Part shown: in pieces, positions 1-35,325 of the stretch
How the letters are laid out: every line of letters begins with the position of its first letter
Position numbering within the stretch: position 1 is the stretch's first letter
From: a virus
Strand: one strand, 5' to 3'
DNA length: 35,325 nucleotides
IMG/VR virus record: IMGVR_UViG_3300028283_000020
Coordinates: 1 to 35,325 of that record
Program-made: the position numbers and the translations under genes
Notes under the pieces: model-generated
Told to the model about the DNA's origin: nothing
The model's database searches: none
Seen by the model: the letters and a program-made list of their open reading frames with translations, nothing else

Positions 1-147
1 ATTGCTTTCTCATAGCCAAACTTCTTGATGATTTCTTCTGCTGAACTTCTATTGGTTTTATTTCCGAAACTTATAAGGGGATTGATAGTTTTAAATTCGT
101 TTATAAGATTTACAATTTCTTGATTTTTAGATTTTTCCGCATCCGAT
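1..147. repeat. Terminal overlap of circular contig, left copy
   Basis: These 147 bases recur at 35179-35325 with one difference: C at 21 against T at 35199. The mismatch is the third base of a lysine codon on the minus strand (AAG against AAA), so it is silent. The reading frame of the replication gene is unbroken across the join. The simplest reading is an assembly overlap of a circular or circularly permuted genome of about 35,178 bp, with the mismatch marking population variation. Confidence 0.9.
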
Positions 148-593
148 GAGGATGCAGTATCTATACTACTCTCTTCTATACTACTCTCTACTATACTACT
201 CTCTACTATACTGGTTAAACATTTGTTAAACTTTTGTTTAACATCAATATCCATCGGAGTTATAGTATATTTTCCGTTTTTTACCGCCAATTGAGACCTC
301 TCGTCAATATACTCTGTTTGTGTTATTCTGTTTTTGTCTAAATAGTTGTTTTTTTGCCATTCAGTTATTACCACAACCCCACTCGGAAAACTGATTAAAA
401 AGTTTTTGGCTATAAGCACTTTTATATCATCCTCGTTCCCTCCGTGTATTCTCATAACTTTTTTATAAGAGACAAACCCCTCGTCGTCAGCTTCCATACC
501 TAGCAGAAAATAAAGAGCTTTTGATCCCATAGATAAGTCCATAAACTTATCCATGTCTATAATAGCCTTATCAAACATCCTTTTTTTAGCCAT
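1..593 (-). CDS. DnaD-like replication initiator (5' part; wraps to the window's right end)
   Basis: Starts at ATG 593-591 and runs off the left edge. Across the circular join it continues at 35178 and stops at TGA 35039-35037, giving 244 residues. The N-terminal 100 or so residues look like the winged-helix part of phage DnaD/replisome-organiser proteins (MFDKAIIDMDKFMDLS, then GSKALYFLL, DDEGFV and VVVITEWQKNNYL, a common arrangement in that family). A Ser/Glu-rich linker with three copies of the peptide SSIVE or SSIEE follows, then a C-terminal DnaB/DnaD-type segment (GYEKAINTAKAAIAI, near NPYQLKIKLGELLAFYKKEE). Expected role: loading host replicative helicase at the phage origin. It is the first gene of the leftward early operon. 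The leader 606-717 lies directly upstream, and there is no SD sequence. Confidence 0.75.
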   Translation of the reverse strand, partial: MAKKRMFDKAIIDMDKFMDLSMGSKALYFLLGMEADDEGFVSYKKVMRIHGGNEDDIKVLIAKNFLISFPSGVVVITEWQKNNYLDKNRITQTEYIDERSQLAVKNGKYTITPMDIDVKQKFNKCLTSIVESSIVESSIEESSIDTASSSDAEKSKNQEIVNLINEFKTINPLISFGNKTNRSSAEEIIKKFGYEKA

Positions 594-605
594 AATATTT
601 TTCAA

Positions 606-717
606 TTCAATAATCAAAAAAGCCGAACGGTTTAAAATGTGTGCTAACTCCTGTTCAGGGGAGCAAAGGGATTAACCTTTTCACATTTCAAACCTTTCGG
701 CTCATTCGATTATTGAA
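606..717 (-). promoter_or_regulatory. Structured leader/attenuator-like RNA upstream of the replication gene
   Basis: Nested inverted repeats fill this stretch. The outer arms 606-615 and 708-717 pair over 10 bases. Inside, 622-641 and 682-701 pair over 20 positions with two mismatches. The apical part holds two small hairpins (642-665, TGCT/AGCA with CTCC/GGGG inside; and 665-680, AAAGG/CCTTT). On the minus strand the long stem is followed by TTTTTT (621-616) only about 20 bases before the replication-gene ATG, so it resembles an intrinsic terminator placed as an attenuator. It could instead be an origin hairpin. I recognise no known riboswitch class. Confidence 0.6.
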
Positions 718-748
718 CATTTTTAGCATTATTTAAACTTCTATAATC

Positions 749-776
749 ATTATAACTCTAGTTAAAATTGGTGCAA
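749..776 (-). promoter_or_regulatory. Candidate leftward promoter for the early operon
   Basis: Minus-strand TTGCAC (776-771), a 16-base spacer and a perfect TATAAT (754-749). The -35 is weak. The 10-bp direct repeat AAATTGGTGC (765-774) overlaps the -35, and its second copy (825-834) lies in the spacer of the opposing promoter. This pattern suggests one regulator acting on both. Confidence 0.4.
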
Positions 777-811
777 TAGGAATGGATGTGGAAAACTATT
801 GGCTTTTTTAT

Positions 812-840
812 TTGCTTTCTTTTTAAATTGGTGCTAAAAT
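812..840 (+). promoter_or_regulatory. Candidate rightward promoter for the two small genes at 852-1156
   Basis: TTGCTT (812-817), 17-base spacer, TAAAAT (835-840), 11 bases before the ATG at 852. The spacer contains the second copy of the direct repeat AAATTGGTGC (825-834). Apart from the two promoters and the leader at 606-717, I see nothing else in 594-851. Confidence 0.4.
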
Positions 841-851
841 AAAGCTAAACT

Positions 852-1019
852 ATGATTAAAAATTACAGCGACTCAGACAATTCAATTTCTACACAAGACA
901 AAAAGCAAAAGCTACTTTGTAAATTTAGAACGGAATTTAAGAATAAAAGATTTACAGGGGGAGTTGATGAGATAACTGAATATTTTACCGGTTTATTCAA
1001 ACAAGCTTTAGAGTTATGA
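852..1019 (+). CDS. Small hypothetical protein, 55 aa
   Basis: Reads MIKNYSDSDNSIST to ...GLFKQALEL. Charged and soluble, with a lysine-rich middle (DKKQKLLCKF), no membrane segment and no recognisable motif. It overlaps the next gene by ATGA (1016-1019), the coupling used throughout this genome, which supports both being real. Its place next to divergent promoters and facing the regulator operon suggests an early or regulatory protein. I do not recognise the family. Confidence 0.55.
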   Translation: MIKNYSDSDNSISTQDKKQKLLCKFRTEFKNKRFTGGVDEITEYFTGLFKQALEL

Positions 1020-1156
1020 AAAATGAATTTTGCATTTTAGGTTATACGGCTAAAGAGTTATATCGTGATAGTCCTTGCTATAATTGCATAATCAAAGCTT
1101 GTCCTAATAATCCAAAAAATGGAATTGAAAGCTTTTTAAGAGGTTTTAAAACCTAG
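1016..1156 (+). CDS. Small cysteine-rich protein, 46 aa
   Basis: Reads MKNEFCILGYTAKELY and then SPCYNCIIKACPNNP. The cysteines (one near residue 6, then C-x2-C-x4-C around 21-29) could bind zinc in a knuckle-like fold. It starts inside the stop of the preceding gene (ATGA), and its last four bases overlap the end of the converging ribbon-helix-helix gene. Family unknown; possibly a small transcription modulator. Confidence 0.55.
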   Translation: MKNEFCILGYTAKELYRDSPCYNCIIKACPNNPKNGIESFLRGFKT

Positions 1157-1341
1157 CTTAAAAATGGATCTTTCTTTCTATCAGCCGTGGCGTCCTCTAG
1201 CAAATACTGCTTAGAATTTATCAGACTAATAGCAATGCGAATGATCGCCGAGTCGCTTATAAGATATTTTCGGGATAGTCCTTTCAAAATCTCATAAGTA
1301 TCCTTTTGACAGTAGAACGATTTAGTGATGTATTTTCTCAT
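1153..1341 (-). CDS. Ribbon-helix-helix-like regulator, 62 aa
   Basis: The N-terminus (KYITKSFYCQKDTYEILKGL) resembles the beta-strand and first helix of Arc/MetJ-type repressors. A turn and second helix follow (LISDSAIIRIAISLIN), and a charged tail. Length is typical for the fold. Such proteins dimerise and bind short inverted repeats; several sit at 1719-1890. It overlaps the upstream small membrane gene by ATGA (1338-1341) and forms the last gene of a three-gene leftward operon with that gene and the HTH gene at 1477. Assignment is from pattern only. Confidence 0.55.
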   Translation of the reverse strand: MRKYITKSFYCQKDTYEILKGLSRKYLISDSAIIRIAISLINSKQYLLEDATADRKKDPFLS

Positions 1342-1466
1342 AAAGTTATTAATGTTTTAAGCATTAAAGAATAAATAATAAATAGCCCGGATAAGATAAA
1401 GAGTTTAAAATTCCGCACCCTCTTCTCTTTTTGTCTGTAATAGTTATAAGTTAAGTGATATTTCAT
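1338..1466 (-). CDS. Small membrane protein, 42 aa
   Basis: Reads MKYHLTYNYYRQKEKRVRNFK, then one hydrophobic segment of about 18 residues (FILSGLFIIYSLMLKTL). The positive charge before the segment predicts a cytoplasmic N-terminus. It stops at TGA 1340-1338, overlapping the next start by ATGA, and begins 10 bases after the HTH gene stop. Function unknown. Its place in a repressor operon could fit a superinfection-exclusion or signalling peptide, but that is speculation. Confidence 0.55.
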   Translation of the reverse strand: MKYHLTYNYYRQKEKRVRNFKLFILSGLFIIYSLMLKTLITL

Positions 1467-1476
1467 AAGTGTATGT

Positions 1477-1707
1477 TTAATAATTACGATTGTTAAAATA
1501 ATCTATTCTTTCCTCCATTTGCTCTTTGCTAATGCCAAAAAATACAGCCATTATTTTTATTTGATCGTCATTAGGTTTAAATATCCTGTTGTTTCCAGAC
1601 TTTACTCCATTTTCCATTATTGTTTTGTCCCGATTAAATAAATATTTCACCATTTCCATAACTGATAACCCCTTATTATTATATTTATTTATTTTGAAAG
1701 GGTACAT
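1477..1707 (-). CDS. Cro/CI-type helix-turn-helix regulator, 76 aa
   Basis: A single XRE-like domain: LSVMEMVKYLFNRDKTIMENG forms helices 1-3, and DDQIKIMAVFFGISKEQMEE fits the C-terminal helices (the usual 'l..iA..fgIs.eel' pattern). No dimerisation or cleavage domain is present, so it is Cro-sized. I chose ATG 1707-1705; an in-frame GTG five codons upstream (1722-1720) falls inside the operator repeat. The gene faces away from the strong rightward promoter at 1716-1744, whose flanking inverted repeat is the obvious candidate target. It heads the leftward regulator operon. Confidence 0.65.
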   Translation of the reverse strand: MYPFKINKYNNKGLSVMEMVKYLFNRDKTIMENGVKSGNNRIFKPNDDQIKIMAVFFGISKEQMEERIDYFNNRNY

Positions 1708-1715
1708 ATTTTTAT

Positions 1716-1744
1716 TTGACACTCTTTAAAATAATGTTTATAAT
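1716..1744 (+). promoter_or_regulatory. Consensus sigma70-type promoter, probable late/rightward promoter
   Basis: TTGACA (1716-1721), a 17-base spacer and TATAAT (1739-1744): a perfect match to the vegetative bacterial consensus. It points at the terminase-portal-capsid operon starting at 1968. The inverted repeat 1719-1759 straddles it. Bacteroidota promoters have a different consensus, so this is evidence about the host. Confidence 0.8.
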
Positions 1745-1759
1745 TAGATTAAAGAGTGT
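1719..1759. promoter_or_regulatory. Operator: 11-bp perfect inverted repeat around the promoter
   Basis: ACACTCTTTAA (1719-1729) and TTAAAGAGTGT (1749-1759) are exact reverse complements, with centres 30 bp (about three helical turns) apart. The left arm covers the end of the -35 and the spacer; the right arm sits just past the -10. A dimeric repressor, most likely the HTH protein at 1477, could block the promoter here and its own expression as well. Confidence 0.7.
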
Positions 1760-1769
1760 ATAAATAAAC

Positions 1770-1788
1770 TACAAAATACTATTTTGTA
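1770..1788. promoter_or_regulatory. 19-bp perfect palindrome (9-1-9), operator candidate
   Basis: TACAAAATA, then C, then TATTTTGTA. It lies 26 bases beyond the -10 of the 1716-1744 promoter, in the transcribed leader. The sequence is unrelated to the 11-bp repeat, so it probably serves a different regulator, for example the ribbon-helix-helix protein. Confidence 0.5.
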
Positions 1789-1871
1789 AATTATAAATTA
1801 AGTTATAACCTAGGATTAGGCGGGCAAGTTTTGAAGAGTTACCCTGTTAATCAATCTAAGTTATAATATAA

Positions 1872-1890
1872 GTATAGCAGTCTGCTATAC
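1872..1890. promoter_or_regulatory. 19-bp perfect palindrome downstream of a TATAAT box
   Basis: GTATAGCAG, T, CTGCTATAC. It starts 4 bases after a TATAAT at 1862-1867 (weak -35 TTACCC at 1839-1844, 17-base spacer). It has the same 9-1-9 geometry as the palindrome at 1770 but a different sequence. It could be an operator for a second rightward promoter or a leader hairpin. Together with 1716-1788 it accounts for most of the gene-free stretch 1723-1967. Confidence 0.5.
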
Positions 1891-1917
1891 ATAAGTCAAT
1901 AGCCCATAAACGCTAGC

Positions 1918-1935
1918 TTTTATGAGTTATACACA
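1918..1935 (+). promoter_or_regulatory. DnaA-box-like site in a repeated 18-mer
   Basis: TTATACACA (1927-1935) matches the DnaA-box consensus TTATNCACA. The 18 bases from 1918 recur at 32589-32606 with one difference, there carrying TTATGCACA. Both copies stand in intergenic DNA beside promoters. They could be origin elements or sites where host DnaA acts as a regulator. Confidence 0.45.
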
Positions 1936-1967
1936 ATTATTTTAAAAAAGAAAATAAACTTTAGTAA

Positions 1968-2099
1968 ATGAACATAAAGAGCAAAAACAAAAAAGAATAT
2001 TATAGAAAAGTCGGTGAATGCTTTTTGAAGAAAGCAGAACAAAACGACAAAGCATCAAAAAATAAATTTGAAAAGTTTAAAAAATATGGCGGTAAATGA
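1968..2099 (+). CDS. Small basic protein, 43 aa, before terminase
   Basis: Reads MNIKSKNKKEYYRKVGECFL to ...FEKFKKYGGK. It is very lysine-rich and probably helical, with one cysteine. It is the first reading frame after the late promoter and overlaps the start of the terminase small subunit by 14 bases in another frame. No family is recognised. Basic charge and position would allow a DNA- or RNA-binding role, but that is inference only. Confidence 0.45.
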   Translation: MNIKSKNKKEYYRKVGECFLKKAEQNDKASKNKFEKFKKYGGK

Positions 2100-2475
2100 A
2101 GAGGGAAAATACACAAAACTAGAGCCTGAAACCATCAAAAGATTGGAAGAGGCTTTTGCAATGGACTGCCCGATAATTGAAGCCTGTTTAAAGGCTAATA
2201 TTAGAACGCAAACTTATTATAACTGGATAAAAGACAATCCAAAACTAAAAGAGAGATTTGATGAATTAAGAAATACCCCATATTTAATCGCTAGGACTAC
2301 AATAAATAAAGCAATTAAAGACAACCCGCAATACGCCTTTGAATACATGAAAAGAAAGAAGCGCAAGGAGTTTGGAGATAATCAAGATATAACTAGCGAT
2401 GGAGAAAAAATTAATCAAGTTTTAGTTAAATTCATAGATGGAACAAAAGATAATAACAATTCCGATAGAGTTTAA
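2086..2475 (+). CDS. terS: Terminase small subunit
   Basis: About 129 residues from ATG 2086. A TTG six codons upstream is possible but less likely. The N-terminal half holds a helix-turn-helix of the kind small terminases use to bind packaging sites: CPIIEACLKANIRTQTYYNWIK is the recognition part, followed by a helical stretch (ERFDELRNTPYLIARTTINKAI) that fits oligomerisation, and a charged tail. The large subunit starts inside its last 38 bases, in another frame. The pairing and order terS-terL-portal are standard for tailed phages, so the call is secure despite low family conservation. Confidence 0.85.
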   Translation: MAVNEEGKYTKLEPETIKRLEEAFAMDCPIIEACLKANIRTQTYYNWIKDNPKLKERFDELRNTPYLIARTTINKAIKDNPQYAFEYMKRKKRKEFGDNQDITSDGEKINQVLVKFIDGTKDNNNSDRV

Positions 2476-3634
2476 AAGACTTTTTGATGATGATTGGCGA
2501 GAATCCGCTATATATGGCGGCAGATTTTCACTCAAAAGCCACACAGTTGCAAGATATTTAATAATCAGAGCAAGACAAGCAAAAACTAGAATAGCTTGTT
2601 TCAGAGAGTTCCAAAATTCAATAGCTGATAGTTCACACCACTTGTTATCAGAGTTGATTAAACTATACGAGTTGAATGATTTTGAAATAACCAACAATGC
2701 GATTATAAACAAACAAACAGGCTCTGACTTTATTTTTAAAGGATTGCATCACAACGAGCAGAGCGTTAAGTCGATTGAGGGAATTGATATTGCTTGGGTA
2801 GAAGAAGCCCAAACAGTTTCTAATGAAAGCATTGAAATATTGACTCCGACAGTTAGAAAAAAAAACAGCAAGATTATTTATACTTATAATAGGTTAATGG
2901 AAGATGACCCAGTTCATAATCGTTTGGTAATTCAAGGAAGACCAGATACTTTAATAATCAACGTGAATTATGATATAGCGGTTAAGCATGGGATGTTACC
3001 AGATAATATTTTAAAAGAAATAGAAGATGACAAGCAAAATAGACCTGCACTGTATAAGCATAAGTGGCTTGGTGAACCAAACAGCTTAGAAATGCGTATT
3101 TATAAAGATTGGCAGATTATAGAAGAAATACCACACGAGGCAAGATTGGAACGATATGGCTTAGATTTTGGTTATACAAATGATCCAAGTGCTTTAGTGG
3201 CAATATATAAATATAATGGCGGTTTTATAATAGATGAAATACTTTTTCAAAAAGGTTTGTCCAATAAACAAATATCTGATATAATTTTACAACAACAGCA
3301 AGCAATGGTTATTGCAGACAGTGCAGAGCCGAAAAGCATTGACGAAATTAGGCTATATGGATGTAATATTTTTCCAGCTGTTAAAGGTCAAGGTAGTATT
3401 TATCAAGGCATTCAATTTGTGCAAGACCAAAAAATAAGCGTAACAAAAAGAAGCTTTAACATAATAAAAGAGTATAAGAATTATTTTTTTAAAGTAGATA
3501 GAGTCGGAAAGGTAATTAACGATCCTGAAAGCGGATATGATCACTCAATGGATGCAATAAGATATGCGTTGAGTGGGTACCAAGAGACAATTAGTTATGA
3601 TTTTAATCAATCAATCAAGCCAAACTTTATATGA
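2438..3634 (+). CDS. terL: Terminase large subunit (PBSX/Terminase_3 type)
   Basis: 398 residues. The N-terminal ATPase has a Walker A-like GGRFSLKS (27-34), which keeps the Lys-Ser but carries Phe and Leu where small residues are usual, and a Walker B IDIAWVEEA (116-124) with the catalytic Glu. The C-terminal RNase H-like nuclease shows the expected acids: D243 in LDFGYTNDPSA, D294 in IADSAEP, and D368/D372 in YDHSMDAIRYA. It packages DNA into the prohead through the portal and makes the packaging cuts. This family is compatible with headful packaging, which fits the circular contig. It overlaps the portal start by ATGA. Confidence 0.93.
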   Translation: MEQKIITIPIEFKRLFDDDWRESAIYGGRFSLKSHTVARYLIIRARQAKTRIACFREFQNSIADSSHHLLSELIKLYELNDFEITNNAIINKQTGSDFIFKGLHHNEQSVKSIEGIDIAWVEEAQTVSNESIEILTPTVRKKNSKIIYTYNRLMEDDPVHNRLVIQGRPDTLIINVNYDIAVKHGMLPDNILKEIEDDKQNRPALYKHKWLGEPNSLEMRIYKDWQIIEEIPHEARLERYGLDFGYTNDPSALVAIYKYNGGFIIDEILFQKGLSNKQISDIILQQQQAMVIADSAEPKSIDEIRLYGCNIFPAVKGQGSIYQGIQFVQDQKISVTKRSFNIIKEYKNYFFKVDRVGKVINDPESGYDHSMDAIRYALSGYQETISYDFNQSIKPNFI

Positions 3635-5304
3635 AATTATACGAAAAAATAGAGAATATCATAAAAATAAGCGAAAAACCATTTGAAATAATAAAAGGAT
3701 TATATTTTAACCATAGGGAGGCAATAGATAGAATATACTGTTATAAAAATGATAAATTTTATAAATGCGAAGATGAAGACGCTTTATTTTGGAATGTAGT
3801 TAAACCCTATGTAATGCACTATGCAAAAAACATCGATTTAGACACTAAAGATTTTAGAGCTATTGGCAAGGGAGACACTAACTTTTATCAGTCGTGGGCG
3901 TTAAATATTCGTTTTAATAAATGGGCTGATGATAATAATTTTAGTATTAAAATTGATGACTTGACACAGCTGATATCAGAGTTTGGCAGTTATGTCTGGA
4001 AACTTAAAAAGAATAAAGAAAAAGAAAATGATATTTTTCCTTGTGATTTAAGAAATCTGTATTTTGATCCTAGTGTTGAAGATATAAGAGAAACAGATAT
4101 TGTGGAAAAACATTACTTGACTGAAAATTATATTAGAGATAAAAATGGAATTTGGAAAAACACAGAAGAGGTAATCAAAACAAAAGACAAAAAAGAACAG
4201 TCAGAATTTGACAGAATAGAGGTTTGGGAGTTTACCGGTTATGACGATGAAACTAAAAGCTATAGACATGTTGTCGGTAATGGATATGGCGAAAACTGTT
4301 TAATCCTTTTTGAAGAAGAAATTGACAAAAACGATAATAAATACTTTGATTTTCACCTTGATAAATATAGCGGTAGGTGGTTAAGAATTGGAAACTATGA
4401 AACTAACTTTATATTACAAAGAAGAGCGAACACGCTGATCAATGAAAACGCAGAGGCGACCAATATTGCATCATTATTATTATTAGAAAGCACAAATCCA
4501 GAAGCTAGGGGAAACATTTTTAAAAGCGTAAGAAGCGGACAGATTTTGCCACAAGGACTGAAACAAATAGCAATCGAGAACAGGGCGGTAAGTGTTTTAC
4601 TCGGAGAATTAGACAGGATAGAGGCGCAAGTGCGTAAAAACTTAATGCTTCCTGATGTGGCGACAGGCGACCAATTGCCAAGTGGAATAACCTTTAGGGG
4701 TCAAGCGTTAATGAATAACGCATACAAAACCGCCTTTAAGCAAACTAGAAATAGAATAGCAGAACCGCTTAAAGATATTGTTTCAAAATATGTTTTACCT
4801 AGTTTAATTGAAAAATGGAACAAAGAGGAAATGATTGAAATAACAGAAAATATAAGTGATATTCAATCTTATGATGAGGCAATAAAAACACAACGAAAAA
4901 TAGATTATGTAAAAGAAAAAAACCTAGCCGGAGAACCTGTGCAACCCGGAGAATTGGAGGCATTAGATAGAAACACAGAACAACAAATTGGAAAGGTTGG
5001 AAGAAAATTAGGGACTGGTAAAGATTTCTTTAATTTTGAATACGGTTTTATGATTGATCCTGTTGGCGAAACCTATGACAAAGCACAACAAAATGACGCT
5101 ATTATCCAAGCAATAACATTAACGGCACAAAACCCTACTATTTCAGAAATACCAGCGTTTATGCAACTTCTTGAAAATAATGGAATTGCGTCGTTCAGAC
5201 TAAAGCCAGAACAAAAACAAGAAATAATAAGTAATAATAACCCACAAATAATGCGTTCACCACAAGAAACACAAACGCCTGAAACTGGGATGCCACAATT
5301 ATGA
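3631..5304 (+). CDS. Portal protein
   Basis: 557 residues, starting in the terL stop (ATGA). Size and position between terL and the scaffold/capsid pair are those of a portal. The middle has the helix-rich pattern of portal stem and wing regions (RRANTLINENAEATNIASLLLLEST, here in two parts: RRANTLINEN and AEATNIASLLL; then VLLGELDRIEAQVRKN and a PSGITFRGQALM loop). The C-terminal tail is Gln/Pro-rich (RSPQETQTPETGM). It forms the dodecameric ring at one capsid vertex, binds terminase during packaging and later the adaptor. I cannot assign it to a named subfamily by eye. Confidence 0.85.
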   Translation: MKLYEKIENIIKISEKPFEIIKGLYFNHREAIDRIYCYKNDKFYKCEDEDALFWNVVKPYVMHYAKNIDLDTKDFRAIGKGDTNFYQSWALNIRFNKWADDNNFSIKIDDLTQLISEFGSYVWKLKKNKEKENDIFPCDLRNLYFDPSVEDIRETDIVEKHYLTENYIRDKNGIWKNTEEVIKTKDKKEQSEFDRIEVWEFTGYDDETKSYRHVVGNGYGENCLILFEEEIDKNDNKYFDFHLDKYSGRWLRIGNYETNFILQRRANTLINENAEATNIASLLLLESTNPEARGNIFKSVRSGQILPQGLKQIAIENRAVSVLLGELDRIEAQVRKNLMLPDVATGDQLPSGITFRGQALMNNAYKTAFKQTRNRIAEPLKDIVSKYVLPSLIEKWNKEEMIEITENISDIQSYDEAIKTQRKIDYVKEKNLAGEPVQPGELEALDRNTEQQIGKVGRKLGTGKDFFNFEYGFMIDPVGETYDKAQQNDAIIQAITLTAQNPTISEIPAFMQLLENNGIASFRLKPEQKQEIISNNNPQIMRSPQETQTPETGMPQL

Positions 5305-5534
5305 ACTTTAAAGATTTAGTTAATAGTGAAGAATGGAAAGAACTGAAAGATATTTTTGAAAAAGAAATTATCAATAACGCCAAAACGCAAAACATAAAAG
5401 AAACCTTAAGTGCTGAACACATTAAGTTAGAAGTTATGTCAAGAAACAAGGCTTGTAAAATAATGAGAAGAGCTTTGAGACATATAGAAAAAATGAGTTT
5501 TGACAATACTAAAAATAAAATAATATACGAATAG
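5301..5534 (+). CDS. Small hypothetical virion-operon protein, 77 aa
   Basis: Coupled to the portal gene by ATGA. Wholly helical in appearance and highly charged (SEEWKELKDIFEKEIINNAK, then MSRNKACKIMRRALRHIEKM), with no membrane segment. Its place between portal and scaffold suggests a minor head or assembly factor. I do not recognise a family. Confidence 0.6.
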   Translation: MNFKDLVNSEEWKELKDIFEKEIINNAKTQNIKETLSAEHIKLEVMSRNKACKIMRRALRHIEKMSFDNTKNKIIYE

Positions 5535-5549
5535 GTAGATGGGCAACCT

Positions 5550-5616
5550 CTTGTGTTCAAGGCACAAGCTACCACAGAATAATCCACTTAAGGATTACTA
5601 AAGGACTAAACCTTTA
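5550..5616 (+). promoter_or_regulatory. Three consecutive 6-bp hairpins between portal operon and scaffold
   Basis: CTTGTG/CACAAG (5550-5555, 5563-5568), TAATCC/GGATTA (5580-5585, 5592-5597) and TAAAGG/CCTTTA (5599-5604, 5611-5616) follow one another in the 110-base gap before the scaffold. None has a T-run, so they are not clear terminators. They may stabilise or process the mRNA to give higher scaffold and capsid expression. The gap also contains two tiny frames (from 5538 and 5622) that I do not count as genes. Confidence 0.4.
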
Positions 5617-5644
5617 TAAAAATGACTTTAAGAGACAAAACTCT

Positions 5645-6142
5645 ATGGAAAATGAAAAAGAGGAAGCTGTCGAGCTTGGTGTGGAAACACACGAAGAAGA
5701 CAATAGCGGAGACGAATTAGAAGTCTTACGCAAAAAGGTCAAGACACTTGAAGCTCAAAAAGAACACTTTAGAGCTAAAGCGTTGAAACCTAAAGAGGAT
5801 TTAATTAATAATCAGCAAAACGGAGCAAGCACAAGAGAGGAAACAATTCTAATAAGTAAGTTGCTCCAACTGGGCATATCAGAAGAGGAGCTTGATAAAG
5901 AAATAACCACTATTTTTAATGTTGCTAAATATGAGGGCATTACGCCACTTAAAGCAATAAACAGTGATTATTATAAAAACAAGCTAGAATTAAGAGCTCA
6001 AAAAGAACGATCAGATAAAGCCCAGATTGGAGACGCAAGCGGAAGCCCTATTTATGACCAACAAAAGGTCAATAAAATGTCTCCCGTAGAGCACAAAGAA
6101 CATTATTTTGCAGAATTAAAAAGACTCGGACTTGATGCTTAA
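5645..6142 (+). CDS. Capsid scaffolding protein
   Basis: 165 residues. The acidic N-terminus (MENEKEEAVELGVETHEED) is followed by a coiled coil (LEVLRKKVKTLEAQKEHF), a helical middle, and a C-terminal charged region (PVEHKEHYFAELKRLGLDA). It ends 20 bases before the major capsid gene. Small, acidic, coiled-coil proteins in this slot are scaffolds that bind coat protein during prohead assembly and are expelled or cut afterwards. I see no protease gene nearby, so expulsion intact is more likely. The call rests on position and composition. Confidence 0.75.
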   Translation: MENEKEEAVELGVETHEEDNSGDELEVLRKKVKTLEAQKEHFRAKALKPKEDLINNQQNGASTREETILISKLLQLGISEEELDKEITTIFNVAKYEGITPLKAINSDYYKNKLELRAQKERSDKAQIGDASGSPIYDQQKVNKMSPVEHKEHYFAELKRLGLDA

Positions 6143-6162
6143 ACCTATGCTATTTTAAATAT

Positions 6163-7023
6163 ATGGCTACTGGAACTTTTCCCACAGGAACAGCTACCAA
6201 TACCACTTTAGCAAATGTAGTTGGCTTATTGTGGAGTCCAAAAATGAACGACTACTATAGAGCAGACTTAAAAGCAGCTAAATTTTTCACAGACTTATCT
6301 GCTGATTTTTCTGCAGGAGCTAAAAGCGTTTACATCCCGAATGTAACTGCAATGGCAGCCGCAACAAAAACAACTGCGACAGCCGTTACTTTAAACCAAA
6401 TCACAGATAGCAAAATTACCTTGACAATGGACACTTGGGTTGAATGCTCCTTTGCCATTGAAGATAAAGAAGCCGCTCAAGTATTAAAGCAATATTCTTA
6501 TATGGAAAGAGTAATGCAAAATGCAGCTTATGAAGTCGGAGCAGCTTATGAGGATGCTATTTTAGCATTATTCACCGGCTTTTCTCAAACAGTAGGAACT
6601 TCTGCCGCAGGTTTAGCTGATAGTGATATTGTGCGCGCTATTCAATATTTAGACCAAGCTAGTGTGCCGGAAGAAGGTCGTGCGTTCTTTTTAACTCCTA
6701 AACAAGTCAGATCAGATATTTCACTTATTAATAAGTTTAGTTTACTTACTAATACGCTTGGAGCTGATCCGGTACTGAAAGGTCACGTTGGTTATCTATA
6801 TGGCATCCCTGTAATTATGAGTGCAAGAATTGGTTCTACTCTTGGTTCTGCTAATTCTTGTTTATCTCATAAAGACGCAATTGTTCACGCTTCTGGTGGT
6901 GTCAGAACTCAATCTAACTATATTCCACAATACTTAAGCACCATTATTACTGCCGACGTATTTTATGGAGTGATTGAGAACCGAGATACTTCTGGAGTTT
7001 GGATCAAGACTGCTGCCGTTTAA
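6163..7023 (+). CDS. Major capsid protein (HK97-fold)
   Basis: 286 residues. The N-terminal strand-rich arm (GTFPTGTATNTTLANVV) leads into a pattern seen in small HK97-fold coats: the extended loop (ADFSAGAKSVYIPNVTAM), spine helix (QYSYMERVMQNAAYEVGAAYE), and C-terminal P and A domains with GHVGYLYGIPVIMSARIG, a sequence typical of coats. There is no long pro-domain. It builds the icosahedral shell. Its leader has no SD sequence, only AT-rich TTTAAATATATGG. The next stretch (7050-7100) holds an unusual inverted-repeat element. Confidence 0.9.
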   Translation: MATGTFPTGTATNTTLANVVGLLWSPKMNDYYRADLKAAKFFTDLSADFSAGAKSVYIPNVTAMAAATKTTATAVTLNQITDSKITLTMDTWVECSFAIEDKEAAQVLKQYSYMERVMQNAAYEVGAAYEDAILALFTGFSQTVGTSAAGLADSDIVRAIQYLDQASVPEEGRAFFLTPKQVRSDISLINKFSLLTNTLGADPVLKGHVGYLYGIPVIMSARIGSTLGSANSCLSHKDAIVHASGGVRTQSNYIPQYLSTIITADVFYGVIENRDTSGVWIKTAAV

Positions 7024-7049
7024 CCAATATAACAATTGATTAAAATAAA

Positions 7050-7100
7050 TTGCTTATCCGCATCGTTTCTTTCCGAGACTGCGGATAGGAAAGAAAGCAA
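7050..7100 (+). promoter_or_regulatory. Bistable inverted-repeat element after the capsid gene
   Basis: Two perfect stems interleave. TATCCGCA (7055-7062) pairs with TGCGGATA (7080-7087). TTTCTTTCC (7066-7074) pairs with GGAAAGAAA (7088-7096), and outer TTGC/GCAA (7050-7053, 7097-7100) can extend the second form. With no bases between 7087 and 7088 both stems probably cannot form together, so the RNA may switch between them. It sits 5 bases before ATG 7105. Confidence 0.5.
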
Positions 7101-7104
7101 TTAT

Positions 7105-7245
7105 ATGAATATTGAATTAAATACAGATATTAAAAATAAAAAGAGGGTTTTTTTAGCTCCTAACGGTTTAAAATATGACAACATTGAAGACTACTACAAA
7201 TCAGTTAAAAGTAATACAAATGGTGGAGATACGAAAACAAATTGA
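7105..7245 (+). CDS. Small hypothetical protein, 46 aa, after capsid
   Basis: I start it at ATG 7105 (MNIELNTDIKNKKRVFLAPNG) because the AT-rich leader TTATATG matches other genes here, whereas an upstream in-frame start at 7036 would encode the hairpin. The stretch RVFLAPNGLKYDNIEDYYKS ends in a polar tail. Genes in this slot are often capsid decoration or head-completion proteins, but I see no diagnostic motif. Confidence 0.5.
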   Translation: MNIELNTDIKNKKRVFLAPNGLKYDNIEDYYKSVKSNTNGGDTKTN

Positions 7246-7300
7246 GTGGCAAAAACAACAAGAATTATTTAAAAAAAATAAAAAACCTTTATATATATGA
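7220..7300 (+). CDS. Very small protein, 26 aa, coupled to glycosyltransferase
   Basis: Reads MVEIRKQIEWQKQQELF then KKNKKPLYI. It overlaps the end of the previous gene in another frame and ends at TGA 7298-7300, giving an ATGA overlap with the glycosyltransferase start at 7297. That coupling is the main support. Gln/Lys-rich helix; no known family. It may be only a coupling leader. Confidence 0.35.
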   Translation: MVEIRKQIEWQKQQELFKKNKKPLYI

Positions 7301-8370
7301 AAGTATTTATGATTAATAGCGGTTATACTGGGTGTAGTTATGCTCGCATAATGCTCCCAGCAATACACAATGGTTTTATAACCGATAAAAAATCAGTTAA
7401 TGCTCTTGGCTCTAAGCCAAACCCTGAAGAAATAAAAAAAGGTTTAGAATGGGCTGATATTGTTGTTTTCCATAGACCTGAGAAACAAGAATACCACAAC
7501 TTGGCAAAACTTTTAAAAGCAGATGGGAAAAAAATTGTAGTAGATAATGATGATACCTTTAGAATAGACTCTTATCATCCATTGATGACCTTTACAGATG
7601 AAAAGGTAAACACAGAAATAGCGAAAAGAGACTCTAACATAAAAGAATTTATGGCTGATATTGCAGACCTTGTGACTTGCTCAACAGAAACACTGGCTAA
7701 CGAATACAGAAGTTTTAATAAAAATACTATTGTATTGCCAAACTGTGTAGATCCCGATGATTGGGATATGCCACTAAGAAACACTGGTGAAAAAACAAGA
7801 ATAGGTTTGGTCGGTTCAGTATCTTTTGAATTTGATTATTTGCACATTACAAATTTGATAAGAGAGTTAAATTTAGATAACAGTATACAATTAGTTCTTT
7901 TTGGTCTTGGGGATGCTGAACACAGAAGAAAAAATCCAGAAGTAACAAAAAAGTTTGGCGAAGAATATGCTTTTTGGGACACAATATCTAATCTTGAATG
8001 GTATCCGTGGTGTCACATTAAAGATTACCCGAAGAGATTAAATGAAGCTCGTCTTGATTTTATGCTTATACCAAGGAAAGATAACTATTTTAACAGGTGT
8101 AAAAGCAATATAAAGTTTTTAGAAGCTTCAATGTGCGAAGTTCCTGTTATCGCTCAAAGTTTTGATGGCGCGCCATATGAAGAGATTACAAGCGATAATG
8201 GCATTTTAATAAAAGATAACAGTAAGTGGCTGGAAGAAATAAAAAAACTTAAAGAAAATAAAGAATTGAGAGTATCGATGGGTAAAAACGCTAAAGAATA
8301 TGTTTTAAAAAACTATAATATTAATAATAATTATCACAAATGGGCTAATGCCTATAAAACAATTTTATGA
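7297..8370 (+). CDS. GT4-like (GT-B fold) glycosyltransferase
   Basis: 357 residues. The N-terminal half resembles the acceptor domain (MIVVFHRPEK-like stretch DIVVFHRPEKQ near 70, then a VVDNDDTF strand). The C-terminal half is a nucleotide-sugar Rossmann domain: GLVGSVSFEFD, later DFMLIPRKDNYFNRCKSNIKFLEA, EVPVIAQSFDGAPYEEI and GILIKDNSKWLEEIKKL, matching the 'K..Ea.a.g.Pviasd.......i..g..G' signature of family 4 enzymes. It transfers a sugar from a nucleotide donor. It is the first of three glycosyltransferases inserted between capsid and adaptor genes, suggesting modification of virion proteins or of host surface glycans. Confidence 0.82.
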   Translation: MKVFMINSGYTGCSYARIMLPAIHNGFITDKKSVNALGSKPNPEEIKKGLEWADIVVFHRPEKQEYHNLAKLLKADGKKIVVDNDDTFRIDSYHPLMTFTDEKVNTEIAKRDSNIKEFMADIADLVTCSTETLANEYRSFNKNTIVLPNCVDPDDWDMPLRNTGEKTRIGLVGSVSFEFDYLHITNLIRELNLDNSIQLVLFGLGDAEHRRKNPEVTKKFGEEYAFWDTISNLEWYPWCHIKDYPKRLNEARLDFMLIPRKDNYFNRCKSNIKFLEASMCEVPVIAQSFDGAPYEEITSDNGILIKDNSKWLEEIKKLKENKELRVSMGKNAKEYVLKNYNINNNYHKWANAYKTIL

Positions 8371-8711
8371 GAGAAATAACCTTAAACAATCAAGAACTAA
8401 AAAATTTGTTGCTGAAAAGACAAGAAGTCTTTAATAACGGCGAAGAATTAAGAAAAAAAATTGAAGACATGCAACAAGAACAAGTCAGTATTGGCTATAA
8501 AATAGAAAAATATAAAGTGAAAATGACACCTATTGTCGCAGAAGAAGAAAAAGCCTTAAATTATAGTGAGTTTGAATACTTGTCAACATTAAAACTTGAT
8601 GGGGATGATGTAAAACTAGTAATTAGAGATCGTGTAGAAGATTATATAGAGTTTGTAAGAGAACAAAAAAATAAAGAGAATGAAAAAAAAGACGAAGAAA
8701 CAAAAAAATAA
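8367..8711 (+). CDS. Coiled-coil hypothetical protein, 114 aa
   Basis: Starts in the stop of the GT4-like gene (ATGA) and ends one base before ATG of the next enzyme. Long charged helices (LLLKRQEVFNNGEELRKKIE, KENEKKDEETKK tail) predict a coiled coil; there is no membrane segment or catalytic motif. It may be a partner or scaffold for the neighbouring glycosyltransferases, or an unrelated virion protein. No family recognised. Confidence 0.6.
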   Translation: MREITLNNQELKNLLLKRQEVFNNGEELRKKIEDMQQEQVSIGYKIEKYKVKMTPIVAEEEKALNYSEFEYLSTLKLDGDDVKLVIRDRVEDYIEFVREQKNKENEKKDEETKK

Positions 8712-8712
8712 T

Positions 8713-9333
8713 ATGATACCTAAAATTATTTATTATACTTGGGTGAGTGATAAGCCATTGCCTGCCGAATTTAAACCATATATTGACCACTGGCGAGAAG
8801 TAATGCCAAATTATGACATAAGACACATAAGCCTTGAAAATTGCCCTAGAAACGCTTGGGTAAACAAAGCAATAGAGAACAAGCAATTTGTCTTAGCCGG
8901 TCATTATGCAAGATGCCAAAATATTTATGAGACCGGTGGAATTTATTTTGATATTGATGTTGAAGTTCTAAAGTCTTTCGATCCGTTTTTGAATAATAAC
9001 TTTTTTTTAGGTCAAGAAGATGACAATACAATAAACAACGCAGTATTTGGCTCGGTAGAGGGTCATCCATTTCTTCTTGAGTGTATGAAATATATGGATA
9101 ATTTCCCCCTATCTCATCCACAAGTGCCGAATGAAACAGGACCGAGAATGTTTACCAAATTAATGAAAAAAAGAGGATGGGAAGAGGGAGTGAGAGAAGG
9201 ACTATTTGGAGATATAAAACTATATAACAAAGAATATTTTTACCCCTATAACTGGAATGAAGAATTTACCCCAGATTGCATTACTAATAAAACGCACGCC
9301 ATCCATAGATGGGCTGCGACTTGGACTAAATGA
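8713..9333 (+). CDS. GT32-like glycosyltransferase (DXD motif)
   Basis: 206 residues from ATG 8713 (leader TAATATG); the longer frame upstream overlaps the previous gene. MIPKIIYYTWVSDKPLP at the N-terminus, then HYARCQNIYETGGIYFDIDVEV with the D80-x-D82 metal/nucleotide-sugar motif, are the hallmarks of family 32 (capsular polysaccharide synthesis and OCH1-like). The later FLGQEDD and GHPFLLECM segments also fit. Substrate cannot be read from sequence. It is coupled to the next transferase by ATGA at 9330-9333, so the two are translated together. Confidence 0.85.
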   Translation: MIPKIIYYTWVSDKPLPAEFKPYIDHWREVMPNYDIRHISLENCPRNAWVNKAIENKQFVLAGHYARCQNIYETGGIYFDIDVEVLKSFDPFLNNNFFLGQEDDNTINNAVFGSVEGHPFLLECMKYMDNFPLSHPQVPNETGPRMFTKLMKKRGWEEGVREGLFGDIKLYNKEYFYPYNWNEEFTPDCITNKTHAIHRWAATWTK

Positions 9334-9992
9334 ACACAGTAAGCATTATAATAACTTGTTTTAATTATGGTCGCTATTTAGCTGACGCTATTAATAGTTG
9401 TTTAGAACAAAGTTATCCACCTTTAGAGGTAATAATCGTAAATGACGGATCAACAGATAACACAGCAGAGGTGGCAGATAGTTTTAAAAATACAAAAATA
9501 CCTATTTTTTACATAAAACAAGAGAATAAAGGATTAAGCAGTGCAAGAAACGCTGGATGTAGAATAGCTAACGGTAATTATTTGCTTAATCTTGACGCAG
9601 ATGATAAAATTAACATAGATTTTATAAAGAAGACAATAGGAGTGGATGATATAGTCGGCACTTGGTTGCAAGAATTTGGCGACAGTAATGTTATTTGGAA
9701 AAGTCTCAAAGTATATCCGCAAGCAGAAGATTTTTTAAAAAATAATCATCTGAACTGTTGCTCTTTATTCAAGAAAGAAGTGTTTGACAGAACAGGAGGA
9801 TATGATGAGAATATGAAATCAGGATATGAAGATTGGGAGTTTTGGATGCGAGCGACTAAAGCAGGATATGAATGCACAGTTATACAAGAGGTTTTATTCT
9901 ATTACAGGAAACACGGTAAATCAATGATAGACATCGCGAAAGAAAAACATAACGAAATATTAAACTATATTCTTACAAAAAATGCAATATAA
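9330..9992 (+). CDS. GT2 family glycosyltransferase (GT-A fold)
   Basis: 220 residues. The start is classic family 2: SIIITCFNYGRYLADAINS, LEVIIVNDGSTDNT (with D39), then ENKGLSSARNAG and NLDADD, the DXD-type metal site near residue 90. GYDENMKSGYEDWEFWMRA holds the catalytic ED of the acceptor side. No membrane segment, so it is cytoplasmic. It overlaps the adaptor gene by 11 bases, placing the sugar genes inside the same transcript as structural genes. Confidence 0.92.
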   Translation: MNTVSIIITCFNYGRYLADAINSCLEQSYPPLEVIIVNDGSTDNTAEVADSFKNTKIPIFYIKQENKGLSSARNAGCRIANGNYLLNLDADDKINIDFIKKTIGVDDIVGTWLQEFGDSNVIWKSLKVYPQAEDFLKNNHLNCCSLFKKEVFDRTGGYDENMKSGYEDWEFWMRATKAGYECTVIQEVLFYYRKHGKSMIDIAKEKHNEILNYILTKNAI

Positions 9993-10716
9993 CAACACAA
10001 CAACCAAGGCAGGCATTATACAAATGATTGAACAAACCACTAATATTGGAGACGGTCAGATTAGTGGCAATGCAACATCTTTTGCCTATTTTAGTAACCT
10101 AGTTAATCAGTGGTATAGGATTTGTGCTTATTTTGCTTGGAAAGTAGATAAAAATTGGTCGTTTGATGATAATAACCAAACAACATTTCCACAAGCGACA
10201 ACAACTATTGTAAACAACCAAAGAGACTATTCAATCCCCTCAACAGATTTAAGACTTAAACAAGTAGAAGTAATGCAAAGCAACGGTGATTATTATACCT
10301 TGCAATATATACCAGAATATTCAGATTTATTTAACACACAAAAAGAACAAGAAGAGGCAGGACTGCCAACTCATTATAGATTGTTAGGTAATTCTTTAAT
10401 TCTTTATCCTAAACCAGACACAAGCGTGGTCACAGCAACAGACGGTTTAAGAATTAGCACAGATCGAGAAGTGTCCGCTTTTACCGTTTCAGACACAACA
10501 AAAGAGCCGGGATTCGCAAAACAATTCCATCCGATTTTGTATTATGGGCCTTGTTTAGAATGGTCTATGATTAAAGGAAACGTAGGAGTAGAAAAAATAT
10601 GCACCAGAATGCTTGGTGGTTTTCCAGGACTATCAGAGATGATGTCAGACTTCTATTCAGAGCGAAATCAAAGCACAATTAACTCTATTCAAAGAGAAAA
10701 TAAACATTATTATTAA
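9982..10716 (+). CDS. Head-to-tail adaptor protein
   Basis: 244 residues. Helical N-terminus (TTTKAGIIQMIEQTTN, FSNLVNQWYRICAYFAWKVD), a beta-rich centre (RDYSIPSTDLRLKQVEVM, THYRLLGNSLILYPKPD), and a closing helix region (ILYYGPCLEWSMIKGNVGVEK). This layout is shared by podovirus adaptors of the T7 gp11/P22 gp4 type that bind below the portal. Position after portal and capsid and before the fibre genes fits. The family assignment is by layout and should be confirmed by structure comparison. Confidence 0.65.
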   Translation: MQYNNTTTKAGIIQMIEQTTNIGDGQISGNATSFAYFSNLVNQWYRICAYFAWKVDKNWSFDDNNQTTFPQATTTIVNNQRDYSIPSTDLRLKQVEVMQSNGDYYTLQYIPEYSDLFNTQKEQEEAGLPTHYRLLGNSLILYPKPDTSVVTATDGLRISTDREVSAFTVSDTTKEPGFAKQFHPILYYGPCLEWSMIKGNVGVEKICTRMLGGFPGLSEMMSDFYSERNQSTINSIQRENKHYY

Positions 10717-10726
10717 TTAATTTTAT

Positions 10727-11194
10727 ATGAAAGATGATTTAAAAATACAAGGTTCAATTAGTTTAGTCTTAACAGACAAAAACGGGAATATTAAAGATAA
10801 TAGAGAAATTAAAAACACTATTACCAATGCTGGTTTTGCAGAAACTGTAAACTTAATGGGAAATGTAAGTTCTCCGGCTTATTTCACTTATTTAGCTATT
10901 GGAACAGGAACAACACCAGCTTCAGCTTCCCAGACGGCATTAGTCGCAGAGTTGGCGACAGATGGTCTTAGTCGTGCATCTGCGACAGTCACAAGAGCAA
11001 CAACAACGGTAACGAATGATACTTTACAGCTAGTTAAAGCATTCACGTCCACTGGTGGAACTCACGCAGTTACAGAAGTTGGTATTTTTAATGCAGCCTC
11101 TGTTGGCACTATGCTCGGAAGACAAATTTTTGATGCGATTAATATGGGTAATACCGATGTACTAACAATTACTTATAAAGTAAAAATAAGCTAA
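10727..11194 (+). CDS. Beta-rich virion protein, fibre or tail appendage
   Basis: 155 residues. Features seen: an N-terminal strand pair (IQGSISLVLTDKNGNIKDNRE), NTITNAGFAETVNLMG, YFTYLAIGTGTTPAS, and later HAVTEVGIFNAAS. The 'xNxItnaG...yiaIGtGttap...E.gifna' pattern recurs in phage tail and fibre genes. It is probably an accessory tail or fibre-attachment protein. Its stop TAA shares a base with the ATG of the next gene (TAATG), a second coupling type used in this operon. Confidence 0.55.
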   Translation: MKDDLKIQGSISLVLTDKNGNIKDNREIKNTITNAGFAETVNLMGNVSSPAYFTYLAIGTGTTPASASQTALVAELATDGLSRASATVTRATTTVTNDTLQLVKAFTSTGGTHAVTEVGIFNAASVGTMLGRQIFDAINMGNTDVLTITYKVKIS

Positions 11195-11754
11195 TGAAAA
11201 CATTCAACGATACAATAACATTTAACGAAAGCAATATAGTGTTCAATGGTGGGTTTATGTATGCACAAAATGTTAGTGATGTTGTTTCTAGCAATGAAAA
11301 CATATTAAAAAATGTAAATAAAACAGTGTCAGAGGTAATAACAAACACTGAAAATATATTAAAGAATATAAATAAAATATTGTTAGACACGGTTGCGAAT
11401 ACAGAAATACTTGGGAAAGGATTAACTATATACAGAACCTTTATAGAAACAATTTCAACAATAGAGACCTTGTCAAAATCAACAAGTAAAACAGTATTAG
11501 AGTCAATCACAAGCGCAGAAACAGTTTCAAAGAATATAACTAAAACACTATTGGAGACAATCACTGGTTCTGATATATTCTCAAGGGTTGCACAATATAA
11601 TCGCTCATTGTTAGAAACAATAACACACTCAGAAATTTTAATTAGATACTATAATGGGATAAAGCTAATATGGGATAATTCAGAAAGAAATACCTCTATT
11701 TTTTCTAATAATTCTAAAAATAGTTCATCTTGGACTAATAAAGATAAATCATAA
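11194..11754 (+). CDS. Repetitive fibre-like protein
   Basis: 186 residues dominated by an imperfect repeat of about 20-23 residues around 'LETITxxE', seen as SEVITNTENI, LDTVANTEIL, IETISTIETL, LESITSAETV, LETITGSDIF and LETITHSEIL. Similar low-complexity Thr/Ser/Glu repeats occur in long phage fibres and in surface proteins. No catalytic or membrane segment. Being next to two other fibre-type genes, it is probably part of the tail appendage. The coding strand is strongly A-rich. Confidence 0.5.
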   Translation: MKTFNDTITFNESNIVFNGGFMYAQNVSDVVSSNENILKNVNKTVSEVITNTENILKNINKILLDTVANTEILGKGLTIYRTFIETISTIETLSKSTSKTVLESITSAETVSKNITKTLLETITGSDIFSRVAQYNRSLLETITHSEILIRYYNGIKLIWDNSERNTSIFSNNSKNSSSWTNKDKS

Positions 11755-11759
11755 ATTAT

Positions 11760-13055
11760 ATGGCAATTATACAACCTCAAGCAAGTGATACATTATTAAG
11801 CAATGACCACGCTAAGCTTCATCGTGTTATTGCAAGTGACGGGAGTGCTCCCGATCAATCTTTCACAATAGATAGTTCAGGAAATGCAAGTATTGCGACC
11901 GGTAAAAGCTACCAAGTCAATGGTGTTAACTTAATTGATACAGACAACACTTTGGCAGGGAATAGCGATGTAAAAGTCCCAAGCCAAAAAGCAATAAAAA
12001 CTTACGCAGACGGATTAGTCGCTGGTCTATTAGATTATCGAGGAGTTTATGACGCTTCCGTTAATACTTATCCAGCCACGGGCGGTTCAGGAACTGCTGG
12101 AGCGATATTAAAAGGCGATATGTGGGTAATTTCAGTTGCTGGAACTCTAGGTGGCGTTGCAATCCAGATTGGCGACTCAATTATTGCAAATACAGACACA
12201 CCCGGACAAACAGCGGGTAATTGGAATACTTTAAATACAAATATTTCTTATGTTCCAGAGGACAGTGCTAATAAAGTCACTTCAATTTCAGGTGCTTCAA
12301 CAGATACCCAGTATCCGAGTGCGAAATTAACTTATGATCAGTTAGCACTAAAAGCAAACTTAATATCCCCCTCTTTTACCACTCCAGCACTAGGAACGCC
12401 AAGCAGTGGCACTTTAACAAGTTGCTCAGGTTTGCCAGTTTCAGGCATTACAGCCTCTACAAGCACAGCTTTAGGGGTGGGAAGTATTGAATTAGGACAC
12501 GCAAGCGATACAACGATTGCTAGAGTAAGTGCAGGAGTAGTCTCAATCGAGGGAAATAATATTATTACAACAGCATCAGGAGGGACTTTAACAGGTGAGA
12601 TTAATATGGGCGAAAACGCAGGCTTTGGCTATGATAGCGATTTATCCGCAGACGGAAAGTATTCAGGCTTAACTTTATCAGGAACAGCAGGAGCTACCCT
12701 AGCCTTTGGTGATATTTGCTCACCAAGCGGAACTTCTAACAAATGGGTTTTAGCCGATGCAAATGTTATTACAACTGCCTCAGGAGACGGCAGGGGTATT
12801 TTAGGTGTTTGCGTTTTAGCGGCGAACGACACACAAGCGACAAAAATGCTATTACACGGAATGATCAGAGCAGACGCTAAATTTCCAACTCTTACAATTA
12901 ACGAACAAGTATTTTTAAGCGAAACAGCAGGAGCAGTTACTTTAACTAAGCCAACAACAGCAGACTCAATTACAAGGTGCTTAGGTTTCGGAACAGCAGG
13001 AACAGGCGACAATCTTTTCTTCAACCCAAGCAGTGACTATGAAACACACGTGTAA
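11760..13055 (+). CDS. Tail fibre protein
   Basis: 431 residues, rich in Ser, Thr, Gly and Ala. It has fibre-typical elements: DSSGNASIATGKSYQVNGVNLI, the VPSQKAIKTYAD segment found in many tail fibres, TPALGTPSSGTLTSCSGLPVSGI (here cited in parts: ALGTPSSGTLTS and CSGLPVSGI), and a repeated IITTASGG/VITTASGD pair. The C-terminal part (GMIRADAKFPTLTINEQVFL, ETAGAVTLTKPTTAD) resembles the DUF2190-like beta-roll of decoration and fibre proteins. It probably trimerises and takes part in host recognition. No chaperone domain is apparent. Confidence 0.7.
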   Translation: MAIIQPQASDTLLSNDHAKLHRVIASDGSAPDQSFTIDSSGNASIATGKSYQVNGVNLIDTDNTLAGNSDVKVPSQKAIKTYADGLVAGLLDYRGVYDASVNTYPATGGSGTAGAILKGDMWVISVAGTLGGVAIQIGDSIIANTDTPGQTAGNWNTLNTNISYVPEDSANKVTSISGASTDTQYPSAKLTYDQLALKANLISPSFTTPALGTPSSGTLTSCSGLPVSGITASTSTALGVGSIELGHASDTTIARVSAGVVSIEGNNIITTASGGTLTGEINMGENAGFGYDSDLSADGKYSGLTLSGTAGATLAFGDICSPSGTSNKWVLADANVITTASGDGRGILGVCVLAANDTQATKMLLHGMIRADAKFPTLTINEQVFLSETAGAVTLTKPTTADSITRCLGFGTAGTGDNLFFNPSSDYETHV

Positions 13056-13066
13056 TATTTAATTTT

Positions 13067-14065
13067 ATGGCTAACGAAGTAAAAACTTTCAACGGTTTAG
13101 TTATAGATAATATAAAGACTTTCAATGGGATCCTGGCAACTAGTATTAAAACTATAAATGGCTTATCATTTATTCAAGGTCCTACTTATTCAGCCTACTT
13201 TTCAGGAGGGCTCTCTAGTGGTGGCAAGGTCACCACAACAGACGGTCTTACATTCTCCACCGACACAACAGCACAAGTCACTAAAGGTGCACTATCACAA
13301 GCTAGGCATGCTTTAGCAGGAGCTAACTCTTCTACCTTAGCCTACTTTTCAGGAGGGAGCGCTAGTGGTGGCAAGGTCACCACAACAGACGGTCTTACAT
13401 TCTCCACCGACACAACAGCACAAGTGACTAAAGGTGCACTATCACAAGCTAGGTTTATTTTAACAGGAGCTAACTCCTCTACCTTAGCCTACTTTTCAGG
13501 AGGGCACACTGGTGATTATGTCACCACAACAGACGGTCTTACATTCTCCACCGACACAACAACACAAGTGACTAAAGGTGCACTATCACAAGCTAGGTAT
13601 GGTTTAGCAGGGGCTAACTCTTCTACCTTAGCCTACTTTTCAGGAGGGAGCACTAGTGCCAGGGTTACCACAACAGACGGTCTTACATTCTCCACCGACA
13701 CAACAACACAAGTGACTAAAGGTGCACTATCACAAGCTAGGGGTTATTTAGCAGGAGCTAATTCTTCTACCTTAGCCTACTTTTCAGGAGGGAGCACTGG
13801 TGACAGTGTCACAACAACAGACGGCCTTACATTCTCCACAGACACAACAGCACAAGTGACTAAAGGTGCGCTATCACAAGCTAGGTATGGTTTAGCAGGA
13901 GCTAACTCTTCTACCTTAGCCTACTTTTCAGGAGGGAACACTGGTGCCGATGTCACCACAACAGACGGTCTTACATTCTCCACCGACACAACAACACAAG
14001 TGACTAAAGGTGCACTATCACAAGATAGGGGTTATTTAGCAGGAGCTCAATCAGGTTCAGTATAA
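13067..14065 (+). CDS. Six-repeat beta-propeller-like fibre/adhesin
   Basis: 332 residues. The N-terminus carries three short motifs (VKTFNGL, IKTFNGI, IKTINGL), a tail-attachment pattern. Then come six near-identical units of 48-49 residues, starting AYFSGG, continuing VTTTDGLTFSTDTT and KGALSQAR, and ending AGANSSTL. Variation is confined to two patches: five or six residues after AYFSGG, and two residues after SQAR. Four-stranded units of this size suggest a kelch-like propeller with six blades, the variable patches lying on loops. A receptor-binding role is likely. The DNA repeats are at 13193-14062. Confidence 0.65.
   Translation: MANEVKTFNGLVIDNIKTFNGILATSIKTINGLSFIQGPTYSAYFSGGLSSGGKVTTTDGLTFSTDTTAQVTKGALSQARHALAGANSSTLAYFSGGSASGGKVTTTDGLTFSTDTTAQVTKGALSQARFILTGANSSTLAYFSGGHTGDYVTTTDGLTFSTDTTTQVTKGALSQARYGLAGANSSTLAYFSGGSTSARVTTTDGLTFSTDTTTQVTKGALSQARGYLAGANSSTLAYFSGGSTGDSVTTTDGLTFSTDTTAQVTKGALSQARYGLAGANSSTLAYFSGGNTGADVTTTDGLTFSTDTTTQVTKGALSQDRGYLAGAQSGSV
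13193..14062 (+). repeat. Tandem DNA repeat, six units of 144-147 bp
   Basis: Units begin near 13193, 13340, 13487, 13631, 13775 and 13919, so the period is 147, 147, 144, 144, 144. Long stretches are identical between units, for example around the TCTTACATTCTCCACCGACA block. High identity implies recent duplication or gene conversion, and the array could expand or contract in frame. Confidence 0.9.
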
Positions 14066-14084
14066 TTATTTATATTATAAATTT

Positions 14085-15467
14085 ATGCCTCAGGAAAAAA
14101 CAAAAGAGAAAATAAAGCATATCAAAGATAAAATTTCAGAATTTAAGCCTATTATGGATGGATTATCAAGAGCGAGAAATCCGTTTGAGCTTAGATATTT
14201 TGTTATTGGGAAACACGATGATAGGGTTCAACAATACAAACAAGCGGTAATAGAAATGGACGCTAAATATAAGTCAATTCAAGAGGCTGTGTATAATCAA
14301 AGGATTAAAGCAATAGACAAAGAAAGAATAGAATTGAGAATAATTAAAAAGCCTAAAAATAGATTGGAAGAATTAAAAAATGAAGAGTTGCTATTGAAAA
14401 TAGATAAGATAGACAACGATGACCATAATGCGAGGGTCGCAATGACAGGAGCGTTTAAAGAGATAATGGACTTTATCACTATTATAGAAAATGAATATTC
14501 GGATTTAATAGATAAAACAGAGGAAGACTTGTTAAAAGAAGAAGTCAATTATTGGAAAACAAGATTATCTAAACAAATACATATCGAATTAACAGTTAAC
14601 GGTAGAATAGGAGAGGGAAACAGATCGGTGTTAGAAAGTATGCCACAAGAAATACAAGAAGAAATACTGACAAAAGCATTGGTTAAAAATGAAGAGTATA
14701 AACTTTTTGAAGAAAGTGTCGCAAAAAAAGCCTTAATAAAATTATCAGAGAGTTACCCCCACAAAACCACTTTTATCGCTAGCTCTGATCACGTTCCTTT
14801 GAAATTGATAAAAGACGCTCCGGCTGATTATCCACAAGATAAAATAGTCAATATAGACAGAGCAGAAATAATGATTGCTACATTATTCCCTCCGTATGAT
14901 CAGAAATGGCTGTCTCAAGAGTTTTATATCCCAACAGGGAAAAATTATATTAAACATTTTTTGATTTGTGATAACCCAAGCTTAATAGGGGAATATAGGA
15001 ATAAAATCGTAAAAGACGCCCTTTCTCTTGGTTGCACTCATTTATTCTTTGTAGATAATGATTTACTGGTTGACAGCTCTTCATTGCAAAAACTTTATGC
15101 TCACAATTTAGATGTGGTTGGCTTTAAGTATGTTAAAAAAACTCCGGTCGTTGAATGTGCGAGTATGATTTCAGATGGAGAAAGCAAAAAGCCTGTTCCA
15201 TTGAATGCAAAAGGATTGTTAGAGATAGATTGGTCATTGACTGCAGGTGGGACTTTATACAAAATGGATATTTTCAAAAAAATAGAATATCCTTGGTTCG
15301 TTACTACTACGAAAGGGACGGAAGATACTTATTTTTGTGCAAGACTGAGAGAAAATGGTATAAAGGCTTATTTAGATAATGACATCTTAGCAGAACACGT
15401 GGATAGAAATACAGGGATGGTTTATTGTTGCGATGGGACTATTAAAAAGAAAAATGATATAATTTAA
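14085..15467 (+). CDS. Coiled-coil protein fused to a GT-A glycosyltransferase
   Basis: 460 residues in two parts. Residues 1 to about 230 are charged helices (KTKEKIKHIKDKISEF; EERIELRIIKKPK-like segment; YKLFEESVAKKALIKLSE) with no enzyme motif. Residues from about 260 form a glycosyltransferase: AEIMIATLFPPYD, DALSLGCTHLFFVDNDLLVD with a V-D-N-D metal site, GFKYVKK, WSLTAGGTLYKMDIFKKI and GTEDTYFCARLRENGIKAYLD, the ED acceptor motif, then LAEHVDR. The helical part may anchor the enzyme to a virion or membrane partner. This is the fourth transferase in the late operon and stands between fibre and lysis genes. Confidence 0.72.
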   Translation: MPQEKTKEKIKHIKDKISEFKPIMDGLSRARNPFELRYFVIGKHDDRVQQYKQAVIEMDAKYKSIQEAVYNQRIKAIDKERIELRIIKKPKNRLEELKNEELLLKIDKIDNDDHNARVAMTGAFKEIMDFITIIENEYSDLIDKTEEDLLKEEVNYWKTRLSKQIHIELTVNGRIGEGNRSVLESMPQEIQEEILTKALVKNEEYKLFEESVAKKALIKLSESYPHKTTFIASSDHVPLKLIKDAPADYPQDKIVNIDRAEIMIATLFPPYDQKWLSQEFYIPTGKNYIKHFLICDNPSLIGEYRNKIVKDALSLGCTHLFFVDNDLLVDSSSLQKLYAHNLDVVGFKYVKKTPVVECASMISDGESKKPVPLNAKGLLEIDWSLTAGGTLYKMDIFKKIEYPWFVTTTKGTEDTYFCARLRENGIKAYLDNDILAEHVDRNTGMVYCCDGTIKKKNDII

Positions 15468-15477
15468 TCTAATTTAT

Positions 15478-15705
15478 ATGAACACAATAATCAGCTCTAA
15501 AGGGCAAATAATAATCCACGATGTAATAAGTATTGTAAAAAATGCTATTATATTTTTAGCGCCACAATTTATATCCATTGTTATAGACGGAGTTAATGCT
15601 AATGAAAGCCTTGGCATTTATGGTAATATTATAGCAATGACTTTATCTTTAATTTTAAAAGGTATAGACAAGAAATATAAGACAAGCACTTATGAGACTA
15701 ATTAA
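15478..15705 (+). CDS. Small membrane protein, holin candidate
   Basis: 75 residues with two hydrophobic stretches (DVISIVKNAIIFLAPQFISIVI and, after NANESLG, IYGNIIAMTLSLILKGI; quoted in parts) and a positively charged tail (KGIDKKYKTS). Size, two membrane segments and a place three genes before the M23 peptidase fit a holin that lets the lysin through. The second small membrane gene at 15783 could share or take that role. Confidence 0.55.
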   Translation: MNTIISSKGQIIIHDVISIVKNAIIFLAPQFISIVIDGVNANESLGIYGNIIAMTLSLILKGIDKKYKTSTYETN

Positions 15706-15811
15706 AGATTTATTTAATTTAATTTTCAAACCCTTTATCCTAGGAGATTTAGGTTTGGAAGAAAAAGACTTATACCCTCCATATGAATTACAGCCGAGGA
15801 ATACCAAATAA
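15692..15811 (+). CDS. Small hypothetical protein, 39 aa
   Basis: Reads MRLIKDLFNLIFKPFILGDL then GLEEKDLYPPYELQPRNTK. An amphipathic N-terminus could lie on the membrane; the tail is polar and Pro-rich. It overlaps both neighbours (14 and 29 bases) in other frames, as lysis-cassette genes often do. Reality is supported only by this dense packing. Confidence 0.4.
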   Translation: MRLIKDLFNLIFKPFILGDLGLEEKDLYPPYELQPRNTK

Positions 15812-16223
15812 TTTAAAAGAACCGCCAAAAGATAACGAGGGTAAAATATTTTTGACTTATTATAATAAAATGGAAGAACGCTTTAACAAAATAGAGGGAC
15901 AGATTGAGAAATGTAAGCAGGAATGCGTGCTAAAGTTAGACTGTAAAGAGACAAGAGCGTCTGATAAGATGAGTTTTGACAAGATTTTTATCGACATAAT
16001 GAAAGAATTGGCAGGGATTAGACAAGATATGAAAGAGGGTTTTGCCTCTTTTAACGAAAGGTTGGATAAAGCAAGCGAAAGAGTGTCTAGCTTAGAAGTA
16101 TGGCGTGGCTTTTTAGCAGGAGGTATGGCAATTATCGTTATATCAGGTTCTATTATAGCTTGGATTATAGACAGCCACGATGCACAAGATGCAGTTAAAT
16201 TTTCACAATTACAAAATAAATAA
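15783..16223 (+). CDS. Coiled-coil, tail-anchored membrane protein (XhlA-like)
   Basis: 146 residues. A charged coiled coil (NKMEERFNKIEGQIEKCKQE, and later KELAGIRQDMKEGFASFNER, ASERVSSLEVWR) is followed near residues 110-130 by a membrane segment (GFLAGGMAIIVISGSIIAWII) and a short polar tail. This order is that of XhlA-type holin-associated proteins, and the next gene is the lysin. Three cysteines near residues 44-54 are unusual and may bridge subunits. Alternatively it is a virion membrane-piercing protein. Confidence 0.6.
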   Translation: MNYSRGIPNNLKEPPKDNEGKIFLTYYNKMEERFNKIEGQIEKCKQECVLKLDCKETRASDKMSFDKIFIDIMKELAGIRQDMKEGFASFNERLDKASERVSSLEVWRGFLAGGMAIIVISGSIIAWIIDSHDAQDAVKFSQLQNK

Positions 16224-16237
16224 TTTATATCAATAAT

Positions 16238-16654
16238 ATGATATACCCAATCCAAAACTGGAAAAATTTAAAGAGAGGATATACTTTTATGTGCGAAACG
16301 TTTTATAGCTCTCATCATCTTGGTTTAGATATAATCGCTCCGTCAGGAACGCCTATTTATGCTTGGCAAGATTTAGAAGTAATTAACTATACGTTCGGTC
16401 CGGAGGGAGGCAATACAATACAAATCAAATGTCCTAATAACCAAAGACTATTCAGGCTTATGCACTTGTTACATTCAGTTAAAAAGGGACGATATAAAGA
16501 GGGGCAAATAATCGCCTATGTAGGGAACACAGGGAATAAAAGCAGAGGCTCCCATTTGCACTTAGATATTTCTAAAAATGGTATATTGAATTTAAGAGAT
16601 TTAAACAATTTTGAAGATCCCGAAGCGATATTCAAAATGATTAATAAAAAATAA
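16238..16654 (+). CDS. M23-family peptidase, probable endolysin
   Basis: 138 residues, just the LytM/M23 core with no signal peptide or binding domain. Zinc site: H27-x3-D31 in HLGLDI and H108 in SHLHLD; H76 (LMHL) and H106 are the general catalytic positions. GTPIYAWQDLEVI and GQIIAYVGNTGN are core strands of the family. It cuts peptide cross-links in the host wall. Lack of a signal fits holin-dependent export. The stop TAA shares its last A with the ATG of the next gene. Confidence 0.88.
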   Translation: MIYPIQNWKNLKRGYTFMCETFYSSHHLGLDIIAPSGTPIYAWQDLEVINYTFGPEGGNTIQIKCPNNQRLFRLMHLLHSVKKGRYKEGQIIAYVGNTGNKSRGSHLHLDISKNGILNLRDLNNFEDPEAIFKMINKK

Positions 16655-18216
16655 TGGCCAAACAAACTTTTACAATCAATTCAGTTTTGGCAGGGTGGGG
16701 GACTTCTGATTATTTTTATCAGCAAGGTCAGTTTTCTAATTCTATCGGGATTGATCCAGAAATGCCAAAGGACGACTTGACAACAAGACCGTCAGGATTG
16801 TTGCGACCAACTTCAATGGCAAAGTTTAGTGGCACTGAAATTACTGGAGCACCTCTATGGATTGAAACCAACAATAAAGATACAAATGCCCATGTTTATA
16901 CTTATGACGGAAAGGTTCACACCGTGTCTAGTGGCTTAACTATGGGAACAGCACTAAATAGCGGAAATGCACTAACAACTGCCAGCGGTAACGGATTGGC
17001 TTATTATAATAATTATTTATACGGTGCTTCAAATACTGACATTTGGCGTTATGGACCATTAAACGGAACACCAGCACTAACACAGAATTTTTGGACTTCT
17101 ACTTTAGCTCTAACTGCTCTTTCAAATTACACCTATCCAAGTATCAAAGGAATAAAAATACCAAACCACGCAATGTTTGTTCATCCCTCAAACAGTCGTC
17201 TTTATTTTTGTGATATGAATAGCGACAATGTGGGGATGATTTCAATGATTAAAACTAAAAAGGTAACTTACGAGGGAGACACTAATGACACAGTAGTTCC
17301 GTCAGCTTACAAGGTTTTAGATACTTATTATGGATGGTTACCAACTTGTTTATCTAATTTAGGTAATGAAATTGCAATGGGATTAATAGACGGCAGTAGT
17401 GCAACAGTTAAACAAGGGAACGCAAAGGTTGTTTTTTGGGATTTATTAGCGAGTTCAACTTCTTATAGCAGAATTGCGGAATTACCCGATCCATTAATCA
17501 CCGCAATGAAAACAGTTAATGGTCAATTATATGTTTTTAGTGGTTCAGCAAGCGGAGGTATGCGTGTTTCAAGATATTTAGGAGGACAACAGTTTGAAGA
17601 GATTTATTATGCTGACGATCAAGTGCCACCATTTCAAGGGGCGGTAGATTATATGATCAATCGTATAGTCTTTGGTTGCTCAACAACAACGCCTGCAACT
17701 TCCGCCTCTGTGATGGCATTAGGATCAAGAGTTCGTAATTTGAATATGGGAGTGCATAATATTCTAAAAAGCACATCAGCAGGGGCTACTCCTCTTGTGA
17801 CTGCTTGCAAATATATTACACAGGGATCTAACACACAGCCAATAGTGGGATTTAGTGACGGTAGTTCAAAAGGACTCGATAAGATTTCAACAACATACGG
17901 CACTTCAATCTGGCGAAGCCAAATCTTTTCTTTAGGCAGAAATGGGAAGATTGAAAAAATAAGAATACCTTTCGCAAATGCAGTAGGTGCGAATATGACA
18001 CTAACCGTAAAAATGTATGCGGATGATTTAAGCTCTAACGTTACTCTTGGAACAATAACAAACTCAACCCATAGCGGGGCTAGAGAAGTTGTCCTTTACG
18101 GTCAAGCAAGCAATTTTAAAAATAATTTTTTGATAGAATTGACTTGGAGTGGAACAGCACTTTTAACGGTTTCTTTTCCAATAGAAATAATAGTCGAATA
18201 TAATCAAGAATTTTAA
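16654..18216 (+). CDS. Tail nozzle-like protein (beta-propeller)
   Basis: 520 residues, almost all beta. Repeating segments (YYNNYLYGASNTDIWRYG; HPSNSRLYFCDMNSDNVG; VNGQLYVFSGSASGG; MINRIVFGCST) look like propeller blades. They are followed by a beta-sandwich (GKIEKIRIPFANAVGANMT; LIELTWSGTALLTV). The T7 gp12 and P22 gp10 nozzles are large propellers in this slot, and their size and the neighbouring ejection genes agree with a podovirus tail. A fibre or adhesin is the alternative. No signal peptide. Confidence 0.6.
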   Translation: MAKQTFTINSVLAGWGTSDYFYQQGQFSNSIGIDPEMPKDDLTTRPSGLLRPTSMAKFSGTEITGAPLWIETNNKDTNAHVYTYDGKVHTVSSGLTMGTALNSGNALTTASGNGLAYYNNYLYGASNTDIWRYGPLNGTPALTQNFWTSTLALTALSNYTYPSIKGIKIPNHAMFVHPSNSRLYFCDMNSDNVGMISMIKTKKVTYEGDTNDTVVPSAYKVLDTYYGWLPTCLSNLGNEIAMGLIDGSSATVKQGNAKVVFWDLLASSTSYSRIAELPDPLITAMKTVNGQLYVFSGSASGGMRVSRYLGGQQFEEIYYADDQVPPFQGAVDYMINRIVFGCSTTTPATSASVMALGSRVRNLNMGVHNILKSTSAGATPLVTACKYITQGSNTQPIVGFSDGSSKGLDKISTTYGTSIWRSQIFSLGRNGKIEKIRIPFANAVGANMTLTVKMYADDLSSNVTLGTITNSTHSGAREVVLYGQASNFKNNFLIELTWSGTALLTVSFPIEIIVEYNQEF

Positions 18217-18217
18217 T

Positions 18218-20380
18218 ATGGCAGATGAGGTAAAAATATATTATTTAGATAAAAACCCACCGTCAGAGGGAGTGGGGGATCAAAATAATCCTGTAAATAA
18301 TTCAGGTTCTTCAACGCCTCAAAACACGCCACAAGGTCAAGCAAGTGTAATTTATCAAAACGGAACTTTTGACAATCTAAATATAAAAGGGAGAATGACA
18401 TCTCCGTCAGCTAGTTTGGCTAACTGGAACTTCAACAATGGAATTATAGAGTCGGGGAACATACAGTTAGACTCTAATAACAACAAAATAAAGACTGCTG
18501 ATTTCTCTAGCGGAACAAAAGGTTGGTCTTTAAATAATAATGGAACGGTAGAATTTCAAGACGGAACTTTTAGAGGCTCAATAACTGCAACAACAGGATC
18601 TATTGGGGGGTGGACGATCTCAACTTCTGAAATATCTAGTGGTAATGTAAAAATACAATCAAACGCAGAAAGAATTTTAATTGGTTCAGCTACTGATCCC
18701 CTAACTGGTAATGGAGTATTTATGGGGAAAGACGGAGCTGATTATGAATTTAGAGCTGGCGACCCAGCTGGTAAATATATTCACTTTGACGGTTCAACAG
18801 GTTTTACGATGAATGGTATTTATTTATCCGCAGCCGTTCTTGCTTCTCTTGCCACAGGTTCAGAACAATCAATACAAGGTTGGCAGTTTACAGGAGTATT
18901 CAGTGCTACTGATCACGATACAGTCGCTTGGACTTCTGGAACTTTAACACTCGCGGACGGTTCAACTTTTTCAATCGTTTCAGGAAATACCGGTAATATT
19001 TCTGCGGTAACTTATATTTATTTCTCATATTCAACTAGCACAACAGTTTTACAAACTTCAACCACCGCGAGTGCCGCAGTCGGAGCTGGTAAGATTTTAA
19101 TTTGCGTAGCAAGTAATGTCGCCAGCGGTAAGAGTTGCGAATTTCAAGTATTCGGTGGAAGTGGTGGTATCTCAAAGCTTATCACAGCCTCGAATATAGC
19201 AGCAGGAACTATCACAGCGGATGAAATAGCAGCCAATACAATAACAGCCAATAAACTAACAGTTAGCCAGTTAGCCGCCATTTCTGCTGATTTAGGGAGT
19301 ATTACAGCCGGGAATATTACTTTAAATTCGAGTGGGTATATTAAGGGAGGTCAAACGGATTATGGGACAGGGACGGGTTTTTTTCTTGGGTATAGTGGTG
19401 GAGCTTATAGTTTTAGCGTGGGGGACAGCACTAGATATTTGAAATATGACACAAACAATGGACTTAGGACTCTCGGTATAGGAAAATTTGGAGGTAGCGG
19501 ATCAGACGGAGCATTATCTATATCAAGCGGAACTACAACAATAAACTGCTCTAATGCCTCTCTAGTTGTTTTAAATTATACGTCTATCTCAATTACTGGG
19601 ACAGGAAAACTTGCTTTTTCAAATCCGAATACTAATGGCACTTTTATTCTTATCAGATGCCAAGGAAATGTAACGCTAACATCAAGCTCAACACCGATGA
19701 TTGATGCTTCTGGAATGGGCGGACAGGGGGGGGCAGGTGAATATGTTTCGTATGCGTTATCTGGAGGAAATAATGGCAATGACGGTAAATCTAATTTATT
19801 CAGAAATAACTTTGGACGAGGTGGCGCTACTTCAGGGACAACTCTTGGGGGAACAATAGCTTCTTTTCTATATTCTTCAATTTCTCAACAATTAAACCAA
19901 TACCCAAATGTTTTTGTGGGGGCTGGTGGAGGTTCAGGTTCTATAAATACACAGGGATCAGGTGCGACTGGAACGTCAGGGGCTGGGGGAGCAGGTGGCG
20001 GATGTTTAATTATAGAATGTAATGGAGCTTGGAATTTTACGACTGCATCAGGTATCTCGGTGGCAGGAATAAGTGGCGGTCAAGGAACTTTAGACAATCC
20101 CGCCTCAGATAGGTGCGGAGGCGGTGGAGGCGGTGGAGGCGGTTATTTCCTTGGATTGTATTATTCTTTAACTGCTAATTCTGGGACAGTTTCTGTAGTG
20201 GGAGGGGGAGGAGGATTACACAAGGGGACTGCCATCGCAAATGTAAGTGGCGGAGGAGGAGGGGGAAGTTCGTCCGATGCTGGTGGAAATGGAATTTTTA
20301 ATCAAGGAGATAATACAGTAGATGGAGGTTCAGGGGGGGCAGGACTTTCCGTGGTGACTAATAACATAGAATACAGCTAA
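18218..20380 (+). CDS. Tail fibre/spike with poly-glycine receptor-binding end
   Basis: 720 residues. The Pro/Asn-rich N-terminus attaches to the tail. The middle has the fibre pattern FDNLNIKGRMTS, GWSLNNNGTVEFQDGTFRGS and SIGGWTISTSEISSG, repeated twice with 'G(V)FMGKDG..YEFRAGD' and 'GFFLGYSGGAYSFSVGD' modules. From about residue 570 it becomes a glycine-rich block (GAGGGSGS, GAGGAGGG, eight consecutive Gly, GGGGG, GGGGGG) alternating with hydrophobic strands, which resembles poly-Gly-II sandwich adhesins such as T-even gp38. That part likely touches the receptor. There is one base between the preceding stop and this ATG. Confidence 0.7.
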   Translation: MADEVKIYYLDKNPPSEGVGDQNNPVNNSGSSTPQNTPQGQASVIYQNGTFDNLNIKGRMTSPSASLANWNFNNGIIESGNIQLDSNNNKIKTADFSSGTKGWSLNNNGTVEFQDGTFRGSITATTGSIGGWTISTSEISSGNVKIQSNAERILIGSATDPLTGNGVFMGKDGADYEFRAGDPAGKYIHFDGSTGFTMNGIYLSAAVLASLATGSEQSIQGWQFTGVFSATDHDTVAWTSGTLTLADGSTFSIVSGNTGNISAVTYIYFSYSTSTTVLQTSTTASAAVGAGKILICVASNVASGKSCEFQVFGGSGGISKLITASNIAAGTITADEIAANTITANKLTVSQLAAISADLGSITAGNITLNSSGYIKGGQTDYGTGTGFFLGYSGGAYSFSVGDSTRYLKYDTNNGLRTLGIGKFGGSGSDGALSISSGTTTINCSNASLVVLNYTSISITGTGKLAFSNPNTNGTFILIRCQGNVTLTSSSTPMIDASGMGGQGGAGEYVSYALSGGNNGNDGKSNLFRNNFGRGGATSGTTLGGTIASFLYSSISQQLNQYPNVFVGAGGGSGSINTQGSGATGTSGAGGAGGGCLIIECNGAWNFTTASGISVAGISGGQGTLDNPASDRCGGGGGGGGGYFLGLYYSLTANSGTVSVVGGGGGLHKGTAIANVSGGGGGGSSSDAGGNGIFNQGDNTVDGGSGGAGLSVVTNNIEYS

Positions 20381-20438
20381 AACATTTAACCTTTAATTAA
20401 ATAATGTTATAATAAAATTATAATAAATAATAAATTAT

Positions 20439-22307
20439 ATGGCTTTATCAGCAAACGCACAGGCTCTAGCAAATGCGATGGCAAACACCGCAGCGAATAC
20501 AGCTTTTGCACAAAATAATCCTGGAGTGGGAGCTGGTGCGGGTTATACACCTCCAACAGTTGCTCCTACACCACCAGCTGGATCATATGTTATAAATCCG
20601 GGTTCTGTTTATCAGTCTTCTTATGAGGGCGGGACTGTTTCATACCCCACAGCACCAGCGAATTACGCAAGTAATGCAAACCAAACCATTCAAGCTCCCA
20701 CAGTAATAACACCAACATCTACGCCTATTGGGGCAAGTGTTTATCAAGGGCAAGGTCTAGGTTTCGCGCCTATGAGCTCTCAAACCGCTTTTAAAGAAAC
20801 AACGGTAAACGGGACTCAAAAATTAGCCTCTGAATATTCTTTAGCTAATGGAAACATAAAAGTTCCGGCAATCGCTACAAGCCTTAAACTAGATACAGAG
20901 GCAAGCAATAACTTGACAACAGAATTACAAAAAAATAACAAACAACAAGAACTAAGGCAATCTGTTGAAAACACCTTAGCTGATCAATCTCAGTTATCTA
21001 AACCTGTCAATTCTGCCTATATACAAGCGTTAGCACAGGCTAAATTTGGGCGTCCAGCTACATCATCAGAATTAGGCATAACAACAGCTAAAGATTATAA
21101 TCCTCAATTTGATGTATCAAAAATGACAGTAGCTCAAGCTTCTGCTCGTTTTGGTTTTTCTTCTAAAACACAAATTCAACAAACGCAAATACCCGGGGCT
21201 AAAGCTGATGTTCCAGAAACAAATATCCCAGCAGACCAAACAATTTCTAAAGTTGATGGAACAATAGACCAAACAAAATTATTAACTAATTTAACAAGCC
21301 AAGTAAATGATATCAATACATTAATTGCGGACGAGAGAGCTGCGTTTGATGAGTCTATCGGAGCATTGGGTCAAGAACTAGGAACAGTTATGCCCCTTAT
21401 TCAAGGTGATCAAGCATATCAAGAACAAAGGAAAAACATCAGATTACAAAAATTAGTTGATTTAAAAAGTTCAGCTATTGAGACTGGCAATTTGCAGTTA
21501 AAGGTTTTAGATTATGCGGATAAATTAAGGAGCGATCAAAAAGATGCGATGGCAAGCATAATTTCTACTTTTTTAAGCAATGGGGTGCCTATAAGCGATA
21601 CAATGGCACAGCAATATTCTAAGCTCACAGGGATTGACTCAAGGGCTTTATCGGATGGCTTTGCAATAGCAACTAAAAATTATTTAGCGAAACAAAAAAG
21701 TTCAGAGGCACAGCAATCATTTGACAACAAACTAGCTTTAGACAAACAAAATCAATCATTGTCTGGACAAGAATTAACAAACGATTACAAAAACTGGACA
21801 TTGGCGGGAGGAGAGGCTGGAACAGGGATGTCTTTTAATGATTATTTAAATAAAGGAGGTGTTTCATCTAATAAATTGAAATTGACACCTGGCATCGCCG
21901 AAGATTTAATAACAATGAAAACATTGGATAATATAATGGCAGAAGTTTTAGTTTTAGGTGAAAAAAATAATTGGTCTGGAGTAGGGGGTATAGGATATGG
22001 ATCGGTGGCTGAATTTCTAGCTAAAAACTTTGGATCGGGAGACAAAACAGGACAAGAAATACGAGATAAAATAAGTAATGTTAAAGCGACTATTGCTAAA
22101 CTAAGAGGAGGAACATCATTCACTACAAATGAACAACAATTATTAGAAAGTTATACGCCAACTATAAACGATAGTCCACTAGTGATTGATCAAAAAATAA
22201 AAGATTTACAATCGTTTATCCAGCAAAAAAGAGATATAACAAGTCAGCTTTATGACACATCTGCACTGGGGCAATCTGATGTCGCAGGCGATAATTTTAA
22301 TTGGTAA
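20439..22307 (+). CDS. Internal virion / DNA-ejection protein
   Basis: 622 residues. The first 130 are low-complexity Ala/Pro/Thr; the rest is helical and Gln-rich (TSQVNDINTLIADERAAF, YQEQRKNIRLQKLVDLKSS, KVLDYADKLRSDQKDAMAS), ending in the region ISNVKATIAKLRGGTSFT then QKIKDLQSFIQQKRD. Long, Ala/Gln-rich helical proteins after the nozzle are typical podovirus ejection proteins that form a channel into the cell. Together with the next two genes it replaces a tape measure, which is absent here. Family assigned by context. Confidence 0.6.
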   Translation: MALSANAQALANAMANTAANTAFAQNNPGVGAGAGYTPPTVAPTPPAGSYVINPGSVYQSSYEGGTVSYPTAPANYASNANQTIQAPTVITPTSTPIGASVYQGQGLGFAPMSSQTAFKETTVNGTQKLASEYSLANGNIKVPAIATSLKLDTEASNNLTTELQKNNKQQELRQSVENTLADQSQLSKPVNSAYIQALAQAKFGRPATSSELGITTAKDYNPQFDVSKMTVAQASARFGFSSKTQIQQTQIPGAKADVPETNIPADQTISKVDGTIDQTKLLTNLTSQVNDINTLIADERAAFDESIGALGQELGTVMPLIQGDQAYQEQRKNIRLQKLVDLKSSAIETGNLQLKVLDYADKLRSDQKDAMASIISTFLSNGVPISDTMAQQYSKLTGIDSRALSDGFAIATKNYLAKQKSSEAQQSFDNKLALDKQNQSLSGQELTNDYKNWTLAGGEAGTGMSFNDYLNKGGVSSNKLKLTPGIAEDLITMKTLDNIMAEVLVLGEKNNWSGVGGIGYGSVAEFLAKNFGSGDKTGQEIRDKISNVKATIAKLRGGTSFTTNEQQLLESYTPTINDSPLVIDQKIKDLQSFIQQKRDITSQLYDTSALGQSDVAGDNFNW

Positions 22308-22314
22308 AAAAAAT

Positions 22315-24285
22315 ATGTTAGATCAAGATGTTGTAAATTTAGCCAAAGCCATAAGACAACAAGAGACAGGAAATAACCCTGTTAAAGGTGCTAGCGGAGA
22401 ATTGGCAAGTCGTTATCAATATATGCCGTCAACTTGGCGATCTGTTGCGTCTAAGTATTTAGGCACGCCAAACGCACCTCTAACCCTTGAAAATGAAAAC
22501 AAGGCAACTTATCTAAAAATAAAAGACTGGAAAGACGCAGGATATAACCCTGCTCAAATTGCATCAATGTGGAACAGTGGAAGTCCTAATTGGGAAGGTA
22601 AGGTTGGAATAAATAAAGCAGGCGTTAAATACGATACCCCTAGTTATGTTAAAAATGTTTATAATTTATACCAAAAAAACAAGCAAGAAACGGGAAAAAA
22701 CAAAGAATACACACCATCCCAAAATCAAATTATAGCCAAACAATACAATGCTCCTTTTGTCTCAACTCCAGGTGGGAATATAGCGTCAGAACTAGCGAAA
22801 ACAGCAGGGAATATACCAAGTTCTTTTGGGAACTTTGTTAAAGGAGTTGTAGATTTTTTAAATCCTTATTCTTCTGGTCAAAAGCTTGGTGAAGCGATTA
22901 CAACCGGAATACAAGCCGGAAAAGAAGGAGTTAGTCCATTAGATGTTTTAAAAGAAATACCAAGTGCCGCTTATCAAACTTTATTCCCAGAAGGTGCAAG
23001 AGCGACAATAGAAGGTGCAGGTGGTTTAGCTGTTGGGGCATTAACAGGGAATGAAAAGTTAAAACAAGCATCTGATATCAGACTACAAGAAGCACAAAGA
23101 GTGATGACATCTGATCCATTCTCTCAGGTAGCCCCTATTGTTTTAGGTGCGGAAGGAGTAAAAAAAGGGACTGTTTCAAAAGTAGCTGAGCCATTAATTA
23201 AACCAATAGCTAAAACAGCAGAAGTGACTACGGGAATAACTAAAAAAGGGGTTGAATTTGTGGGAAACCAAATAACAGGGCTAAACCCAGAAACAAGATC
23301 TTTGGCCATAAACTCGCCAGAAGCATTATCAAATAAAAATATTGCCAGTATTAGCAGAGAGTCATTAGCTCAAAAAGTTTCCAATAAAATGGAAAGCGTA
23401 ATAAATGCTAAAGCTGAAACTGGGTCAGGGTATGAAGCGATAAGAACCTCATCAGAAAAAGTTGTAATTCCTCAAGAGTCAATATTAGATATTTTTAATA
23501 AAAATAAAATAAAAATTACAGACGGTAAAATATCTATAGATAAAGAAAGTATTCCTTTAAGTCAAACAGATATAAACCAACTACAATCTTTCATTGATAC
23601 ATATGGCATCGGAGGAGAATACACAGGTAATTCATTTTTAAATGCTAGGTTTTCTTTATCTGAATTGTCTAAATATGGAGCTGATAAAACTGGGAACCTA
23701 CAAAGAATAAGTAGAGACTTAAGAAATTCATATGATCAGGTGGGGAAAGAAACTTTGTCAGGATTGAAAGATCTTGACAAATCATATAGTAGCTTAAAAA
23801 CAGAATATGAAACTATTAAAAAGGATTATTTCCAAAAAAACAAACAAACCGGAGAAACAGAATTTAAGGATGGAGCGTTGACTAAGATAGCCAATGCCAC
23901 GAACAAAGGAAGGGAAAGTGTTTTGGCTAGACTTGAAAGCATAGTGCCTGGCATTTCGAGAGAAATAAATATTTTAAAGGCAATACAAGACATTGAACTT
24001 TCTAATAAAAATAAAGTTGGGACATATATGCGCGGTATATTGCCTGGAGGTGTTGGATATTTAGCAGGAGGACCACTGGGATCATTATTAAGTATTATAT
24101 TGACAAGTCCATCTATTGTTATTCCATTACTTAGATTATATGGAGAGGCGTTGAAAATAAAGTCTAATACAATGGATGTTATTATAAAAAAATTAGAGGA
24201 TGGCAAAAAACTAACAGGAGTAGATAAGGAAATATTCTATGATATGCTTAAATTCGCATCTATTTTTAATCCTCAACAAAAATGA
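22315..24285 (+). CDS. Virion-associated transglycosylase / ejection protein
   Basis: 656 residues from ATG 22315, after the previous stop; the longer in-frame start at 22252 would overlap that gene. Residues 1-120 are a lysozyme-like transglycosylase domain: AKAIRQQETGNNPVKGASGE with the catalytic Glu, SRYQYMPSTWRSVASKY, PAQIASMWNSG and TPSYVKNVYNLY. Alanine/glycine stretches (GAGGLAVGALTG), a long helical middle, and a hydrophobic patch near the end (GVGYLAGGPLGSLLSIIL) follow. It cuts peptidoglycan locally while DNA enters, as T7 gp16 does. Ends in an ATGA overlap. Confidence 0.8.
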   Translation: MLDQDVVNLAKAIRQQETGNNPVKGASGELASRYQYMPSTWRSVASKYLGTPNAPLTLENENKATYLKIKDWKDAGYNPAQIASMWNSGSPNWEGKVGINKAGVKYDTPSYVKNVYNLYQKNKQETGKNKEYTPSQNQIIAKQYNAPFVSTPGGNIASELAKTAGNIPSSFGNFVKGVVDFLNPYSSGQKLGEAITTGIQAGKEGVSPLDVLKEIPSAAYQTLFPEGARATIEGAGGLAVGALTGNEKLKQASDIRLQEAQRVMTSDPFSQVAPIVLGAEGVKKGTVSKVAEPLIKPIAKTAEVTTGITKKGVEFVGNQITGLNPETRSLAINSPEALSNKNIASISRESLAQKVSNKMESVINAKAETGSGYEAIRTSSEKVVIPQESILDIFNKNKIKITDGKISIDKESIPLSQTDINQLQSFIDTYGIGGEYTGNSFLNARFSLSELSKYGADKTGNLQRISRDLRNSYDQVGKETLSGLKDLDKSYSSLKTEYETIKKDYFQKNKQTGETEFKDGALTKIANATNKGRESVLARLESIVPGISREINILKAIQDIELSNKNKVGTYMRGILPGGVGYLAGGPLGSLLSIILTSPSIVIPLLRLYGEALKIKSNTMDVIIKKLEDGKKLTGVDKEIFYDMLKFASIFNPQQK

Positions 24286-24344
24286 TATTTAATATAATAA
24301 CATTTATCCTAGTTTGTCTTGGGTTGTGGTATTCAGATAAATAA
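24282..24344 (+). CDS. Tiny membrane peptide, 20 aa
   Basis: MIFNIITFILVCLGLWYSDK: one hydrophobic segment with a charged end. It starts in the stop of the preceding gene (ATGA). It ends one base before the next ATG. Very short, but packing and composition are like those of small phage membrane peptides. Confidence 0.35.
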   Translation: MIFNIITFILVCLGLWYSDK

Positions 24345-24345
24345 A

Positions 24346-24891
24346 ATGGACTTATTAAAAGCTCTAAATATTAACATACCAAGTCTTAAACAACTGTTCG
24401 GAGTCAAGAATGAAAATAGTCTTGACTCTGTTTTGAGTGGAAATATACCTAATAATAGATTAGTGAAACCAAACGAAACTAGCCCAATGTTCGGAGGAAC
24501 TTTATCAACTAAAAATAATTCTGCTCCAATTGAAGCTTTAATAAAAGGGAGTAATGAGTCTATAAAAAATAAACTTATTGAAATAGCGAATAAATTTAAT
24601 ATTAATCCAAATGCTGTTTATAAAATAATAAGCGATAATAAATATGGCGGAATAAGCGGAAAAGTTTCTTTAAGTGCTTTAGGAATACCTGCTGTTTTTG
24701 GTGCTGGATTAGCTGGAGCTGGTTCAATACTAAATTCTAGCTTTAAATTAAGCAAAGAAATAGATGAACAAGTTAAAAGCGAGTTGAAAAGGATAGATCT
24801 TGAAACTCAAGTTAAGAAAATTACTAATATCAAAAAAAATACAATGCCTATCATAAATAAAACCACAATAACCCCCGAACAACCATTATAA
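24346..24891 (+). CDS. Small ejection-type protein, last late gene
   Basis: 181 residues from ATG 24346; a TTG upstream at 24319 is in frame but overlaps the membrane peptide. Helical, with a hydrophobic Gly/Ala segment (ALGIPAVFGAGLAGAGSIL near residues 110-130) and a basic C-terminal tail. This resembles the short internal virion proteins that insert into the membrane. It ends the rightward transcript. No family motif is recognisable. Confidence 0.5.
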   Translation: MDLLKALNINIPSLKQLFGVKNENSLDSVLSGNIPNNRLVKPNETSPMFGGTLSTKNNSAPIEALIKGSNESIKNKLIEIANKFNINPNAVYKIISDNKYGGISGKVSLSALGIPAVFGAGLAGAGSILNSSFKLSKEIDEQVKSELKRIDLETQVKKITNIKKNTMPIINKTTITPEQPL

Positions 24892-25003
24892 ACACAAACA
24901 TCCAATATCTTAAATTAACTTCAATTTCGCTGTCATCTAAAATAAAAGTGGATAAAACCATTGAAAAAAAACATACATTTTAATAATAATATCCACCGTA
25001 TAT
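24892..25003. other. Convergent intergenic region
   Basis: The gap between the rightward late operon and the leftward metallopeptidase gene. GTGGATA (24949-24955) and TATCCAC (24989-24995) could pair as a long-loop stem, but no T-run follows, so I do not call a terminator. Nothing else is visible. Confidence 0.4.
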
Positions 25004-25417
25004 TCATTTGTTCACAATCATATCCTCTTTATCTCTAAAATAGATATAAAGGCAAGGATATGTTGAGCTAAATTCTTTATTTTTTCTTTTATACAAAGAG
25101 TAATAATCTGCTACCCGTTCATCTAATACTTTTTTCTCACTACAATATAAGTCTTTTGGTATGTATCTTAGGTCTTTATAATCCTTAATAATATCCCTAG
25201 ACGATTGATCTAGTAAAAAAATTGAATGACCTATCTCGTGATATAATACGTAATCCTTATCCTTTGCATAGTAGCTTATAAAAACATTTTTATTCCCATA
25301 GCATCCTGCGACGTCATAGACATTTGTGTTTTTTGATCCGCAATCAAAATTTATATTACTTGAAAAAATTATATTTAATCCAAGTGCGGCTAATAGAGTT
25401 GGTAACATCATAGGCAC
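25004..25417 (-). CDS. Exported HEIGH metallopeptidase-like protein
   Basis: 137 residues. The N-terminus (MPMMLPTLLAALGLNIIFSS) is a signal peptide or membrane anchor. The core has H60-E61-I62-G63-H64, the HExxH zinc motif, preceded by YVLY, and downstream DERVADYYSLY (E100, D104), where gluzincin-type enzymes supply the third ligand. Cysteines at 26, 39, 92 and 122 would suit disulfides outside the cell. It might process a surface or virion protein or act as an accessory lysin. It lies beyond the terminator at 25472-25515, so it needs its own promoter; TATAAT is present around 25440 on the minus strand. Confidence 0.65.
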   Translation of the reverse strand: MPMMLPTLLAALGLNIIFSSNINFDCGSKNTNVYDVAGCYGNKNVFISYYAKDKDYVLYHEIGHSIFLLDQSSRDIIKDYKDLRYIPKDLYCSEKKVLDERVADYYSLYKRKNKEFSSTYPCLYIYFRDKEDMIVNK

Positions 25418-25471
25418 TTTAAAAAACTAATATAAAGATTATAGATATAGTTGATCATAAATTTACAAAAA

Positions 25472-25515
25472 AACAATTAAAGCCGCAAATATGGACGAAA
25501 ACAGCTTTAATTGTT
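25472..25515 (-). terminator. Rho-independent terminator of the leftward early operon
   Basis: AACAATTAAAGC (25472-25483) and GCTTTAATTGTT (25504-25515) pair perfectly over 12 bases. On the minus strand the stem is followed by a T-run. The right arm covers the stop codon of the HTH-like gene (25509-25507), so the operon ends here. Confidence 0.85.
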
Positions 25516-25854
25516 TAGCTTATAAACTAAAGCATCCGCTTTTTTAACTAATAAATTATATTCCTTGTTAGCTATTCTTTCCTCATATAATACCATTTTA
25601 TATTGTTTCCTTTTTATTTCTTCAATCATCTTATCCAATTCAAATAACTCGCATTCTTTAATTTTATCGTCAATCATTAACTGTTGCGGAGTTTTATTTA
25701 TTACCGTTAAAATATACTCCTTAACATAGCGAAGTTTTCGTCTAACATTTCTTATTTTAAGGTCAAAAAACATAGCTGCCTCTTTAATGGTAAATTTATC
25801 AAATATTATTTTATTGGCGATCGTTTCACCCTCAATGTAACTGTTCTTTTGCAT
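25507..25854 (-). CDS. Helix-turn-helix-like protein, 115 aa
   Basis: Reads MQKNSYIEGETIANKIIFDK, then FTIKEAAMFFDLKIRNVRRKL, which fits a helix-turn-helix (I-x-E-A-A ... DLKIRNVRRKL as recognition helix). The rest is helical and charged (MIEEIKRKQYKMVLYEERI). It has a very strong SD (AAGGGGGG, 4 bases before ATG), unlike most phage genes here. It is the last gene before the terminator. It may be a regulator of the acquired cassette upstream, but the target is unknown. Confidence 0.55.
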   Translation of the reverse strand: MQKNSYIEGETIANKIIFDKFTIKEAAMFFDLKIRNVRRKLRYVKEYILTVINKTPQQLMIDDKIKECELFELDKMIEEIKRKQYKMVLYEERIANKEYNLLVKKADALVYKLNN

Positions 25855-25907
25855 ATTTCCCCCCTTAATTTATTTAAACTTTTTAAAAACTTTTTTACTT
25901 TATATTT

Positions 25908-25959
25908 CATACTATTGAAATTGAGGGGGTATCTAAAGCCTACCCCCTCATAAGCTAAA
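25908..25959. repeat. Hairpin repeat R1 flanking the acetyltransferase gene
   Basis: GAGGGGGTA (25923-25931) pairs with TACCCCCTC (25941-25949) over a 9-base loop. The flanks (CATACTATT..AA.TTGAGGGG on one side, loop TCTAAAGCC, then AGCTAA) are shared with R2 at 26797-26846 in the same orientation. On neither strand is it followed by a convincing T-run. Confidence 0.7.
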
Positions 25960-25962
25960 AAA

Positions 25963-26757
25963 TCAGACTGACATTCTTGGATGTTTATATTCATTCTTTG
26001 ATGAATATATACCTGTGTTAATCTTAAAAGTTCTCCCTCCTATATCCGCATAACAGATAATAGCATCGCCCTCTTTCTTGTTAAGGCGATTGAATTGTTG
26101 AGTATAGTAGGCATCCTTGCTTTTTGGTTCCATACCATACAAAGTGCTACCATAGTGTCCTTTAATAATTCCCTCCGCATTTAAAGAACTTTTACTTACT
26201 AAAGAAAGCAGATATTGAGCTTTCTTCAAGTCTATCATACCCGTAAAGCCGGGCTGACTAATCATTCCAATAGCCGAGTCCATTGATTGCTTGGCTATCG
26301 GATTTTGTGTCACCGTAAAGACAACATCAAAACCTTCACTATCAATAGCAAGACGGGTCATTTGTTGCCCTATGCCCATTCCTTGCCACTGTGGTAATAC
26401 ACACATTCCTGAAAGGTAAATAGCCTTACCATATGGAGTGTTAAACTTTCGCCACATTCTAAAAGCTATGGGACGAGGTTTACCAAACTCGAAAGTGCTG
26501 AATGAGATCGTGCCGTCTGAACGCACCACTATCAAACCATCGGAATTGAAAATATGCTCGTAGACGCTGTCTTCAAACGACTCACTGGCATTTTGGCAAA
26601 AAGCCTCTACTCCTACAGGGAACAAAGAATTAAAAATAAACTCTTTGTCATCATTACTGGTAATACTTGAGGGGCTAAATATATACCCTCGATTGATTGA
26701 ACCGCCTGCAAAGAAGCTAATATCTTTGGCGTTGGTTCTTCGTGCTATAGTGGTCAT
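25963..26757 (-). CDS. GNAT-family N-acetyltransferase
   Basis: 264 residues from ATG 26757 (MTTIARRTN), chosen because AGAGGG stands 6-8 bases upstream; an in-frame ATG at 26799 lies in the flanking repeat. The acetyl-CoA site is clear: LSGMCVLPQWQGMGIGQQMTRLAI, quoted as SGMCVLPQWQGMGIG plus QQMTRLAI, the 'V.P..qG.GiG..l' motif A. FDVVFTVTQNPIA follows as the beta-5 region. The N-terminal half is an acidic domain of unknown role. It transfers acetyl from acetyl-CoA to an unknown amine. Base composition is less AT-rich than nearby genes and the gene is bracketed by hairpin repeats. Confidence 0.82.
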   Translation of the reverse strand: MTTIARRTNAKDISFFAGGSINRGYIFSPSSITSNDDKEFIFNSLFPVGVEAFCQNASESFEDSVYEHIFNSDGLIVVRSDGTISFSTFEFGKPRPIAFRMWRKFNTPYGKAIYLSGMCVLPQWQGMGIGQQMTRLAIDSEGFDVVFTVTQNPIAKQSMDSAIGMISQPGFTGMIDLKKAQYLLSLVSKSSLNAEGIIKGHYGSTLYGMEPKSKDAYYTQQFNRLNKKEGDAIICYADIGGRTFKINTGIYSSKNEYKHPRMSV

Positions 26758-26796
26758 TGTATCGCCCTCTGGTTGGTTTTTAATGCGTGTGTAAAT

Positions 26797-26846
26797 CATA
26801 CTATTAAAGTTGAGGGGTCTATTAAGCCGACCCCTCTTTTGGCTAA
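26797..26846. repeat. Hairpin repeat R2 flanking the acetyltransferase gene
   Basis: GAGGGGTC (26812-26819) pairs with GACCCCTC (26829-26836). CATACTATT, AA.TTGAGGGG, the TTAAGCC part of the loop and the trailing GGCTAA match R1, a direct repeat of about 50 bp with compensating stem changes. The stem differs in sequence yet still pairs, which supports a selected structure. Confidence 0.7.
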
Positions 26847-26848
26847 TT

Positions 26849-27093
26849 TTACATTGCTTTCTGAATTTTTGAAAGCCTCTCCCTCCTCTTTTCTACTATG
26901 CAAATATCACATTCAACTTTACGGATGTCGTAAAAACGACTTAACATCGGATGATCGACTATGTTTTGGTATTCAATACCAACTTTCGGATCACCCCAAG
27001 GATGATGGGTGAATTTTGTTCTGCGGTGCGTTTCGCACACTTTGATAATTAACATAGATTTACCTTTGGTGTGATAAGTCATTGCTATACACA
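26849..27093 (-). CDS. Small CxxH...CDxC module protein, 81 aa
   Basis: Starts at ATG 27093 (MCIAMTYHTKGKS), 6 bases after AAGGAG; a longer frame upstream lacks an SD and overlaps the neighbour. One copy of the cluster's module: C-E-T-H followed by R-R-T-K-F, a conserved W (HHPWGDP), about 30 residues, then VECDICIVEKRRE. The C-x2-H and C-x2-C pairs would bind one zinc. The two flanking-frame genes have the same module, so these are paralogues. Function unknown. Confidence 0.65.
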
Positions 27094-27095
27094 TA

Positions 27096-27476
27096 TCATT
27101 CTCCTTTTTTATTCTTGCAAATATCGCAAGGTTGTTGTCTAACCAAACAGCCAGCAAAGAATTTTTCAATCTCTCCGCTATCAGGAATAATTAGCCAATC
27201 CTCTACCCATTTATCATCTCCGATCTTTATCCTATTATGCTCTTGGCACATTAAAACTGATATTTGTTTGAGTGGTGTTTTTTCATTCGCTGTCTCCTCA
27301 CAAACATCGCATTTAGCCTCGTTTATATCACAAATAGTATTAAACGACTGCGAATAGATATTGGTTTTGCTATAGTCCATTCCTCTGCAAGAAACCCAAG
27401 GCTTATCGCAAGACTTTAGCCTGCTGTGCATAAAGCAAATAAGCAACGGTATTCTAAAATCTCTTTTTTCTGCCAT
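27096..27476 (-). CDS. Tandem CxxH...CDxC protein (two modules), 126 aa
   Basis: Starts at ATG 27476 (MAEKRDFRIP), 7 bases after GAGGAG. Module 1: CFMHSRLKSCDKPWVSC and later KCDVCEET. Module 2: MCQEHNRIKIGDDKWVEDW and later PCDICKNKKGE. Each has C-x2-H, an aromatic near +10, and C-D-x-C about 30-40 residues on. It ends two bases before the ATG of the 81-residue paralogue. I recognise no named family; a zinc-stabilised nucleic-acid or protein-binding fold is the simplest guess. Confidence 0.65.
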   Translation of the reverse strand: MAEKRDFRIPLLICFMHSRLKSCDKPWVSCRGMDYSKTNIYSQSFNTICDINEAKCDVCEETANEKTPLKQISVLMCQEHNRIKIGDDKWVEDWLIIPDSGEIEKFFAGCLVRQQPCDICKNKKGE

Positions 27477-27492
27477 AGCACTACTCCTCAAT

Positions 27493-27711
27493 TTAATTTT
27501 CACCGTTAGATTGCACCAATATTTCGTTAAGATAGGTTATGAATTGAACTTTCAAGCATACATCACATAAACACGTGTGTAAGCTAAAATCATTTCCATC
27601 CATTAAAGCAAAAATATGCTCAGGGAAACCGTCAAACGAATTAAAAGCCTCCCAATCGAAACCATCCACTCTAATTCTGTTATGGCTATAACAAATAGAG
27701 AATAGTAACAT
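27493..27711 (-). CDS. Small CxxH...CDxC module protein, 72 aa
   Basis: MLLFSICYSHNRIRVDGFDW begins the module almost at once (C-Y-S-H-N-R-I, then W), and CLCDVCLKV closes it near residue 50. The HNRI string is shared with module 2 of the next gene. Strong SD CAGGAG, 7-8 bases upstream. It is the first gene of a three-gene set of paralogues read leftwards with gaps of 16 and 2 bases. Confidence 0.65.
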   Translation of the reverse strand: MLLFSICYSHNRIRVDGFDWEAFNSFDGFPEHIFALMDGNDFSLHTCLCDVCLKVQFITYLNEILVQSNGEN

Positions 27712-27831
27712 TTTATTTCTCCTGTTGAATGTGAATTGTCAAAGTTCTACTCTGGACTGAATAAGCCCATTGTCTAGCTACCAGTTGAGTAGTAGCTGGG
27801 CGATTGGTTTATTAAGTTAATAATTAAATAA
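27712..27831 (-). other. Gap between lectin-type gene and zinc-module operon
   Basis: No gene. On the minus strand AGCTAC...GTAGCT (6-bp arms, about 27769-27796) lies inside CCC/GGG arms, and TTTGACA follows upstream of the SD of the 72-residue gene without a good -10. It is the boundary between non-SD phage genes and the SD-bearing cassette. Confidence 0.35.
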
Positions 27832-28095
27832 CTATTTAAATCTAACACAACGAACATAGTTATTGTCAGACTTGACGTTGAAGCCCAAAGTGCCGTCCGA
27901 GAAGTTCACATAATACGCGCCGTTCGTGCACTGAGGGTAAGTGGTGGAGGACCAATAGTAGCTGGGAACAAATCCATCCACTTTATCATCATCAGCCTCT
28001 ACCAACTCTCTCTTAGTGTTTATAGCCTCATCATCCAATCCTCTCAATTCTTTTAAAATCTCTAACTCTCTAATTAAAATATCTTTTTTAGTCAT
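27832..28095 (-). CDS. DGR-type variable lectin-fold protein A (short)
   Basis: 87 residues from ATG 28095, whose leader TTATAAAAATATG matches its paralogues. N-terminal helix (MTKKDILIRELEILKELRGL), short linker, then the C-terminal lectin-fold segment YYWSSTTYP...RCVR of DUF1566/FISUMP type. The 39 codons 27960-27844 align without gaps to those of proteins B and D. Nearly all differences are at first and second codon bases of NNC/NNT codons, the mark of DGR variable regions. It lacks the EWGES...GWRRP segment of its paralogues, so it is a shortened form. Its ligand is unknown; the lectin end normally binds ligand. Confidence 0.8.
   Translation of the reverse strand: MTKKDILIRELEILKELRGLDDEAINTKRELVEADDDKVDGFVPSYYWSSTTYPQCTNGAYYVNFSDGTLGFNVKSDNNYVRCVRFK
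27844..27960 (-). repeat. DGR variable region VR-A
   Basis: 39 codons from TAC (27960-27958) to GTT (27846-27844). Invariant frame in all three copies: TGG, TCC, ACC, ACT, ACG, GCG, TTC TCG, GGC ACT TTG, AAG, CGT TGT GTT. Variable codons here include TGC, GGC, TTC, GTC and GAC, where the siblings have AAC, AGC, GAC and so on. Confidence 0.75.
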
Positions 28096-28127
28096 ATTTT
28101 TATAAGTCAATAACTAAATAATTATTA

Positions 28128-28502
28128 CTAGCGAACACAACGACCATAGATAATGCTAAACTTGTCGAGGTTGCGCAAAGTGCCGTCCGAGAAGTTCACA
28201 TAAAACGCGCTGTTCGTGCTCAGAGGGTAAGTGGTGGAGGACCAATAGTAATCTTCTTTAAATCCATCAACTCCATCTAAATAAGCGTTAAATAATTCTA
28301 TAGCAGTTGGTCGTCTCCACCCATCTCCTTTACTCTCGCACCACCTACCAAATTCTTCAAAATTCATCCTTTCGTTACTACTCTCCCCCCATTCAGGCTC
28401 TTTCTTAGTGTCTAGGGTTTTAGTTACTTCCTCAAGGCTTCCATATCCTAAAAGTTCGTTTATTATTTCTAATTTTTTTTCTAATAATTGCTGTCTTGTC
28501 AT
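28128..28502 (-). CDS. DGR-type variable lectin-fold protein B
   Basis: 124 residues. Helical N-terminus (MTRQQLLEKKLEIINELLGY), then the lectin-fold domain: EPEWGESSNERMNFEEFGRW, CESKGDGWRRPTAIELFNAY, LDGVDGFKEDYYWSSTT and the end GRCVR. The W-x-x-P and YYWSST...RC-V-R elements are those of DUF1566/FISUMP domains, a fold used by DGR target proteins. The last 39 codons are the hypervariable part. No signal peptide, so it acts in the cytoplasm or on the virion. It follows the NinB-like gene in the early operon with a 16-base gap. Confidence 0.82.
   Translation of the reverse strand: MTRQQLLEKKLEIINELLGYGSLEEVTKTLDTKKEPEWGESSNERMNFEEFGRWCESKGDGWRRPTAIELFNAYLDGVDGFKEDYYWSSTTYPLSTNSAFYVNFSDGTLRNLDKFSIIYGRCVR
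28134..28250 (-). repeat. DGR variable region VR-B
   Basis: 39 codons aligned to VR-A and VR-D. Distinctive codons are CTG, AGC, CGC, CTC, GAC, TTT, AGC, ATT and ATC at sites where siblings differ. Third bases are almost constant across copies. It is followed by CGC TAG, shared with VR-D. Confidence 0.75.
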
Positions 28503-28518
28503 ATAGTTATTAATTAAA

Positions 28519-28911
28519 TTATTCTGTTAAATAAATAGCACTCTCGTCTGGTATGGGCACTCCGCATTCCGCACAAATAGCCTCTAGGTAGTCTTTAAAT
28601 TCTTTAGTCGATAAAGTGGTGGTCGTTGCAGGTATTTTTATCTCCTTGCCCATTACAGCGATAAATACAGGTGGCAAATGGACTCTCTTAAAATATTCAT
28701 TTAAATTATTTTCAGAATTTCCTGTTTCTTGACTTATAATCCTCAAATATCCCCAATAAAGTCTATTTTGTTTATTGCTTCTATTTTTTTCCTCTTTCTT
28801 CACGATCATCTCGCAATTACCGTTCAAGGTAAAAAGATAGTCATTAAAAGTCTTGTCATCTAAATCTTTAATAATTCCATTCTCTATTTTAATTTTGAAT
28901 ATCGGAACCAT
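28519..28911 (-). CDS. ninB: NinB-like recombination protein
   Basis: 130 residues from ATG 28911 (MVPIFKIKIEN); a start five codons earlier has no better leader. The central RSNKQNRLYWGYLRIISQET and the closing PATTTTLSTKEFKDYLEAI, CAECGVPIPD are the conserved blocks of NinB/Orf family proteins, which bind single-stranded DNA and assist recombination. It overlaps the RusA gene by 23 bases, and RusA plus NinB pairs occur in many phages. No nuclease motif. Confidence 0.75.
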   Translation of the reverse strand: MVPIFKIKIENGIIKDLDDKTFNDYLFTLNGNCEMIVKKEEKNRSNKQNRLYWGYLRIISQETGNSENNLNEYFKRVHLPPVFIAVMGKEIKIPATTTTLSTKEFKDYLEAICAECGVPIPDESAIYLTE

Positions 28912-29230
28912 ATTTCTTAAATTCAAATTTTATAAATTCATTTCCCTTTTTTACAATTTTTTTCTCAACTATAATCTTATAAATCATCTTGTCGTTAAAG
29001 CAATACTTTTTTTGGCAAACATCTGAAAAAATTTTAATTGGGTTGTCAGTATCTGCATTCTTAGAAGACAAGCCAAACACTAAATTAAGTTCAAGTTTTC
29101 CGTCTGGCACTTCTAAATTTGGCAATAAATAAAATAATTCTTTCTCGTAATCTTCGTATTCTCTAGTTTTAAACCGTCTCCCCCTAAAGGCTTGATTAAC
29201 AGATAGAGGCTTGATATAAAGTGTGTGCAC
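28889..29230 (-). CDS. rusA: RusA-type Holliday junction resolvase
   Basis: 113 residues beginning with GTG 29230-29228. KPLSVNQAFRGRRFKTREY is the family opening, and NADTDNPIKIFSDVC gives D60-x-D62-N and K66, with D80 (CFND) as the third acid; RusA enzymes use such a triad with a lysine. It cuts four-way junctions, resolving recombination or replication intermediates before packaging. It overlaps NinB by 23 bases. The AT-rich leader has no SD. Confidence 0.88.
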   Translation of the reverse strand: MHTLYIKPLSVNQAFRGRRFKTREYEDYEKELFYLLPNLEVPDGKLELNLVFGLSSKNADTDNPIKIFSDVCQKKYCFNDKMIYKIIVEKKIVKKGNEFIKFEFKKYGSDIQN

Positions 29231-29287
29231 AATATTTTATTTATAATGTGCATAGCTTATTCCCTCTGCACAATAATAGTTATAGAG
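29231..29287 (-). other. Short gap with TGTGCA/TGCACA inverted repeat
   Basis: On either strand TGTGCA and TGCACA (about 29237-29267) can form a 6-bp hairpin just upstream of the GTG of the resolvase gene, which itself lies in a third TGTGCA. Possibly translational control; weak evidence. Confidence 0.3.
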
Positions 29288-29755
29288 TTAATCCTTGAGG
29301 CAACGCGCAGAAAACCCATTCGCCCTGTAATTGTAATTGGCAGGATCCACACTCCCTGAATCAAAGAACAAGAGATAGGCATACGTGCCATTTGGACTTG
29401 ACGACCAATAGTAGCCGTACGAACCTTGACCGTTCAACGAAGCATTAAGGTGATTGCGGAATCCTATAGCTGGCATAGTCTTAAAATAATCATCTTTTTT
29501 CATTAACTCATACATTAAATCTTTGTCTGCAACCCTTTTATTTCTTTTCTTCGTTTCTCTCATTAGTGCGTCAAAGGTAAATAGTTGTTTACCCTTAACT
29601 TTGCCCTCTCTAAACTCCCAAATATCTTTCTCTTTATTTTCAAGCATAAAAGTCTCACTAATAATAACCTTATTCCACCCCTTGGAGTTTATTCTAAAAT
29701 TTTTATCCTCTAGTTCTGGTGTTTTAATTTCCTTTTTACATTTATCGCAAACCAT
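29288..29755 (-). CDS. Zinc-knuckle plus FISUMP-type lectin-fold protein C
   Basis: 155 residues. N-terminus MVCDKCKKEIKTP is half a zinc ribbon. A central region (FREGKVKGKQLFTFDALMRE, ELMKKDDYFKTMPAIGFRN) leads to GQGSYGYYWSSSPNGTYAYL, FFDSGSVDPANYNYRANGF and SARCLKD. This C-terminus is the FISUMP/DUF1566 end with the repeated N/Y-rich run typical of DGR variable regions, but of a different lineage from proteins A, B and D. The codons there (TAC, GGC, CTC, GAT, AGT, AAT) fit mutated AAC/AAT, though no second copy exists here to prove it. It overlaps the HNH gene by 14 bases. Confidence 0.7.
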   Translation of the reverse strand: MVCDKCKKEIKTPELEDKNFRINSKGWNKVIISETFMLENKEKDIWEFREGKVKGKQLFTFDALMRETKKRNKRVADKDLMYELMKKDDYFKTMPAIGFRNHLNASLNGQGSYGYYWSSSPNGTYAYLLFFDSGSVDPANYNYRANGFSARCLKD

Positions 29756-29990
29756 ATTTTTTTAGTAATTTACAATTGAATAAAGCTTCCAATCCTCTAT
29801 CTTCAACTAGCTCATTTCTTAACGACTTGTCGCCGTGTAGTTTCTCGTGGCAACGGCGACAAGCCGTTATAAGATTAAGAGGATTATTTAATTCTTTGTG
29901 ATTAGGCTGTTCACTTTTATACACAATGTGGTGCAACTCTAGGCAAAATCTTGATATATGGCAGTATTCGCAATATGTTTTTTTAAGCAT
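29742..29990 (-). CDS. HNH endonuclease
   Basis: 82 residues from ATG 29990 (MLKKTYCEYC); a longer frame would overlap the SSB gene. C7-x2-C10 and C44-x2-C47 hold the structural zinc. H20-H21 (LELHH) is the catalytic start of the motif, with N39 (PLNLIT) and H48 (RRCHEKLH) completing H-N-H. Length matches the minimal HNH domain. It may nick DNA for packaging or recombination, or act against competitor DNA. It sits between SSB and lectin gene C. Confidence 0.88.
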   Translation of the reverse strand: MLKKTYCEYCHISRFCLELHHIVYKSEQPNHKELNNPLNLITACRRCHEKLHGDKSLRNELVEDRGLEALFNCKLLKKYGLR

Positions 29991-29994
29991 TAGT

Positions 29995-30525
29995 TTAAAA
30001 AGTAATAACTTCTTCTTCCATACTGTTAAACGGATCACCTCCGTCATATAAAGCGTTAAGGTTTATATTTAATGAATTGTATTCTTCAACTATTGAATCA
30101 TCTAGTTTAGAGTGTGGGCTTGGCATTACAGAGTATTCAGTACTTAGTTTTTCCCCTTTTTTAACAATAGTAATGTCGTAATTTTTAGGATTACCCCATT
30201 TTACATTATCAACTAAACTTTTTATTGCATTTTGTATTCCGGTCTGTGTTAATTCTAAAATTTGTATTGAATTTTCTTTTTCGTTATATACTACAAACGC
30301 CCAAAAATGCTTTATTTTAGATTGATTACCGTTTTCATCTGATCGGAGGTCTCTCGGTGTATTTTTAGGCATTTCTTTTAATCTGACAGGCTTATTTTCA
30401 ATATTCCAATATTCATAGCCGATTATAGCGGATGATAATACTCTAAAAGTATTTTCACCCTCTTTAAGTTTCATATAATTACTTTTAGTTGGTATTTTAT
30501 ATTCTACTGGTAAAAAGTTTTCCAT
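29995..30525 (-). CDS. Single-stranded DNA-binding protein-like
   Basis: 176 residues. The opening YMKLKEGENTFRVLSSAIIG, then KHFWAFVVYNEKENSIQILEL and KNYDITIVKKGEKLSTEYSV, give beta strands rich in aromatics as in OB folds of phage ssDNA-binding proteins. The C-terminus is acidic and ends GDPFNSMEEEVITF, the SSB-type acidic tip with terminal Phe that recruits partners. Neighbours (exonuclease, HNH, RusA, NinB) are consistent. Leader TTATAAAAATATG, no SD. Confidence 0.75.
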   Translation of the reverse strand: MENFLPVEYKIPTKSNYMKLKEGENTFRVLSSAIIGYEYWNIENKPVRLKEMPKNTPRDLRSDENGNQSKIKHFWAFVVYNEKENSIQILELTQTGIQNAIKSLVDNVKWGNPKNYDITIVKKGEKLSTEYSVMPSPHSKLDDSIVEEYNSLNINLNALYDGGDPFNSMEEEVITF

Positions 30526-30543
30526 ATTTTTATAAGTTAATAA

Positions 30544-31134
30544 TTAAATTAAAATTGGCTTAAGAGTTAAAAACAGCTCTTCTGTCATTGATAAGTCCTC
30601 TAAATTATGTTTGATTATTTCTTCGTCTGTCGCTGTATCAAAGTTAATATCTTGTTTAGTTTTTCCGATGTATATCTCACAAAATTCATCTAAACTTCTA
30701 AACTTTCCTTTTTCAACCATTCTATCTTGAATATCAATATGTGCCTGTTCATATCTGTTAGTTAGTTGTTTGAGCCACCCATAAGGTAAGTTGAGATTAT
30801 TTTTTATGCCCCAGCGGAGGATAAGTGGTATATCAAAATGCAAACCGTTGTAAGTAACTATTGTAAATCCGGTTATATCGTTTAAAGCCGTTTCAATCTC
30901 TTTTTTATCCGTTAAACATCTTGCCTCTCCTCCAACTTCTTTAATTCCTAGACAAAATAAATCCGCATAATCAATATCAACTCTTTTAGCCTTTTCATTG
31001 TTTTTACTTTCCATATACGCTTTAATCTTTTCAGGATCTTTGTAATTACTTGGTGCTTCAATCGGATGTCGTCTATCGTAAATTTCATTAAGCCCTGTCT
31101 TTGTTTCGCAATCAATAACGAAAGATTTATGCAT
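30544..31134 (-). CDS. DnaQ/PolB-like 3'-5' exonuclease
   Basis: 196 residues. Exo I: FVIDCETKTG with D8 and E10. Exo II: IVTYNGLHFDIPLIL with N96 and D101. Exo III: HNLEDLSMTEEL with H176 and D180. These are the metal-binding residues of DEDD nucleases, here arranged like the predicted exonucleases related to the PolB proofreading domain. No polymerase domain is attached and none is present in the phage, so it probably acts in recombination, repair or host DNA breakdown. It ends 18 bases before the SSB-like gene. Confidence 0.82.
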   Translation of the reverse strand: MHKSFVIDCETKTGLNEIYDRRHPIEAPSNYKDPEKIKAYMESKNNEKAKRVDIDYADLFCLGIKEVGGEARCLTDKKEIETALNDITGFTIVTYNGLHFDIPLILRWGIKNNLNLPYGWLKQLTNRYEQAHIDIQDRMVEKGKFRSLDEFCEIYIGKTKQDINFDTATDEEIIKHNLEDLSMTEELFLTLKPILI

Positions 31135-31175
31135 AAATATTTTTGTTTATTAAGTTAATAATTAAATAACTATTG

Positions 31176-31763
31176 CTAGCGAACACAACGACCATAGTAA
31201 TTGACAGACTTGCCGTTGTTGTCCAAAGTGCCGTTCGAGAAGTTCAAAAAATACGCACTGTCCGTAAACTGAGGGTGAGTGGTGGATGACCAAAAGTAAT
31301 CTCTTTTAAATCCATCAACTCCTTTAAATCCATCAACTCCATCTAAATAAGCGATAAATAATTCTATAATAGTTGGTCGTCTCCACCCATCCCCTTTACT
31401 CTCGCACCACTTACCAAATTCTTCCCAATTCATCCTTTCTTTACTACTCTCCCCCCATTCAGGCTCTTTCCTAGTGTCTATGGTTTTATGTCCGATTTTA
31501 TTTATCATTTTATTAACAGCCTCTTCCAAATCCATCTGTTCTATGATACTCTCCCCCCATTCAAGCGCTCTCTTAGTGTCTATGGTTTTATGTCCGATTT
31601 TATTTATCATTTTATTAACAGCCTCTATTGCTAAAAATAATCCTTTGTGGCAATCTCCATTGTTAGTGTTTACACATTGCGATATAGCTATTACAGCCTC
31701 GTGTAAAAGTATCTTTTTGTGCATTTTTTCAATCTCTTCATTAAATTCTTTGTTGTTTTCCAT
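31176..31763 (-). CDS. DGR-type variable lectin-fold protein D (long, internally duplicated)
   Basis: 195 residues. Helical N-terminus, then a 34-residue segment AVNKMINKIGHKTIDT...EWGES repeated twice, then NWEEFGKWCESKGDGWRRPT, a YLDGVDGFKGVDGFK mini-duplication, and the variable end DYFWSSTTHP to GRCVR. It is the longest member of the family, about 70 residues longer than B because of these duplications. The last 39 codons (31298-31182) show DGR-type variation against A and B. The leader is TTATAAAAATATG. It lies between the exonuclease gene and the truncated paralogue. Confidence 0.82.
   Translation of the reverse strand: MENNKEFNEEIEKMHKKILLHEAVIAISQCVNTNNGDCHKGLFLAIEAVNKMINKIGHKTIDTKRALEWGESIIEQMDLEEAVNKMINKIGHKTIDTRKEPEWGESSKERMNWEEFGKWCESKGDGWRRPTIIELFIAYLDGVDGFKGVDGFKRDYFWSSTTHPQFTDSAYFLNFSNGTLDNNGKSVNYYGRCVR
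31182..31298 (-). repeat. DGR variable region VR-D
   Basis: 39 codons aligned to VR-A and VR-B. It keeps AAC or GAC at several sites where the others are changed, and changes TAT to TTT twice and GTG to TTG. Two of the three third-base differences in the whole alignment are TTT and AGT here. Confidence 0.75.
31305..31340 (-). repeat. 18-bp tandem duplication in protein D
   Basis: TTTAAATCCATCAACTCC occurs at 31305-31322 and again at 31323-31340, adding the six residues GVDGFK in frame just before the variable region. The paralogue B has one copy. Confidence 0.9.
31472..31626 (-). repeat. 102-bp period duplication in protein D
   Basis: 53 bases at 31472-31524 are identical to 31574-31626. 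The surrounding CTCCCCCCATTCA blocks also align, so a 102-bp (34-codon) unit was duplicated in frame. It carries the AVNKMINKIGHKTIDT peptide and the EWGES motif. Confidence 0.9.
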
Positions 31764-31781
31764 ATTTTTATAAGTTAATAA

Positions 31782-32012
31782 TTAATACTCTTCCAAAACA
31801 GAAGCGTTACGACGTGGAAGTCTCCACCCCTCGCCCTTGCTTTTGCACCATTCTATAGACTCTTCAAACGTCATCTTTTTATCACTTATTTCTCCCCATT
31901 CCAAATCCAAACGACTTCCAAGCTCTACATTTTTTAAGAGTTCTAACTGTTCGTTTGAAATATCTTGTTTAGTCATTTTTTTATTTTCTTGACCATATTT
32001 AAATATTTCCAT
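31782..32012 (-). pseudogene. Truncated lectin-family paralogue E (no variable region)
   Basis: 76 residues: MTKQDISNEQLELLKNVELG, then LEWGEISDKKMTFEESIEWC and KSKGEGWRLPRR, which match the first part of proteins B and D. The protein then ends NASVLEEY and stops where the family continues with TxIELFxAYL. The lectin core and variable region are absent. Either recombination removed them or this is a functional short form. The leader TTATAAAAATATG is intact, so it is probably still translated. Confidence 0.6.
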
Positions 32013-32064
32013 ATTTTTATAAGTTAAATAAATTAAGTTTTAATAACATTAATATTCTTTAATG

Positions 32065-32235
32065 TTAATCTGTGATCATCATATCCTCTGGCTCAAATTC
32101 TGCGTCAAATCTGTAAAAGTTTTCAGGCTTGAGCCTTTTCTCAAGCTCTAAATTGTGATTGTCCATATTTCTTTTTAATCCCATAAAATAGATTGTGTCT
32201 TGTCTCAAATGTGAGACTTCATCAATGTAAGTCAT
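32065..32235 (-). CDS. Small acidic protein, 56 aa
   Basis: Reads MTYIDEVSHLRQDTIYFMGL to ...FDAEFEPEDMMITD. Helical and acidic at the C-terminus, no motif recognised. It starts 27 bases downstream of the structured element at 32262-32371, which therefore lies in its leader. Possibly an early modulator of a host protein. Confidence 0.5.
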   Translation of the reverse strand: MTYIDEVSHLRQDTIYFMGLKRNMDNHNLELEKRLKPENFYRFDAEFEPEDMMITD

Positions 32236-32261
32236 AAGATTGTTATTAGTTAATTAAATAT

Positions 32262-32371
32262 CTATCCGGGCTAGAGGCAAGAGTTCAAAACTGTTTATTG
32301 AGAAGTCGCTTTTAGATAAATCCTCCAGCAAGATATTTTATCAGCGTTTATTCTCCCAAAAGCCCAGATAG
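32262..32371 (-). ncRNA. Structured intergenic RNA candidate, about 110 nt
   Basis: Arms 32262-32272 and 32361-32371 pair over 11 bases (one G-U on the minus strand). Inside, minus-strand GAGAA (32355-32351), CGCT (32346-32343) and GATAAA (32342-32337) pair with TTTATC (32320-32315), AGCG (32310-32307) and TTCTC (32304-32300), separated by small loops. The apical loop carries GGAGGA. The closing stem begins one base after the stop of the gene at 32373. It could be a riboswitch-like leader, a processed sRNA or a protein-binding site. Confidence 0.55.
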
Positions 32372-32372
32372 T

Positions 32373-32510
32373 TTATTTTTTAAGTTTATCCTCGATTGCC
32401 TCTAAAACAAATTTCTTTTTTGGTATTCTCTTTTTGTGTGTGTGATTATCAAACCTTTTAAATAGTTTTAATTCTTCTTCGGTAATACACTCTGCCTTGA
32501 TTACTTGCAT
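32373..32510 (-). CDS. Small basic protein, 45 aa
   Basis: Reads MQVIKAECITEEELKLFKRF, then HTHKKRIPKKKFVLEAIEDKL. Basic centre and helical ends recall small DNA-binding proteins of ribbon-helix-helix size, but the beta strand is not clear. It is the first gene after the leftward promoter at 32542-32569, with its ATG about 32 bases past the -10. Confidence 0.55.
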   Translation of the reverse strand: MQVIKAECITEEELKLFKRFDNHTHKKRIPKKKFVLEAIEDKLKK

Positions 32511-32541
32511 AATTGCGTTTTGTTAAATTAATTATATTTAT

Positions 32542-32569
32542 ATAATAGCATACGGACGAACGATGTCAA
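32542..32569 (-). promoter_or_regulatory. Strong leftward promoter inside the early region
   Basis: Minus-strand TTGACA (32569-32564), 16-base spacer, TATTAT (32547-32542). It reads into the small gene at 32510 and on through the lectin, exonuclease and recombination genes, so the leftward genes are served by at least two promoters. Confidence 0.7.
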
Positions 32570-32588
32570 GGGGTGCGTATTTACTGCG

Positions 32589-32606
32589 TTTTATGAGTTA
32601 TGCACA
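32589..32606 (+). promoter_or_regulatory. Second DnaA-box-like 18-mer
   Basis: Matches 1918-1935 at 17 of 18 positions and contains TTATGCACA (32598-32606), again TTATNCACA. It lies 20 bases upstream of the -35 of the leftward promoter and just past the methylase stop. Confidence 0.45.
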
Positions 32607-32612
32607 GTTAAA

Positions 32613-33818
32613 TTATAAATATTTCCCATTCCAATAGAGGTTTTCTATTATTTTTTTTTTAATTGATAAAGTTGATCGATGATTGAAAGTGTTAACTTTA
32701 ATAAATTTATTAGGCATATTATATTCTGATATAAAAACTGGATTTTCATTTTCTAAACACCATTTATAAAATTTTTCATAATCTATTGTTTTTTGATAAC
32801 TGGCAGTGTCTTTATATGGGGGATCGCAATATATCACACCTTTCTCTTTTGTTTCAACTTCTTCATAAGAAAGGTTGAAAATTTTTAATCTCTCTAATCT
32901 CGCTAATCTCTCTAATTGCTGTAATTGCTGTAAGCTCTCTAATTGCTGTAATCTCTCTAATTGCTCTAATCTCTCTAATTGCTGTAATTGATATAATTTA
33001 TATTTATTATCTATACTAAATAAATTTTCTATCCATTCGGGTATATTTTTAATTTTTGAATTAGTTTTTATTTTATTCCAGTATTCAATAGTAGGCATTG
33101 CTGGTTGTGATTTATTAGAAATATAATGAATACCCATTTGCGTATTACAAATATTATTTATCTCATTCGCAGTTATTCCAGTCTTATGCAACCAATCCAT
33201 AAAAATTAAAACAGTATCTTTAGTATATTTTTTTTCTAAAATATTACAGTATTTTTCATATTCTTTTTCATTTCCGTTTATTAGTCTTTCAAATTCTTTG
33301 GTTGCATATTGATTTAAAAAGAGTCTTCTTCCTGTTTTATTTTCTAAATTAATATTTGGAATACCTTTTATTTGTTTTTTATTTATACAAAAATAATGTC
33401 CATCTCTTTTTATGTTCTCTATATTTTTAGAGAATAAATAATTTCTCTGATTGTTTCCAAAACTCCAACAGCACTTAATAAGCCCTCCATACCAATCATT
33501 GTTATTTTTATGTTTTTCAAATTCTTCTCTAGTTATCCATTTATTCGGTAGTTTTTTACCTGATATAATATATTTTAACAAATTGCATATTCCAGTATTA
33601 AATTCATTGTAAAAAACATTATGCCCAGCCAATAAACCAGCTATACTAACAGATCCTCCCCCACCAAATAAATCATAAAAATTTTCAAAGTCTCCAACTG
33701 TTTTATAAATAGAATTTAATATTTTAGTCGCCAGTTTTCTTTTTCCCCCCATATATGGAATAGACGGAACTATAAAATCTTTTATTGTAGTTTCACCAAA
33801 TAAATTTTTAGTTCTCAT
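32613..33818 (-). CDS. dam: D12-class adenine-N6 DNA methyltransferase (Dam-like)
   Basis: 401 residues. SAM-binding blocks IPYMGGKRKLATKI and FYDLFGGGGSVSIAG (motif I at 49-56), then the catalytic motif IV CDPPYKDT (DPPY 331-334), in the order of D12/Dam enzymes. It is longer than Dam (about 280) by a central insertion, part of which is a run of Leu-Gln-Gln/Leu-Glu-Arg triplets at about 276-310. Likely protects phage DNA from host restriction or controls replication. Closing segment FISEYNMPNKFI is also conserved. An 11-base overlap with the upstream mini-gene. Confidence 0.9.
   Translation of the reverse strand: MRTKNLFGETTIKDFIVPSIPYMGGKRKLATKILNSIYKTVGDFENFYDLFGGGGSVSIAGLLAGHNVFYNEFNTGICNLLKYIISGKKLPNKWITREEFEKHKNNNDWYGGLIKCCWSFGNNQRNYLFSKNIENIKRDGHYFCINKKQIKGIPNINLENKTGRRLFLNQYATKEFERLINGNEKEYEKYCNILEKKYTKDTVLIFMDWLHKTGITANEINNICNTQMGIHYISNKSQPAMPTIEYWNKIKTNSKIKNIPEWIENLFSIDNKYKLYQLQQLERLEQLERLQQLESLQQLQQLERLARLERLKIFNLSYEEVETKEKGVIYCDPPYKDTASYQKTIDYEKFYKWCLENENPVFISEYNMPNKFIKVNTFNHRSTLSIKKKIIENLYWNGKYL
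32889..32993 (-). repeat. 9-bp minisatellite in the methylase gene
   Basis: About eleven 9-bp units (CTAATTGCT, GTAATTGCT, CTAATCTCT and close variants) encode alternating LQQ, LER and LEQ triplets. Length change by one unit keeps the frame. Confidence 0.85.
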
Positions 33819-33891
33819 ATTTATCGATTAAATCAAAAATCCATTTAATATTTTCATCTATCGGTTTTGTAAATGGAAGTTTTAGTTGCAT
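33808..33891 (-). CDS. Mini-protein, 27 aa, before methylase
   Basis: MQLKLPFTKPIDENIKWIFD then LIDKYEN. It overlaps the methylase start by 11 bases and begins one base before the stop codon of the zinc-ribbon gene. Probably translated; function unknown, perhaps a coupling leader. Confidence 0.35.
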   Translation of the reverse strand: MQLKLPFTKPIDENIKWIFDLIDKYEN

Positions 33892-33892
33892 A

Positions 33893-34090
33893 TTAAATTA
33901 AATTAAGTTTTGTCGGAATTAAACCCCTTGAATAATTACACTTTGGATTATTGCATTTGATATACTCTTCACCTGTGATCATCCCTTTGGTTAAAAATAG
34001 AGTTCCTTTGCATCTCTTTCCCGGACATTTTTCTTTAAAGCCAAGCGGTTTATTGTGATATTTCTCGTTGTGTTGCATATCTTTGTTCAT
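33893..34090 (-). CDS. Small zinc-ribbon protein, 65 aa
   Basis: From ATG 34090: MNKDMQHNEKYHNKPLGFKE, then KCPGKRCKGTLFLTKGM and YIKCNNPKCNYSRGLIPTK. Two C-x3/4-C knuckles about 22 residues apart are the zinc-ribbon signature seen in topoisomerase-type and transcription-type ribbons. Such small ribbons often bind nucleic acid or modulate RNA polymerase. AT-rich leader without SD. Confidence 0.65.
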   Translation of the reverse strand: MNKDMQHNEKYHNKPLGFKEKCPGKRCKGTLFLTKGMITGEEYIKCNNPKCNYSRGLIPTKLNLI

Positions 34091-34151
34091 AGTATTCAAA
34101 AATTAGTTAGTTTTTACCCCCTAGAATGCCCTAGGAACGATTTTAATGTCA

Positions 34152-34307
34152 TTATTGGACTTTGCCAAACATCTTTTCCGCTTTCGCCTCCTTGAGGCGA
34201 TTTTCCATTACTTCTAAAATCATTTTTGCGTTATTGGTCAATCCATTCGGAAAACTTGATAAAAAAGCCGAAATCATTATTTCCTTTCTTAAAACTTGAT
34301 TTTTCAT
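34152..34307 (-). CDS. Small helical protein, 51 aa
   Basis: Reads MKNQVLRKEIMISAFLSSFP, then NGLTNNAKMILEVMENRLKE, AKAEKMFGKVQ. One hydrophobic N-terminal helix and one charged helix. Leader AAAAATATG is the phage type. Function unknown. Confidence 0.5.
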   Translation of the reverse strand: MKNQVLRKEIMISAFLSSFPNGLTNNAKMILEVMENRLKEAKAEKMFGKVQ

Positions 34308-34314
34308 ATTTTTA

Positions 34315-34527
34315 TTATTTAATTATTAAATTTAAGTCTGTTAAATCTAAATAAGTAGAACTATATTCTTTGTGTTTATTTTTCCATTTAGCGCTATGCA
34401 TTGCTGAAAATATCTTTAATTTAGTGTGGTCATCAAATAATTTACTAAAAAATGGCAATCTATCCTCTTTGTAGGCTATGAATATCCATATCCTCCTTTC
34501 TATATCTTTGTAGCTTTTTTTGCGCAT
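34315..34527 (-). CDS. Small hypothetical protein, 70 aa
   Basis: Basic N-terminus (MRKKSYKDIERRIWIFIAYK), a middle with FSAMHSAKWKNKHKEYSSTY and an acidic/hydrophobic end (DLTDLNLIIK). No motif, no membrane segment. Starts 7 bases upstream of the next small gene's leader in a tight run of small early genes. Confidence 0.5.
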   Translation of the reverse strand: MRKKSYKDIERRIWIFIAYKEDRLPFFSKLFDDHTKLKIFSAMHSAKWKNKHKEYSSTYLDLTDLNLIIK

Positions 34528-34544
34528 ATTTTTATTGATAAGAA

Positions 34545-34715
34545 TTATTTTGTAATTTTAAAGTCTAATTTAATTGCAAAATATAAAGAAGTTAAAAATA
34601 ATAAAATAGATAATAATTGAACAGCATTACTCGATTCATAAATAGTTTTTCCTGTTTCTAGTTTTTTTACATAACTTGCCAAATCCCAAAACAAAAGTGT
34701 TAAAGATAATATCAT
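34545..34715 (-). CDS. Small membrane protein, 56 aa
   Basis: Two hydrophobic segments: MILSLTLLFWDLASYV at the N-terminus and AVQLLSILLFLTSLYFAI near 31-48, joined by a charged loop (KKLETGKTIYESSN) and closed by KLDFKITK. Early membrane proteins of this size often change host surface or block superinfection. No family recognised. Confidence 0.55.
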   Translation of the reverse strand: MILSLTLLFWDLASYVKKLETGKTIYESSNAVQLLSILLFLTSLYFAIKLDFKITK

Positions 34716-34719
34716 ATTT

Positions 34720-35046
34720 TTATTGATTAAGAGTTAGTAAATTATTATGTTCTTTTAAAAGTTCGGGATAATAAGATAAGTCTAATTTCGACCCCGAATA
34801 TTCATCAATCCAACTTCCATTTTTCAGAATAGCAAACGATCCGTCGTGGCACTTGACAATATTCTTGCTTTCTTTTGTTTTTGCTACTCCTTGTGCCATA
34901 ACAGAGACGACTGATGACATGTTTATAATCCCGTTAAGCTCTTTTATCCCTACTAAGCCAGTCTTATTAGTCAAAGACATAGCTGTCTCTTCGGAGATTT
35001 CAAAAATGTCTCCGCCCATCATCTTAATTTCATATTTCATACCCAT
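34720..35046 (-). CDS. Hypothetical early protein, 106-108 aa
   Basis: Two starts are possible: ATG 35046 (MGMKYEIK) or ATG 35040, which overlaps the replication-gene stop as ATGA and so fits the coupling seen elsewhere. Beta-rich N-terminus (KYEIKMMGGDIFEISEETAM), a segment VGIKELNGIINMSSVVSVM, and a C-terminal KCHDGSFAILKNGSWID. It resembles small phage proteins of unknown function found beside replication genes. Confidence 0.55.
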   Translation of the reverse strand: MGMKYEIKMMGGDIFEISEETAMSLTNKTGLVGIKELNGIINMSSVVSVMAQGVAKTKESKNIVKCHDGSFAILKNGSWIDEYSGSKLDLSYYPELLKEHNNLLTLNQ

Positions 35047-35325
35047 TGTGTTTGACTCCCCTCTTCTTTTTTGTAAAAAGCAAGAAGTTCGCCTAGTTTA
35101 ATTTTTAGTTGATAAGGATTAGTAATCGTTGGAGCATATTTTTTGCCTTGTATTGCAATCGCCGCCTTTGCGGTGTTGATTGCTTTCTCATAGCCAAATT
35201 TCTTGATGATTTCTTCTGCTGAACTTCTATTGGTTTTATTTCCGAAACTTATAAGGGGATTGATAGTTTTAAATTCGTTTATAAGATTTACAATTTCTTG
35301 ATTTTTAGATTTTTCCGCATCCGAT
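35037..35325 (-). CDS. DnaD-like replication initiator (3' part; continues from 1-593)
   Basis: The C-terminal end of the gene described at 1-593. Reading leftwards, 35325-35179 repeats codons already present at 147-1, then ATC AAC ACC GCA AAG continues to GSQTQWV and TGA (35039-35037). The frame is open over the whole stretch, which confirms the circular join. Confidence 0.75.
   Translation of the reverse strand, partial: SDAEKSKNQEIVNLINEFKTINPLISFGNKTNRSSAEEIIKKFGYEKAINTAKAAIAIQGKKYAPTITNPYQLKIKLGELLAFYKKEEGSQTQWV
35179..35325. repeat. Terminal overlap of circular contig, right copy
   Basis: Copy of 1-147 with T at 35199 instead of C at 21, a synonymous change in the replication gene. 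Remove one copy before computing genome length. Confidence 0.9.

What the first reader, a model, noticed from the sequence alone, without database searches (positions are those of the whole stretch)
27832..31763. Three phage lectin-fold proteins with the exact variation pattern of a diversity-generating retroelement
I aligned the last 39 codons of the genes at 27832, 28128 and 31176 (27960-27844, 28250-28134, 31298-31182), with no gaps. 25 variable bases fall at first or second codon positions and only 3 at third positions. Neutral drift would give the opposite. At 19 of the 25 sites at least one copy has A, and the other 6 can be explained by an A changed in all copies. Variable codons are of the form NNC or NNT (for example GGC/CGC/GAC, AAC/CTC/AAC, GTC/GAC/GGC, GAC/AGC/GTC, AAC/ATC/TAC), which is what mutated AAC/AAT codons look like. 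The invariant scaffold is identical. This matches adenine mutagenesis by DGRs, whose targets are C-type-lectin-fold proteins. Having at least three targets in one 35-kb phage, among replication genes rather than in the fibre, is unusual.
Basis: partly seen in the sequence, partly recalled or inferred. Interest (0 to 1): 0.92.

Follow-up and report, generated by a model that had tools for sequence, protein, structure and literature searches.

The report
Reverse-transcriptase-less phage with hypervariable lectin genes
A complete small phage genome carries three lectin-fold genes whose ends look rewritten by a targeted hypermutation machine (a diversity-generating retroelement), yet the phage has neither the machine's enzyme nor its template, which suggests that it borrows one from its host or another element.

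Summary
Three 117-nt gene ends (27844-27960, 28134-28250, 31182-31298, minus strand) share 89 scaffold bases and differ at 28 sites: 11 first, 14 second and 3 third codon positions. Four further tests fit mutagenic retrohoming. (1) Variable sites fall on adenines of templates from independent bacterial DGRs (p=1.5e-6). (2) Copies a and b have 0/39 third-base differences in the VR but 9/16 just upstream. (3) GC3 jumps from 0.10-0.37 to about 0.6-0.8 at the VR's first codon, as in confirmed DGR targets. (4) The A-to-T/G/C spectrum matches related DGRs. The domain is Lcl_C (DUF1566) with a predicted C-type-lectin fold. New here: the contig ends overlap by 147 bp (146 identical) and one ORF runs across the join, so the ~35.2-kb genome is complete, and it holds no RT and no template. 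The genes lie among recombination genes. Most likely they are, or recently were, diversified in trans by a DGR encoded elsewhere. Against present activity: the IMH motif of the related DGRs is missing. No donor template was found.

The parts
27832..28095 (-). Gene a: 87-aa protein with only the second half of an Lcl_C/DUF1566 domain; short helical-looking N-terminus
   Evidence: ORF; Pfam PF07603 E=5e-10 over profile positions 52-117
27844..27960 (-). Variable region a (39 codons)
28128..28502 (-). Gene b: 124-aa Lcl_C protein, predicted C-type-lectin fold
28134..28250 (-). Variable region b
31176..31763 (-). Gene c: 195-aa Lcl_C protein, paralogue of b, with an internal duplication and an 18-bp tandem duplication just before the VR
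31182..31298 (-). Variable region c (carries all three third-base differences)
31782..32012 (-). Gene e: truncated relative with the first half of the domain (EWGE...WCKSKGEGWRLP) and no VR
   Evidence: about 70% DNA identity to b and c over 87 bp
29288..29755 (-). Fourth lectin-like gene (FISUMP/Lcl_C-like, YYWSSS...RCLKD); C-terminal GC3 0.50 against 0.34 upstream; possible target of another template, untested
1..147 (.). Terminal overlap, left copy
   Evidence: 146/147 identical to 35179-35325
35179..35325 (.). Terminal overlap, right copy; the ORF continues across the join

Best explanation
The three gene ends are variable repeats written by mutagenic retrohoming from one template that is not in this genome. 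An error-prone DGR reverse transcriptase encoded outside the phage (host chromosome, prophage or co-infecting element) copied a template rich in AAC/AAT codons, randomised its adenines, and the cDNA replaced the homologous end of each phage Lcl_C gene. The phage supplies only recipient genes: small, apparently cytoplasmic C-type-lectin-fold proteins in its early/recombination region, so each infection could yield new binding surfaces. Shown: the pattern, the VR-limited scaffold homogeneity, the foreign codon composition of the VR, a complete genome without RT or template, and the predicted fold. Inferred: that the DGR sits in the host or another element, that it acts during infection or lysogeny, that it still acts now, and that the proteins bind host or rival factors.
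For: Site pattern. 63 GTDB loci share the scaffold, and about a dozen of them hold a DGR-type RT motif pair, a TR/VR pair or both within 10 kb, e.g. L009, L011, L021, L031, L047, L050. 21 of 28 window variable columns are adenine in most of 7 real templates, against 21 of 89 invariant ones (p=1.5e-6). Copies a-b: third-base differences 0/39 in the VR against 9/16 upstream, p=1.8e-6; b-c: first/second-position differences 21/78 in the VR against 9/114 upstream, p=5e-4. VR GC3 is 0.59-0.67 against 0.27 for the genome and no 39-codon CDS window elsewhere reaches it; the step lies at the VR edge in the window and a rise is seen in every confirmed DGR target tested. Non-A letters at the variable sites are T20/G18/C5 (counted), like A>T94/A>G97/A>C37 in related DGRs; 61-81% of pairwise differences involve A against 60-70% in three well-aligned related VR pairs. 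Complete genome without RT or template. Trans action is documented for bacterial loci (PMC10907252) and, in engineered form, from a plasmid onto a DGR-deleted phage (PMC3240598).
Against: The 3' motif that marks recipients in the related DGRs (VR GGACAG against TR GGAAAG/GGAGAG) is absent from all three copies, and no stable hairpin follows them. No genome with a near-identical template was found: the best substantial matches are 70-75% in about 1,530 genomes of four phyla. Gene a has lost half the domain. Copy c has three third-base differences. The host is unknown, and reads or population variants were not available.
Confidence: 0.6

Rival explanations
1. Captured repertoire: the phage picked up already diversified VR segments from host DGR target genes by ordinary homologous recombination into its own Lcl_C genes; the DGR never homed into the phage.
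For: The phage carries recombination-type genes (NinB-like, RusA-like, exonuclease). VR composition is foreign. The recipient IMH motif is missing.
Against: Needs three separate captures with edges at almost the same codon; the a-b homology starts abruptly at the VR start, as expected for a cDNA but also possible for recombination limited by homology.
Confidence: 0.17
2. Relic: an ancestor of the phage had its own DGR in cis, lost RT and template recently, and the VRs are now frozen.
For: No RT or TR in a complete genome, missing IMH, truncated genes a and e. T. denticola strains with targets but no RT are known (PMC4891356).
Against: No DGR remnant was found. GC3 and third positions of the VRs have not drifted to phage composition, so any loss must be recent. 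The only near relatives found, by terminase (L002, L003), are fragments; they carry no RT or Lcl_C match.
Confidence: 0.13
3. No DGR: paralogous lectin genes under strong diversifying selection on a binding surface.
For: Template adenines in real DGRs sit on the same binding surface, so the overlap is partly confounded. Phage DUF1566 genes exist in contigs where no RT was found.
Against: Does not explain identical third bases between a and b next to strongly diverged flanks, the NNC excess (11/19 variable codons end in C in a and b against 13% genome-wide), the GC3 step at the VR edge, or the DGR-like spectrum.
Confidence: 0.08

Closest known systems
Bacterial DGRs with DUF1566/Lcl_C targets (e.g. 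loci L011, L021, L031, L047; Stenotrophomonas SKA14 in PMC6642488)
   Same: Same lectin domain, same scaffold (YWSSTT..A..V.F..G......K....Y.RCV), variable sites on template adenines, several targets per template
   Different: Those have RT and TR near the targets and a GGACAG-type recipient motif; the window has none of these and is a phage genome
Bordetella phage BPP-1 DGR (mtd)
   Same: Phage gene with an adenine-type variable C-terminus on a C-type-lectin fold
   Different: BPP-1 carries RT, Avd and TR in cis and diversifies a tail fibre; here there is no machinery and the targets lie in the early/recombination region
Remote or trans DGR targets in bacteria (Thiohalocapsa PB-PSB1, PMC10907252; Treponema denticola, PMC4891356)
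   Same: Targets far from, or lacking, RT and TR
   Different: Those targets are in the same chromosome as the DGR or in a strain of the same species; here they are in a separate complete phage genome
Phages with two DGR targets (tentaclins, PMC10743442)
   Same: More than one target in one phage
   Different: Those phages carry the DGR cassette; their targets are receptor-binding proteins

Membership tests
DGR (complete cassette) | DGR reverse transcriptase present | tested here: not met
   No RVT_1 in the record; genome complete by terminal overlap
DGR (complete cassette) | Template repeat present | tested here: not met
   Only the three VRs match the scaffold, next best 41/89; no TR-like pair
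DGR variable region (target side) | Copies differ from the template almost only at template adenines | tested here: inconclusive
   Own template unknown; by proxy, 21/28 variable columns are adenine in most of 7 related templates, p=1.5e-6; spectrum alike; 3 third-base differences in copy c are not clearly of this kind
DGR variable region (target side) | C-type-lectin-fold target, VR at the C-terminus | tested here: met
   Lcl_C matches; AF2 pLDDT 87; Lcl CTD 8q4e Foldseek E 2.4e-4 and VIA Z 10.4, 8oks VIA Z 10.7
DGR variable region (target side) | IMH recipient motif at the 3' end (GGACAG in the related DGRs) | tested here: not met
   Absent after all three VRs
DGR variable region (target side) | Hairpin/cruciform just after the VR | tested here: not met
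   z-scores -0.55 to 1.16 for the flanks; not strictly required in BPP-1 (PMC12875486)
DGR variable region (target side) | Ongoing diversification in a population | not testable with these tools
   No reads or near-identical genomes available
Lcl_C / DUF1566 (PF07603) | Pfam match over the curated cut-off | tested here: met
   a 40.0 and c 39.7 bits against 34.9; b 32.3, just under

The most novel reading that the evidence does not exclude
A phage that parasitises a host-encoded DGR: it keeps no reverse transcriptase or template but maintains several cytoplasmic lectin genes as recipients, so that each infection diversifies intracellular binding proteins, for example against host defences or rival phages. 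Other viral contigs in which no RT was found (L004-L007, L084, L086) with the same kind of GC3 step suggest a wider class.
Probability: 0.35. Interest if true: 0.85.

Novelty: new variant of a known kind. Interest (0 to 1): 0.66.

Why it matters
Known phage DGRs mostly diversify tail proteins with machinery carried in cis. A complete phage with several DGR-style recipients and no machinery would mean that targeted hypermutation can be borrowed across genomes, and that phages may hypermutate intracellular proteins and not only fibres. The GC3 step at the VR edge also offers a simple way to find such orphan targets without a template. In the open-access library searched I found no report of an RT-less phage of this kind; that is a limited library.

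Tried and rejected
Exact-scaffold pattern searches of viral contigs found nothing. Protein searches with gene b in viral contigs and phages, gene c in phages, and the exonuclease in viral contigs found no relative. Template search by DNA in the phyla of loci L010 (Elusimicrobiota), L011 (Nitrospirota), L016 (Campylobacterota) and L014 (Desulfobacterota) gave only 70-75% matches beyond short chance stretches. Host assignment failed: terminase best 39% to named phages, MCP 31% to cyanophages, no tRNAs, few Shine-Dalgarno motifs. Relatives of a virus record cannot be drawn. I first feared that the missing RT was a truncated contig and rejected that after finding the terminal overlap. Pure gene conversion between a and b was rejected because it cannot add 16 differences with none at third positions. 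No known DGR variable-protein structure (such as Mtd or TvpA) was among the listed fold matches; that absence says nothing by itself.

Full report
Observation. They align without gaps and differ at 28 columns: 11 first, 14 second and 3 third codon positions. The three third-base changes are all private to the copy at 31182. Nineteen of the 25 first/second sites contain an A.

What the genes are. All three match Pfam Lcl_C (formerly DUF1566), the second-half-only copy a included; b is just below the curated cut-off. A model of gene b built with 27 homologues has mean pLDDT 87. Its best solved match by Foldseek is the Legionella Lcl C-terminal domain, followed by many C-type lectins; VIA-align gives Z 10.7 and 10.4 for the Bdellovibrio Bd2740 and Lcl domains. 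DUF1566 is reported as the most common Pfam domain in DGR targets (PMC6642488). The neighbours on the same strand are NinB-, RusA-, exonuclease- and HNH-like. None of a, b or c starts like a secreted protein (judged by eye).

Real DGRs with this scaffold. A scan of GTDB genomes with the VR alignment gave 63 loci. Within about 10 kb several of them hold a DGR-type RT and a template/variable pair in which nearly all differences are at template adenines. Their templates read like NYWSSTTNANNPNNAWNVNFNNGNVNNNNKNNNNYVRCV, close to the window scaffold with Asn codons at most of the variable places. In seven such templates, 21 of the 28 window variable columns are mostly adenine, against 21 of 89 invariant columns (p=1.5e-6). 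This is partly confounded, because both could mark the same binding surface.

Tests that selection alone does not explain. Copies a and b differ at 0 of 39 third positions in the VR but at 9 of 16 directly upstream (p=1.8e-6); b and c differ more inside the VR than upstream at first/second positions (p=5e-4) but not at third positions. VR GC3 is 0.67, 0.67 and 0.59 while the phage genes average 0.27, and no 39-codon window elsewhere reaches those values. The rise occurs at the first VR codon (b 0.17 to 0.77; c 0.10 to 0.62; a 0.37 to 0.77). Every confirmed DGR target tested shows a rise, whereas three Lcl_C loci (L013, L019, L030) show little or none. Variable codons end in C 11 times of 19 in copies a and b, against 13% genome-wide. 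The non-A letters at variable sites (T20, G18, C5, counted) follow the spectrum of the related DGRs (T94, G97, C37).

The machinery is missing from a complete genome. The record has no RVT_1 match and no template-like copy: after the three VRs the best scaffold match on either strand is 41 of 89. IMG/VR classes the record as linear, but its first and last 147 bases are 146/147 identical, and the ORFs cut at both ends join into one continuous protein across the overlap. The genome is therefore complete at about 35,178 bp, circular or terminally redundant, and the absence of RT and template is unlikely to be truncation.

Limits. The related DGRs mark recipients with GGACAG where templates have GGAAAG or GGAGAG; none of the window VRs has it, and no stable hairpin follows. 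Either this donor uses another IMH, or the VRs came in by recombination, or homing has stopped. No donor was found among about 1,530 genomes of four phyla, and the host is unknown. I saw no reads.

Reading. The best-supported account is diversification in trans by a DGR outside the phage. Trans action is documented between loci of one bacterial genome (PMC10907252), RT-less strains with targets are known (PMC4891356), and a plasmid-borne DGR can retarget a DGR-deleted phage in the laboratory (PMC3240598). Capture of host VRs and recent loss of a cis DGR remain possible. It is not filed as a DGR, since RT and template were tested and not met; it is filed as DGR-type target genes without a DGR. 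What the variable proteins bind is not known; their place in the early region suggests an intracellular partner, which is inference only.

Noticed in passing
window 1-147 and 35179-35325: Terminal direct overlap, 146/147 identical, missed by the record's 'linear' label; the genome is complete.
   Followed up: yes
window 29288-29755: Fourth lectin-like (FISUMP/Lcl_C-like) gene whose C-terminal part has raised GC3 (0.50 against 0.34); could be a target of a different template.
   Followed up: partly
L004 (IMGVR_UViG_3300026546_000010), also L005, L006, L007, L084, L086: Viral contigs with DUF1566 genes, no RT found, and a GC3 rise at the VR edge; L004 has five Lcl_C domains in a row.
   Followed up: partly
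window 13067-14065: Protein made of near-identical tandem repeats (YFSGG...TTTDGLTFSTDTT...VTKGALSQAR) next to structural genes.
   Followed up: no
window 32613-33818: D12-class adenine methyltransferase with an inserted low-complexity leucine/glutamine-rich repeat (LQQLERL...).
   Followed up: no
window 31176-31763: Gene c holds an internal duplication of its N-terminal part and an 18-bp tandem duplication just before the VR.
   Followed up: partly
window, upstream of most genes: Almost no Shine-Dalgarno motifs; several minus-strand genes share a TTAACTTATAAAAATATG-like leader, pointing to a host with unusual translation starts.
   Followed up: partly
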